A stretch of 64,000 bases of DNA from Rhizoctonia solani (Eukaryota > Basidiomycota > Agaricomycetes > Cantharellales > Ceratobasidiaceae), in assembly GCF_016906535.1 (NCBI RefSeq), contig NC_057370.1, positions 1,674,001 through 1,738,000 of the forward strand, written 5' to 3'. Under the pieces are notes generated by a model, which worked only from the letters and a program-made list of their open reading frames with translations, had not been told where the DNA came from and searched no databases. This document shows positions 1-64,000 of this stretch, in pieces. A program made the translations under genes and the position numbers. Position 1 is the first letter of the stretch; each line of letters opens with the position of its first letter.

Positions 1-592
1 TAGGTTGGAATTCGTGTACGGTAGCTCGAAATCCCATCTGCAAAATCAATTAGGCCTGTATGAATGGCATTTCCAGAGCACTTACTTCAATCGCAAATTC
101 TATCGCTCCTTTTGGATCAATCAGCGCACGTTGGATCGTCTTGCCTGAGTTAAGCTAGTATAGTAAACTTGGGTCGAATATTTACTCACAGTATTAGTCG
201 ATTTGAACTCTCGAAACTTGGGGTTCTCGGGGTCAGAGAGCAAGTTTTCTGCTAATTTCAGCAATACCTATGAGTGTTAGGATATTTGGATTTGTTTATT
301 TAGTCGAATTAAGAACCCAGAAACTCACGCCAAGTGCCTTAAGGATGGTCAGTCTTAAGCATTTACAAGCTCAAGTGCAACTTACTCTCTTTGCATCAGC
401 TTCGCTATTGTCGCGCACAATCCCTGGGTCCACCAGTCGTCGGAACTTCTGTCTAATAGGCCGCTCATGCTCGTACCGCAGCTCTTCAGTCTCTCCAGGA
501 TTCACTGGTTGGGCTATTCTTTGCAGTGCAGCTTGTGCGACTCGATTCGGGTCAGCTTGTAGAGGAGATTGTGGGCTCGAGGGGCTAGACAT
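1..592 (-). CDS. PUB-domain protein, 3' part cut by the window edge
   Basis: The reading starts at an ATG at 592 and runs leftward through at least four exons (386-592, about 190-272, about 87-147, and 1 to about 40) off the window. Visible segments include NPKFREFKSTN, ALIDPKGAIEFAIE and MGFRATVHEFQ, which follow the PUB fold pattern of an N-P-K-F-R core followed by a G-A-x-E-x-L/F x-x-x-G-F segment. PUB domains (PNGase, UBXD1, HOIP) bind the C-terminal tail of Cdc48/p97, so a role with Cdc48 in protein quality control is likely. The first 65 residues are Ser/Pro/Gln-rich and probably disordered. Donors GTAAGT (380-385) and GTGAGT (184-189) are clear; the join into the third exon does not resolve cleanly by eye. 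What lies beyond the PUB domain cannot be seen. It is divergently oriented to IML1, 384 bp away. Confidence 0.7.
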
Positions 593-976
593 CGATATCT
601 TCTTGGGTTTAGTGGAGTAAGTTCGAGTGATATTGTGGCAACTGGGCAGGAATACCAACGCAGTAAGCGCCGTATGACATCAGCCGGGGTCCCTGACCGG
701 TTTATCCAAAGTCAATCTCGACTTTTTGCCGCCTGCCGAGCGCGTCCAGAACTTGTAGCGTTATTGCTTACTTGGCTTCTTTTTTCGCAACTCCATAAAT
801 TTGGGTTTGAGGTAATAGTATTGAGCATTGGCCGAGAGAGGCAAGTGAGAAACCGAGTAGGATATGCGGTTCTACTGTGAGCACATTATCATAATGTGCC
901 TTCCTCTCATACGCATTATTGAGAATGATTCTATTACCAACAAAGATTTCAGCATCTGACCCTGGAGCTATCAATA
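593..976. promoter_or_regulatory. Divergent intergenic region between the PUB gene and IML1
   Basis: These 384 bases separate two ATGs that face away from each other, so the promoters of both genes should lie here. I see no convincing TATA box or repeated motif. Short open frames here show no family resemblance. Confidence 0.4.
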
Positions 977-3900
977 ATGAATAACTCTTCTCCATCTCCC
1001 TCAGTGCGAGTGGCGCACGGGCGTAAGCGTTCAAGCACCATCAGTTCCATGTTACCTCCACCACCTCAGCTGAATATTGGACAAACGAAATGGATAACCC
1101 TCTGGGCAGCTGACACACACGTTGCGGGATCTCGAGTCAGTATCGCCGATATTATTATCAATCGAGAGAGTTGGCCCGGGCTTGCCCCAGGAGATGTAAT
1201 TCGAGTTTCAAACGGGAAAGCTCAAGATTCTGAAGGGGTTTTGTTTATTGTTCCCCCGGACGATGCTACACGACCCCCTCCGAATCAGGCATGTTTTGGT
1301 GGATAGCTAAAGTTCGCATCTGACACGCACGTTAGATCACTGTTGCTCGCCCAATAGCAACCTTTTTCGGATTCAAGAATCATTCGGAGATTTTATTGAC
1401 CAAGGTATTGAGCCTGCGTATATATTATGCCCTGAACACTAATATTTCTTAGATCGACAGAACCACAGCAATCGTTGATTATGTAGAAATCGAATTCAGA
1501 GACCAATACCTTGGTCGATGTGACATGTGGAGACTTTCAAACAGTCTCAAAAATTCGTGCGTTTATGTAGGACAGAAAGTCAATTTTATCGGTTGTATAT
1601 CTGCATCAATCAGGACCATCTACATCAAAGGCAAACGGGTATGTTTAAGCCTAATTTGCTTCTCGATTGCATTCACACTATGGCTGCAGGTTTCATCGGG
1701 TATAGTGGATGCGTCAACCAAGGCCATATTCCGGTCACTTTCAGCAAAAACGACTATCTTTGTCCAAGTCTGCAAGGAACTCTGGGAGTTTGCTGATGAC
1801 GGCGAGAGGTTCACCGAAAAAATCATCCATTCTTTCTTTCCAGAACTTATTCACCGCTGGAAAGAACACCAGACCAACCACGTCATAACCATCGTTCTGA
1901 TATCTCGCGTGTTCTATGATACAACCGAATTGGAATATGCAGCTGGACCACTGCGACAAACTGATGACTGTCAGTGGTACAAGGATTTTTTCAAGGTCGT
2001 GGTGGATCTAGAGGTTGTTTCTAACTGGACAAATGTACTCCGCGACTTGAAGGAAGCATTTTGGACATTCCAACGGGACATTCTACTAACGCATCATTTT
2101 CACCGGAAAGCCGAGGCTGGAGGCGAGGTGAAGTTGGTTGGAACTATTTCCTTCGCTCATGATGGCCCATTGCTCGAGGCTCTGAATTTGGCTCTCAATC
2201 CGACAGAAGCGCACTACATTGATCGTTCTTTATCTCTCACCGGTTCATCAGTTATCCTCATTACCCCTGGGACAGGGTACTTTCGAGTTCAAAAACAGCT
2301 CCTTCGTCTAACAACCTTACGAATGCTTGACCAAGGGTTCGGGTTGGACCTAGTGTGTCTGGCCAAACGACCGCTACATACATCGCCTATATTCAGTTTC
2401 CAGGGAATCGAGCCTGCTCCGGTAAACCCGAGTGATGGTATCAGTCGTGCAACAGATCCACTCTGGGGCGGAGGACGTACCGAGTTTGAACAGCCCCCGA
2501 GTGATCTCAAGACGTTTTGGTGGGAACCGTTTTGGGTCTCGGCATCATTTTGGGATAAGCAGCGAGACATGCCCTTCAGAGAGGATAGGTGTGTAATTTA
2601 CCAAATCTAGCGAATTAGAGTTAAAATTGTGCAGGTTTGTCACCCGGGCACGCATGTATGAAGTCCAGATGCTTGGCCTACTTGAGCATGATGTGACCGC
2701 TACCATTTCACTCCCTCATGTTGACCTTAATACCATCTCGCCTACGACACCCGATTCGCCCAATCCAAAGGAAGCCAGACGGCTCGCGCGGGAGATGTTT
2801 GACAGGAACATTTTTGCGCCGGTCAACAACGAGCCTCATTCACACCACGAAGGCCATCATCATCACCACCACCACCATCACACGCCAACTCAACCAGGAA
2901 GTGGCGAAACAAGTGGTCCTTCGACTGCACATGTCACAGATATGGAATCAAGCCAGAGTAGTCTGAACGATTTACTCGAGGAACATACCAAGCACGAAGC
3001 TCAGCCGATGCCCATGCTTCCATTCAAGAACGTGCGAAAGCCAAACCTCAGGCGTGCATCAACAAGTGTGTCGACTAGTCGAATACGTATAGAGGCGGCG
3101 CCAAGCTTCAAAGGGCACTCACCCGAGCCGTTGCCTGCGTTGACTTTACCAACTCTGGATACCACAATTGCCGCACCAACTCGATCAAACATCTCACAAC
3201 GTCGGAGTGTATCTCCTTCACAAGAATCTATTCGGTCTACCTCGACAGTTTCATCCAATCGTCGCAAGGGAACCGGTACTCTCTCCTCGTTAGCGAAGAA
3301 TTGGTTCTTTACGCCTTTTAGGCCTGCTGCATCCACGGCCGCATCCACAGTCCACATCGAACGCCAAGCTGACGACGTAGCAACTGGGCCCCCCTTACCT
3401 CCAGTATCACCCATCGCCCCGCTAGCAAAGACATCTCCAGCTCCTCCGGACCCAATCGCTATAACCAAGCGGAAAGCAGAGCCCAAACGGATTCAGCGAC
3501 CCGCACCCGAGGACTCGGCCTCTCCGTCTGATGATCCCACTGCAGCACTGCGTCGAACGAGTACGGTAGTAGTAAACACAAACACTACGCCTGCGATCCC
3601 CCCTCAACCGGAACGTACGAATCCGTGTCGCCCGGGCTCGGCGCTGCCCGAGAACCAAACCAACTTGGCCAGGAGATGGCAGCATTTATTCCCTCGCCCC
3701 ACGTACCAGCATCAGATCAAGTGGCGTTCGATATGCACGCCCGCTTGTCTTCCGCTGGGAGTGGATTATCTTCCACCCCAGAGGGAGGTCAACGCGACAT
3801 GGAGAGACTACGACTATATCGTCATGCTTAACCCTGAAGACATCCGATCTTCGTTCTTGTTAGGAGCTGATGATGTGAATATGGATCAAGACGACCAAGC

Positions 3901-6057
3901 TTTACTCGTCATGCGTGGAATGGCTGCGTTGAGGTTGCAACAAGGTTTCCAGTTTGTTGTATCCAAACCAAAGAGCGAGACTAATGTGGACGAGAAACCA
4001 CATGCGCGCCCGCCCAAGACTTCCGGCAAGGGGTTTCCTGTGGTTGCAGGATTGGCATTGGATAGACCGTACCCTGTGGGAGTATCCGAAGTCTTGAAAA
4101 GCGCAAAGGATGTAGTTTGTCTGAGCATGAGCGACCAGATCCAGCAGCTTTCTTATGACTCTCTTAGTACGTGTATTTTTTCCTTCCATGGAGACCGAAT
4201 CTGAATGCGCATACATGCAGCTGGTGCAGTTCTTGTCCGCCGATGGATCCGACGTTCATCTCACCCCACAGACGCGTTTCAATACCAATGCCTCGTTTGG
4301 CCCAAATTAGGAACAGGCTATACGGAAGTATCCACCTCGTTTAGTTTCCCAGTTCTGGAAGAATACGGATGGAATCGCACTGATACGCTAGTGGCGGGAT
4401 ACGAGCGCGACTTGTCCGATGCACTTCGGTACTGGCGGACCAGATATCTTGTCATCCCGTCCGAAGAAGCACCACCTGCGCCGTTTAGGGGGAGCACAGG
4501 GGAAGGCGAAACATTAGATGAAGAAGAAATCAGGTTGCTGGGTGTAACAGAACGGCTAGCCGAGCTATTCGCCCGCGCACGGTGGCTGAGGCCAGACGAA
4601 ACTGACCTCCCGCCTCCTCGGTTCGTGGAAACTACGCTGGACCCAGCCGTTTGCGTATTGGACGACAGTCTCATGACGCAGATTGAAGAACTCCACGCGC
4701 AGGGGCCTCTCAAGAAGAAACGGCTCTCCGAGCGGGTGTTGGAGGATATGAGTCTGGCAAACATTGCGCGCGCGATGAGGGAAGAAGGCGGAGTGCCGAT
4801 CAAGGTGCACAAGTGGCATGGAATCCAGTACCCAGATAGTTTTACCGGGAGAGAGTTGGTGAATTGGTTGGTGAGAGAATTTAAAGACGTTTCGACGCGG
4901 GAACAAGGCGTCGAACACGGAAATCGACTGTTAAGCGCTGGGTTGTTTGAGCACTGTCGTGGTACTCATGGGTTACTCGATGGGTGAGTCTGCTGGATTT
5001 ACTTCGAGACATCGTACTTATATTGAAAAAAAGACACTATTACTACCGCCTCGCGGGCGAATTTGCGGCTCCAGCGACCAATAAACCTCGTCAATGGTTC
5101 CGAAGCGCTGCGACACTCAACAGTCGCCCGTCCGTGGAAGATGTCAAGACGGCACCACCGGCAGCAGGGCTAGCACCGGGGTCCGTCGGGAGAGGCATGT
5201 TTGCAGTCCGCCGTCCTCGCCGTCGACTGGTGCTCAGTCAGACAATGACCATTGATGTGGACCCAATGAAGAGGAGTGACCAGGCCGAGAGGGTTATCCT
5301 GCATCATGATGTGATACATAATCCCATGACGGCGTTCCATTTCGAGCTGAATTGGCTGGGCACTACCGCTCGGTTCATTGGTGGGGCACATTCCCGTCGA
5401 CGACTGACTGTTTACTGACTTTGACTGACAGACGATATGATCATATCGTGGAACCACGCACTCAAACGCTACGGACTGAAGATCGTCGAAGCCTATGTGG
5501 ACCAAATCATAGACATTAACCACACCAACGTCTTCCAGTCCTGTTTTCCCGTTCCACTCGCGCTGGCCCCTCCATGCATCCCCGACCTTGCGAAACGCGT
5601 ACCCGAGGGCACTCAAGTCGAACAATACTTTGAGTGCGCAATACTGAAACATTTTGGATATATTTTAGATATTTCGGCAGGGTCAAATTACCCCGACTCG
5701 GTGGATGTGTTTTATTCCTACAGACGCAGCCATTTCACGTATTCTCAATACGTACACAAATCCGGATTGGCGTTTTGTCAGGTCGTAGGCGGAACCGAGG
5801 GCTTTAGGTGGTTAACCAACCGGTTGCTCGCACCCGGGAACTATGCGATGGGTGCGCAGGGCAAGTCGAGGCATCACACCCGAGCCGACGATATTAGGCG
5901 CCAATTGGCCGCGTTTTGCGAAGATGAAACTCAGCTGAGGGATTTTTACGACGATGTGGTTGGGAAATTACCCCCAGCCCCTCTGCCTGCTCCTGCTATC
6001 GTGGTCCCTCCTGCGAGTGCTCAACCGAGCCCAAGTATACAGGGCCTTTTTGATTGA
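977..6057 (+). CDS. IML1: IML1/DEPDC5-family GATOR1 (SEACIT) subunit
   Basis: This large multi-exon gene encodes the fungal Iml1/DEPDC5 protein, the catalytic (GTPase-activating) part of GATOR1/SEACIT, which restrains TORC1 at the vacuole when amino acids are scarce. Evidence, in order: an N-terminal segment with RVSIADIIINRESWPGL; an IML1-specific block with DYVEIEFRDQYLGRCDMWRL and KTTIFVQVCKELWEFADDGE (1460-1960); a long Ser/Pro-rich linker (2640-3700) containing a run of nine histidines (2855-2881); a block with CLVWPKLGTGYTEVSTSF and ALRYWRTRYLVIPSEE (4280-4480); a DEP domain at 4800-4980 (WHGIQYPDSFTGRELVNWLV); and the conserved C-terminal region ending in the DFYDDVVGKLP segment near 6050. 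The ATG at 977 opens a Ser-rich leader just before the conserved N-terminus. The intron at about 4169-4219 joins the frames cleanly. No break was seen. Confidence 0.93.
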
Positions 6058-6080
6058 TTAATGCGTGTATTTTTATTGTA

Positions 6081-6534
6081 TTATGGCGTGTGTATGGACA
6101 AGTTTGCCAGTCTAGCTAGTTGTGCGCTAAAGGGCCGTATCGTGTGAATATTGGAATCAGGGACAAGCGGACGGACTTACCGGCGCTGAGATCTCATCTC
6201 TTTGAGCATCTGAATAACCTCTTGCTGGTCCTTGAGCAACATTTCTCCTCCCGGCAGAGCGTCGACTTGGTCCCGGGCTGCGGCCAGCTGTGTGCGGAGA
6301 GCCATTGTCTACGTGATGTCAATGTGATAATGTCAAAATGTGTGCGCGGGCCGGGGACGTGAGATAGTGACCCACGGCCTTGGCTATTTCCTGCTGCTGT
6401 TGCTGGGTTTGGGCAGGTGGCTGAGATTGGGGCTGGGGCTGGGTGGATTGGGTAATCTGAACGACCGAGGGCAGGAGAGATTCAAATGTTGCCTGGTTGA
6501 GAGCGCTATTCGATGTTGGCTGGGGCACGGACAT
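6081..6534 (-). CDS. MED9: Mediator subunit 9 (Med9/CSE2) homologue
   Basis: Three exons (6376-6534, 6181-6308, 6081-6126) join into 110 codons plus a stop with good splice signals (GTGGGT...TAG and GTAAGT...TAG). The N-terminal exon has a FESLLPSVVQITQS segment followed by Gln/Pro-rich sequence. The second exon has LRTQLAAARDQVDALPGGEM and then DQQEVIQMLKEM. This pattern, a hydrophobic helix, a spacer and then a helix with R-x-x-(I/V)-x-x-(L/M)-P-G followed by Q-rich heptads, matches the Med9 middle-module subunit in human and fungi. Med9 sits in the middle module of Mediator and links regulators to RNA polymerase II. It is tail-to-tail with IML1, only 23 bp between stops. The second exon falls outside simple ORF calling because its own ATG is internal. 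The call rests on a short pattern, so moderate certainty. Confidence 0.72.
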
Positions 6535-6850
6535 GGTGGTCGTCGCCTGAATTAGATCAATTTAATTGACAGTCGTGTTCGAGTTTGCCGGCGGCCCTTG
6601 TTCATCGGGCGTGGCTGTGTCGGCGAGCAGAGCCAATAAAGAGCCGAGGTTGATGATCATGGTGTGATCCGGGAGTAATATTCCCGAAATTCACTGCCCC
6701 CTCCACTTTTTTCAGACCAACGTCGCGATCATCTTCGGCTTGCGGTAGGATTATATTTGTATTTGTAAGGGGAGGGGGGGTATAACCCCATTCTTTCCTT
6801 GGCCCTTGCCTTGCGCTTCTTACGTGGAACCCCCCCCCCACTGACCGACC

Positions 6851-7846
6851 ATGTCCGCCCTCCTCGAGCACTTCAAGCCTCCCCCACTCGCCTCGGATCC
6901 CCCGGCCAAGACCAAGTACTGGCCTGCTCCGCCCAAGGGTTCGACTGGTGGTATTCTCCAGCGATCCAAGGCTGGGTCGATAGCCGCTTCGTTGTCCTCG
7001 AATGGATCGCCCATGGGCAGTCCAGTCTCTCGCGTGTCGTTTGCGCCGCTTCCGGATGTTGCAGCACGTAAACGAAGAAACTCGATTACACTCGGTGTAG
7101 CTGCACGAAGCGCAACTCTACGCGCACAGAGAATGGGGCCCCATCTTCATCCTCCTTCTCACCCGCATCCTGGCCCGAGACGTCATGGCCATCCCCATCC
7201 TCATCCTGGCCCCGCACCCGGTCGTCCCCGGCGGAGACCAGGTGACCACTATAAAGACGACCAGGCAAGTCGGAGTTTTTCCCCCCTCTTTCTCTTGAAA
7301 TTGTGACTAAAGTCTCGGCCTACGTATGTATAGGTAATTGACCTGGGAGAAGTGGCCATCGATGCTGGCAAAAAGCTTTGGCGGGCCATATCTCGTAAAC
7401 CGAGTATGGCTAGTGATTCTGGTCGTCCGAATATGCATAGTGTGCACCGATCACATCCAGCACACGGAGAGATGGGTGGTCCCACTGTGGGTGCTATGGG
7501 GCACAACACCGAGAGAGAGATTAGCGTTCGCGGGTTTGCTGTTCCTGAAGATGACGAAGAGGAGAGCGATGATGAAGAAGAGGATGAGGAAGAGGACGAA
7601 GAGGAAGAGGAAGAAGCGCAGCACAGGACAGAAGACTACGTCGCTGGCGTTCAGGCGATGCACATCTCGGTCATTGATGGCGAGGAGGAAGAGAGCATCC
7701 AGCCTGATCACATACGCCCTACACGCTTATCGCCCCCACCGCTCACTCGATCCGAGACCGACAGCTCTGCCAGCGCAGCGTCCACACCGAGTCAGAGCCA
7801 GGAACAAGAACCGCCCGCAGTGATAGGAAAGGACAGCTTGTTTTGA
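6851..7846 (+). CDS. Acidic, disordered protein of unknown function
   Basis: Two exons join in phase: 6851-7264 and 7334-7846, giving about 308 residues. I do not recognise the family. Residues 1-100 are Pro/Ser-rich with basic patches (KYWPAPPKGSTGGILQRSK, RKRRNSITLG). A His/Pro-rich stretch (HPHPGPRRHGHPHPHPGP) comes before the intron. Exon 2 has a helical segment (VIDLGEVAIDAGKKLWRAIS), then an uninterrupted acidic run of about 25 Asp/Glu (7553-7617), then a Ser/Pro tail. The intron (7265-7333) starts with GCAAGT, so it is a GC-AG intron. The conserved-looking parts are the first 35 residues and the DLGEVAIDAGKKLWRAI helix. The RKRRNS motif would be a plausible basic phosphorylation or nuclear signal, but that is inference. 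Confidence 0.6.
7265..7333 (+). other. GC-AG intron (69 bp)
   Basis: The upstream frame ends ...GAC GAC CAG and the downstream frame resumes GTA ATT GAC with no stop and no phase shift when the bases from GCAAGT to TATAG are removed. No GT donor nearby preserves the frame, so the donor appears to be GC. Confidence 0.65.
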
Positions 7847-8057
7847 TTTTCTTTTCCCCTAGTCTTTCATTCGCTACACGGTTTCCATGTACTTTTATCT
7901 ATCATACCTCTGGTTTTATTTTTACTCTGATATATCAGGTTATTTATGGCGTGCGATTGTGTACCTGCTCCGATTGAAATGACATCAGCGGCGCTTATGG
8001 ATTCCCAGAACATTAACCCGGACGCCGACCACTGACAACACACATGCGCGCATACTG

Positions 8058-10503
8058 ATGGATGCCCTACGTTCCCTACCCCAGTCGCTGTCGGCCGTAC
8101 GTGCCAATCTACGGCACATTGTGAGTGAACTAGTCGGAGGAAAAGTCGAAATATCCTATGTCCCCGCACCCAGTAGCACCCCTCTTCCCTCTCCTTCTCC
8201 CTCTCCGTCTCCGACTCTGGGACCACAGCCGCCAGTCGATAAGATGCCTAGTCCATGGGGGTTCATGACGAGCGGGTATGCACTGGGGTTACTGCTTATG
8301 GTATGCACCAATGACTCGTATTTATCATGAATTTATGCCAATTAGTCCGACAGGCAGTGCTCCTCAACCGAATCACAAACGTCGTAGTACCACCGCGCCA
8401 AAACCCTCCCCTACGACGATACTCCCGCCGAAGACGATGGCTCCCGTCTCTTCTCCCCATCAACATATCAGCCACCCATACCCGTTTCATATCTCGTGTC
8501 CCGAGCATGACTCTGCTCGCTACCTCTTTGTTTTTGCTTACCATCGCCCTGGTGCAAGCCGCCGACATATGGGAGCCCCTCGACATGGAACCGGGCAGGA
8601 TCTGGTACCTCGAGCTCTGTCGGTGGGCTGCGGAAAAGGAAATGGCCTATGTCTGTTGGACGACCTATTTGGCCGTGTGCGTCGCGATGGTCATGAACAC
8701 TTTGACTAGGGGACTAGAGGGCGTGTACGTTCTCCCTTCCTCGCGCCTATCTCCATCGACTGATTATTTTTGCTTTGTTTTCATTCGGTAGGGCGTCCGA
8801 AGGTCCACATGCTTTCAACCTAGTGAGTTTCCCCCTTTTGGAGTTCGTGTGAAGGAAACGAATGATTGACAAATGGAACATCCAAGTTTGGGTATAGCTT
8901 TCTCTTGCATATCTATGCGAGCCCTATCATGCACCAGTCGCCCAAGCACTCGGCCGCACATGCTAGCACGCCTTCAAGGCCAGACAAACATGTGTTGATC
9001 ACGATTATTCTCCCATTGCTCCAGGTAATTCAATCTATTCCACCGCAATCTCAATCGTATTCTCATAATTGCGATAAAAAAAAATACAGCTTTCAATTCT
9101 GCACGTTCTCGCAATCAACAAGCGCTTGTCGCGACAGCGCCTTATCCCTACGACAGTTTGCGGCCTTTTATCCATCACACACTTTACATACGTAACGCTC
9201 TTTTCGAAATCGACTTATCCGTTTTTTACATATCTCAACTCACTCCTCGAGGCGTTTTTGGTCGGGATTATCGTTTTGACTGGTGTACTGCATTGTTTGA
9301 CGAGGTTGTTGCTGCAAGGCAAGTTATGCCCAACTGGTTTAATATGCGTCCTTTTGGCTGACGGGCTTGTGTAAAGGACGATTCGTATGGAACCCGTTTG
9401 CAGAGGAAGATGGACTCGCGCATCAGAGTCTACTCCCAAGCAGATCGGACGATTATGCAGTCGCATTATTAAAGCTCGGCTCGGCATGTATCGAAGTAAC
9501 TGCCATGGCCGGATTCGGAAACGAGGTCGGTGTCCCTGGTCCATACTTTGCTCCAACTCCAGCAGAATTAACCCATTGGCTATAGGTCTCACCGATCCAC
9601 ACACCCGATACAATCTACATCTCCCACTCTGGCCCCATCATCCCCAAGCTTCCCAACGCACCCTCTGGCCTGGCGCGCGAAATCAAATCTGTCCACGCGG
9701 TCGAGGCCGAGAATAGCAGCACGCACGCGTGGCTCGATGTTGCTTGGACAAAAGAGGTCGGGCGCTTTGGGGAACGCGTCGCGCGCGTTGCCAAGGGTGT
9801 TTGGGGAGCCGTGACGAGGCGGGAGAGAGCGAGGGAGGAACGAGGGAGGGTGGTGGCGAGACCCAAGGTGGAAGGTGAAGTATATGATATTCGGGAGGTG
9901 TATGCGCGGTATTTGTTGGGTGAGGAGATCGTGAGCGATGATGAAGATGACGAGTTCAGACCTGGAGCCGAGGCGGAAGATTCAGAGTCTGATTTGGACG
10001 GACTTTCCGAGGATGAAGAGGAAGAGCAAGAAGAACGAGAAGAACAAGAAGAGGGGGAAGAGGAAGAAGAAGACGTCTCGGCTCCGACTCTCTATGCCGA
10101 CCTTGCACGCAGATCTCTCCCTCCCCAATCTCGCTCGCGTGAATCTTCGCCGAGTGTACCGGCGCTGACACCCATGCTCATCGCGCACCTCACATCCCCC
10201 TCTAAAACACCCCTCACGCGAAACAAGTACACCGCGCTCTCGTACCCTCCAACGACCCTGATCGCTCCCTCTTCCAGAGAAAGTCAGTCGCAGATGCAAG
10301 CACAAAGGGACAGCGAGGACCCACGGGCGACATGCGTCGTGTGCACCGTCGAACCTCGCTCGGTGATTTGCTGGCCGTGCCGATGCCTTGCGCTCTGCGA
10401 CGAGTGCAGGGGAAGCTTGGCCTCTCGGATGGGAGCTGGGAAACACCAGTGCCCGTGTTGTCGGAGGGGGGTCGAGGGATATTCGAGGATTTATATTCCG
10501 TAG
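8058..10503 (+). CDS. Multi-pass membrane RING ubiquitin ligase, Asi1/Asi3-like
   Basis: The predicted protein has several hydrophobic segments in its first half (GYALGLLLM; SMTLLATSLFLLTIALVQAA; FGYSFLLHIYA; VLITIILPLLQ; SLLEAFLVGIIVLTGVLHCL), a central soluble region with a long Asp/Glu run (9930-10080), and a C-terminal zinc-binding domain at 10330-10500: CVVC, CWPCRCLALCDEC, CPCCRR, ending GYSRIYIP. Yeast Asi1 and Asi3 are inner-nuclear-membrane E3 ligases with the same order (membrane helices, then a RING at the extreme C-terminus with a W-P-C-R-C-L core), so a role in membrane-linked protein degradation is likely. The usual RING histidine position is replaced by the C-R-C arrangement, as in that family. 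At least six exons; start is the first ATG before the membrane segments. The gene is convergent with the Argonaute gene. Confidence 0.72.
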
Positions 10504-11019
10504 ATGGACATGGACATTTGTTGTATCAGAATGTACGCGTGAATGTTATTGCTTGTTGTATGTTTTAAATAAATATATAACCTGAGTGCCCTGCTCGAGA
10601 ACGACTCTGATCAAGTCTTGTGGAGCAATTTGGTACTCGGTAAGAGGAGGGGGGGGGGCATGAGAAACCTTCGATTCGGTCTCAGAGAACAAGGTTTGTC
10701 CCTCTGTTTGAGATACTTGGTTCCATAGATTCGGTGGCTTTTTTATGGTACGTACATGATGGATATACAAGACAGATCGTGGCAGAGGGATATCAAGTAC
10801 AGAAACACAATTACCGCCCAAGAGACGCACTCTGCAGCTGCATACTAATACACAGAGCTGGAAGTATAATGTTCGCTTGTAAACCAGTTACAAGACGACA
10901 TTTTTACCCAGAGCGAAGGGGGACGTAGAAAAGAGCCATAAATAGAGCGGGGCGAGAGTTCAATTTACTTTCATTATACAAAACCAATACCCGATAATTG
11001 GCGATTGTGAGCGGCAAGA
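10504..11019. other. Convergent intergenic region
   Basis: This 516-bp stretch lies between two stop codons and should hold both 3' ends. It contains an AATAAA-like string (about 10567) near the end of the RING gene. No coding family is visible; short open frames are unsupported. Confidence 0.35.
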
Positions 11020-14000
11020 TTACATGTAATACATGCGCTGAAAAGGTGTTCAGTCATGCGGGACCGGAGCCTCAACAAATAAATTCGTGCTTACCTGACG
11101 TTGGTTGGCGTGCAATGGACGCCAGGCCTGTTGGTAGTGTTGCTCGGTGTAATCGACATCACCGTCGTCGGACAGGTGAACGTCAGGAGTAAAATGGAAG
11201 TTACCTCGGGCGGAGATGATCTATAAAGGATAAAACGGTCAGTAACTGTGAAAGATTGGCGAATTAAGATATACGCATACATCAGCGTCTGGAATAAATT
11301 CAATTAGAATGTAGAAAAGACGATTTGAACGATAACTAACAATAGACGGGGGCAGGTATACTGACGCTACGAGTTGATCGAGCGTAAATGTGACAGAGCG
11401 CATGAGCAACACTTTGGAGCCTGTATTTGATACGAAACTCAGCATTCCTGTCCATAATTTTAATTTATTTCGTTACTTACTTATCGGAAGAGTAGCCCAT
11501 CTCGTCAAGGAGCACAGTATAGTGGGACGGGGAAGAAGCTGAACGACATGAATAAGCTAGAAAGACCCAATTTACCATTTACTCACTCCCTTTCAACCCA
11601 GGATGAGACTGGAGATAAAAGTCCCATATAGCGCTAGTACGAGTTAGACGCGTTGCCGTGATAAATACGAAACTGGCACTTACGGGTGCGTGATACCTTG
11701 GTCTACGACTGTGCCTGGTTGGCAGTTTCCAGATCGGTCGACATTCTGCTGGTCCCCAAACAGCCGAACGTGGTGGCCCTTCCCGACACATACAAAGGTT
11801 AACTTGGGTTGAATCCGGAGCTCCTCGAAAGCATCTATAGAATATGTGAGTTCATGCTATCTACTAAACTTATTGTTGCTTGCCCTTCATTTCTTTGATT
11901 TCTTCCCTCCCAAACGTACCGAATTGGCCCTCAGACAGCCCATCCCTGTAAGGCGCATGATATAAGAGAATAAGTGTAATGACTGCTTATCTCACATACC
12001 GGAAAAACAGAATGTGCTGTGGTGGAGTATTCCTGTTCGCCGCTGCAAACGCCTTGACGAGACTGATAGTCGTTCGCTTCAGTCCTGTAATCCTTTCTTC
12101 GCGAGATGCCTGAACGTTGGAGTCCGCCGCGTACTGGCAGCTATTGATGTCCATGCTCCCGACTACAGCGCTAATTGAGGGATGTCCGCGACTACCAGGT
12201 GGAGGATGGCTCACATCGCCACCTAATATAATTAGATGTGTATTCCTAACATGTGACTCAACTTACCCATCACCATTGTTGGACGATCCCACTGAAAGGC
12301 TTGTCGTGGGATAAAGTTGGTCCCGCCAAGTTTCGCGTGTACTCTGATCGAAACCATGTCATTCATCAAATAATGAATCAATCGCAATGCAGCTTACTTC
12401 AAGACCAAGTTATTGAGATACTGATCGTCATTTCTCTGACCCGCATATTTCGATCCCACCACACACTGTGTAGCCACACCCATCTCGCAATCACCCCAAC
12501 GTTTGATCGCGGCCCGGATTTCTGGCGCAGGGAACGGGATGACACACACAATGAGGTCAGGCATTTTGAACAGGTTACGAGGGTCTTCTCCTTTTAGCAT
12601 AGGATGGCCCTTGAGCGACCAGGTTCTTTGCAACGCGTCTTTTCCAAGCTGTGTTAAAGACTGGTATATGTTAGTGTGATCAATACAGTGGAATAAAATA
12701 AAAATCGGGGGAACCCACAGAAGGAATGTCATGCACGGGGAACTGGGAGACAACTGGTTCATCGTCCAACACCACTAGAACAATCCTGATCAGCAAATCT
12801 GGAGCTATCGTGAGTAAACTAGCGCATACAAATACCACGCTCCTTCATTACTTGGGCCAACCTCTTCGCCAACCGAGAACCAAGGGCATTGCCTCCTTGT
12901 TGGGCAAACAACGCAATTGCCCAGCATCCAACCTTTGCGGGTTTGAACATCGTTTTACGGACCATGTTCCATGTCCCGTTAGATACGTTCTAGATTGACA
13001 GTGTCAGAAGGACAGTGGTGGTAACTTTTTTCAACTTGCCAAAGTTTGCCTATCACCGAATTCGATCTGGGGTGGATTGAGAACCCTTGCTTGAACTGTG
13101 ACAGGCTCCCGATCGACCTGAACTCCAGCACCACGAAGATAATCCGACTGATTATATTGTAGTTGCTAACAGTATTGTGTTGGTCAATTACTATACTCAC
13201 AACCATGTTCAATTATTTCACCTGGAATCCTTGTGTAATTTGCCTAATGCGCTGATCAGGTCTCTGAGTGGAAAAATTCAGCACATCAGGCGTAAGATCA
13301 GGAGGCACTGGCCGCTTGAGGATCTGGTGAGGGGCAATCTCGAGGAATTCCATCGGGAAAGCGGCATCACGATTGATAATAACGCAGGGTGCCCTCGGAT
13401 ACTGAACGCGAGCGCCGTGTGCGTCTCGCATATGTTGCTAATGTCAGGTTTGTAAATAGTGTTGGGGTGACAAAGAGTCAAGAAACATACCGATACGGAC
13501 ACTTGTTGGCCGTCCTTGTCAAACATATAGCTGTCAGGCCCATCCCTATGAAAGCTCTTAATTGATTTGGTCTTGTCGGTTCGCCTCGGAACAGTGGCGA
13601 TAACTTTGACTCCCTTTAGGACTCGCGTCAAAGAGATTAGCTGAGCCTCCTGTAGCTGGCCCAGCTCGCGAGGATCCCTAAGTTTAAGAAACTCCATGAC
13701 AAAATCCAAAACGGAGATAGGCCGAAAGCTAGTTAAGGTGGTCGGTCAGTAGGCTGAAACGTGGAAGCGATAAACCAACGTACACCACGCCAGTAGCAAC
13801 ATCGATGTTCACAAGCATGCGACCAATGGCTGGCCTCACGCTCCTATATGCGAATATTAATAAAAGAGGTATATATCCGTAGTTAATACGCACTGGAAAA
13901 ATCCGCGATAAAGTTTGAACCCTCTCTTTAGGTCTTTCGACACCCCAGGAATGTCCATAAAAAATGATGACCCTTTAAGGGGATAGTCGGAGTTTGTAAC

Positions 14001-14906
14001 GGGAGCCATACGAATAACGTAGTTTAGAGCCGTCACAGCAATCTGAGTAGCATCGGCTTGGTCAATACCGACGCGCCCGCCCATAAGAGGGTCGAGTGCA
14101 CTGTAATAGCTTTAGAAAAATTTCCCTGCCTGGCTGTTCTATTCTCACCTCATGTTGATGAGTCCCGCAAACTTGAGCTTAACCACCCGGCGTCGCCCTG
14201 GCCGCCTAGTGTTCGGCCTACCCGAGGTATCGACCTCAAACTAATTGTGCTGATAAATTATTAAGTTCCCAATGGAGTGTCCGCGCCTACCTCGCCTGCC
14301 GGATGAAATGAAAACTGGTTGATGGAGAACAAATTCTTTCGACCATCGTAAACACCGCGAGGCCGAAAGATGGCTGCTTCACGAGCCTGAAGCCTGTCAA
14401 TTATCTCCCGGTTACGAGGTGGTGGGAGATCGACTGGTACACCGTCTGCTCGAACATGCCATCAACAAAGGGGTTACATTTGGGAATCTGACCCATCAGT
14501 ACGCACCCTCTTCAATAGTTACTGTATGCGGTTTTATTAGATTATACGCATCGCAGCTTGACATCTACTTACCATCATAGTGATGCCACTGACCCCCCCT
14601 GGGGTATGAAATACCAAACATATTTGTTCGTACTTGAACCTGCCGACCCTGAGTCCCGGGTGAACGCGGAGGCACCCCGAATAGGTTCGTCGCGTTACTG
14701 GTATCTCTCATGGCCGCGGCAGACGGGTAATTCACAAAGCTGCTAGGTGAGAGGGGGAGGAGAGGGGGAGGGGCTAAGTAGCGTGGATGAGGCCGATAAA
14801 GACCACCAGAATGAGGCTTCACACCCAGACAGTCACGTGGTGATGGCCGCGTGGCTCTTGTGGCTGATGAAGACCCCCCAGTGACACTATCATTACATAC
14901 GATCAT
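11020..14906 (-). CDS. Argonaute (QDE-2-like) RNA silencing protein
   Basis: The gene has the full Argonaute order: a Pro/Arg/Gly-rich leader (14600-14900), an N domain with FEVDTSG..., a linker (FFMDIPGVSKDLKRGFKLYRG), PAZ (SVLDFVMEFLKLRD, AHGARVQYPRAPCVIINRDA), Mid (FKMPDLIVCVIPFPAPEIRA) and Piwi (TMVMGGDVSHPPPGS; RDGLSEGQF; HYTVLLDEMGY). Catalytic positions: D in GGDVSHP, E in the REERITG segment, D in RDG, and in the place of the usual histidine an aspartate (VYYAD). The last exon is tiny and gives a C-terminus QRMYYM, with the stop at 11020-11022; many Argonautes end in a short aromatic tail of this kind. About a dozen short introns interrupt it, all with GT-AG signals that keep frame. 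It should load small RNAs and slice or silence targets (quelling, RNAi, antiviral defence). The exact start is uncertain; the ATG at 14906 is the most upstream in frame. Confidence 0.92.
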
Positions 14907-15019
14907 GCATTGCTACTTCTCTGTGTTTCTCTGAATATTAGGATTCTTGTAGAAACTGCCTCTTATGGGAATATACATACACCCATAGCTTCTACTACAG
15001 GTAACCCCTGCGCTTTGTT

Positions 15020-16793
15020 CTATAACATACCCCCCACAAGAGCCACAATTGCCTGGGTTATTAGGCTCACCCTCCTTTCTGGGGATGCAAACGTGTGCTC
15101 ATCGACCTTGCTTGTATTCTTCTTTATATTCAAAATCTCGTTCTTTAAGGCGGTTCGCAATGAGTTATTGTGTTCAGGGACTGAGAGAAGAAATGAGATT
15201 TCGGTGTCGAGATGAGCTGATCTGGAATTAAGATTGGTGGACCCGAAAAGGGTAGCACATGGTAATTCGTTGAAGGATGGCATAAGCCAGATACCTGTGA
15301 GGAATGGGATAGCGGGTGAAACAATTATAAAGACAGACTCACCTTTGGCATGATAAGTCCAGCCAGTTCGACTCCATTCTCGTAGCTCAATCCCTTTATC
15401 TTCATCCCATTGTCGGTGTGCAGCGAGAACACGATCCCAGAATCTTCGTTCAAGAAGGGTGTAACCCTCAGGTATTCTACCAGAAAGCCCCTTAGACCCA
15501 AGGAATCCGTTCGCCTACACAAAATTGAAGCTAACCATGATGTGACATAAAACCTAACTAAACTCACGCTTGGACTTGCCGCAACTACCCGATAATCTGC
15601 CTTGGACGCCACTGCTCGATCTTGATAGGGGCCATAGAGGGCAAAATATCCACTGGTGATTTCGACCAACGGTGTCTCTAGTAGTTCCTCGGAATCAAGA
15701 AGGTCGAAGAGGGCGTGCAAACATCGTTCTTCTTCATGTATTCCAAGTACTCCAGACTGTACCATGGGGAACACAACAACCTGGTTGCCGGTATCGTCCT
15801 GTGGTTTGGTACAACGCACTCCAGTTTGGAAGTTGTTGATCTCCTCCTTTGCCAAGTTTGCAAAACTATACCGAGAAGAACCGTGACGCGGCCAATCCAA
15901 GGCATATCCCAATGAAGACTCAGAGGTAGCTCGTAGAGTTGACGAATACCCTGCAAATACACGTAACAGACGAACCAAGTAGTCGGCTATATCTGGGGAT
16001 CTGGTAAAATGGATATAACGGTCCTGTCGATTTGTAAAGTAAGACGAGTTGAGATTTGCTCTATGAACACGAGGGTAAGATGCCTATAGCAGTTTAACAA
16101 TGGTACTTACCCACTCAACAAAACCTCGTCATCCACTAGATAGACTTTGGCGTGCCAAGTTCCCCAGCCTTCGTCAAATCGCCGGGGTACTAGAAAACGC
16201 ATGGGTCCACTAAGTTTTGGGGATCGAAATAGTCTAACTTGAACTCGATCTGGATAAGCATCGATCAATGGGAGCAGCAAGTGTGCAGGTGATGTCTGTG
16301 TTTTGGAGGGGCGTGTTGATCGAAGCGCGTCGACTTGAATTGTTACTTCTAGCTCGCTATTTCTAGACAATGCGTCCGAGAGCGTGGACACCTAGGCGAA
16401 TCTCGGGTTATTCATGAGTCCTGCCCGTACACCAAGAACCACATACAAGTTGATGTTCTGTTTCTCCAATATACAGAGTTGAAATTACGATACGCTGCTT
16501 GGCTCTGGATATCATATCCTGAGATTGACGTCAGTCACATAAAATGCGATGCAAATTCGACAAACCAGGAGTCTTTGATAGTATCCATTCGGCTCTCTTA
16601 AAATAGATATGTTATCTCCTGGTAGCTGAAATGCCGGAAGTATGTTCGACATGGTCTTTGCCAACAAGTAAGGTAAGTTAGGTTTAACCTGATCTCTGTG
16701 AGCACCAATATGTAGAGTTGAGTAAAAAGCATGCCCTTGCATTCTAGGAGCTCCCTTCAGATACCGCATTCGCCATTGGCACAGTCGAAGCAT
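15020..16793 (-). CDS. PGS1: Phosphatidylglycerophosphate synthase (CDP-DAG:glycerol-3-P transferase)
   Basis: This mitochondrial enzyme makes phosphatidylglycerophosphate from CDP-diacylglycerol, the first committed step to cardiolipin. Two HKD-type motifs of the phospholipase D superfamily are visible: HAKVYLVDDEVLLSGANLN (about 16110-16165, H-x-K-x4-D) and WTYHAKGIW followed by GSTNLNSRS (about 15240-15350). An AKQRIVIS/LYIG segment lies upstream near 16470-16500, as in Pgs1 proteins, and the C-terminal KVDEHTFASPERRVSLITQA segment matches the family's end. The ATG at 16793 starts an Arg-rich, acid-poor leader (MLRLCQWRMRYLKG) suitable as a mitochondrial presequence. Six or so exons; the exon around 15360-15500 is read in a different frame from the longest open frame there. 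It lies 113 bp from the Argonaute start, same strand. Confidence 0.88.
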
Positions 16794-17076
16794 TGATTCA
16801 GATTGCTAAGTTACTCCTCGCACTTAATAGCTGGTCGTGTTGTGTCCGAAAATCACCTACCCATAACTGAGATCGACAGTCTGGAAAGGAAAGGACCCTG
16901 TGCTTAGTAATTACTTGAAACGGATCAAGATTCGACTGATTTCCCACCTTCAGTCTCGTGGCTACACCTGTAGTATCCACCGCAAATCCCCATCAAACCT
17001 CCCAAAAGGCCCCATATAAGGCATCTAAAGTCCCCGGTTCCCTCCTCCTACTTCTCTACCACTATCGCCTCGAGTC

Positions 17077-18061
17077 ATGGCCTATTGCGATCGTTGCGAC
17101 CGTTGGTTCAACTCAGAATACGCTTACAATGCACACCGACGCGACTCTAGCAGCCATTACATGTGCTGGAAATGTGACAAGGACTTTCAAACCAGTACTC
17201 GACTTGACCAACACTTGAGGCAATCGAGTAGACATAACTATTGTACCTATTGTGATGAAGACTTTGAAGATCAAGATGACCTCAATGAACATTATGAAGA
17301 CTGTCATGAATTTTGTCACTCTTGCAATATGGTACGCTTCGGGATAGTTGTACATCACTGAGTTAACTTACGTTCGTCTTTGTACCAGTGGCTTGAAACG
17401 GCCAATGATTTAGTGGAGCATAATACGGAAGAACATTATTACTGTGTAGAATGCGACCGCCTATTCATGAATTTGAACAATCTTCAAAATGTATGTCTTA
17501 TGTCTTTTACGTCCCTTTGACACATGAGTGATACGAGTGATCTTAAATGCCGATTGCCAGCATCGTAACTCTTCAATCCATCGTCCTAGGAACATTACTT
17601 GCCCAGGAAATGGGTGTAACGCTCAGTTCGTAAATAAGAGCGCTCTGCTCTTGCATTTTGAAGGAGGCAGTTGTAAATCTGGACTTACTCGCCAAAAGCT
17701 AAACCGGCTCATTGCAGAGCGCGATAGCTCCAACTTTATAACCAACCCGAACCGACTCCTCACTGGTTCGACCGAGACTTGGGCTACCCAAAAAGCTTGG
17801 AACGGACATGCATACGAATGCTATTTCTGTCACAAGGAATTCCGCTCGCTTGCTCAATTGAACCAGCATCTTGCAAGCCCCGTGCACGAACAACCCCTAT
17901 ACCATTGCCCTAAGCTTGGGCACGGCTGCAGAGCTCAGTTCAAGACGGCTAGTGGGCTCTGTCAACATATTGAGGATGGATCATGTGGCGTCGCCAGGTT
18001 TAAGGCGATTCAGGATAGTATGGAGATCCTGGTTCGTGGAGTTAGACGCATCGCCTTTTAA
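17077..18061 (+). CDS. C2H2-type multi-zinc-finger protein
   Basis: Three exons (17077-17331, 17389-17490, 17561-18061) join in phase and give 285 residues. About eight finger-like units fill the protein. Examples: CDRCDRWFNSEYAYNAH, CWKCDKDFQTSTRLDQH, CTYCDEDFEDQDDLNEHY, CVECDRLFMNLNNLQNH, CYFCHKEFRSLAQLNQH. Two longer units use C-x4-C with an inserted Gly/Asn (CPGNGCNAQF; CPKLGHGCRAQF) and end in G-S-C instead of a second histidine. This mixed C2H2/C2HC arrangement occurs in a fungal family of unknown function. Nucleic-acid binding is likely; whether it binds DNA or RNA cannot be told. The product is almost entirely fingers, with only a short C-terminal tail. It diverges from PGS1 (283 bp apart). 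Confidence 0.85.
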
Positions 18062-18574
18062 CCCTACGAAGGAAGCCTCAACAACCCCCACTAAAGTGTA
18101 CTATATGCGTGCTCTTGACTGTAAATAAGGGACGATTGAATATACCAAATGGGTTTCCGTTTTTGTCTGCGTCAGGGGTTATCTTTGCTACCTGTTATAT
18201 CCTTGCCCAACTAAGATACACCCCATTCTGGATTGGGTGATCCTTCCCTAAAAGAGTCCTGCAACATCTAGCTGCTTCGGGTTTACAAAGTTATTTACAC
18301 TACTAGGTATCATCGCTTATGACAAATTCGTGGCTTTTACTTGGTGTAATTAGCGCAGGGGACACTCTTCATACTCGGCATAACCAGTGACCGTTTCCAA
18401 CAATGAAAAACCGTATGAAAATGACTGCATTAAACATTATCACTTACAAGACTCACAACCCAACTACAGTATCGTAAGTACATGTGTGGCGAGCCCAATT
18501 GTACAAGTCAATATATCCACAAAACCGTAACACAAAGAGAAAATAGAAATATTGCATGTTCAGTCCTCCGCGAC
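18062..18574. other. Convergent intergenic region
   Basis: These 513 bases lie between two stops. I see no gene, repeat or RNA signature. Confidence 0.4.
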
Positions 18575-21500
18575 TCATGTAGTCTCATGGAACACAGGTG
18601 CATATGGGTAATTCATACCGTCCATATGGTTCGCATCTCGTACCGGGGACCCAGTTCCAGACGCAAAAGGTCCAGGTGAACCAACCCGCGGGGTGATGAA
18701 CCCAGAATTGCCTCCCATTCCAATCACGAATCCTCCGCTCAATCCACCAAGTTGGGTGCCGTAGCCTGTTTGATCCAGCATAAGTAACGCACTCACACAC
18801 CATGTCAAAGAAAAAAACCATCGGGGCTTACCGGGCATGAGCATCGAATCCCAAAATCCGTCGGAGAACATTTGGCCCATGCCTAGTCCATCCATGTTGT
18901 GATTTTCCGGATCGAGGTGCCCGTGATGTGAAGGTGGGAACGCCTCGTCTGTGTGTATTGGGACCTCTAACGGGCCGAGGGGACCATCCCCGGTAGGAGG
19001 ATACATTCTCATTCCGTTGAACGGGATTTCTCCCATTGGTTCGTTGTGAGAAAGAGTAGGACCCGCATGATGTTGGGCATGTCCTTCTGCGTCTACTTCT
19101 TGACCATCCGCAGCGGGTAATAGTTTTGGAGACGGAGGAGCAGTAACAGCCTCTTTCTTTGCGGCAATGAGGGCACGAAGGAATGTGCTGTACAATGCCG
19201 GGGTGTGGTACGGATTGGCTGCGATTTGCTCTAGCACATCAGCAACGTCGTTGACGATTTGGAGCGTCTTTTTCTCGTTGTCAAGGAAAGCAGAGAATTC
19301 TGGCCGAATGAGCTGTAGAAGACGGTATTAGACATCTTGCCACCATCAAGTTGCGAAACAACTTACCTTCAACAGAGTAAGAACCGCATAAGACGTGAAT
19401 ACGAAATGCGAATCCGGAGAGTAACGCATGTATCCACGGGGAGCCAACTCGTCACGCACTACCAGGACACAAGACATAGCCGACGTGTGACACCGGGAGA
19501 AGAAATGTCCAATGTCAACCCGCGAGCGTTCCATAGCATTCTGGAGCCCAAACGAGTTGATGACCAACATGGCGTAATGGTAGTAGAATGTTGCGGCCAG
19601 CGAACGATAGTCGGCGCTCGGAGATGTGTCATTCCTTGATAGAATGTTAGTTTGTCGTCCATCGGCATGCGGACTGTTACTCACTTGCGGCAGTATTCCC
19701 AATCATCACTCCAGGCTTGCAACTGGGACTCGATCGTCTTGATGACCAACAAGTAGTCGCAGTCTGTTTGCAAACCTGATGCAGATTGCGTTCCTGAATA
19801 CAAAAAGTCAAGGCTTCGTGAAAGGATACGTTGCATCTCCTGCGTGATGATGGTTTAGCGAGACGCCACTGCTGAGTCAGGGTGGGCCAACTTACCAGAT
19901 ACGCAACAACACCGGCATCTTGTTCAATGGAATCCGGCTGCTTCCACCACTGTCCTGCGTTCCGAATCACAAAACTATCCGATCGTTAGCGTGCTTCCTA
20001 AATTTAATTTGAGAGAGAAAGAGACAGAGGAAACACTTACTCTTCTTTGATCGAATGCGGTTTACCCATCTGCGCGCTGAGGCTACGATCGAGAATGTAG
20101 CATACCCTGCAAAACACCATTAGCCATCAGAAAAGGCTGGAACAAGGGTCGCACTTACAGCCAAGTGCGTTCGCGATTCCGAATCTCCCTAGCCCTGGCC
20201 CGGCTTTCTGGAGAGTCATCCAGCTGCGGTTGGCTCTTGCGGTGGAGGTTGAGATCGGTTGCCATTCGAATCCCAAGGCCGAGAAGAAGCCAAGTCTTAT
20301 CTTGTTCATAACGTTCTACAGGACCTGAGCCCCATAGGGATAGAAGAATGTATGCTTGAACAATCTAGAGCCAAATTAATTGGTTACGTGACAGGCGTAC
20401 TGAGAGCTGGGCTGACTCACCTCAACGCTCTTGTATCCCCTTTCCGGAACACTGAACGCGAGTTTTTTGGCAATCGCTCCAAGTTTCAAGTAGAGCTCGG
20501 GCTTTTTGGAGTAAAACTTGGCCGCAATAGAGCAGACTAGGAGGGTGTTAGAGAATTTATCGAGTCCTGGGACAACGTATACGCACTTGTAGTAAGCAAG
20601 AACGGGCTACGTGAGCAAATCATCGACGGGGTATGAAACCCGCGCTCCAATAACCCACTTTGAGCCTACAAATTGAAACAAATTAGAACCCTAGAGCAAA
20701 ATATATGGAACGCTTCGCGTACATTCAGGTGATCAAAATATCTGGGATAAAAATTAATTCCGTTTTCACATGTAAGCGAGACAAGGATGGCACTCACATC
20801 TCAAACAACTCCAAAACTTCCTCGGTTGAGACAAAACTCAGCATCTCGGGTTGGACTTGGCGCTCGATATACAGGCGGCGCAATGGCAAAATGTTCATTG
20901 GTCCTAGAGGAGAGGTTAGATAAAATAATCCAACGGATGAATGCACATACCGGGCTTGAAGTATGCGTCCGAGGCAACCCCAACGGGTCGACCGTCTACT
21001 TTGCCACTTCCGTCATCTTCATTGAGATTTCCTGGAAGCATACCCCCGATCCCGGAAGAAGTTCCCTTGTCACGGCGGTTTGCCAAGCTGGCTTCGGCCA
21101 GGAGTCCCAGCGGATTAAGTGTGTTATCTGGAAGCATGTGAAGGCGGGGCGAGCTGGACCGTGGTTTCTCGAGAGGCTTTTGGAGCGAAGAGCCGGTGCT
21201 CGTGTTGGTCATGTCGGGGGTGCTAACCGAGGGAGATCCCATGAGAGCTTGAACAGACGGTGAGGAGGGAGTCGGCGAACGAGTGACGGTGCCAGCAGGG
21301 AGCGAATTGATGCCCGGATGAGAGATCGAGTGCATCAACGTGTCAAGAGTGACCTCCATGCGCTTGAGTTGGCGCATGAGATTTTCTTGTTTTCTGTATG
21401 CAGATGAGGATCAAGTCGTTTGGATCAGATGTGCACACTTACTTGGATGGCTTTTTGCCCCTATTGCTCTCCTCGAAAACACATTCATGGTTGTTTGAGC

Positions 21501-22202
21501 GACAACGGTCACACTTTCCAGAGGAATCATCGCCTGCACCAACACATTTCATTTTCAGACGTCGGCAGTTCATGCATGCCCTGTCAATTGATGAGCAAGA
21601 GCGCTGTGCAGTGGGTCGAGTCACACCTACTTGGAGCCACGAGTGGCCTTGGGCTTAGGGCCTGCACCACTAGCCGGAGTGCCAGACTCGTCGTCATCGT
21701 CGTCTTGTGCCTGTGTGTTCTGCTTGTGCTTCTTGGCTGCGGTTCCCCCGCCGGCCTTGGTGCGCTTTTTATTGCCTTTTCCGTCATTTCCGCCAGCCAC
21801 GGGTTCGTCGTCGCTTTCCCCGCCATCGTCGTCGTCATCGGAGCCATCGTCGGGCTCCTGTAGCTGAGCAAACTGCTGGGCTTGCTGAAATTGCAATTGA
21901 GACCCCCTCTGCTGCTGCTGCTGATGTGGCTGAGTGTACCCAGGGGGGTATGGGTATGGGCCTTGAGCAGAAGAGTGGGCGAGCTGCTGGTGGGAGCCGA
22001 CTAGGGCGGGGTCGAGGGGGAGTGGAGGCGGGGGCATGAGATGGGGAGAAGGCTGCTTGTGGAGAACATGTGGATGTTGATAGTATGCTTGGGTATTTCC
22101 GGGTTGTAAATGGGAATGGATCTGCGATGTATGGCCGTGGCCGTCCTGAGCCTGAGCCTGAGCCTGAGCCTGAGGAAATGAAGCATGCGGAGGGGTCGGC
22201 AT
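18575..22202 (-). CDS. Zn2Cys6 fungal transcription factor
   Basis: The N-terminal 190 residues are Gln/His/Pro-rich, followed by an acidic stretch and a Lys-rich patch (GNKKRTKAGG). The binuclear zinc cluster sits at about 21470-21590: ACMNCRRLKMKC, then a 10-residue loop, then CDRCRSNNHEC, the six cysteines of a Gal4-type DNA-binding domain. The splice before it (GTAGGT...GACAG) restores the ACMNC frame. A coiled-coil-like segment follows (ENLMRQLKRMEVTLDTLM), then a Ser/Pro linker and the middle homology region spread over many short exons (18800-20950). The C-terminus ends in a Gly/Met-rich tail. Genes of this layout (poly-Gln leader, late zinc cluster) are common in Agaricomycetes; the target genes cannot be predicted. 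It is divergent from the DTD gene. Confidence 0.87.
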
Positions 22203-22861
22203 CCTTTGCGTGCCGTAGAGAGCGAGTCGGCTATTGAGTGGTCAGTTGCGAGCCGGTAGCGGGTCGTTTTCACAAGACGAATAACCGGTTGGGCTGATGA
22301 CAATACAGATATAGGAAAAGAAATAGCCACCGCTGATCCTCCCTTTCTCTCCGTTGTCAGCTCGATACAACACCTCACAAGTGCGTTCGAGTGCAGAGGA
22401 TGGTCAGCAAGAGGGTGAAAAAAAAAGAGATCAGACCTTCGGGTCGGCGCCCCTCCACTCAAGTTCTCAAAATACCAAGACACTCAAGCGATATGTAACT
22501 CTCCCCTGACAACAAACCACAGGCGCTTATCTGAATAAATGATCACCCGACCCATGGCCCCCACCGCCTCTTGTCCTTGTTCTCTTCGGTTGTTCTGTAC
22601 TTCCCATCACAGATACACATACACTATTTTGACTCGATCCTCCCCGTCAGTTCGCGCGGTTCAATCGGATTTCAACTTTTCACGGGCCAATCGCATCTTG
22701 AGCTTGGTCCCACCGGGTCGAGGCGCTGATATAATACACCCGCCCCTGATCCCTTATGTCGTTCCGCTAGTCCAAATTGGATCGTCGCGGGGACAATTGA
22801 TCTGGTTTGGCTCTCGTTTTTACGCTCTTCCCCCGACCTTCCTTCTCGCCGAAATTTTGAT
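22203..22861. promoter_or_regulatory. Divergent promoter region of the Zn2Cys6 factor and DTD gene
   Basis: This 659-bp stretch separates two start codons. Open frames here have no recognisable content. I see no repeated operator-like motif. Confidence 0.4.
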
Positions 22862-23703
22862 ATGCGTGCGGTGATCCAACGTGTCTCGTCCGCTTCCGTT
22901 ATAGGTAAGCCTAATAAATTGATCTTTTGATAGGTTGTTCACTAATTATGTGTCGGCGAACCCAGTCGACTCTAATGTAGTTTCATCGATTTCGAATGGG
23001 CTCATGTGCCTCATCGGCATTGGTGACGGTATGTGAAGTACATAATAGCCTAGGTCCTTCCCTCCATTAGAATCAATCCGACCCGAGCATCCAGACGATA
23101 CGGCAAAGGACTCGGAATATATCGTAAATAAAATGTAAACGTTTCACCTCCCGGAATCATCGCATATATTGATTTGCCACCCAAGCTTAAACCTCAAAGT
23201 ATTCGATGACCCAGAGACCGGAGCAATGTGGAAAAAGAGCGTCAAGGATATCGAGGGCGAGATTCTGTGCGTCTCCCAATTCACACTCATGGCCAAAACC
23301 ATCAAGGGGGCGAAACCAGACTTTCATAAAGTGGGTCAATAGGTCACAAGTGTGCCATTTTGAAACTAAACTAATCAAGGAATGCAGGCGATGGTAAAAC
23401 TCTAAACCCACTGGACCGGCTCTCCGCTCACCGATAATAGACAGGCGAACTATCCCGTCCATTCTATGCCTCGTTGCTCGAATCAATGGGGCGCGCATAC
23501 GTCCCCTCACGAATTAAAGGTTGGTACATCTTGCGCCCTCTCTCCCCTCCTATTCTCTCCTCACACCCCTACTGACGCAATTTAATATAGATGGCCAATT
23601 CGGAGCAATGATGAGCGTATCGCTAACCAACGAAGGCCCCGTTACGCTCACCATAGACTCGCGTAAATTCGAGTATACGCCAGTTGCTGAAAACTTCCGC
23701 TAA
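22862..23703 (+). CDS. DTD1: D-aminoacyl-tRNA deacylase
   Basis: The enzyme removes D-amino acids (and glycine) wrongly attached to tRNAs. The first exon is very short: MRAVIQRVSSASVI at 22862-22904, then an intron with donor GTAAGC. Later exons give LMCLIGIGD (near 23000), NLKVFDDPETGAMWKKSV, ILCVSQFTLMAKTIKGAKPD (23270-23330) and, in the last exon, MMSVSLTNEGPVTLTIDS with the stop at 23701-23703. The S-Q-F-T-L motif and the N-x-G-P-V-T motif are the two signature active-site elements of the DTD family. Five or six exons, with at least four short introns. The reading looks intact. Confidence 0.9.
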
Positions 23704-24491
23704 GAAGAAATCGATAGAGGCAAACGGAACCGAGACTCCGATAGGCAACTGAGTCGAGGTGCACCTGATTCTGCTCAAGCATGGAAATTTCGTCGAGGCC
23801 GTGTGAACGGGGTGGAGGGGGACGGACACGAAGTGACAAATGCCAATGTGGTGATTGCCAGAAGCGAGGGAGAAGGACGGAATGACGACAGTCGGGGTCC
23901 TCACAGAATGGGTGTGGTTTAGACCGCCGAATTAAATACGTCTTAAAGCGTCGTAGATAGAATCATATTATGTTGATTATCTCCCACCTTGAGTAGATGG
24001 GGGCGCAGTCTACTGAGATTGAACGCATAGATTATAAATGCTTGCCAATTACATGCGCGATCCCTAGAAAATCGCAGATGTGATCCCCCGGAACCGAAGT
24101 CTAGGCTTGTATGCACTTCCGTGGGGCAGCGATCGGAGAAAGCCGTGGAATCGTCGCGGTATAGGGCTGAAGGTATCCGTCGTGCACTAGGGCTGTAGTT
24201 GACTAGGAGACGAGCCTTGCAGAAATACATATGTATAAACGACACTTGAGAATGGTCGTGTTTGTCTCCGATCACCAGGGAGGCATTGTCAACTGAGACA
24301 AGCATCGGGCCTAGAACGGCAAGGTTACCTAAGATGTGGTCTTATTAGGCTCCCGTATATAGAGTCCCTGCACTGAATGGACGGAAGAGCTCCTAGCATC
24401 AGCGACCATGTTGGGTTCGTGGGGAATTAATTTCTCAGCATCGCCAGAAAGCACGTCCTCGCTATTGGGCACCGGCGATGAATTCTTTAAC
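23704..24491. other. Intergenic region
   Basis: About 790 bases with no recognisable gene. Open frames on the minus strand here lack any family signature. Confidence 0.35.
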
Positions 24492-25623
24492 ATGTCTGAT
24501 TCTGCCACGGTAAGAACGGGGGGTAATATACGCTGGAGCCGTTCGGTGCTAACCTTTGAGTGTCTGTAGCCCTCGTTGAGTCTCCCATCTCCTCTGAGCG
24601 AGGAGCCACGTACAGTACTGAGCATATCGACCACTTTCTATCCGGGCGCGCCAGAAACCGAGAAATCGGATCTATGGCTATCGTCGAGCGATGGAGTATT
24701 CTTTTTTGTTCAACGGAGCCGCCTACTAGAGGGCTCGTCAAATTTATTCGGGGGGTTATTGCTGTCGTTGGAGGAGAAAAGAAAACAGACAAAGGTCGCG
24801 CCATCAGTGCACGAGAGCCCGATAGCAGAGGACATATCGATCCTTGACCCGACAATTGATCTCAACTCGATATCCGCAGTTGAAGACACCGTGTTCAATA
24901 TCCCCGAGGCAGACGAGGATGCACCGCCGGTCATCCCGCTATGCGAAGAGGCAGCATTGTTGAATATCATCTTGCTTATCATATACCGTCTGCCAATGGA
25001 GCGATATCGGCCGGATTTGCAGTTGATGTGTCGAGCGGCCCCCGCCCTCGTATCCTATGGCTACCGTCTCGAGAACCTCATCTCGCCAGCTTCCGAAGCA
25101 TTCCGTCTTCTTATCGCCCATTCTATTACCCATCCTCTCGTCGTCTACGCCCTTGCTGCAGCCTACAACCTCGACTCATTGGCCGTAGCCTCGAGCAGGA
25201 ACACGTTGGGCATCGAGTTGTCGCAGATTACCGATGATCTAGCCGGCGTTATGGGTCCGATATACCTACGGAGGCTATTTTGTGAGTCAAATCATCGAAT
25301 GGCGCGGGCGTAACTCACATCTGTAATCAGTCCTCCATATGGGAAGAACAGATGCCCTCAAACGCTTACTACTCGAGCCACCTGCGGGCCACATGCCTTT
25401 ACCTCAGTGCGGTCCCGACGATCAAAAATCCCTCACGCGGGCGTGGGCATTGGCTATCGCATACATGACCGTCGAAGCCAAGCCCAACACCCATGCTACC
25501 ATGATAAGCTCCGGGTTGAGTGCATTAGGTGAACATCTCGAGTGTCAAAAATGTCGAGCCTGTCTTGATGAGCGAATACAGACCATTGTTCAACAATGGT
25601 CTATGGTCGGATCCACTATATGA
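24492..25623 (+). CDS. BTB/POZ-like protein of the Agaricomycete type
   Basis: Three exons join in phase: 24492-24509 (six codons, MSDSAT), 24570-25281 and 25331-25623. The start of exon 2 has EKSDLWLSSSDGVFFFVQRSRLLEGSSNLF, which follows the BTB pattern of D-hydrophobic, S-D-G-V-x-F, then a short helix. Residues 120-240 form a helical region (EEAALLNIILLIIYRLP; LVVYALAAAYNLDSLA), and the last exon has two Cys pairs (CQKCRACLDER). Proteins like this form large families in Agaricomycetes and are usually annotated as BTB domain-containing; their partners are unknown. The 18-nt first exon is supported by a good donor (GTAAGA) and acceptor (CTGTAG) and by continuity of frame. Confidence 0.7.
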
Positions 25624-26120
25624 TGCAATCGTTCCCTTGTAGTCCCCCATCTTTCGCGTGTCATTCAGCTATTCGGACATGGGATTGCCTCAATTGGCGA
25701 ATCCGCTTTGTATTATGAAACTCACCTCTCTGTTCTCGTCCCAAATGTCCCTTTCGCTCCCGTTACTTTGAAAAGCGTATACTTGTAGCCATGTATTCTC
25801 TACCTATTTTTGGATGTACTACTTTTTCGTGGCGCCACTGCGGAGCGTCGTAGATATTTATCAGGTCGGACATAGTTAGTTCACTACGAATACACGATGC
25901 GTAGTTGATATGGTTGAATTGGTGAAGAAGGGAGAGTTTGAACAGATGCGCGAGCTCCGTAAGGCATATAAACCAGCCATATCAATACGTCAGGTTCCAA
26001 AAGATGTGGGGTGACGTCAAATAGTGACGCAAACACGTTTTTCTTTTTTATCAATAACTTTAATTTAAAGACATCGAGACAGGGCTCTATACAGGGTATA
26101 ATCGTGTAGGAATGATCGGG
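25624..26120. other. Convergent intergenic region
   Basis: About 500 bases between the BTB-like stop and the SUA5 stop. Nothing coding is recognisable. Confidence 0.4.
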
Positions 26121-27332
26121 CTACAATCGAATCTCGCGAGTATGTAACGCTGCCTTTCGAACGCGGTTCATCACGGCCAAGCCCTCCTTGGTTTCGTCAA
26201 CTGCTTCGACAAAGATCGTATCTGCCCCGTCTTGTTCAAGTGTAATCAACCCATGGAAGAGATTGCGTGCTGCTTGAGCAGGTTGATGGATAGATCCCAA
26301 CGAGTGGCGTATGAATGTATGCGTAGGCGGTCTGTCAAGGGCACCGATAGCTCCCCGCAACGGTGAGTCATCGAGCAAGAGTAAGCCAATCTTACGTGGC
26401 CCGGACGTCGCACCGGACATAAACGAATCGATCACCGTCTGGAGCTCTTCTCCCATTCGCGACTTCTCGCCTTGTGGAACCGGGACGAGCAACACAACCG
26501 GAACCCCGGGAGAATAATGTCGGTACTTCATCCCAGGTGTAGTCGGGGCATTTTCGAGCGTCTTGTCCGCATAATCCCTCTGATGGACTAGCACTCTAGT
26601 CTCAGGACCCACAACCCGTTCGATCTGCTCGACCGTCACTCCTCCAGGACGCAGTATTCGTAAATGGCCATCGGCTCCGAGACCATCTACAACCGTCGAT
26701 TCGAGCCCCACATCGCACGGCCCGCCGTCCAAAATAATTCCAACCTTTCCCCGAGCTCCAAGGTCCCGCTCTACATGAATCGCCCGAGTAGGACTAGGAG
26801 ATCCGCTGGTGTTTGCGCTTGGTGCTGCGAGGGGCGCTTGAGACGTTGCAATCAGCGCCCGAGCGATCGGATGTGACGGCATGCGTATCGCAACAGTCGG
26901 ATGCCCAGCTGTGGTGATCGGCGGTACAACAGCTGGATCCGCAGGGAAGATCAAGGTCAAAGGACCAGGCCAAAACGCATGAATCATTCGTTCGTAGGTC
27001 TTGGGGAGAATAAATCCCGAAGGAAGTAATGTATATAGCATTTGCAAGTCGGAGACGTGTACGATTAGAGGGTTGTCTGATGGACGTCCTTTAGCACTGA
27101 ATATCCGCTGAACTGCTGTGACGTCGAGAGCGCTTGCTCCTAGACCGTAGACCGTTTCTGTTGGAAAGACTACTACTTGGCCTTGAAGTAGCTCTTCAGC
27201 TGCAGCTTTGATAGCGGTACGGGTTTCGGTGTCGTTTATGACATGTCTAGAGGTCGAGGGAGATGGAGAGTCGAAATTGACTAAAGAAGGATCGCACTTT
27301 AGAACTCGAAGGGGGTGGTGGTTGACCGTCAT
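26121..27332 (-). CDS. SUA5: Threonylcarbamoyl-AMP synthase (Sua5/YrdC family)
   Basis: An intronless gene of about 403 residues, unusual in this intron-rich window. Sua5 makes threonylcarbamoyl-AMP from threonine, bicarbonate and ATP for the t6A modification at position 37 of ANN-decoding tRNAs. Visible family elements: GQVVVFPTETVYGLGASAL, FSAKGRPSDNPLIVHV (K-x-R-P...N-P-L motif), APSANTSGSPSPT (S-x-N), VGLESTVVDGLG, and a C-terminal Sua5 domain after a linker carrying APTTPGMKYRHYSPGVPV. The N-terminal ATG at 27332 (MTVNHHPLRVLKCDPSLV) is the first ATG in frame; an upstream GTG extends the frame by 19 residues but is unlikely to be used. Confidence 0.93.
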   Translation of the reverse strand: MTVNHHPLRVLKCDPSLVNFDSPSPSTSRHVINDTETRTAIKAAAEELLQGQVVVFPTETVYGLGASALDVTAVQRIFSAKGRPSDNPLIVHVSDLQMLYTLLPSGFILPKTYERMIHAFWPGPLTLIFPADPAVVPPITTAGHPTVAIRMPSHPIARALIATSQAPLAAPSANTSGSPSPTRAIHVERDLGARGKVGIILDGGPCDVGLESTVVDGLGADGHLRILRPGGVTVEQIERVVGPETRVLVHQRDYADKTLENAPTTPGMKYRHYSPGVPVVLLVPVPQGEKSRMGEELQTVIDSFMSGATSGPRKIGLLLLDDSPLRGAIGALDRPPTHTFIRHSLGSIHQPAQAARNLFHGLITLEQDGADTIFVEAVDETKEGLAVMNRVRKAALHTREIRL

Positions 27333-28106
27333 GACACCAAAGGACAGGCGTAGTCGATGAAATAGGATATATCGTGGTAGAATTTTCACGATGAGAGCTA
27401 GTGATGTCCAAGTCTTTTGATATAATGTGGTGGTACTGGGATAGTACGGGTGAACACCCAGCTATACGGTCTCACTTTGCCAACATACCAATTCGATAAT
27501 ACGGCCAGTGTTTAAGGCAATAAGGTGAATTGATCAGATAATAAGTTTAAGCAGTAACGTAGCAGTACTCGATAAACGAAATTTGCATGGTACTAAAGTT
27601 AACGCTTGGATGAATCATTCTAATTTAACTGTTAGTCACGTGGAGTCCGATCAGTTTCAATGTCATATAGCCGAAGATTGCATTTATCGATCATAAATTC
27701 GGCAGCAGTTGATCAAATGCGAAGTCTAACTCTCGACTCTAGCTCAAGTTCACCCTCTTAAAGAGTCTCCCATTGAACTCATTAAACAACACATATCCTC
27801 AATTCCGTTTCGTCCCTTGGTTGGCTTCGAATTCAACATGCTTCAAATATACGTTCGGTGCTCGTATGCCAGCTCCTATATCTCCCGCACCACTGGTGTT
27901 GATCTTGAACCAAAAACGTCAGGAAAAATAGCCCACTGATCTTCTCATTTCGAAATGGGATTGAAAATAGTTTAGAGTACCACTATATAATGTACATATA
28001 TCGCCTTAAAGTAATGAGGGACGGGATCTGAAGTGAGATGGTAAAGCTATGATTATTACCTTCCGCCGTGTAAATGTTCTTTCCAGACACCCTCGTTAAT
28101 TATTTT
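27333..28106. other. Intergenic region between SUA5 and the NLR-like gene
   Basis: About 770 bases, rather AT-rich, holding the SUA5 promoter and the 3' end of the TPR gene. No open frame with family content is visible. Confidence 0.4.
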
Positions 28107-31100
28107 TTAGAAAATCCAGGCTTTCTCTATTATATTCAGGTCTGCAAAACAAAGTGGAGATCCCAAACTGTAAGCGGGAAATGTACAAGGCTCGAAACAC
28201 ATGCAACTTACCTCCAACCTATCAGAAGGGTTACCAGCACACTCTCGGTGGGTTTGGATTCTTGTGATCAGCCCCCTAGCGTGATTAACCCATGGATGAT
28301 TCTCGCCAAATACCCGGATATAGTCGTCAAGATTGATTTGTAGGTTTCGTGCTTCCTGTGTAAGCCCAAGGTGTAAATAGACGTCTGCAATGTCGTGGAT
28401 GCTCTTGAGTGTTTCGGGATGGTCATTACCCAGCACTCGCTTCTTTGTGTCGACTACCTGAGCGAACAGAGCTCGTGCGTCCTCGTATCGACCAAGGGAC
28501 GAGTAGCTTCCTGCGAGCTCGTGCATGCTTATCAGTGTATCCGGGTGGTCGTTACCCAGTACTCGCTTCGTTGTGTCGACTACCTGAGCGAACAGAGCTC
28601 GTGCGTCCTTGTATCGACCAAGGGACGAGTAGCTTCCTGCGAGCTCGTGCATGCTTGCCAGTGTATCCGGGTGGTCGTTACCCAGCACTTGCTTCTTTGT
28701 GTCGACTACCTGAGCGAACAGAGCTCGTGCGTCCTCGTATCGACCAAGGGACGAGTAGCTTCGTGCGAGCTCGTGCATGCTTGCCAGTGTATCCGGGTGG
28801 TCGTTACCCAGCACTTGCTTCTTTGTGTCGACTACCTGAGCGAACAGAGCTCGTGCGTCCTCGTATCGACCAAGGGACGAGTAGCTTCCTGCGAGCTCGT
28901 GCATGCTTGCCAGTGTATCCGGGTGGTCGTTACCCAGTACTCGCTTCTTTGTGTCGACTACCTGAGCGAACAGAGCTCGTGCGTCCTCGTATCGACCAAG
29001 GGACGAGTAGCTTTGTGCGAGCGCGTGCATACTCGTCAGTGTATCCGGGTGGTCGTTACCCAGTACTCGCTTCGTTGTGTCGACTACCTGAGCGAACAGA
29101 GCTCGTGCGTCCTCGTATCGACCAAGGGACGAGTAGCTTCGTGCGAGCTCGTGCATGCTTGCCAGTGTATCCGGGTGGTCGTTACCCAGCACTCGCTTCG
29201 TTGTGTCGACCAACTGAGCGAACAGAGCTCGTGCGTCCTCGTATCGACCAAGGGACGAGTAGCTTCCTGCGAGCTCGTGCATGCTTGCTAGTGTACGCGG
29301 GTGGTCGTTACCCAGCACTCGCTTCTTTGTGTCGACTACCTGAGCGAACAGAGCTCGTGCGTCCTCGTACCGGCCAAGGGACGAGTAGCTTCCTGCGAGC
29401 TCGTGCATGCTTGCCAGTGTATCCGGGTGGTCGTTACCCAGTACTCGCTTCGTTGTGTCGACCAACTGAGCGAACAGAGCTCGTGCGTCCTCGTATCGAC
29501 CAAGGGACGAGTAGCTTCCTGCGAGCTCGTGCATGCTTGCCAGTGTATCCGGGTGGTCGTTACCCAGCACTCGCTTCGTTGTGTCGACCAACTGAGCGAA
29601 CAGAGCTCGTGCGTCCTCGTATCGACCAAGGGACGAGTAGCTTCCTGCGAGCTCGTGCATGCTTGCTAGTGCGCGGGTGGTTGTTACCCAGCACTCGCTT
29701 CGTTGTGTCGACCAACTGAGCGAACAGAGCTCGTGCGTCCTCGTACCGGCCAAGGGACAAGTAGCTTTGTGCGAGTCTGTGTATGCTTGCCAGTGTATCC
29801 GGATGCTCATTGCCTAGCACTTGCTTAAGGCTTTCTTGAACGTAAACATGTAGCCTCTCTGCCTCCTTCCATTGCCCCCTTTTTTCGTAAACCCTAGAAA
29901 ATACTAACGCTTGATCTGTCCCAATCTTCTCGGTTTGTTCTGGAAGCACTCCACTGACATGAAGCCCAACGCTCATAAGAAACTGAATTGATTCTAGACT
30001 CTCATCCACACAACTCGCAGCCGACATAGCGAGTAGACTTCTGGCACATTCTGCTGTCATATCCTTATACGGGGCAACCGTACGGACCCAGTCCTGTACG
30101 AGTGGGTGGATTCGATACCCTTGGTTTACGTCCTCATATTCAAGCAGCGAGCGCGATAAAATCTCGTTGAGAACTCCCGAGAATGAAAGTCCATTCCAAT
30201 GTTTATCTGTACCCAGGAACGTGCCTAACAGGTCCTCTAGCTTCCTTTGTGCCATATTTTCGAGTTCTGTGGTGGGGAATCTGGGCCTGTAAGACGTGAT
30301 ATAGCTCGCTGCTCTCCTGAATATGTTAATCGTAATCCCGGTATGGTGTAGGAATGAGATCAGCGAGAGTAGCTGTTGAGCTCGTGGGCTGAGTACATTG
30401 TAGCACATTAGCCAGGTCGTATATACAGTATGCCCATAGTTGTCGGTCTTGACTACCGCTGAGAGTTGGCTGTACGCTTCCAGTGCTTCCTGTCGTTGCT
30501 CGATGAACAGGGATCGGTACTCAGTGATCGACATAGAGACTCCAATAAACGATCCGGCATGTACAATAGCAAGTGCAAGTAACCAAGCTCCTGCGACCGA
30601 CTTGAGACAAACGTTTGAGTATAAACACACGCCTTACCTCAAGCAGAGTGACGGCATTATCTATTTCTTCGGGGGGTATTCGTTGATTTTGTCGACGTGC
30701 GCACTTTAGCAATAGCGTCAGTGCATCCTTGGATTCATGCTCGATACGCTGCATTCCGCATTCGTTCCTCGTGCGAATGATACCATTCCAGGCAAACGGG
30801 TAGTAATAATTACACTTCCGTGATTGCCTCTAGGCATGTATTCATGGATAAGGATCGGGTCATCCGCGTTATCGAGCACAAGTAGCCATGGTTCACGGTA
30901 TGATTCAAGCCTGAAGAACGGAATGATATGTGTTACCAATACCATTGGCTACTGCTACGGCCTTTAGCATGGTCTCAATCGATTGCCGGGTGCTTGCGTC
31001 GATGTATATGACCTCTTTCCAGCTGTCGTATGTTCGCTCGACGACCTTGAGGACGAGCTGCGTGCCTGCGCCTCCGATTCCATACACAACGCAAACTTTA

Positions 31101-32490
31101 CGCTCCCTTTCGGACCCGAGAATAGACAACTCGGCGCGGCGTAGCTTTGGCTCGCAGCCTGTGAAATGGGTGTCGGTGCTGGCACCGCTGTATCGCTGGA
31201 GTAGCATCGACTGCTGCGATCCAAATTTCGCCATCTGTGAATGAAGTGGTTGGAGAGTATGGTAAAATGTAGGTAGCACTATACCGATCCGAGCTGTGGG
31301 AGCAGCTTCTTTCCGTAGACGAATTGCCTCCGTAGCCTTGTCCATTACTTGTTTAACTTCTAGCATCCTCATATATGCGCGTGTATGCTCTGCCACCTCG
31401 CTTCGCTGGTCCCATTTATTCATCTTAACAATCTGCATTCCTTGGTCTACACTGAGTCGAAAGTATATCCCGCTCGTCGAGCTGAATCGCCTAGCCATGT
31501 CCTCTGCCACTTTTTCTGCATCCTCTGCGATGTCTTTCATTGCTTGTATCGCAGTCGTGGGTAGTAGCTGACACAGCATGGACCTATCGGGGACTTGGAT
31601 CGTGCGCGCAAGGCCAGTACCAATACTCGTTACAGAGGATACATGTCGTTCTGGGTATACCATCTTTGCCTCGATTAGTACATGAGCAAGAGGATTATTG
31701 CATCCAAGCCCTGCGTCAACGAACGACTGCTTCAGCGATGGACTACCAATGTCAAAGCTTTTGAACAGATCCGGGTGTGCCATGGTCGCACAGAGGGCCT
31801 CCCATATAGCGCATCTTGGACCTTCATTAACGACAGCAGGATAAGATCGAAAGGCAGTGGGTATACCAGCTCTCATGTTGTACCTTGACATAGCAAACAC
31901 CAGACTATAAGTCAATAGATAAGTATACTGGAGTTTTGCCCATCGGTTTTTTTTTCTTACGTTCTGCACTGTGTTCCTGTGGATTGGCTCTCCATTATTG
32001 GCTCTTCTGGGTTCCCAGTTATCTTGTATCTCCATAAGTGAATCCTTCAGCTTTGATGTCTTGAACGTTAACGTTCCTGACCGACTGAACCACTTTCTTT
32101 CCGAGAACACCTTTGTCAGTTTCGCGTATGATTCGATGGCTGAATGAACCGGCATGCGCAACCTTCCTAGCATGCATGCCTGTACCTTCATGGGATGGTA
32201 CCAATTAACCATATACCAGCAATATTTTGACCTGGAACGACTTACGCGCCTGTACCAGTGCCAGCGATGAGGTCAAAGTATTGGTAAGGGCTTGGTGTCG
32301 ATTCGAGGTTCTCCTGGTGTTGTCCGCTTCATTAGTTCCTCTATTATTATAAGGGCTGATAGCCTCGTGCACCTCCGCCGTCTAGAGTCAGGGACCAGGG
32401 ATTAGTTTGAAGGAAGAAGATGGGATTGGGGACAAGTGTACCTATAGACAAGATGTTTAAACCTTTACCAGAGGGCTTCGGTTGAGACAT
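28107..32490 (-). pseudogene. Patatin/NB-ARC/TPR (fungal NLR-like) gene, frame broken
   Basis: Architecture of a fungal STAND/NLR protein. The ATG at 32490 opens GKGLNILSI, an intron, then DGGGARG of a patatin-like phospholipase domain (32490-31250), including AGTGTG where a catalytic serine would normally stand, SRYNMRAGIPTAFRSY, ALCATMAHPDLFKSFDIG and FVDAGLGCNNPLAHVL. Then an NB-ARC module (31230-30640): GIGGAGTQLVLKV (P-loop without its lysine), WLLVLDNADDP (Walker B), GSVIITTRLPG. Then a helical linker and TPRs (29900-28240) of the 42-residue kinesin-light-chain type, eleven nearly identical. Reading-frame breaks are needed at about 32390 and 32290 (patatin), possibly about 32240 at the exon junction, about 30730 (NB-ARC end) and 29669 (a 2-nt loss in a TPR unit). 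Such proteins are thought to sense non-self and trigger a lipid-hydrolase or cell-death response. As printed it cannot make one full protein; sequence errors are the main alternative to decay. Confidence 0.75.
28440..29815 (-). repeat. Eleven-unit 126-bp tandem TPR-coding repeat
   Basis: Units start at regular 126-bp spacing; the string GGGACGAGTAGCTT on the plus strand recurs near 28495, 28621, 28747, 28873, 28999, 29125, 29251, 29377, 29503, 29629 and (as GGGACAAGTAGCTT) 29755. Each unit encodes 42 residues with core SYSSLGRYEDARALFAQ and a VLGNDHPDTLASMHELA segment. Units differ at only a few positions. Degenerate units flank the array on both sides. Confidence 0.95.
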
Positions 32491-32982
32491 TACGGTGTCA
32501 AGTTTGTTGTAGTATGTTCACTTGGGTAGTGGGGAGATCCTGGGCTGGTCAAGTGCTCAGAGGGACTCTAGCGCTGGTCTAGGCCACGAGGTATTAGCGC
32601 TTCCGACCACAGCCTCGCTAGTAACGTTAACAGAGTTTGCCTCTTAAATCTATCGGGTCTGACACTAGAGTATGCATGATCGTATTCTAAGTTCGCTAAA
32701 GTTTTTAACATGTGGCAATATACATCTACATGGGCCTACCAGCTCTCAAGAGTAATTTAGATAATATTTCTACGATCAGCGCTCAGGTGGCCTGGGCAAG
32801 TAACAAACAACCAAAGCGAGAAAGGAATATGGTTTATATTACAATAGCTATAACACACTGACATTTCGAGTAGTCTAGAAAAGTAGGGGTGACGAGGATA
32901 GCCCCCTTTGAGAGTGCATAAACCAACACACCTGGGTGGCTTGACATCGTACAGACGTGCATCTGGAAATAATAATACCATA
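32491..32982. other. Intergenic region upstream of the NLR-like gene
   Basis: About 490 bases between the NLR-like ATG and the DBP8 stop, containing the promoter of the former. Nothing else is recognisable. Confidence 0.4.
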
Positions 32983-34922
32983 CTATTTAGCCAGCTTTGC
33001 AGCCTTTTTCGCATGTCTCTTCGCGCTTCCCAAACTCCGAGTCGTGCAGTTCCTAGACATCAACTCTATAAGTCAAATGCATACATTTTAGGTGTATGCT
33101 TACCATGTTGGCGATCCGTTTAGCCGTCGATACCGCATTCAGTCCTTCTAATACCTTTTCTTCGGTAGACTAAGTTCGGTCAGTGTGTGCCTGTCATACC
33201 TGGGTAAGCCACAATCCAAGCTAAATCACCCACCACCAATCCGCGCTTCGACCTTGTGTATCTCTCTTCATCACGTTCAGTCACAAAGCTAATCGCCATC
33301 CCATTCCGGCCCGCGCGAGCAGTCCGCCCAACACGATGCGTATACTCCTCGGGCGCACCCGGAAAATCCCAGTTCACGACCAACGCCACGTCTGCGATAT
33401 CCAACCCACGCGCGCCCACGTCCGTACTGATCAACACCGGGACGACTCTCGAGCGGAACAGGTTGAGCGAGTTGAGTCGTTCGCGCTGTTTTAGCCGCGA
33501 ATGGAGCGCGGTGGCGCGTATGCCGAGCGTTTGGAGTAACTTGGCGAGGTATGCTGCTGTTTTGGGTTTCGAGACGAAGATGATGGTGGGTGGGGGCTGT
33601 TGATTGTGTCTTGGTCGACTTTGGGAGGTCTGAAGGCTTTATTGACTTTTTTGGATTTGTGTGATGGTTCTTGAGGCTCGGGGGCGGCCACGCGCATGTG
33701 TGCTATTGACTCGGGCGGGTTACAGAGCGCATAGAACAGGTATGGCTCTCGGACGTGAGATGGGACAAGTAGGTAATGCTGCTTGAGAGTACCGACTGTT
33801 TCCACACTAGATTGTAACTCAGTATGCACGGATACCGGAACAAGGCGGTCGCATACCTATCTGTCTGTATACAAACGGCGTCTGTTTCCCTGGCTGAGGG
33901 TGGCATTGGCAAGGCTCTCGACTGCCGGTGTCCATGTGTCGCGGTAAACAAGCAGGTCTGTCTGTCCTTTGGAGTTTTCGATAGGATCTTCGCTAGGTCT
34001 TCAGCAAAGGTATCGGTCAATAGCCGGTCGGCTTCATCAAGCACCTTGTTTGTCATTAGTAACACAGACACATATAGATTAGACTTTGATGACATGCTAC
34101 CAGGAACTTGAGTCTTGACAGGCTCCATTCACTCCCGTTGCTGTCCATATGGTCCACCAATCGACCGGGGGTAGCTACAACCACATGGGTCTCCTTCCCA
34201 GCTCGAGCGCTTGTTCCATCATGTCCATTCCACCTACGATCACCGCTGTCCTCAAGTTCAATGACCTCCCAAGACTACGAACTGCTCGGATATCTGGAAC
34301 GCCAATTCCTGCGGCTTGATTAGCCTCGAATAAAGGTTAATAACGCCGCTTGCCTGGTAGGTGTAAGCACCAGTGCATAGATACCGTACGGGTCCTCTGA
34401 TAATTTCTGTAATATCGGAATAGCAAATGCCATAGTTTTACCCGAACCTGTCTTGGCGTTCCCGATAGTCCCTGCCTACACTCATATGTGAACTTTGTCT
34501 GTAGAAGCCAAGCAAAAGGCGTACCTGATATTATCGACGGCAGACATCCTATCTGAAACAGGCGTAGGTCTCCGGATCGACATGGCCTCCAGAGATGTGA
34601 CTAGTGAAGGCTTGACACCAAGTGAGCCGAATGTGACGTCTTTAGGAGCTGGAGGCTGTCGTGCGAGTTGCGTTCTGTTAGTTTTAGTCACTCGGTTAGG
34701 AGCTGTATCGAATTTGAACTGTAATTTTGGGGCATCGTCTTCAGAGTCGGAAAGCTCAGGATGGACAGATCGTTTGGTTCGACCAGAGTCTATTCCAGTG
34801 TCAGAGTCTGAAGCGTCGGATGATCCAGCGTGAGAGGAAGAAGAGGCTTCAGAAATAGCCTCAGAGCTTTCAGATAGCCTCCTTCGTTTGAGTCGCGGTC
34901 CCTCACTCAAGTGGGCGGACAT
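32983..34922 (-). CDS. DBP8: DEAD-box RNA helicase, Dbp8/DDX49 family, frame interrupted
   Basis: Dbp8 is a nucleolar helicase for 40S subunit assembly. After a Ser-rich, acidic leader the helicase motifs appear in order: [16 protein letters not shown] with RRPTPV (Q motif), [10 protein letters not shown] (Walker A), [11 protein letters not shown] (Ib), VLDEADRLL (DEAD), CLFTAT (SAT variant), [67 protein letters not shown], then the family's C-terminal [20 protein letters not shown]. The frame changes at several points with no splice site: an extra T in the Q motif (about 34555), near 33930-33880 after CLFTAT, at about 33605 before TIIFVSK, at about 33255 (one A short), and near the stop. Since Dbp8 is essential in yeast, base errors are more likely than a dead gene. 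Its start lies in the proximal copy of a 204-bp duplication. Confidence 0.8.
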
Positions 34923-34961
34923 TACAGTCGGGTGGTAGAGAAATCAAAGCAAATTTGGTAT
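34758..34961. repeat. 204-bp direct repeat, proximal copy
   Basis: Identical by eye to 34966-35169 (offset 208). It covers the DBP8 start codon and the first ~54 codons plus upstream bases. Confidence 0.93.
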
Positions 34962-34965
34962 GGTA

Positions 34966-35169
34966 AGGATGGACAGATCGTTTGGTTCGACCAGAGTCTA
35001 TTCCAGTGTCAGAGTCTGAAGCGTCGGATGATCCAGCGTGAGAGGAAGAAGAGGCTTCAGAAATAGCCTCAGAGCTTTCAGATAGCCTCCTTCGTTTGAG
35101 TCGCGGTCCCTCACTCAAGTGGGCGGACATTACAGTCGGGTGGTAGAGAAATCAAAGCAAATTTGGTAT
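34966..35169. repeat. 204-bp direct repeat, distal copy
   Basis: Second copy, 4 bp after the first. It carries a second copy of the DBP8 ATG (35130) whose frame runs 75 codons, reads into the intervening sequence and stops at 34903, overlapping the proximal start. Confidence 0.93.
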
Positions 35170-35236
35170 TGGTAATTAGAAAGCTGCAATCGAGCACAGC
35201 CACTTGATGTGTTTACCATTCTGACGCCAACACTCC

Positions 35237-36188
35237 ATGCCTCGACGGTCGCTGTCTCCACGCCGCAATTCACCGCCTCGTCGCTCGCGAAGATCGCCAG
35301 ATAGCGACAGAAACCGAGACCGAGATAGAGAGAGGGACAAAGAGAGGAACAGAGACCATCGTGAAGATAAATACAGCCGAGATTCCAGACCCCGTAGCTC
35401 TCGAGACGATAGACGAGATGACTATGGTCGTGAGCGAGACAGGGACAGGGACCGCAGAGGAAGAGATAATCGGAGAGATGATGACGATGGCCGAGATTCT
35501 CGGCGTGGAGAGCGTCAACCAGACTCACGTCCACCCAGGGCTGCTGCCACAAACACCGTAAAGCACGGGGACGGAACCTCCACTCTGCTCAAATACAATG
35601 AACCCCCGGAAGCCCGCAAGCCCGTTGAAAACTGGAGGTTGTATGTTTTCAAGGGCAAGGAACAAGTTGGTGAGTGCCTCCAAACGAAACAGATTCACTC
35701 TCCTCATCAAGGTTTAGATTACTTCATCTCCACCGACAGAGTGCCTACTTGGTTGGGCGCGACCCAAAGGTACGCAGGAATGTGTCGCCTCGAGCGTCGA
35801 TGTTCACCTCATATTCATATTTAGATCTGTGATATCCTAGTCGAGCACCCCTCATGTTCTAAACAACACGCAGTTATCCAGTTTCGCCAGGTCCATGTCA
35901 AGGACGAGTTTGGCGTAGCCAAAGCCGTAATAAAGTACGCCACTTGATATTGACTATCACTCCAGGGTCTAAATAGTTAGCACAGGCCATTGTGATTGAT
36001 CTAGAGTCCACTAATGGCACCATGGTGAACGACGATACCATCCCTGTGTCACGATTCTATGAACTCAAGCCCAGTGATGGTGAGTTCAATGAATTCATCT
36101 CGCCTGCTGTGCTTAAATTTCACATCTAGTTGTAAAGTTTGGCGAATCCACTCGTGAGTACGTATTGCTACACGACAATGCACTGTAA
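35237..36188 (+). CDS. FHA-domain protein, SNIP1/Pml1-like (RES complex)
   Basis: The N-terminal ~100 residues are an Arg/Asp/Ser-rich RS-like region (SPRRNSPPRRSRRSPDSD, then R-D-R-D repeats). The rest is an FHA domain close to human SNIP1 and yeast Pml1: ENWRLYVFKGKEQV, LLHLHRQSAYLVGRDPK, ILVEHPSCSKQHAVIQFRQ, VIDLESTNGTMVNDD, FYELKPSDVVKFGESTRE, stop at 36186-36188. Pml1/SNIP1 is a phosphopeptide-binding subunit of the RES complex, which acts in splicing and retention of unspliced RNA. Reading through needs one extra base at about 35720 (GATTACTT, expected GATTTACTT) and one at about 35990 (CCATTGTG, expected CCATTTGTG); in both cases a T-run is one short. It is divergent from DBP8. Confidence 0.82.
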
Positions 36189-36893
36189 CGTGCCAAAAAC
36201 GTGTAATATTGGCATATATGTTGGGACTCCACCTTGTTCCCTGTAATCAACCTTGTCACTCAGCCAGTTCCGTAGGCACGAATGTGTACAGTCGCTATAT
36301 CGCAATTCATATCTCTTCATATATGTATGGCGCAAATTTCTCAATAATGACGCCGCGAGCAATCTTCGATGGCAACATATCTGTGCAACCCGCCAACAGG
36401 CGCCTGGGCGACCTTGTTTGAAATATAACCTCATCAGTTGCGGTTCGCCCCTCGAGCTCGATAATCTTACATCTCCGCAACCGCTTGCCTATTCATAGAA
36501 GTACCTTGTGCTTCGAATTAGGAGAGTGTGCACCCTAGACGCGGAACAACTTTGGGGGGAGTGATGAACTAGAAACGGGGGTATCCATAGATGCATGCGT
36601 TGCCTCTGGGTCCATTGCTCGCCCGACAGTATAAGAACCCCGGAGTCTTGGCTCTGTATCGTAAGGCTCGTCCCTCACATTTGTTACATTTTACGCACTT
36701 ATTCCGGCAGGGCCGAGAAGAGCCTCAGGCAGGCCATATCCAACTGTTAGTATTTCCCATTGCAACCCCATCCACTCCCGTTCATTGACTGCATCTAACA
36801 TGGCGTAAAGTGTTTTCTTTTCTTTTTCTTTTTTTTCACAGCTATCGCAATTTTTTTATCCTTTCATTACCGACTGTATTTAACTTTGTGAAG
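36189..36893. other. Intergenic region
   Basis: About 700 bases, including a T-rich tract around 36820-36860 just upstream of the next gene. A 65-codon open frame at 36591 has no support. Confidence 0.4.
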
Positions 36894-38913
36894 ATGCCTT
36901 CCATGTGTATTGGACGTATCGCCGTATTGTTTGCTCCCGGCTGCTGCGCTGGCCGCACCCCTCCAAGAAACTCCCCGGCAGCTCGACCAGCTCAAGGGGC
37001 TCATCGGAGGCGGTGGACAACAAAAAGGACAGGGCGGCGCAGCGAATCCTCTAGGAGCGTTGGGAGGTGCCGGGGGACTGGATAAGCTACTCGGTCAGGC
37101 TACTGGCGCCGCTGCTAAACAGGTACGACATTCGCCCTTATTCTTCTTTAGTGGTTTATTGATTTCACGTTATTATGTAGAACCGTCGCAGTCGCACCCG
37201 TCGACAACTCGACCAACTGAAAGGTCTAGTCGGCGGCGGACAGAATGGTCAAGCAGCCGGCGGAATCGATGGTCTGATTGGACAACTTACAGGTGGTGCG
37301 AATAAGAACCAGGTACGTACTGTGTGCCATATCCTTTTGTTGTCTAACGTGAGTGCATATAGGCTGCCGCCTCTCCCGAAGGAGCCGCCTCTCCAAGCGG
37401 GAATTCGACCGCTCCTGCTACAGGTTCTCCAAGTCCTACTGAGAGCCCGGCTACCCCTTCGCAGGGCGCCGAAACCCAGGAGGGCCACCAGGTAACGGAA
37501 CGGCCACTCCTCCAGCGGCGCACCCCTGCTGGGAACAACGCAACAGAACCCGCGCTCCTGCTGGAAATAATGCAACAGAACCTGCTCTCTAGCTCCCCCT
37601 GCTGGAAATAATGCAACAGAGCCTGCTCCTCCACCTCCCCCTGCTGGAAATAATGCAACAGAACCTGCTCCTCCAGCTCCCCCAGCTCCTAGTGGGAGTG
37701 CGCCCCCTGCTCCCAGTGGAAACCCACCTCCTGGCCTCCCAACGGAAATGGGCCCCCAAAACTCGATCAGAATCAACCCGGCGTTGCGTTCACGACGACG
37801 ACGACGACTGTAGCCGCAGGACCAACTCCACCTCCCGGAGGTATGGTGACTACATATTGAATGGTTCATGTTCTCATCCTTTTTTTTTTTTTCCTTGGCT
37901 CGTAGGTAACCCTGGTGCTGGCGAAGGTGCAGGAGCCAATGCGGGAGCTTCCACAGTTACTACGACGGTCACTGTAACTGGTGAGTTGTAGTTCTACATG
38001 AATAGCATAGGATGAATTGTTAATCGAATCCACTTTTCAGTTACTGGTAATTTATCGCGTATTTAACTTACCCTGGCCGCAACTCATGTCTTGTATTCTT
38101 TTTAGGTGGTGCCGGTAATGCTGGTGGTGCAGGTGGTGCTGCAAGCGAAACGGGAGGCGCTGGACAATCGAGCAAGTTACCATCGCTCCTTGAAAAATCA
38201 GCTTGATATTAAATTGCTATACTAGGTACTACAGCGGCACAGGCTGCTCCCACTCCAGGGAACGGAAATGCCGAAAATGGTTCGACTAGCGCTCCCAGCG
38301 CTCCTCCAACAGCTAGCAGTCAGTTGTTCTCCTCTTTTACAAGATAATGACTGACGCACGTACTTAGCTACCGCCACTGGTGCTGCAGGAAACGAAGGAG
38401 GGGCAGCCTCTTCTACCACTACTGCAGCCACTGGAGCAACTACTGGAGCAACTGCCGGTATGTAAAATCCTGGTTCCAAATATCCGTATACTGATCACAT
38501 CTTACTTTAGGACAAGGAGAAAATGGTATTGAGTTATTCGCTAAATATTATTCACCTGATTGACGTTTCTATTAAGGTGCTCAACCCACTGCTCCCCAAG
38601 CGACCCCGGCTCCTTCGAGCGCACCCGCTGGTGGAGCCGGTGAAGGTGCCCCAGCTGGAAGTGCCCCAGCTGGAAGTGCAGGTGCGTCTACTCCTGATCC
38701 GCGACACTCTTTGTAGCCTGACTTAGTTTAATCGAACCAGCTGGCTCTCCGTCCTTGTTCACCTTGACTTCGCCCGCACCCACGGCCCGTAAGTCTTACT
38801 TTTTAACATAATACCGAGCACGTACTTATTTATTTAACCTTCTAGCTCTTCCTGGTCAAAACACGGCACCCGCGGGAGGTGCACCAAGTTCGACCGCCGC
38901 TCCGGCCGCTTGA
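36894..38913 (+). CDS. Low-complexity secreted protein with many short exons, frame interrupted
   Basis: Start MPSMCIGRIAVLFA continues, after a one-base correction near 36932, into LPAAALAAPLQ, which together form a signal peptide. The mature part begins TPRQLDQLKGLIGGGGQQ, and a related unit RRQLDQLKGLVGGGQ recurs after the first intron. Then come Ala/Pro/Thr/Gly-rich segments, among them four PAGNNATEPA repeats (37520-37680), a Thr-Val run (TTTTTVAAG) and GGAGNAGGAGGAASETGG-type segments, spread over about ten exons of 30-120 nt with clear GT-AG introns. Stop at 38911-38913. Frame breaks occur near 36932, 37590 and 37730. I do not recognise the family; the composition suits a cell-wall or extracellular protein. 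As read, it may be mis-sequenced rather than dead. Confidence 0.55.
37520..37690 (+). repeat. Four imperfect repeats encoding PAGNNATEPA
   Basis: The string CTGCTGGAAATAATGCAACAGA occurs three times and once in a diverged form, at about 37515, 37556, 37600 and 37643, separated by Pro/Ala codons. The spacings are unequal (about 41-44 bp). Confidence 0.8.
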
Positions 38914-39183
38914 GTGGACACCCAGCGCTTAAAGACATAAATATGCTATACTCTCCCTGATATATCCAGGAATTAATTGTTTTTCGTGTCATGTTAAACG
39001 AATTATTGGACAAATAAATAGTTCTTTTCTGACTCGATAAAAGCGCTGAAACTGGCCTGCATAAGCAAATTTAAACTCACTTCCCTCGAACTTCACTCGA
39101 ACTTCAACACCACTCATTATAACAAAATATATAATACTCGAATAACCTAAAGGATATCAATATTTAGAATAAACAATAGGTGA

Positions 39184-40950
39184 TCATTGCCACGGAGCTG
39201 GTTCTTCAGACCCTCCATTCCTTCGGCGAGCTTCGTATTTATCGCGGCCGTATGCCAAATCATCCATCTCATATACCTTGCCATCGAGACCCAAGTCGTT
39301 GACACGCTTGACGTTTCCTCCTCTTTGGGCTTGAGGCCTTCTCGTGGATCTTCAGAATGAGGTGAGAGCTGCTTGCAAATTAGTAAAGTATCCATGCGAG
39401 GGATTACAGTCCACCTACCGGCACGTTTCTGTTACAGTTCGCCGAGAGTCCCTCAGCATCATGATGGTGAGTAATTGTTTCCGTCTCAACATGAATCTGG
39501 CTCTTCTTCTGGTTTTGTGGGAACCACTGTCAGATACAATAGTTTAATTCACGTCGAAACTGGTTAATTGCTAAAGCATACCGATTGATGACGCCCTCCA
39601 ACCACAACATTTATGCGACGGGCGCCATCTCCAGATCCACTAACAGGGGCGCTAACATGGTCACTTCCGGACGCTGCCATTTCACGTGTTGCTTCGCGTC
39701 TGAAAATAGGAGGGCATAAATCATCCGCGCGATATTCGCAGGCTCACTCACTTACATGTTAAGTGTGAACAAAAGTGAGTACGCATACAACCGTGGTGTT
39801 AGCATATTGAATGTTGCATGTACGTTTCCTGTTTTCTGTATTATCAGTTGCTAACAAATAGTAAACGTTTTGGGTCTGTATTCTCACCAGTTTGCGTTAC
39901 CGACGTGATTACATCGCATATAGCTGATATTGCAGGAGGTAATGCTGCTTCAAAAGTAATCACGATCAGCCGATGAATGACAGAATCAGTGCTAATCCTG
40001 TGTTAGTATACCGTATATACACTTGAAAGATAAAACGGAGCCTACTGTGGATTGAAGCCCTTTTTAGAATTAACTAGATAGAAAAGAGTGACGATCGTGA
40101 TAACAGAGTCGACAACTATCAAAGCAAAGTTCAACCGCTATCTATTTATAGTGGTCTCGTCCACTTACAAACTGTGCTAACAAGCATAGGAACAACAGCA
40201 TAGGGTATTCGACCATGAGGGTATGGCTTAATATGATATTAACACCTGCGATTTTGGACATGAGTAACTGAGCTCACTAACGTTTTTCAGTCCTATTTCT
40301 AATCCAACTCCGAAACTGCAGCCCCAAGAGATAAACATAAAGAAGAATAAACCCAGAAGAAGCGAAAGTCTTCGACCGGAAAGTCGATAACACCTAAAAA
40401 AATTCTATGTTAGTTAATCCATGCTATATGTATCCATGAACAGCGCACCTGATGGCGAAATAGCACTGCGCAACGGCGCCAAGCGTCGCTCCAAGTATTG
40501 GCTCAGTCCAATCTTGCCAAGGCCAAGTGGCTGCTTCTCTCCAGTCCCCATATGTAATAACAAATTTGAACCATACAATTAAAAATGCTTGCACTGTTTT
40601 CAGTCTTTTTAGGCCAGCGTAAATCCAAGTTCTGTAGTACACCCTAGTTACTCACGTCGCACAAACCATCGTCGCCCAAACGATGGTTTGTATATACCAA
40701 GGATCCCTCTTGAAATGAGTACGGTAGAAATAGAATTGTTGAAGCAGAATACCCTGGTCGCCCATTGTCCAATAAATGTGTGTGAGAACATCAAACACCA
40801 ACATACCGCAAACATAAAATCTAAGAGCGCGCCTAATAGCCATGGGCCCAGCATAACTCCTGGCCCATTTACGTACTCCCACTCCATATCAGTTGGTACG
40901 TATGTCTGGTTGACCAGCAAGTGACGATTAGGGCTGTTGATTTCGGCCAT
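39184..40950 (-). CDS. Seven-helix-type integral membrane protein (DUF6534-like)
   Basis: The first exon encodes a polar N-terminus (MAEINSPNRHLLV) and then GVMLGPWLLGALLDFMFA. A 57-bp intron (GTATGT...CCAG) leads into GILLQQFYFYRTHFKRDPWY, IQTIVWATMVCATLKTVQAF, LIVWFKFVITYGDW, EPILGATLGAVAQCYFAIR, then LSLLLGLFFFMFISWGCSFG. This pattern, a G-x-x-L-G start and helix pairs with Y-F-Y-x-x-x-F-x-x-D, matches a large Agaricomycete family of uncharacterised membrane proteins with about seven helices. The tail is soluble, with a Glu-rich stretch and an end DDLAYGRDKYEARRRNGG, stop at 39184-39186. No function is known; a sensor or transporter role is guesswork. The last ~90 residues are polar and probably cytosolic. 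Confidence 0.7.
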
Positions 40951-42237
40951 CGCTACGGCCCTGGCCTCGGTACGGTGGAAGCAGTTGGGAGGAGAGAAAG
41001 CCGTAGATCGTTCAAGAGATTTACGCGTAGCCTCCTTTTAGTATTGCACCACGTACCGCACCCCAAAATTAACCGCTAACAGCCCCACTTGAGCCTAATA
41101 TCGCGATCAATCCAAGCACATGGCGATCGATCCCTAAACCGGAAGGCTCCGAGGCCCAAAACGTATGTTAGTATGTGAATAATTTGACTGAAGTCTCTTA
41201 AATGGTGCAAGCGGCCACCATTTGGTTGGCGAATCCTGAACAGCACATCGACGAGTTTCTCCGAAGCCCGGATGTAGCTACAATTTAGAAGAACGCATGC
41301 ACTAGGTGGCTGCTAGACCGGACTTCTACGTTGACTGGTGCTAAAAGAATGGCATCGGTTCACAAAACTGTGAATCCGGATGTGCTAGATGCCATCTGCC
41401 GGTTAGCCGAAGTTTGAGCAACGGTGATGGAACTCCGAATTGGACTGTCGGTTTTTTGTTCTGCCGTAGCTAGCGACGTTTCAAGGGCGAAGGCTATATT
41501 ACTTCCAAACATAGAGTGCGGTCCTAGCAAGCACCTGCAGGTGTATCAGAAAAATTTCAGGCGTAATTAATCCATAAAAGATGGATCAATAAATGCACAT
41601 ACCGTCCGCTTATCGGTGTTCTACTCATGTTAGGTATGCAGAATACAGTAGATTGTTGAGCTGAGTTTGTATGCTCAAACTCGTCACCTTCGCATAGTCA
41701 GGTGACTAGTTGGCCGTGCGGGAGTGTGGCGGGCTGATGGCCCCGCCTGAGGCAGAATCACCACATATCAAATGACAGAGTGACGGATCGACGTCTCACC
41801 ACACGGCAATCGGTGCAAAGAAACTTGCAAATCAAACAAGTTACTACCTTAGTCTGCCATCAAGCTCTTGAAATCATACGGCGATGAATATATGCTCTTG
41901 CAGTCTCTTTCGGCGACAATGTTAGGATATCGCGTACTGGCGTCGGCATAATTCTATGTCAGGCTCGATCGTACGATCGGAGTTCGATCAATCTGCTTGA
42001 CAAATATCGATCCGTCGATCGGCGGCATTTGCAAACTGTGAAAATGTTTAATTGCAACGGGTTTTCAAAGAGTGGAGGTACAACAATAAATGCCGACGCC
42101 TGGCACAATCCTAACAAGATTAAAGGCTACAAGTCCAATGTTCAAAGTAATGAAGTAGAAGGTTAAAGCGGGGTATCCTTTGACTATATGAAGGACAGAA
42201 AGGGTAATATGCAATGGATTTAGCACTTCCAAGTTGA
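40951..42237. other. Long intergenic region (about 1.3 kb)
   Basis: No open frame, family or repeat is recognisable on either strand. It is the longest interior gap in the window. A short inverted word near 41965 (TCGATCGTACGATCGGAGTTCGATC, overlapping palindromes of about 6-10 bp) is the only structure noted. Confidence 0.45.
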
Positions 42238-43483
42238 CTAAGGCTGTGTAAGGACTACTATTCAACGAATAGATGTATAAAAGCTTACATCGCGGGGAGA
42301 TGGGCTTCCAGTAGACTTGTACGGCGACTGCCCTAGGCATTGAGCCACTGTGACCATCTTGTAGCCCTTAGCTTTGAACTGCTGGATAGCGTATGGAATA
42401 ACATCGTTTCTGTATGTGAATTAGAGTCAACTATAAGCTCCTCCCAAACTGCTTATTTGGACTGACACTGTGGTCGCTGAAACATAACAAAATTCAGCAT
42501 ATGAGAACGAATTTTAAACTCAATTGAATGCTCACCGTAGGTTTCATGGTTCAGTGTTAAGACGTTGTTAGGGTTCTTAGACACCAGGTTCTTGTAGTCA
42601 TTCTTTGACTGACTAGCCTTCATCCAACTCATTTATGGCAAACGTATCACCCAATAACGCTTGTGGACTCACCGATTTCCCAGCAGAATCGCCCGAGTCA
42701 AAATCCCAAATTACCACTTAAAGCCACACGCTCGGTCAGAATTCAAGCCGCATTCTCCGAGATGAAGCAGACGAACCTTTTTGCCCAAGAGATCCTGCAA
42801 CTTCCCTTACTTCGTCATCATACTCACCGTACGGGGGTCTGAAAAGCTCGGTACATAGCTGAGCTATTGTAGTTATTAAACGTACTGACCGCATAAATGC
42901 AGGCTCTGCGCCTGTGATCTTCTTCAGCGCAGTGTTAATTCTGTTCATTTGTCAGTAATGCATAGCAGGTGACATGCGCTATATGTCATACTTGGTAAAT
43001 TCGCTCTTAAGAGCAGACCCAGACAGCGAAGCCAAGTGAGCATGGGCCCATGTATGCGAAGCGACTTGGTGGCCTTTATCGAAAACATATTTAACAGCAC
43101 CAGCGTTACTGCTATCGTAAATACAACCATCTTCAACAGTATTCAAGTTAGCGCCAGGTTTTTTCTTCGAATAAACAAGACACTGACAGTTGTTACCGTT
43201 AACAAACCAGGTTCCCTTGGCGCCATTGCTGTCCAACAAATCTACTAATTTACGAGTGTTGACATAAGGGCCATCGTCGAACCTGAAATTTGTTTGTCAA
43301 CGTATCTGTCTAAAATACGTCGGGGGGCACATACGTGAGAGCAACAGTTCTGGACTGTGTACACTTGGTAATCACCGCTGCAGGTGCACGAATGGCAAGC
43401 TCAGGGGCATCGAGAGGAACAGCTGAAACACCTACGACGCCAAAGAGGGTCGCAGTAATAACGGCAAAATGCATAAAAGGCAT
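42238..43483 (-). CDS. Chitin deacetylase (NodB polysaccharide deacetylase), copy 1
   Basis: Secreted enzyme that removes acetyl groups from chitin, giving chitosan; used in wall remodelling and in hiding from plant chitin receptors. Signal peptide MPFMHFAVITATLFGVVGVSA, then the NodB fold. Catalytic motifs: FDDGPY after the first intron (motif 1), HTWAHAHLASLS (motif 2, zinc His pair), RPPYGEYDDE (motif 3), WDFDSGDSAGKS (motif 4), NVLTLNHET (motif 5). Zinc ligands D-H-H are all visible. Around nine short exons. The C-terminus ends QSPYKSTGSPSPRD; the exact last exon is uncertain (a TAG at 42238 fits). No GPI-like tail seen, so likely soluble or wall-bound. Confidence 0.9.
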
Positions 43484-44299
43484 ACTGAGCCAAAGAGCTG
43501 AACCGAGCAACCGATAAAAGAAAGGGAGGGAAAGGAGACAGCGTACAAGACGAACCTAGCACAATTTATTTATAGGAGGTTCGTGATGGCCAAGACTCCC
43601 CCTTTTGGAATGGTCATGCGGTACCCAGACAGCACTGTCAGGACAGGACCCCAAAAGTACCGATTCAATTAATTCAGACCGACACCCATTGAGTAAAAAA
43701 CTTGTCAAGATGCACCGAGCCGGCCACTCACAGTAAATTCGCGTGATCTACTTACTCGCTGGAAGCATGTTACGGCTTGGTTTAAATGTTAGCTCAAGAT
43801 TCAAAGAACACAGATCCTGAATACAATACCAAAGACTCATCGAACTAGTTCCTAGACGATCACCTGGGGACTCGCAATTGGGGTCATGTCTCGGTTCGAC
43901 GGGAGCATCGTCTCACCTGACGAGAACTTCACCAAATTAGTGGTCAAGGCGAGGTACACCTGGTCGCCTACGTCGTGGATTTTCATTTGGGATATGCCGA
44001 AGAGGTAAACGTGTCTGCACCGCACAGCTTCCCCTGGCGATTGTCTTGGCTGATTACATTTTTGGAAGTTGATGAACCTCAACATCGGTCTGTTCGTGTT
44101 CAAATACGGATCCAAACACGGCGGTCTGGGTACGATTTCATGCCATAGACAAATTAATCGCCCCATGGTTTTGGTAGGTAGATTGGCCCCGGACCAGGTA
44201 TAATAAAATTTCACGCGCATATATGTAATATTAATCTAAATCACAAAGGATATTGTGTTTCATCTAAAGTCCTATCCCAGATCTAGAGAGTGTGATAAT
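43484..44299. other. Intergenic region between the two deacetylase genes
   Basis: About 800 bases. An open frame of 122 codons on the minus strand (43852-44220) shows no family resemblance. The promoter of copy 1 lies here. Confidence 0.4.
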
Positions 44300-45681
44300 T
44301 CATAGATCCCCAGTAAGTAATTTCGTAAAGCTCGAAACAAAATAGCAGGATGCTTTGAAAGACGCATGCTTGCTAGCAAGTTCCTGTCGACTGTGATGAT
44401 GTGTTAGGAAGTCCAAGAAGTGTTTTCGGAAAAAGCAAACATACCCCAGTGGGCTGGCCTTGTGATAGGTAAGGCGCCATTCCGACACATTCAGCAACGG
44501 TGACAAGTTTGTAATCCGCACTCTGGAGTGTCTGAATCATTTCATCGAGCAGCTCGTTGCTTAACAGACGTTAGTATGTACTTCGAGCCACATTATGTGA
44601 CAAAAATGTAAACTTACGCAGTCGAGGCTAGTGAGTGGAGCAATAAGCGTCACAAAAATAAACATAAGTGCATTTGAAAGAAATAACGTACAATGAGTTT
44701 CATGGTTGAGTGTTAATACACTGCTGGGGGTCGAGGCTACCAAATTCCTGTATGCCTCTGCCGACTGGGCCGCCTAACTCAAAAGAATGACCACGAATCA
44801 CCAGCGTACAAGTTGAAAATCCCCTTACCGATACCCCTGCAGTGTCACCAGAGTCAAAGTCCCACGTTACAACTAGCAAAATTTCAGAGAACGTCTAAGC
44901 TATGTAAACTTTTGTACTAACTAGTCTGCCCTAGTTTTCCTGCTACTTGTTGTGTGGTTTGACTGTATTCTCCATACGGAGGGCTAACACCATGTTAGAA
45001 AGAAATACTGAAGTTGAAGGAGATTCTCTTACCGTATAAAGGCAGGGAATGCTCCAGTAATGCTCACTATTGCATCATTTATTCTATTGGGACAGCTTAG
45101 TCTGTGTGTTCACTAAAGTGAGTTGAACCTACTTGGTTAGTTCGCCCTCTATTTGCGATGTTGAGAGAGAAGGAAGGTGTGGATGAGACCAAGTATGGGA
45201 AGCAATTTGATGACCTTGGTCGTACGCGTACTTGAGATTGCTCGGATTGTTCCCGGAATAGATGCAACCGACTATGAAGCTTAGCACAGTCGTTTTTTGG
45301 TCGGAAAGTAGCAATTAACTCACAGTTAATACCATTTACGAAGAACGTGCTGAAATATACCAATGGTTAACGAAAACGAGTTGTTGAAAAGCTCGCGCAG
45401 AAAATTGAACTCACCCCTTTGCTCCAGCTGCATCCAGTTTATCAACAATATTGCGCGTCCATAGGTATGGTCCATCATCAAACCTACGGAAAAGGGTCAG
45501 AATAGGACGATAGCATATGTCGGAGTCCATACGTGATAGCAGCAGTATTGGGGACACTGCAAGAGGTAATGACCTGTGCGCTAGCCTGACGATTGTACGG
45601 CCTAGCCTGTGCAACAGAGCCAAAAGCAATGAACAAGGCGAATACTTGAAAGGTTCCGCGCATAGTGTCCGATATTGGCAT
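44300..45681 (-). CDS. Chitin deacetylase (NodB polysaccharide deacetylase), copy 2
   Basis: Second secreted deacetylase in tandem with copy 1 and same strand. Starts with ATG at 45681 (MPISD) or 45663; the latter gives a compact signal peptide, MRGTFQVFALFIAFGSVAQA. Motifs: FDDGPYLWTRN, HTWSHPHLPSLS, RPPYGEYSQ, WDFDSGDTAGVS, SVLTLNHET. Zinc ligands and the catalytic Asp pattern match copy 1, and the intron positions look the same. It differs in composition and in the C-terminus (GMAPYHKASPLG...). Two copies side by side point to a duplication followed by divergence. Which stop is used is not certain; a frame stopping at 44300 is the longest. Confidence 0.88.
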
Positions 45682-46124
45682 TAAAAATTGCAGAAAAATA
45701 AGTACCAAAGCAGGAGAGGGGAAGAGAAAATACACCGAGCTTACAAGGTCATGAAAAGACTGGTTATAAGAGCACTGACACGAGGCATATATCGTGGATT
45801 TCCCTTAACCGAAGATGCAAATAGGGACTGTATGGTTGCTATTAGTAGAAACAGTGGTAGATTGACGTAAATCGCACATTGCAACGGTTTCCCGAATTGT
45901 AGGTGGTCCGAACAAGGTACTCGGATCTGCACCTACTCCCAACTTCAGCTAAGGCTCTTTGTCCTAGGCGCTATTGATTAGCTAAGCGGAGCAAGCGCCA
46001 GTGGATGGTTTGTTGTCTGTCGCTTGTCACCCAACTTCGGCTCTAATAGTGTAAGTAGAGCGTACCGAGCTGTTTTTGTGCTGGGACTGGACTCACACAC
46101 GATGATGCACGTAGAAGACACGCC
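45682..46124. promoter_or_regulatory. Divergent region between deacetylase 2 and the U5-40K gene
   Basis: About 440 bases between start codons facing away from each other. No clear motif. Confidence 0.35.
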
Positions 46125-47477
46125 ATGGCAGACAAACGAAAAGCGCCGTCGCCTCCACCTTCGTCAGCGGCCCTTGTCAAACGGGCGCGTGGAGAAACAC
46201 CGCCGCCAATGACCCAGATCGCCATCTCGGCTGGGGCAAGCGATCGAGAAAAGGCGCTGGTGAGGAACGTTCAGCGAACCAGTGGACTTGATGCTCCAAT
46301 TGTCAGCTTAGCAGGGGCCCACTCTGTGAGTATCACTACGCATTTGGCTACTTTGCTTTGAACCCACAGTCCTTTCCAGGCAGAAATTATGAGCTGTCGA
46401 TTTGATCCTACTGGTCAAAACATCGCAGCGTGCTCAGCAGACAGGACAATATGTAGGTGCATTAAATCCAAGAGTGTGCCATCCACTAACTCGCGCACTG
46501 CAGCATTTTGGCGGACGTATCCTCCAAACACGAACTATGGTCATCTCGGCCCCACATCTCCCATTCACAAAGGACCAATACTCGATTTGCAGTGGTCTTT
46601 GAATTCACCCCACATCTACACAGTCTCGGCGGACGGCACGCTTGCGTTTATAAACGTTACTACTGGAGAGCGAATTCGGCGTCTACGAGCTCACCGTGGC
46701 GTCGTCAATGCACTCGACCGGGCCTTGACTGGAGGCACCGAGTTAATCGCTACTGCTGGCGATGATGGATTTGTTCGCGTGTGGGACGTAGAAGAAGAGG
46801 GTCGTGATGCAGTGCAAGAATGGGAGATTGGGTGTCCCGTTACGGCCGTATGTTGGAGCGCAGACGCATCTCAATTATTTGCGGGCGCATTAGACAATGA
46901 AATTCACGTAAGATTTAAAACGGTTTCCTCCAATTGACGTTATACTCACTTGATTTGTTCTAGGTATACGACTTGCGCAAAAAACAAGAAGTATATACGC
47001 TCAAGGGACACACCGACACTATCGCTTCATTAGCACTTTCACCAAATGGCCAATTCTTATTGTCACCATCGTTTTCTTCGACTACACTCATCCATGACGT
47101 GCGTCCTTTTGCGACCGATGCTTCTCGAGTACACCGGATATTGCAAGGCGCTCCAGCCGGTTTCGAAAACACGCTCAGGCGTGCAGCGTGGAGCCGCGAC
47201 GACGGCGGGCAGCGCGTAGCAGTGGGCGGTGCGGATAAAACCGTCACAGTCTGGGATTTTGAAAGTGGGCGTGTACTCTATAAGCTTCCTGGTCACAAGG
47301 GAACTGTCACCGCCGTCGACTTCCACCCTCGGGAACCTATAAGTAAGATTCTGTTTTTTTCCTGCTCTTGAGAAGCTATTCACTCATGTATTTTTCGCAT
47401 CGCGCTGCACAGTTTTAACGGGTAGCAAAGACGCTACGTTGCTTCTGGGTGAACTCGAACGTTCTTTGGCCCTGTAA
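46125..47477 (+). CDS. U5 snRNP 40-kDa WD40 protein (SNRNP40 / Prp8-binding)
   Basis: A seven-bladed WD40 protein of the U5 snRNP that binds Prp8. After a basic leader (MADKRKAPSPPPSS, KRARGETPPP) the blades follow in order: EIMSCRFDPTGQNIAACSADR; WSLNSPHIYTVSADGTLAFIN; LIATAGDDGFVRVWDVEE; VCWSADASQLFAGALDNEIH; VYDLRKKQEVYTLKGHTDTI; RVAVGGADKTVTVWDFESG; YKLPGHKGTVTAVDFHP and ILTGSKDATLLLGELE. Four introns are visible, all short: after the leader, at about 46450, at about 46908 and at about 47344. The stop TAA is at 47475-47477. In animals and fission yeast (Spf38) this is a core U5 component. It is convergent with ISY1. Confidence 0.9.
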
Positions 47478-47860
47478 GAGTAGCCTGTGGTCAGACTGTT
47501 GTAGATAGCAAATCATGTCAAAATCACCACAACGTGCCGCCAATGCTCAGGTGGTGCAGTTCGCCGTTATTTGTCCCCGGTGCTCTGGAACTCGAACCGA
47601 GTGTCTACCATTCCAAACATCCTCGTCCAGTCGATCGTCTGGAGCTGGCGTGTTATGGCTAAATTCACGTTTTGTCCGCAAACCCAGCGCGATCCACTCG
47701 ACGCCTGGAGATAAGATCCCAAAAGTCATCTCACGCCATGATGTACAGCACTCAACCTAGTTTAAAGTTCTGGACTCTACTGAAAGATAAGGGGAAAAAA
47801 TGCACCTCAGACCACTGATGCGATTCCAAACAAATTGTCCAATTGAATACATCAAGAACG
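47478..47860. other. Convergent intergenic region
   Basis: About 380 bases between two stops; nothing recognisable. Open frames here have no support. Confidence 0.4.
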
Positions 47861-49093
47861 TTATGCAGGCGTTTCGTCACCAAGGTACTGCTCCAACAAG
47901 GCCCTTTTGCGCAGGGCGAGTAATACTCCTTCCATTTCTTCTTTACTCGGCATTTTGGGGTGTTGAAGATCTGCGGGGGACAGCACCGACAGCATAGGGG
48001 GGTGAATAATACTTGTGGAGTCTGTATTGTTGCCGTCGCCCTCCGTCATTGCAGTATCACCGCCCGTCTGAGATAGTTGCGCCATTATTTTTGACAATGG
48101 GATGGGGTCTGGGCGAGGAATCTTGGGGGCTTGTGAGTCGTCGGGAAGTTCAAGGGAGGTCTTGAGGTTCTGATAAGCACTTTCCCACTCTAATGCCAAA
48201 TTATAATCAATCAATATCTTCAGATTGGTGTGAACTATGCCATATAAAAAGTGGACTGACCTGCTCTCTCGGATTCAATCTCATATTGTAACAGCTCTTC
48301 ATCATCTTCGTCATGGTCACCAAAGTATGCAGGCCCCTGATCGAGGAACTTTTTGTAATGTGCAAGCACACGGTTTTCCTCGTCCTCTTTCTCGGCTGGA
48401 CTCGGTCTTAGTAAGGCGTAAGCTAATAACAGGTGAGGAACGAACTGTTTTTCTGGAAAAGCTCCTTTACACCTGGAAGCTCCTTTGCACGCCCAAAATA
48501 CCTGCATGCGTTTATCAGTAAAACAACCAAGCTCCTTTTGAAAGGACGCACTTGTAACCACGTGTACCAGGAACTTCCTTTCCGTCCTCATCCAACATTG
48601 GCACATTCCGCCGGTAGTTCGCACCTCCAAGCGCAACTATTTGGTTTTCCCAGTGTCGTTTTTCTCGCATTAATTTGTTGATCTCATCGTTCAGGTCTCG
48701 TACCTCGTAGTCAGTTAGACCGGCTGATTAATTCCAGGGGTATTACCACACTCAGTGTTACAATCACAAAAGAGGGAGAACAACCAACGTACCATCCTGT
48801 ATCTTAGAGACCTTGCGGGAAATCTCTCGGAGAATCTCTCCACGCCAGCGCTCGCAGTCGCGCAAGCTTTTACACGCGCTAGCCATTCGAGGTCGTTTGT
48901 CCCCCTTTTGCGCCAGGCCCAACTCGGCGGCTTGCGCCTCACGGAAGCGGTATAACATAGACCTGCACAAATAATATAAATAGGCGTCATTTCAGAATAA
49001 CAGAATTACTAACTGTGCCTTCTCCTCATTACGTGCCTTGATGAAAAGTACAAGGTTAGATCATATGTTTTCAACTGTGGGGATACTCACCAT
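47861..49093 (-). CDS. ISY1: Pre-mRNA splicing factor ISY1
   Basis: Isy1 is a component of the Prp19-associated (NTC) complex that acts at the catalytic spliceosome. The start codon is alone in its exon: ATG (49091-49093) is followed at once by GTGAGT, and the next exon begins ARNEEKAQ, giving the invariant M-A-R-N-E-E-K-A-Q start. Then SMLYRFREAQAAELGLAQ, KRPRMASACKSLRDCERWRG, EILREISRKVSKIQD, YEVRDLNDEINKLMREKRHW, GYKYFGRAKELPGVKELFQK and the C-terminal region (RALLEQYLGDETPA, stop at 47861). The gene has about seven exons. The family end (K-R-x-L-L-x-x-Y) is intact. Confidence 0.93.
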
Positions 49094-49255
49094 TTTACGA
49101 CTATGGTAGTTGACTTGACAAAGATGTGGAGGTGGTGGCTGTGCTGATGCACCAGAACCCGCGGCCAAACTTGCGGAACTCAACCATCACTGGGGCTGGA
49201 AAGTATAAATGACATCGACTCATGTCGCTATGCTAGTGGTTTCCTCTCTCCTATC

Positions 49256-50386
49256 ATGCCTGATCTCTCATCTTTGCCTGCTGAGATAACACTCCAAATC
49301 GTCCGATATATGTTTCAGGTGGACGATCGGCCCGATACGACGCATGTTAGCTCTGGTCGCCAAATAGATTACATAGAACCCAAACCACGATGGAGTGAGA
49401 TCAATGGTGTAATGTGCGCAAGTCATTCGTTGAGACAATACACTCTTGAACTCTGGTTTTCACTCCTTGTCCTCCGGAAAACATCTGACCTGACAGAGGG
49501 AATGAGACTATTCCCCAACCTACCATCTTGGGTCCAGTAAGCGCTGCCTAACTTTATCAATGATTTCAGCCTTATTTCTAGTTCATAGTCGACTTATCGT
49601 AACCGTATCTTCCAGTTGGGGTATAACGGATCTTGCAGCTTTTGCCTACTTTCAGCAACTTAGATACATCACTTTCGCGGAACACAACGACAGCTTTCCC
49701 TCTCAGGGTGCTTTTTCCTACTGGAAGCACTTCAGCGAATCCCAAGAGGGAAGCTTACCCATCTTTCATGCTCATTCGCGGATGTCGCATACTTACGATC
49801 CACCTGGCCATACTTCGGGGAATTTCCGCAACTCCAGGAGCTCCGCCTTCGAGTATGCAACCCAACATCTTGCTCGCGACGCCCGAGACTAACCCGACTT
49901 GCTATGGCTGATGTGCGCATGCCACTACTTGAGGAAGGGGACACCGTGAGTTTACCCCTATCACGGATGACCTGAAAAGGTCAAACTGATGCTCCATACT
50001 TTTATTGACACTCCCTGATACAGCAACCAATGACCCAAGCGCTGGCCGGATTTCCCAAACTCCATGCGCTCTACATCGGCGTTTTCACAATTTCACAAGG
50101 CTCGTTCTTACTTCATTGGGGACTCCACGAGTCGGCTCGTCGGAATAATCCGCATTACGATCCTTGGGCATCAGACTGTATGCAATGCCGCACTGATGCT
50201 TTGCCCGAGGCACTTCGGCGGGCAGAGGCCGCTTCAATGTCGCTGGCAAAGGCGGCACCTTCGTTGAAACACGTCGAATGGCTGTCTTGGTTTGCGCCCA
50301 TGAAGGAGGGTACTCTGGCATTTGACGTAACTCGAGACAAATCCGCCGATCTGATTACTGTAAATTCTGTTTTGTACATGCTTTAG
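49256..50386 (+). CDS. F-box-like / LRR-type protein
   Basis: Starts MPDLSSLPAEITLQIVRYMF, an F-box-like helix (L-P-x-E-I-x-x-x-I). Exons 2 onward read in a frame with LSGCFFLLEALQRIPRGKL, SCSFADVAYLRSTWPYFGEF and PQLQELRLRVC, an irregular leucine-rich pattern. The last exon gives FPKLHALYIGVFTISQG, LKHVEWLSWFAPMKEG, stop at 50384-50386. Large families of such proteins, of unknown target, are typical of Agaricomycetes; by analogy with F-box proteins it may act as an SCF substrate receptor. Two to four introns; the one at about 49540-49660 has several possible acceptors, so the exon edges there are uncertain. It is divergent from ISY1. Confidence 0.68.
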
Positions 50387-50711
50387 TGTATGATAACCGA
50401 TGTATCAAATATAGCATCATTTATGACTTTGCCTGGGATGAATGAGCTTTTTGGTATTTCTCCGAGATTCTTCCCCAGTTTAGAGTTACGGTATCCGTAA
50501 TAATACCTAATGCTTTGGGTTGTCGCTTGGATAATGGTCTTACATTTAAATATAATTACAACAGACATGCAACACGGAGAATCCTCGCAATATCCCAAAA
50601 TACGCAGGGTAAAGTGAAGGGCTTTGTGAAAAAGAGATCCAAGTATCCACGCACGCTCATGCGTGCGGAGTTAGAAACATCTCATCCCGAAGACTGAGAA
50701 AAACACACGAC
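50387..50711. other. Convergent intergenic region
   Basis: About 325 AT-rich bases. No gene is seen. Confidence 0.4.
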
Positions 50712-51639
50712 TCAATACTGTCGACCTAATAATGCATGTGGGGAAGGACGAACCTTGATAGCTTCTGTAGTGCTGCTTGGGGGTACACCTTGGGATGGCT
50801 GGTTGACATTGTTGGTACTCATGCCTTTGGATATCGCAGCTAATGCGCGCGACTCCCATTGTACTGGACCAACACCTCCTCTTGAGCCTGAGCCTGCACC
50901 GCTCTCGCCGTGGCCCGCCCGAGAGCCCTCGCCGGCCATGACCGCCGAAGTGAGCTCAGCATTTGTGGTGGGATGTGGGGTGGGATGAACCGCTGCTTGA
51001 GTATGACCAGGGTTGTGCGAAAGAGTCGCAGGGTGTTCGATCGAGCTGCGAGCTGAAGAGAGAGAAGGGGATGACGAAGAAGTTGCCTTTTCAGGCGGGG
51101 GCGAGTACTGAAATGTTATGAGATTCGATACCTGAGCCATCAACTAGTTAGCCCACCTTGGTCTCTTTACGTTTTCTATATCGATCCCTGAAGATCTTAA
51201 ATAATACAAAGAGAATAACCAATAGGATTATACCTAACGATTACAGCTCAACACCAGAGCTGAAGGGCGATGGTCTCACTTACCTCCAATCACGGCCAAA
51301 ATTATTTTGGCAGTCTTGCTAAGTGGACCAGAGGAAGAGCGAGATCCATTATTCCTCGATGAAGTCCATCCAGAACCTGGAAGAAACAGTTCACCTTCAG
51401 TTCGACTTGAAGGCTTGAAATGAGCCTATAAAATTACCCTTCTTGCCCCCACCGGTACTTGAGGACCCGCCCGAGCTACTGGATGAACCCCCAGATGAAC
51501 TCCCGGATGAGCCTCCGGATGAGCCCCCCGAGCCTCTTGTTCCACCACTAGAGCCACCTCGTGTCCCCCCTGATCCTCCAGCCGGTAGAGCAGCAACTAA
51601 CGAGCAGAGCTCCAATAAGAGAAATATACTAATCGACAT
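50712..51639 (-). CDS. Gly/Ser-rich single-pass membrane protein
   Basis: The ATG at 51639 opens a signal peptide (MSISIFLLLELCSLVAA), then an extracellular run of about 55 residues almost wholly Gly and Ser with Thr/Arg (GGSSGGSSGSSSGGSSSSSG). Short introns lead to a transmembrane helix (KTAKIILAVIGG, then IILLVILFVLFKIF) ending in the basic stop-transfer RDRYRKRKETK, and a cytosolic tail rich in Ser, Thr, Pro, and Gly to the stop at 50712. The layout (signal peptide, flexible O-glycosylation-prone stalk, one helix, disordered tail) resembles fungal wall-stress sensor and mucin-type proteins. No conserved domain such as WSC is visible, so function is unknown. Confidence 0.65.
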
Positions 51640-51882
51640 ACGAGAACCGGGGGGAGGGTGGTTGATTAAGCTTTTTTCCAGCCTTGTTTTATATAGGCAA
51701 GGCACCCAACAGAGTTATTCATGCACAGGTTGCTTGTTTCGTACTAGAATTGGTTCCTGCCAAGCATCCTCGGTTTGACATATTTCAAACTCAGTGGGTG
51801 TGGGCCCATGTCTTACTCGGAGAGAGTATAGCCACATCAAAGATGTCGCACACGTGACTTTATTATTCTGCCTCCACCCACC

Positions 51883-53475
51883 ATGCCACCGACGCAGTCG
51901 CATGATGTTATGAGGACCTATCGGGCCAGAAAGGACGAAGCTCGCATTGCAGTCAACTCCAAGTATCATATATTAGGATTTATATCCTCAGGGACATACG
52001 GTCGTGTTTACAAGGCTCAGGCAAAAGACACCAACGGTACTATTGTGGTCACCGGTCCTTCAGCGGGCGTGTATGCTATAAAGAAATTCAAGCCAGATAA
52101 GGAAGGAGAAGTGGTCACATACACAGGAATCAGCCAAAGTGCCTGTCGCGAGATTGCGGTGCGTTAAATGCTTTTCCATGGTTTAGTGTCTGCGCCAATG
52201 ATGCTTACCCAGGTCTTAGCTTACAAGGGAAATGCGACATGAAAATGTCATAGTGCTTCGCGAAGTAATGTTGGAAGACAAATCCATATTCATGGTCTTT
52301 GAGTATGCTGAACACGATTTTTTGGTATGAACCATGTCGTTCGCTGCATGCCCAACCTGACATCCTCCTCAGCAAATCATCCATCACCATTCACAGACGT
52401 TGCATCAAGCAATACTATTACCAATATTGAAGTCGTTCATGTATCAACTACTTAATGGACTATTGTACCTACACAACTCTCACATCATGCATCGTGACCT
52501 CAAGCCTGCCAACATCCTCGTTACTGCTGCGCGGCCAATGCCTGCCACATCTACAGGCAGTGCGGTACCAATCACACAAGGTGGTGTTGTCAAAATAGGT
52601 GACCTGGGACTAGCCCGGTTATGTCGATCGCCGCTTCAACCATTACTCTCGGGCGACAAAGTTGTGGTCACTATCTGGTATCGTGCCCCGGAGCTTTTGC
52701 TTGGGGCCCGCCATTACACCAAAGCGATTGATTGCTGGGCGGTGGGATGTATATTCGCGGAGCTATTGGCACTTCGACCCATCTTTAAAGGGGAAGAAGC
52801 CAAACTAGACGCGAAGAAAAACGTGCCCTTTCAACGCGATCAACTTACCAAGATATTCGATGTGCTTGGAACGCCTACAGGTTGGCAGATTGTTCAAGTT
52901 TTTGTTTAAAAGAAACTAATTTCCATTCATAGAGCAAAATTGGCCTGGGCTTACCTCAATGCCTGAGTACAAGAACTTCATAACTTGCGACCGGTACGTT
53001 TTAAACACGACGACTTGGTCAATCTTCTCTGACTTTCTAATATAGTCAAGAGAATAAGCTTTCCCAATGGTACCGGCAAAGATCTCGTAACCTTGACTGT
53101 GGGTATGATCTTATGTGCCAGCTGTTTGAGTACGATCCTGCACGACGATTGGATGCTCGGGGCGCCTTGTCCCATTGGTGGTTCCAGGAAGAACCTGTTC
53201 CAACTGTGAAGTAAGCACCAATCCCTAAAACACTACACCGCCTGACTCGTGACACTCGTAGCGCATTTGCTCACCTTCCTGATGGAGTCTCATATCCGCT
53301 CCGTCGTGTCACCCAAGATGAAGCCCCTTTAACGAATGCACCACCGGCACTTACGGCCGGGCATGTTGCTGATTCCAGACCGGGAAGTAGCTCTTACTTA
53401 ATCAGCAGGATGACTGGGGCTGCCGGCCAAGTTCCCGGTCATCAGCCACCCAGAAAGAAGAGTCGCATGGAGTGA
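51883..53475 (+). CDS. CDK8: Cyclin-dependent kinase 8 (Mediator kinase; Srb10/Ssn3)
   Basis: The kinase of the Mediator CDK8 module, working with cyclin C. Motifs: [13 protein letters not shown] (glycine loop, 51975-52020), YAIKKFKPD (catalytic Lys), SQSACREIA (the CDK8-type cyclin-binding helix; the human version is S-M-S-A-C-R-E-I), [23 protein letters not shown] (HRD), [10 protein letters not shown] (DxG, as D-L-G), [29 protein letters not shown] and [24 protein letters not shown]8-specific insertion with [12 protein letters not shown] lies between strand 2 and the Lys. Five to seven exons. The C-terminal tail is short, ending KKSRME at 53473. MED9 of the same complex lies at 6.1-6.5 kb. 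Confidence 0.93.
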
Positions 53476-53645
53476 TGCTCTTGTTTCAACACCCCGATCA
53501 CCCATTTGTAACATACACCTGATAATATTTGATGATCTGATAATACTATAATACATGAATAGGGAATCAAAGCGATTGCATAGGTTATAGAGAAATTAGA
53601 TATGAAAGGACTAATTGCGCTGGGTATACATTATATTGAGTTATC

Positions 53646-55752
53646 TTAGTTCCCAGGAGGCTTGGCACCTTCCTCATGACCAAGCCTCATTGCCATCCCG
53701 GTCATTAGGGCATTGGTCGTAGGGTTTCCGGTAACTCCACCAGTCTCACAAGGCACGAACACTGCTCGAGGACCAAACGCCTTTACGCGCTCGACGTCCA
53801 CACGACGAACCTCCATCTCACGTGCAAAGGGGTCTTCGACACGTGAGTCTGCATTGGATCGAGCAGCAATCGCGTCAGCCTCTGCTTTCGCCTGCAGTTT
53901 GATTGCCGCAGCTTGTGCTTCTGCGGCAATGATAACCGCTTCTGCTTCCGCTTTAGCAGCGGTAGTTGTGGCGTAAGCAAGTGCTTCTGCTTCGGTCTGG
54001 ATTGTGAAATCCAAGTTAGGCCATACATATAGCCACAAAATTAGGTTGCATACCTTTCGAGCTTGAGCCTTGACCTGTGCGACTTGAAGAGCACCTTGTT
54101 CTTGTTTAACCTTGTTGGAGTTTTCCCTGTCAACATTCGCAGCCTCAACCTGAGCTTGCAATGCGCGGGTGGTCAGCTTGTCCATAGTGGAGGCGATATC
54201 GCCTTTGAATTGGCGGTCAATAACAGCTATTGAGAATGTGAGCGGGTTGAAAATTATCTACTTTAGTAGTTAAGCTTACCAAGGTCCTTGAGCAGGATCC
54301 CGTACTCCAGAGCCGCGATATGCAAATCGTCCATTGCGCGGGTACGAAGAGCGTCCAAGAAGGGCGAAGAAGGGTCCGTTGGATCCTCCATATGATCGGA
54401 GCCAACTGTACGTTGCTTGACCATCGATGAATAATCCACTGTAAGAATGTTAGCCGATGGAGCATCCTATTGATCATAAAACGCACAATGGGCGACAATC
54501 TGTGTAAGAATTGATTGAGCTTTATCACGGAGGGCTTCGTATGGGCTATTGTAGCCATGAGTAGTAAGCTAATTCAGGCAATTTGAACACGAGGCCAAAA
54601 ACGATATCCTTGAGAGCATACCTTCAGGGGCTCCAGAAGTTGCCACTTCATATAAATAGTCAAACTGACGGGTACTTGGTCGCGAGTGTAAATATCTAGC
54701 AAGGCAAATGTTAACTCCACGACTCTCGCAGCGATCGTGCAACTAGCTCACCCTTCGTGGGCATCTCAATCTGGTTTTCTCCACAAGTAAACAGCCCGCG
54801 CAACTTGACATTCGGGATAGTGATACAGTGCTGTCCGGCAGGGACTTGCTCCATTTCGTCTCCGCGCTGGAGTACGGCGACGTTGTTCGCAGGTATATCC
54901 AAAAATCCTGCTACCGCATAATTGGAAGCGTTGCCCCCAATTTGGGACGGCATGGTAACTTCCTGCATCCAACCAAGGGTTGCACCAGTCACTTTGTCTT
55001 TTACATGTTTCGTCAAATGGGTTTGGTCGACGACTTCAAGCACATCGTAGGTTCCTTGAACGGCAAAGGCAGCAAACCCTCCCTCGCTCACAATGAAAAT
55101 GCGATTCTGGGGGTCCGAGACGACAGCAACCTGATTCAAAGAGACCTGAACGACTGTGAGACCTTGGAAGAACAGAGTGGTGTCGGACACTCCTCGGGTT
55201 CCTTTCCAAGTCCGTGCCCACCAATTGCTGTAAGATAGCGGTCAGTCTACTTAGAATTGGGTCGAATAGCAAAGCTTCTATACCGGAACGGGAAGGGCGG
55301 GTAAGTTCCAGGCTGTGTAAGTATCTTGGGTAGTCCAGCATGGCTAAAAAGGCATCAATAACAATGTCCTTTACTGAATCACACAGTACTCACTTTACAA
55401 CTCCAATTTCTCCTGGATTGACTTCTTCGCCCATAAACCCCAACCACTCTGTCGGCTTCTTGCGGCTGAGTAACCGAGGTCGACCGGAGGCTTGAAGCTG
55501 ATTATCGAGTTCCGTGAGTGCTCCGATGAGGCCATCTTCGCCTATCCTAACACAGAACGGTCGCTTAGTCGCAAAATAGTCTTCTGAATGAACAAACGTC
55601 GGTGTAGTATTATTTCCACCAATCTTGGTACTACGTCGATAGGCGTTCTCATCGAGAATATCAGCCTTCTCTTTGCCTTTGTGACTTATAGATGAGGTGA
55701 CAGCATCGTTTACGACCGTCGCGTCGATATCGTTGTGTCTATATTGTGCCAT
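53646..55752 (-). CDS. SPFH/band-7 (flotillin-like) protein
   Basis: A soluble-looking N-terminus (MAQYRHNDIDATVVND) precedes a conserved block ending WLGFMGEEVNPGEIGVV. The PHB/band-7 core has VVSDPQNRIFIVSEGGFAAF, VAGFLDIPANNVAVLQRG, QHCITIPNVKLRGLFTCGEN and PVSLTIYMKWQLLEP. Then comes a long Ala/Glu/Lys-rich coiled coil (MDKLTTRALQAQVEAANVD, AEAEAVIIAAEAQAAAIKL), as in flotillin/stomatin proteins, and a short end (VKAFGPRAVFVPCETGG). There is no clear transmembrane helix at the start, so membrane attachment may be peripheral. About nine exons, frame intact. SPFH proteins organise membrane microdomains; the client is unknown. Confidence 0.82.
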
Positions 55753-56450
55753 TGAGGGTATGGGGGATCGTGGAGCGATGCGTTGTTGGTGAGTTCAGTA
55801 GCCGGAATTTATAGCAACGAGTCACACGTTTATCAGACAACAATGGTCAGGTGTCCGTGATGACGTTATGGTTGAACCAATTTTGGATTTGCGCCGCAAG
55901 GGTAGAGTCACAGCTTAGGCGTAATGGTCTATTGTCAAATTGAATTGGGTGTTAATGCCTTACAATGGCTATGCCGACAGTCCAGTGTTCGGTCAGGTAC
56001 AGAAATAAGCGCCCGTCACCGATGTCGAATGGGCTTTGTCTTTTGCGAACTCGGAATATTCTCTAGCAGACCGCTCCACCCCGGCAACAAAGAACCTGGT
56101 CATCGCAGTAGCAAGCCGAGTGTGAACATGACAAACAATATATCACAGGATGAACGGTGTAGATCATGCAATGATTGACGTTAGTCTGGTTTGGAAGATT
56201 CAGTGAATCCATGGAAAGTAAGTCATAATGATCATGACTATCTTGAGGGACCTCTGACGGAATAAGTTGTTGATCAAATTGACAAACACAAACAAAGTAT
56301 AGAATCAACGCAACCAAGTGTTGGCATCTCGGTTTACGATGCACCTCGCGAGTGTGTAGCATGAGTTGATTTGATCTATACCACTGTCGACATACAATGG
56401 AATTCTCCTATGTCCAGTCGCGCAATCAAGAATTTAAATTGACTAGTCAG
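55753..56450. other. Intergenic region
   Basis: About 700 bases between the band-7 start codon and the thioesterase stop codon. Nothing recognisable. Confidence 0.4.
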
Positions 56451-57297
56451 TCATAACTTTCCTATTCTCATGTTCGCCAGGGGCATCTTTGTATGCGTCC
56501 CACTCGCAACCAATGTGTTATTTGAAGTATCCCAAATCTATGGAGGAGACATATCTTAGTTGGGAAGCACTATTCTATACCGGAGATAAATGTGCTAACC
56601 TCACAACGGATAGTTCCAGCTCTGCCTCCTAGCACGATCGTTTCCGAAACAATCCTCAGGGTAGTTCCGCTATAACATATCTATGATTTCTCCATCATGG
56701 TACTGTATCAATATCAAATACTTACGAACGAGCAGGAGCATGATATAGAACATTCAAAGCTTGACTGACGGATACCTTTCCCCACCACTCTTCAGGATTA
56801 TTAACGCCTTGAGGCGCAATCGCTATTGCTATTGAAGAGCATCTAAAGACACGTGGGCATCATGGTTTAGTATTCTACCACAAAGTGGTCAAAAACGCAG
56901 GAACTTACACGTCAATTAGATAGCTGAAAATGTGGTACGGTTAGTTTTCTTAAATACGCAAAACAGGGCCCAACAACGTACGCGGTACAACCTCCGTGGA
57001 GAGTTCCAAGCAAATTAAGCATATCTACCGAATATGGAATTAGTTTATAATTATGGGAACGTGGACCCAAAGCGAGCACTGACCATCTTCCAGGCTGATC
57101 TCACACACCACAATGGCCTGGCTCTTTTTGTTTATCATAGGGCCAACGCTAACCTCTAGTAGCTTCAGTCTTTGTCCCACGGAATAAGCAAAGTGATCCT
57201 TCAGACTTGAGTAAAAGTCCAACACGCCAATACACATTTGCTTTTGGTCGTCTGGCGCATTCCCCTTAATGTCATCTAAAGTTACGCCGCTAGTCAT
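56451..57297 (-). CDS. Hotdog-fold thioesterase (ACOT13/PaaI-like)
   Basis: ATG at 57297 opens MTSGVTLDDIKG, then LKLLEVSVGPMINKKSQAIV and VCEISLED. A short exon then gives LNLLGTLHGGCTA, the characteristic H-G-G motif of the hotdog thioesterases, followed by IDVCSSIAIAI and PARSGTTLRIVSETIVLGG, AGTIRCEIWDTSNNTLVAS and GTHTKM (the T-x-T-K end pattern), stop at 56451. It would hydrolyse acyl-CoA thioesters. The exon with HGG is only about 40 nt. Five to six exons. The stop of this gene leaves about 700 bp of unclaimed sequence before the band-7 gene. Confidence 0.82.
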
Positions 57298-57523
57298 TTC
57301 TAGTGAGCAGTGGTATACGTAAACGGACTATGGGCTCGGCCTGGGTGGTGTAACACAGGTTCTTATGAAGGTTGGGATCAAGTGTTATGGCGGGTCTTTA
57401 TGCTACCCGGTGCCGGCTCTAATCGGCTTGATTGTTTGTCCCATTACACATTACAAGAGCAAAATACACGGATAAAAGCGGTTAAATCAAGAATAACAAA
57501 TGATTCAGCATCCTGTTGGCCTG

Positions 57524-59519
57524 TCAAGGACTGTCGTCTGGGCCAGGCTTCCAGGAGTCCATTATGCCAACGTCGTATCTTCGCTTACGGCCCATCCCCA
57601 AGTCCACAAATGAGTTTTCGACTGCCCGGACATTTGACTCTACCTCTTCGTCATCCCACGCATGTTGTGCTGCGCCAACCCCAAGACCCGACCTCAAATG
57701 TGAGTTCCAAATAACATCAGTTTCTCGCCTAAAGAATATACGTTTTGGGGCAGTCCGGTTTGTATTCCCTGGCCGACTGCGAGGAGTTCGACTACTCTCC
57801 GGAGCTTCATCCCCAGATGAATAAGATTGCTCTTCTCCCGATGACGAAGTGGAGCTCGAGCGAACGGTGTGAGCGTTTCGGACATGGTCTAGATTTATCG
57901 ACAGTCAACCATATGCAGCGAGAGAAGATACCTGTCGCACTCACGAGACAACCGCAAATCAATTTCGTCCATCTCGCTCTCTTCATCCTCTTCATCAACC
58001 AGCCCAATGGCTTCTCCAACATCCATTCTCGGAACATCTTGGAGACCAACGCTTGGGGCAAAAGGTAGATCTCTGAGCCCCTCTAAAACCTTGCGTCTGG
58101 ACGATGTCAATTTTTTGAATTGTGTGTAGCACAAACACTTACTTGACACCCTCTAGGTAAGCGGTATCATTGTCATTCTGCATATTGCTACTTTCTACGT
58201 CAAGACGATACCGGGGCCCATACCACTCGAGGTGGTCGGTATAGGGAAGCATTCGTGGAATTTCGTGTTCAATTCCAAGCGCACATGCGGTTTCGTAGGT
58301 CCATGCACGAGCAACGTTCTTGGTTGTGTACCCGCCACCGCCTAGAAGTATCGTAGGTATATTGAAGGACCGTACAAATTGAGCACAAGCGGCATGTCCC
58401 TCCATACTTAAATTGAAAACGCCAAGTTTATCACCAGATAAAGAGTCTGCGCCGCATTGCAGGATGATAGCTCCCGGTCGGTACCACTCAATGATGTGGC
58501 GAATAACCTGGGCGAGGCGTAAGATGAGTGTTGGAATGCGATAGCAATGAGCTTACAGGCTGGAACACGGATGCATACTGTTCGTCGGATATGCCATTCA
58601 TTAGTGGAATGTTGGCCGTATATCCCTTTCCAGGACCGTAGCCCCGGTCATGGACATCACCAGTTCCCGGGAAGAAGTTAACTTGCTTGTGGATTGAGCA
58701 AGTAAAAACGCGGTCGGTTGTGTAGAAAGCCTCTTCCACGCCATCACCATGATGACAGTCGATGTCAATGTACAGTACCCGGGGAAATTGTCGCAAGAGT
58801 TCAAGAATGCCAAGGACAATGTCGTTAACGTAGCAGAAACCAGAGGCCTCTCGCTTCTTTGCATGATGGAGACCGCCGGCCCAGTTGATAGCAATGTCGG
58901 CAGCGCCAGAGTTAAGTCGTTGTGCGGCACCTATAGCTAGATTAGCGACATAGCGGAGAACTGTGCCAATACCTACTTATTGATCCGCCAGCTGAAATAG
59001 AACAAAACTCGAATAACCCATCCCACGCTGGATTATCTTCACCAACAAGAACTGAGGCGTATAGCTCAACAATGTGAACACGGGGAAATTATGATGAATC
59101 CACACGTACATCGAGTGCCGTTCCCCGTCAGCTCCTCAGCCGTTTCGGGAGAGACTTTGCCGAGAAAGTCGATGTATTCGTCTGTATGAAACCGAGTCAT
59201 ATCAAGCTGGCTGGCTCTACGGGGTCGCTATATGGCTTTAAATTCAGTTGAGCAAACTCGTGCTGGTGTATCAATGGACCACCTACGAATACATCCATTC
59301 TCTGAAGCATATCGTAGGCAGCGACCAGGTGGTGTGTCATCCGCATGCGGTAGGGTTTCATTGGGTGGGCTCCGCCGTAGGAGTAGAGGCCAACGTCACC
59401 TAAACACCATGAATTATATAAACACAGCTGCAATCTGCACACCTACTATCATAATAGTATGAAACTCGGCGCTTGGACCCATGCTCCGAGGGAGATATGA
59501 CCTGGACGTCTTCATCCAT
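57524..59519 (-). CDS. Class I histone deacetylase (Rpd3/Hos2 group)
   Basis: Removes acetyl groups from histone tails. ATG at 59519 ([18 protein letters not shown]), [20 protein letters not shown], then [40 protein letters not shown] (catalytic His pair), [20 protein letters not shown] (charge relay and zinc Asp), [31 protein letters not shown] (zinc Asp), [20 protein letters not shown] and [18 protein letters not shown]. The sequence [12 protein letters not shown] differs from the usual F-H-K-Y of class I enzymes. The tail is acidic, then Ser-rich ([20 protein letters not shown]) and ends PDDSP at 57524; a 61-bp intron (57889-57949) with donor GTGAGT keeps it open. Rpd3 and Hos2 cannot be separated by eye. 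Confidence 0.9.
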
Positions 59520-59760
59520 ATTATACTATCGAACAGCACCGCTGAGAGTTTTGGTCGGTATGCACACCCGAGTAAAAGGATGGTGGTTGTGTTACAGAAT
59601 AACTCTTCGTGTCACGTGCGCTGCGTTGCTCGAGGGCTAAGTTAATGTTTCGGGCTGTGAGCCTTGAACAACTCGCAGTTCAAAATAGATTCATGGGTTG
59701 CGATTGAGTATTAAGGACATGTACATCTAATAATACCAGGCGTCGTACAGCTCCATCATT

Positions 59761-60209
59761 CTACCGTCCTCCACGTAGCGCCAAGACAAGATGCAGCACC
59801 GATCCCGCGGTTATATTGTACTCCTTTGCGGTCTTATCATCAGCCCTGGGTATATTTATTATCATATTTTTCTGGACTCTCGTTAGGAAAGAACTCACAT
59901 CTGTCGCCCTCCAAAGATCAATCTCTGCTGAGGTGGCGGGACACCAGATTGCTCTTCAACCTTCTCTTTGATACGCGAAATCTGTCGAATTGTTACTTAA
60001 CAATCAATTAAAACGTTCAAAATCTTCATACAAGGTCTTCAGACTCAATATCAAGTTCAATCTAACCCATGGTCAATGTTACACCCTCTCCATATATATG
60101 GGATAAAATATCTAACCTCTTTACCCGTAAGAGTCTTTCAGAAATATATATCAGACCCTACACCTCAAGTAACTCGAGCTTCATCACGTACTTTGACTTT
60201 AATTAACAT
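59761..60209 (-). CDS. RUB1: NEDD8/Rub1 ubiquitin-like protein
   Basis: Five tiny exons join into exactly 77 codons plus stop: 60192-60209, 60117-60134 (18 nt each), 60032-60061 (30), 59899-59981 (83), 59761-59845 (85). The reading gives [77 protein letters not shown]. The A-L-R-G-G end (Ala at the place ubiquitin has Arg72) is diagnostic of NEDD8; one extra residue, Arg, follows the mature Gly-Gly and must be removed. NEDD8 activates cullin-RING ligases, which would include SCF complexes that use the F-box proteins of this window. No standard ORF caller would find it. Confidence 0.95.
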
Positions 60210-60440
60210 GGTGGCGCGTTTGTGTCGTGAAAGATGGATACAGAAGATGAGTAAGTCCCAGTCGCGCCAATAAGCGCCAGAGCTCATCCGCGACAGTGTA
60301 CCAAACAAAGACAAGCTAATTTCAGACTGCCAAAGTAACAGCCAGTTGAACGATGACGATCAAGTCCAGAATCATGGTCCATGGGCTAGATGTATCTTCT
60401 GTAAGTCTACGATTTAGGAAAGAAGATCTAACCAACTGGC

Positions 60441-61310
60441 TCATGCCCCCACGACGTTCGCGCCAGGAAGCATCCATCTCAAAGTGATGCTAGTTCTCAA
60501 GCATCGAGGTATCTCGATAACGTTCTCTCTATCAGCCACCTCTTTTTTATACTGACCAGCACCCAACATACTTTCTATTTCGACCCCCGTAATATCAACC
60601 ATGTCCGACCCGCGGTATGCGATTCCATGGGTCCATTCCCACCGAGCTTCTCCTTCCATAATAACAATCGATCGAGGAGGAAGCCATACTGATATCGCCT
60701 GCTTCTTGACTTCATGTGCAAAGTCCATCACTATTCCGCTCGCGAGTGAAACGATGATTATGCCATCCGCAAAACGATTTGGCAGGTCAATATGAGGTTT
60801 GATGCCTTCTCCGGGATTGTATCGGTTCAAAATAGCTTGCCTCGCTTGGCCAGGCACGGGGGAGAATAGCTTGCGTTGTACATCCGATGGAATTTCTGGG
60901 CCAGAAAGTGTTTGTTCCAGCTCCTCGACCAGCCTCTCAAGGAAGTCAGGAAGCCCTGATGACTGGTTTTCGGAATGCTCCTGTTGTGGAGCCAGAGATT
61001 GCTTAGTATACGAGGCGCGAGGCCTGCCAAAGAGCATGATTTGATTGGCACCTGGTCGTGCAAAATAGCCATGCTGTTCGAGACTCGCCAAAAGATAAGA
61101 TTCTATTTCCTCCGTTATCTTTAGCTGAGAATGAAAATGCAGACCAGGAATACGTATGCCAGCCGCGTGGGACATCGCGATCGAACCTCCATGAGGATGG
61201 CCATGGATCGCGGACGAGGCTTCACAGCTATCAGTGGTGGGTCGTGACATAGACTCGTCATCCGATGGATAAGGTTCGTCGAATAGGGAGTCATAGCTTT
61301 CATCTGACAT
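60441..61310 (-). CDS. AlkB-like 2-oxoglutarate/Fe(II) dioxygenase
   Basis: A single-exon gene of 289 residues. The Ser/Asp-rich leader is followed by the double-stranded beta-helix fold: GIRIPGLHFHSQLKITEEI, QIMLFGRPRASY, AILNRYNPGEGIKPHIDL with the iron-binding H-x-D (HID), IIIVSLASGIVMDF, ISVWLPPRSIVIMEGEARWE, WTHGIAYRG (second His), and RTSITLRWML with the 2OG-binding Arg. This order matches the ALKBH family that demethylates nucleic acids or modifies tRNA; N-x-Y-x3-G...HID and R-x3-L-R-x-M point to the ALKBH group without allowing assignment to a member. No signal or membrane segment. It lies 231 bp from NEDD8, and both are read from the minus strand. Confidence 0.82.
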   Translation of the reverse strand: MSDESYDSLFDEPYPSDDESMSRPTTDSCEASSAIHGHPHGGSIAMSHAAGIRIPGLHFHSQLKITEEIESYLLASLEQHGYFARPGANQIMLFGRPRASYTKQSLAPQQEHSENQSSGLPDFLERLVEELEQTLSGPEIPSDVQRKLFSPVPGQARQAILNRYNPGEGIKPHIDLPNRFADGIIIVSLASGIVMDFAHEVKKQAISVWLPPRSIVIMEGEARWEWTHGIAYRGSDMVDITGVEIESMLGAGQYKKEVADRENVIEIPRCLRTSITLRWMLPGANVVGA

Positions 61311-61487
61311 TATTCGCTTGGTCGAAAAAGGAAAAGGTTGTATGGACCTTGCAAGCTATGGTTGCCGCTGGCACGTAGTTAAAATATGTTCACGTGATTA
61401 AATATTTAAGTACAGTATGAGAATAAATACAAAGCCGCATTGAAGCCAGCTGGTTCCAAGGACCAGAAATGCACAAATGTGTTTAAT

Positions 61488-62604
61488 TTAAGCCCGATTC
61501 TTTTTCTCGGTTTTTATCCAAACTCGTCCACTATCCCACTGTTGCGTGCCGATGTACGATGGCACTAGCTGGTATTTCAGCTCCGAACCAATGGGAGGAC
61601 GCACAAAATGCACCCCGCCTCTTCCTCTTCCGTACACCCAGCTCCCAAAATGAATACTATCGAGTGATCTTAGTCTTTGAGCAAGAGTTTCAGCCACAAC
61701 CTTCTCATTGTTGTGTGTGCTAGTCCCGAATTCCTTGACGCATTTGTCGCAGTTAGACTCAGGCGTCCGCTCGTTCACAGGCATGATTGGATGCCCGGTG
61801 AGATGTGCGATACAAATCTCTTCCTGGGAAAGATGAATGGGAAGTGATAGAGATCGGATGTACTTTAGGTTTGAAAGAGCCTGCGCTAACGCATCCTTGA
61901 AATGATTCAGAAGGCTTTCAGATTATATGACAAGATGTTAACATACCGCTAGTTGACCGGCAGACCGCGTTGGTATTGGAAAAGGGAGTCTGGTCTCGTC
62001 GATGCACTCTTTGCAATCGGATGCAGCACTGTAAAGGCCAAGTCGTCTTAAAGAAGGACAATTCCCCGCTATATTGGCCAAGAGCGGTTCTAAATCTTGA
62101 AACTGTTCCACAGACACGCACGAGATCTCAAGAGCAATAATCGATCGAGGTATGCATGGTACGAGCAGTCTGACCAAGTGAAAGTTCTCTGGAGACTCCT
62201 GCCAGGCGACGTGCATGTTGACAGAGAGTATTTTAAGATTCTCATATCGCTTTAACCGTGTTACAGCTTGTGGGTCGAGTGCGGCAGGGAAGATATGGAT
62301 ACGTCTACAATAGGTCAGTAGAAGTTTAGTCTGGCAAGCTCATAAAAGCCACTTACGATACAGTCTGAAGTAGGTTAATGGGGGCGAACCTTTCAATGTC
62401 CTTCCAGTCAGACCTCTCTCTAATAAATATAGATGCGAACCAGCAGTCGAGCGCAGCTCTCCTGAACAAACGAGACGAGATAGACATGCTTTGAATACAA
62501 GGCCATTCGAGTTTTTTGAGGTCGTACTTGACGTGGGCCGGAGGAGAAATGAGATGACGAGCTATTTCGTACACCAGCTCGCGAGGTAACTCTGGTGGTG
62601 ACAT
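61488..62604 (-). CDS. F-box-like LRR protein
   Basis: Begins MSPPELPRELVYEIARHLIS, an F-box pattern (L-P-x-E-L-x-x-x-I-x-x-x-L). Exon 2 contains an LRR-like region (LKILSVNMHVAWQ, SIIALEISCVSVEQFQDLEP, CPSLRRLGLYS) and exon 3 the end, including SLDSIHFGSWVYGRGRGG, RVWIKTEKKNRA, stop at 61488. Three exons with short introns keep the frame. As for the other F-box gene at 49.3 kb, a role as substrate receptor for an SCF ligase is a family inference; the target is unknown. Confidence 0.7.
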
Positions 62605-64000
62605 TGCAGGATGCCCGACATTGAGAATTGACCTCAGCCATATTTGAAGGATGACGGGAGTAATTTTGCAGCGGGGGAAACGAGCAGTTCACAGCTGAAC
62701 GTTGTTTGCGCTGGGAGGGCATGCCTATTGCTCAATAATGTGGGGTAATTCCTGTTGAGGGTGAAGCTTATCTTGGGTGTCCGAGGTCCCGGGGTCCATA
62801 TCTAACCTCCATTTTAGACGCTCTGTGCGGGAGACCTGCATATATCACGTCATAGATCTTCGAGAAGGAGCTTTCAAGTCAATATCGCTCTATACAAACA
62901 CCCAGTCCGTCGGTTTGCTGAGTCTGTCTGCAACCGCCGACGGTCCCGGGAATACTACGAGGTCTAATATACTATAACTCCCGTATTTCAAACGATTTAC
63001 CGCGTAAATCGGAGCCTTTCCCTCCGACAAACCTCCAGAACTACCTTGTGGACCAACATCCCAAGTGGACACATTTAGGGGTGGGATTTTTCTTGATCAT
63101 TCATTCACTTTACATGTAACTGTCCTATAGGTACGAGACCGGACATACAGTTGTATTAGTAGATGAATAACTGAGCCACGAAGTACCGCGTCCCTGTTAC
63201 ATCAGCCACGAGTATGCAACCAGACTGATCAAAATCATTAAATATAGATTATATAGGGTAAAAACGATGCATAAATAAAGATTTGAGATTTGATACCCTA
63301 ATTAAGTTTACCTCTACAAGTATCTTGGGTTTACGATAGACTACGTATCGAAGCTTACCCTGAATCGGGAGATTCAAGTGTATTTGCTATGTTTGATCCT
63401 GTGATGGAAAGAATACCAGATCGGACCGTTGCAAAGCCATCTTCTATCTTGATTTACCAGTAATCGGCATTAATTCGACTAGTACAGCGGTCCGTCACCC
63501 CGATAAGATCGTATCAGCAACGAGTTTCAGGGGAGTTTGACTGAGATTTCAGCGCCGTGCCATTCATGAGCTAAACTAATGCTTCAAGAATTCAGATGCA
63601 GGCAGTTCACGAATCTCGGACAGCACGCAGTTGTATGCACGTACGGGATAACGAAAGTTATCACCGTGAGCATGGTCACCACTAGCCTGGGTAGATCCCA
63701 TACTTCAGGATTCTCCCTTATCGCGGTACAACTGTGAGCCTTTCATCTCGTCTCGGTACCTCTTCACTTTTTCAGTCCCTAATATCGGAGTACGATTTGG
63801 GAAAGTCGATTCGTGGCTCAGGGTCCATCGGGAAGCCAATCAGTAGGTGGGGCTCAGGGTCAACACTCACACCTATCGCCGGCATAAGAGCCAAAAGAGC
63901 AAGCCGAGTCATCCAAACTGAGCTGTTCTGCAACACGACCCGATCACGCTTCAACGAGTAGAGTTCGGGGCTAATTTTAAGATACTAAAAATGACCAGCG
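62605..64000. other. Gene-free stretch to the right window edge
   Basis: About 1.4 kb with no recognisable family on either strand; the open frames at 62777 and 63734 have no support. The last 270 bases might hold exons of a gene that starts beyond the edge. Confidence 0.4.

What the first reader, a model, noticed from the sequence alone, without database searches (positions are those of the whole stretch)
28107..32490. Fungal NLR-like gene (patatin, NB-ARC, TPR) that looks interrupted
The domain order is that of fungal NOD-like receptor candidates. Seen: DGGGARG and FVDAGLGCNN (patatin), WLLVLDNADDP (NB-ARC Walker B), KLC-type TPRs. Family knowledge: such STAND proteins are linked with non-self recognition in fungi. 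Seen: several frame breaks. Inferred: it could be a dying or swapped-out allele.
Basis: partly seen in the sequence, partly recalled or inferred. Interest (0 to 1): 0.75.

Follow-up and report, generated by a model that had tools for sequence, protein, structure and literature searches.

The report
Fungal immune-type receptor, inactive lipase domain
This is a fungal immune-type receptor gene of the Rhizoctonia group whose front domain has the shape of a fat-cutting enzyme but lacks the key cutting residue, as do nearly all its relatives examined from that group; the breaks that made it look dying are more likely sequence errors.

Summary
The minus strand, 32490 to about 28107, encodes a patatin-like domain, an NB-ARC ATPase and about 11 near-identical TPR units; relatives are mostly Rhizoctonia and Ceratobasidium proteins. 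Some apparent breaks are short introns. About ten more remain, all apparent losses of one or two bases, with no in-frame stop.

"Dying allele" is not favoured. The neighbouring DBP8-like helicase, the only close copy in this genome, shows about five similar breaks and a 208-bp near-exact duplication. Three paralogues read unbroken against the same relative. Sequence error is likelier, but only reads can prove it.

The parts
31285..32490 (-). patatin-like domain over four exons, with introns 32382-32441, 32186-32245 and 31905-31960 inside it and 31235-31284 after it
   Evidence: frameshift- and intron-aware alignment to P0001 and P0006, 70 and 76% identity; homologues carry PF01734
32248..32277 (-). 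nucleophile elbow FDLIAGTGTG: glycine where the GxSxG serine is expected
   Evidence: window row; family comparison
31700..31726 (-). catalytic aspartate site SFVDAGLGC; the aspartate is present in this copy
30591..31234 (-). NB-ARC region: P-loop GIGGAGTQ, in which the usual lysine is absent in this sequence, and Walker B WLLVLDNADDP; intron about 30591-30637
   Evidence: the missing residue is Lys405 of P0001
29827..30590 (-). linker region with a DUF7779 match and a first TPR-like repeat
   Evidence: PF25000 E 5.1e-8; TPR_12
28408..29826 (-). TPR array of 126-bp units, 95% identical on average within the array (9 of 11 units compared), 53-71% to arrays of four own-genome paralogues; one unit near 29670 carries a frame break
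28107..28407 (-). C-terminal end of the open frame; the gene end is uncertain
33180..35100 (-). neighbouring DBP8-like DEAD-box helicase with about five similar frame breaks, used as a control (not part of the receptor)
   Evidence: the name DBP8 is recalled from the order of its motifs
34758..35175 (-). 208-bp tandem duplication, 205 of 208 identical, at the 5' end of the helicase gene
26121..27461 (-). Sua5/YrdC-type gene, unbroken frame, control on the other side

Best explanation
The locus is a member of an expanded Rhizoctonia/Ceratobasidium family of NLR-type STAND receptors: patatin-like domain, NB-ARC, DUF7779-type linker, homogenised TPR array. The front domain keeps the patatin fold but not the catalytic machinery: the serine most likely became glycine once, in an ancestor of the family, and the aspartate is lost in most members. 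Inferred mechanism: the TPR array senses a ligand or a guarded protein, the NB-ARC domain exchanges nucleotide and oligomerises the receptor, and the clustered pseudo-patatin domains act as a non-catalytic module that recruits or switches on another protein; the standalone patatins of the same fungi, which keep serine and aspartate, are the first candidates. Shown here by sequence or prediction: architecture, family-wide loss of the serine, retained fold in a relative, signs of purifying selection, array homogenisation. Inferred: sensing, oligomerisation, recruitment, any role in non-self recognition. The frame breaks of this copy are most likely errors in the sequence, not gene death.
Against: No activity, expression or interaction data. 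Gly at the nucleophile is strong but not absolute evidence of inactivity. The recruitment step has no direct support. The fold was predicted for relatives, not for the window protein. The helicase breaks were read by eye; only 4 of its 9 pieces matched Pfam, and no close helicase homologue was at hand to align. The stop/frame-break tests are post hoc and small. The absent P-loop lysine would fit real decay as well as error. dS is near saturation, and branch estimates are erratic: the L048 branch gives 1.05 overall and a negative dS in the patatin part. A homopolymer test of the error idea was inconclusive. Paralogue L047 has one frame break of its own.
Confidence: 0.6

Rival explanations
1. 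The gene is a real pseudogene or dying allele.
For: About ten frame breaks and an absent P-loop lysine; the family does lose members in this genome: L051, L052 and L054 carry stops and frame breaks.
Against: No in-frame stop in 532 aligned codons; window-branch dN/dS about 0.10, a rough figure; the sole DBP8-like helicase next door shows similar breaks. A heterokaryon could tolerate decay of both genes in one nucleus type, which is not excluded.
Confidence: 0.25
2. The patatin-like domain is still an enzyme, using another residue as nucleophile (for example a threonine of GTGTG) or another chemistry.
For: The Gly-centred elbow is nearly uniform and the DGGGxRG loop is kept in 73 of 86 Rhizoctonia/Ceratobasidium P-loop proteins where it is readable, so the site is constrained; 16 of the 129 keep the Asp.
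Against: 104 of the 129 have Gly at the Asp column; where the elbow is readable too, these have neither dyad residue except P0012. Patatins are Ser-Asp enzymes (recalled).
Confidence: 0.12
3. The pseudo-patatin is an integrated decoy: it mimics a lipase that parasites or viruses attack, and damage to it triggers the receptor.
For: Fold retained in a relative and low dN/dS, without catalysis; plant NLRs use such decoys (recalled).
Against: It takes the effector position at the N terminus, and no attacker is known.
Confidence: 0.2
4. [not shown]
For: Same domain order as PLP-1 as described in PMC12881547 (passages).
Against: The catalytic serine is absent in this copy and in 105 of 106 relatives.
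Confidence: 0.05

Closest known systems
[not shown]
   Same: Patatin, NB-ARC and TPR in PLP-1 (review passages).
   Different: There, cell death depends on patatin activity; here the serine is glycine family-wide. The primary paper (doi 10.1073/pnas.1719705115) was not held; that the Cryphonectria gene has this architecture is recalled, beyond the patatin NLR mentioned.
Patatin-NB-ARC-TPR proteins of Pseudogymnoascus, Lachnellula, Mycena, Agaricus and others
   Same: Same architecture, found with P0084.
   Different: 54 of the 63 P-loop-bearing proteins not named Rhizoctonia or Ceratobasidium keep Ser and Asp.
Flagelloscypha patatin receptors P0327, P0330, P0331, P0332, P0335
   Same: Gly/Gly at both sites; inside the 138-tip branch with support 92.
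   Different: Far off on the tree, nearest tips outside the five at about 1.9, so shared or independent loss is open.
HET-D/HET-E NLRs with high internal conservation of repeats
   Same: Homogenised sensor repeats, ascribed to concerted evolution in PMC12222747 (abstract and passages).
   Different: HET, NACHT and WD40 there; patatin-like, NB-ARC and TPR here.
CapV and CapE, bacterial patatins
   Different: Catalytic, nucleotide-activated, no NB-ARC or TPR (recalled).

Membership tests
Fungal NLR-type STAND receptor | N-terminal effector-type domain, central NB-ARC or NACHT, C-terminal repeats in one gene | tested here: met
   full-length relatives
Fungal NLR-type STAND receptor | Intact P-loop (GxxGxGKT) | tested here: inconclusive
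   The lysine is absent in the window sequence but present in relatives such as P0001; the stretch may hold sequence errors
Fungal NLR-type STAND receptor | Ligand-induced oligomerisation and cell death | not testable with these tools
   needs an experiment
Catalytic patatin-like phospholipase (PF01734) | Patatin fold | tested here: met
   [not shown]
Catalytic patatin-like phospholipase (PF01734) | Ser of GxSxG | tested here: not met
   GTGTG in 32248-32277
Catalytic patatin-like phospholipase (PF01734) | Asp of the dyad | tested here: met
   FVDAGLGC in this copy; Gly in 104 of 129 Rhizoctonia/Ceratobasidium P-loop proteins
[not shown]
   read
[not shown]
   no partner search was made
NLR with high internal conservation of repeats | Units more alike within the array than to other arrays | tested here: met
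   0.95 within (9 of 11 units), 0.53-0.71 to four other arrays

The most novel reading that the evidence does not exclude
A whole, expanded receptor family in the Rhizoctonia group has turned its effector enzyme into a pseudo-enzyme that works as a homotypic recruiting or nucleating module: the receptors sense, and separate standalone patatins with an intact dyad carry out the killing. It would be a sensor and helper division of labour reached by loss of catalysis.
Probability: 0.25. Interest if true: 0.82.

Novelty: new variant of a known kind. Interest (0 to 1): 0.57.

Why it matters
Patatin is listed among the enzymatic effector domains of fungal NLRs, and its activity is reported as needed for cell death in PLP-1. 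A large family that keeps the fold, and keeps glycine at the active site, means the Pfam label alone misstates how these receptors act. It gives a natural test of what the patatin domain does besides hydrolysis, and may bear on how Rhizoctonia strains tell self from non-self. It also warns that breaks in an NLR gene should be checked against neighbouring genes before they are read as gene death.

Tried and rejected
Considered and rejected: all breaks are introns (five introns found, about ten breaks remain); the dying allele as first choice (see rivals); GTGTG as a mark of decay in this copy only (it is family-wide and present in paralogues that read unbroken against P0001).

Led nowhere or inconclusive: PDB sequence search with the patatin/NB-ARC ORF, best E 0.22; homopolymer depletion as a mark of base loss; paper searches for an inactive patatin in fungal NLRs (no paper; one cotton paper); the primary PLP-1 paper was not held. 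Rfam, PHROGs, NCBIfam and PADLOC were not used.

Limits: searches list the best 120 of 129, 352 and 314 hits. Of the 335 proteins, 294 matched the patatin profile at the thresholds used and 41 did not. Genera were assigned by me from the source names in those listings; two of the 63 'other' P-loop proteins (P0247, P0304) have no source name. NB-ARC linkage in the counts was judged by a P-loop pattern, not by a domain scan. Searches were seeded with Gly proteins, seeded with a Ser/Asp protein (P0084), returned two Rhizoctonia receptors in its best 120 (P0307, P0220), both Gly. Against P0121, L048 gave one frame break that it did not give against P0001; L053 (standalone patatins) gave two frame breaks against P0001 and two with one stop against P0121, at 41-42% identity, which is ambiguous; L054's elbow was not readable. 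Two of the 11 TPR units of the window, those at the break, were left out of the identity figures.

Full report
What is there. The window is G000:C1:1674001-1738000 of a 40.7 Mb, 16-contig genome. The nearest relatives of the gene are named Rhizoctonia solani or Ceratobasidium, so the host is taken to be of that group; no tool named the species. The gene runs on the minus strand from about 32490 to 28107. The open frames give TPR_10 at E 1.8e-146 with 11 stretches, a DUF7779 match, and sub-threshold Patatin and ATPase_2 matches. P0001 covers 93% of ORF 30905-32272 at 60% identity and carries Pfam Patatin and NB-ARC. Full-length relatives join patatin, NB-ARC and TPRs in one protein, for example P0121 with 1254 aa.

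Introns and breaks. A script that aligns a protein to DNA while allowing GT-AG introns and frame jumps placed introns of 60, 60, 56, 50 and 47 nt after residues 17, 63, 138, 345 and about 550 of P0001. Paralogues L047-L050 have introns at the same residues. Beyond these, the window gene has eight breaks against P0001 (near 32361, 32323, 32246, 32020, 31198, 31166, 30910 and 30728), one near 30580 against P0005 and P0121, and one in a TPR unit near 29670. Each fits a loss of one or two bases relative to the relatives; two lie at intron edges. Over 532 aligned codons no in-frame stop was met. The P-loop lysine (P0001 Lys405) is also missing in this copy.

Is it dead? Four points speak against it. 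First, the adjacent DEAD-box gene (33180-35100) breaks in a similar way. Four of its nine pieces match Pfam, in changing frames: DEAD at profile positions 17-57, 92-122 and 122-161, and Helicase_C at 12-110. Read by eye, about five breaks leave no room for an intron. It is the only close copy in the genome, the next best match being 40% identical. Its start lies in a 208-bp tandem duplication, 205 of 208 identical. That it is DBP8, and essential in yeast, is recalled. Second, elsewhere in the window a Sua5/YrdC-type gene aligns in one frame over residues 83-438 and a histone deacetylase exon over 134 residues. Third, with the same script paralogues L048, L049 and L050 show no break and no stop against P0001, L047 shows one break, and L051, L052 and L054 together show 8 stops and 12 breaks against P0121. 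0:10 in the window gene against 8:12 gives Fisher p 0.02, and 0.005 with the helicase's five added; with P0001 as the only query the counts are 0:8 against 5:6, p 0.04. These tests are post hoc and small. Fourth, the window branch has dN/dS about 0.10, but dS is near saturation and the L048 branch is erratic (1.05 overall, negative dS in the patatin part). I take sequence error as the likeliest cause. Decay in one nucleus type of a heterokaryon is not excluded.

The pseudo-patatin. The nucleophile elbow reads FDLIAGTGTG, with glycine where GxSxG needs serine. Of 335 homologues from three searches, 294 matched a patatin profile. Among Rhizoctonia/Ceratobasidium proteins with a P-loop (129), 106 have a residue at this column: 105 Gly and 1 Ser. 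The aspartate column of the 129 has Gly in 104, Asp in 16, Ser in 4, His in 3, Glu in 1 and a gap in 1. None of the 106 has both Ser and Asp. Of 42 without a P-loop, 10 keep both. Of 63 P-loop-bearing proteins not from these genera, 54 keep both, 5 are Gly/Gly (all Flagelloscypha), 2 Gly/Asp, 1 Asn/Asp and 1 gap/Asp. In the own genome, read from DNA, 7 of 7 receptor loci with a readable elbow have Gly (the window, L047-L052), while 6 of 6 other patatins examined (two in L053, and L044, L055, L056, L057) have Ser.

One loss, then constraint. On a tree of 246 tips with both sites masked, all 106 receptors lie on one side of a branch with 132 tips and one Ser (support 72), and 105 of 106 lie beyond a branch with support 99. 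Nucleophile state changes 10 times, against 66 or more in 200 shuffles. The replacements are not random: GTGTG, GSGTG or GAGTG in 102 of the 106, VGGEL-like residues at the aspartate site, and DGGGxRG kept in 73 of 86 where readable. Pairwise dN/dS over the patatin part is 0.14 for L047-L048 and 0.13 for L048-L049. This looks like conservation of a non-catalytic form, not drift.

Repeats. Units of the window array are 95% identical on average to each other and 53-71% to arrays of four paralogue loci; two of those arrays are also homogenised (0.92, 0.90) and two less so (0.73, 0.63). Concerted evolution of sensor repeats is described for het-d and het-e in PMC12222747 (abstract and passages).

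How it likely works. In PLP-1, cell death depends on patatin activity and on the P-loop (PMC12881547, passages). This family can hardly do that by the same chemistry. I infer that the NB-ARC still clusters the receptor and that the clustered pseudo-patatin binds or switches on another protein, most simply one of the active standalone patatins. An integrated decoy or a lipid-binding role are alternatives. None of this is shown.

Novelty. Patatin receptors of fungi are known (PMC4986451, passages; PMC12258605, passages). Searches for an inactive patatin in such receptors found nothing, within an open-access library only. I rate it a new variant of a known kind.

Noticed in passing
window 34758-35175: 208-bp tandem duplication, 205 of 208 identical, at the 5' end of a DEAD-box helicase gene that also has about five frame breaks.
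   Followed up: partly
L051, L052 and L054 (all on contig C7): Three decayed receptor paralogues with stop codons and frame breaks, all on one contig.
   Followed up: partly
L047 and L048 (C13): Two receptor paralogues about 8 kb apart whose synonymous distances do not add up (L048 branch near zero or negative), which hints at gene conversion or saturation.
   Followed up: no
P0327, P0330, P0331, P0332, P0335: Flagelloscypha patatin receptors are Gly/Gly too, with a VGGEL motif like that of Rhizoctonia.
   Followed up: partly
P0113, P0114, P0115, P0117, P0118, P0120: Patatins of 620-659 aa, five from named Ascomycota and one unnamed, with GTGTG and a DEG aspartate site, apparently a separate serine loss.
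   Followed up: no
P0012 (Ceratobasidium sp. 423): The single receptor with Ser at the elbow (GSSTG) lacks the Asp and sits among Gly/Gly proteins, so it looks like a reversion.
   Followed up: no
window 24570-25313 (+): Open frame of 247 aa without a Pfam match.
   Followed up: no
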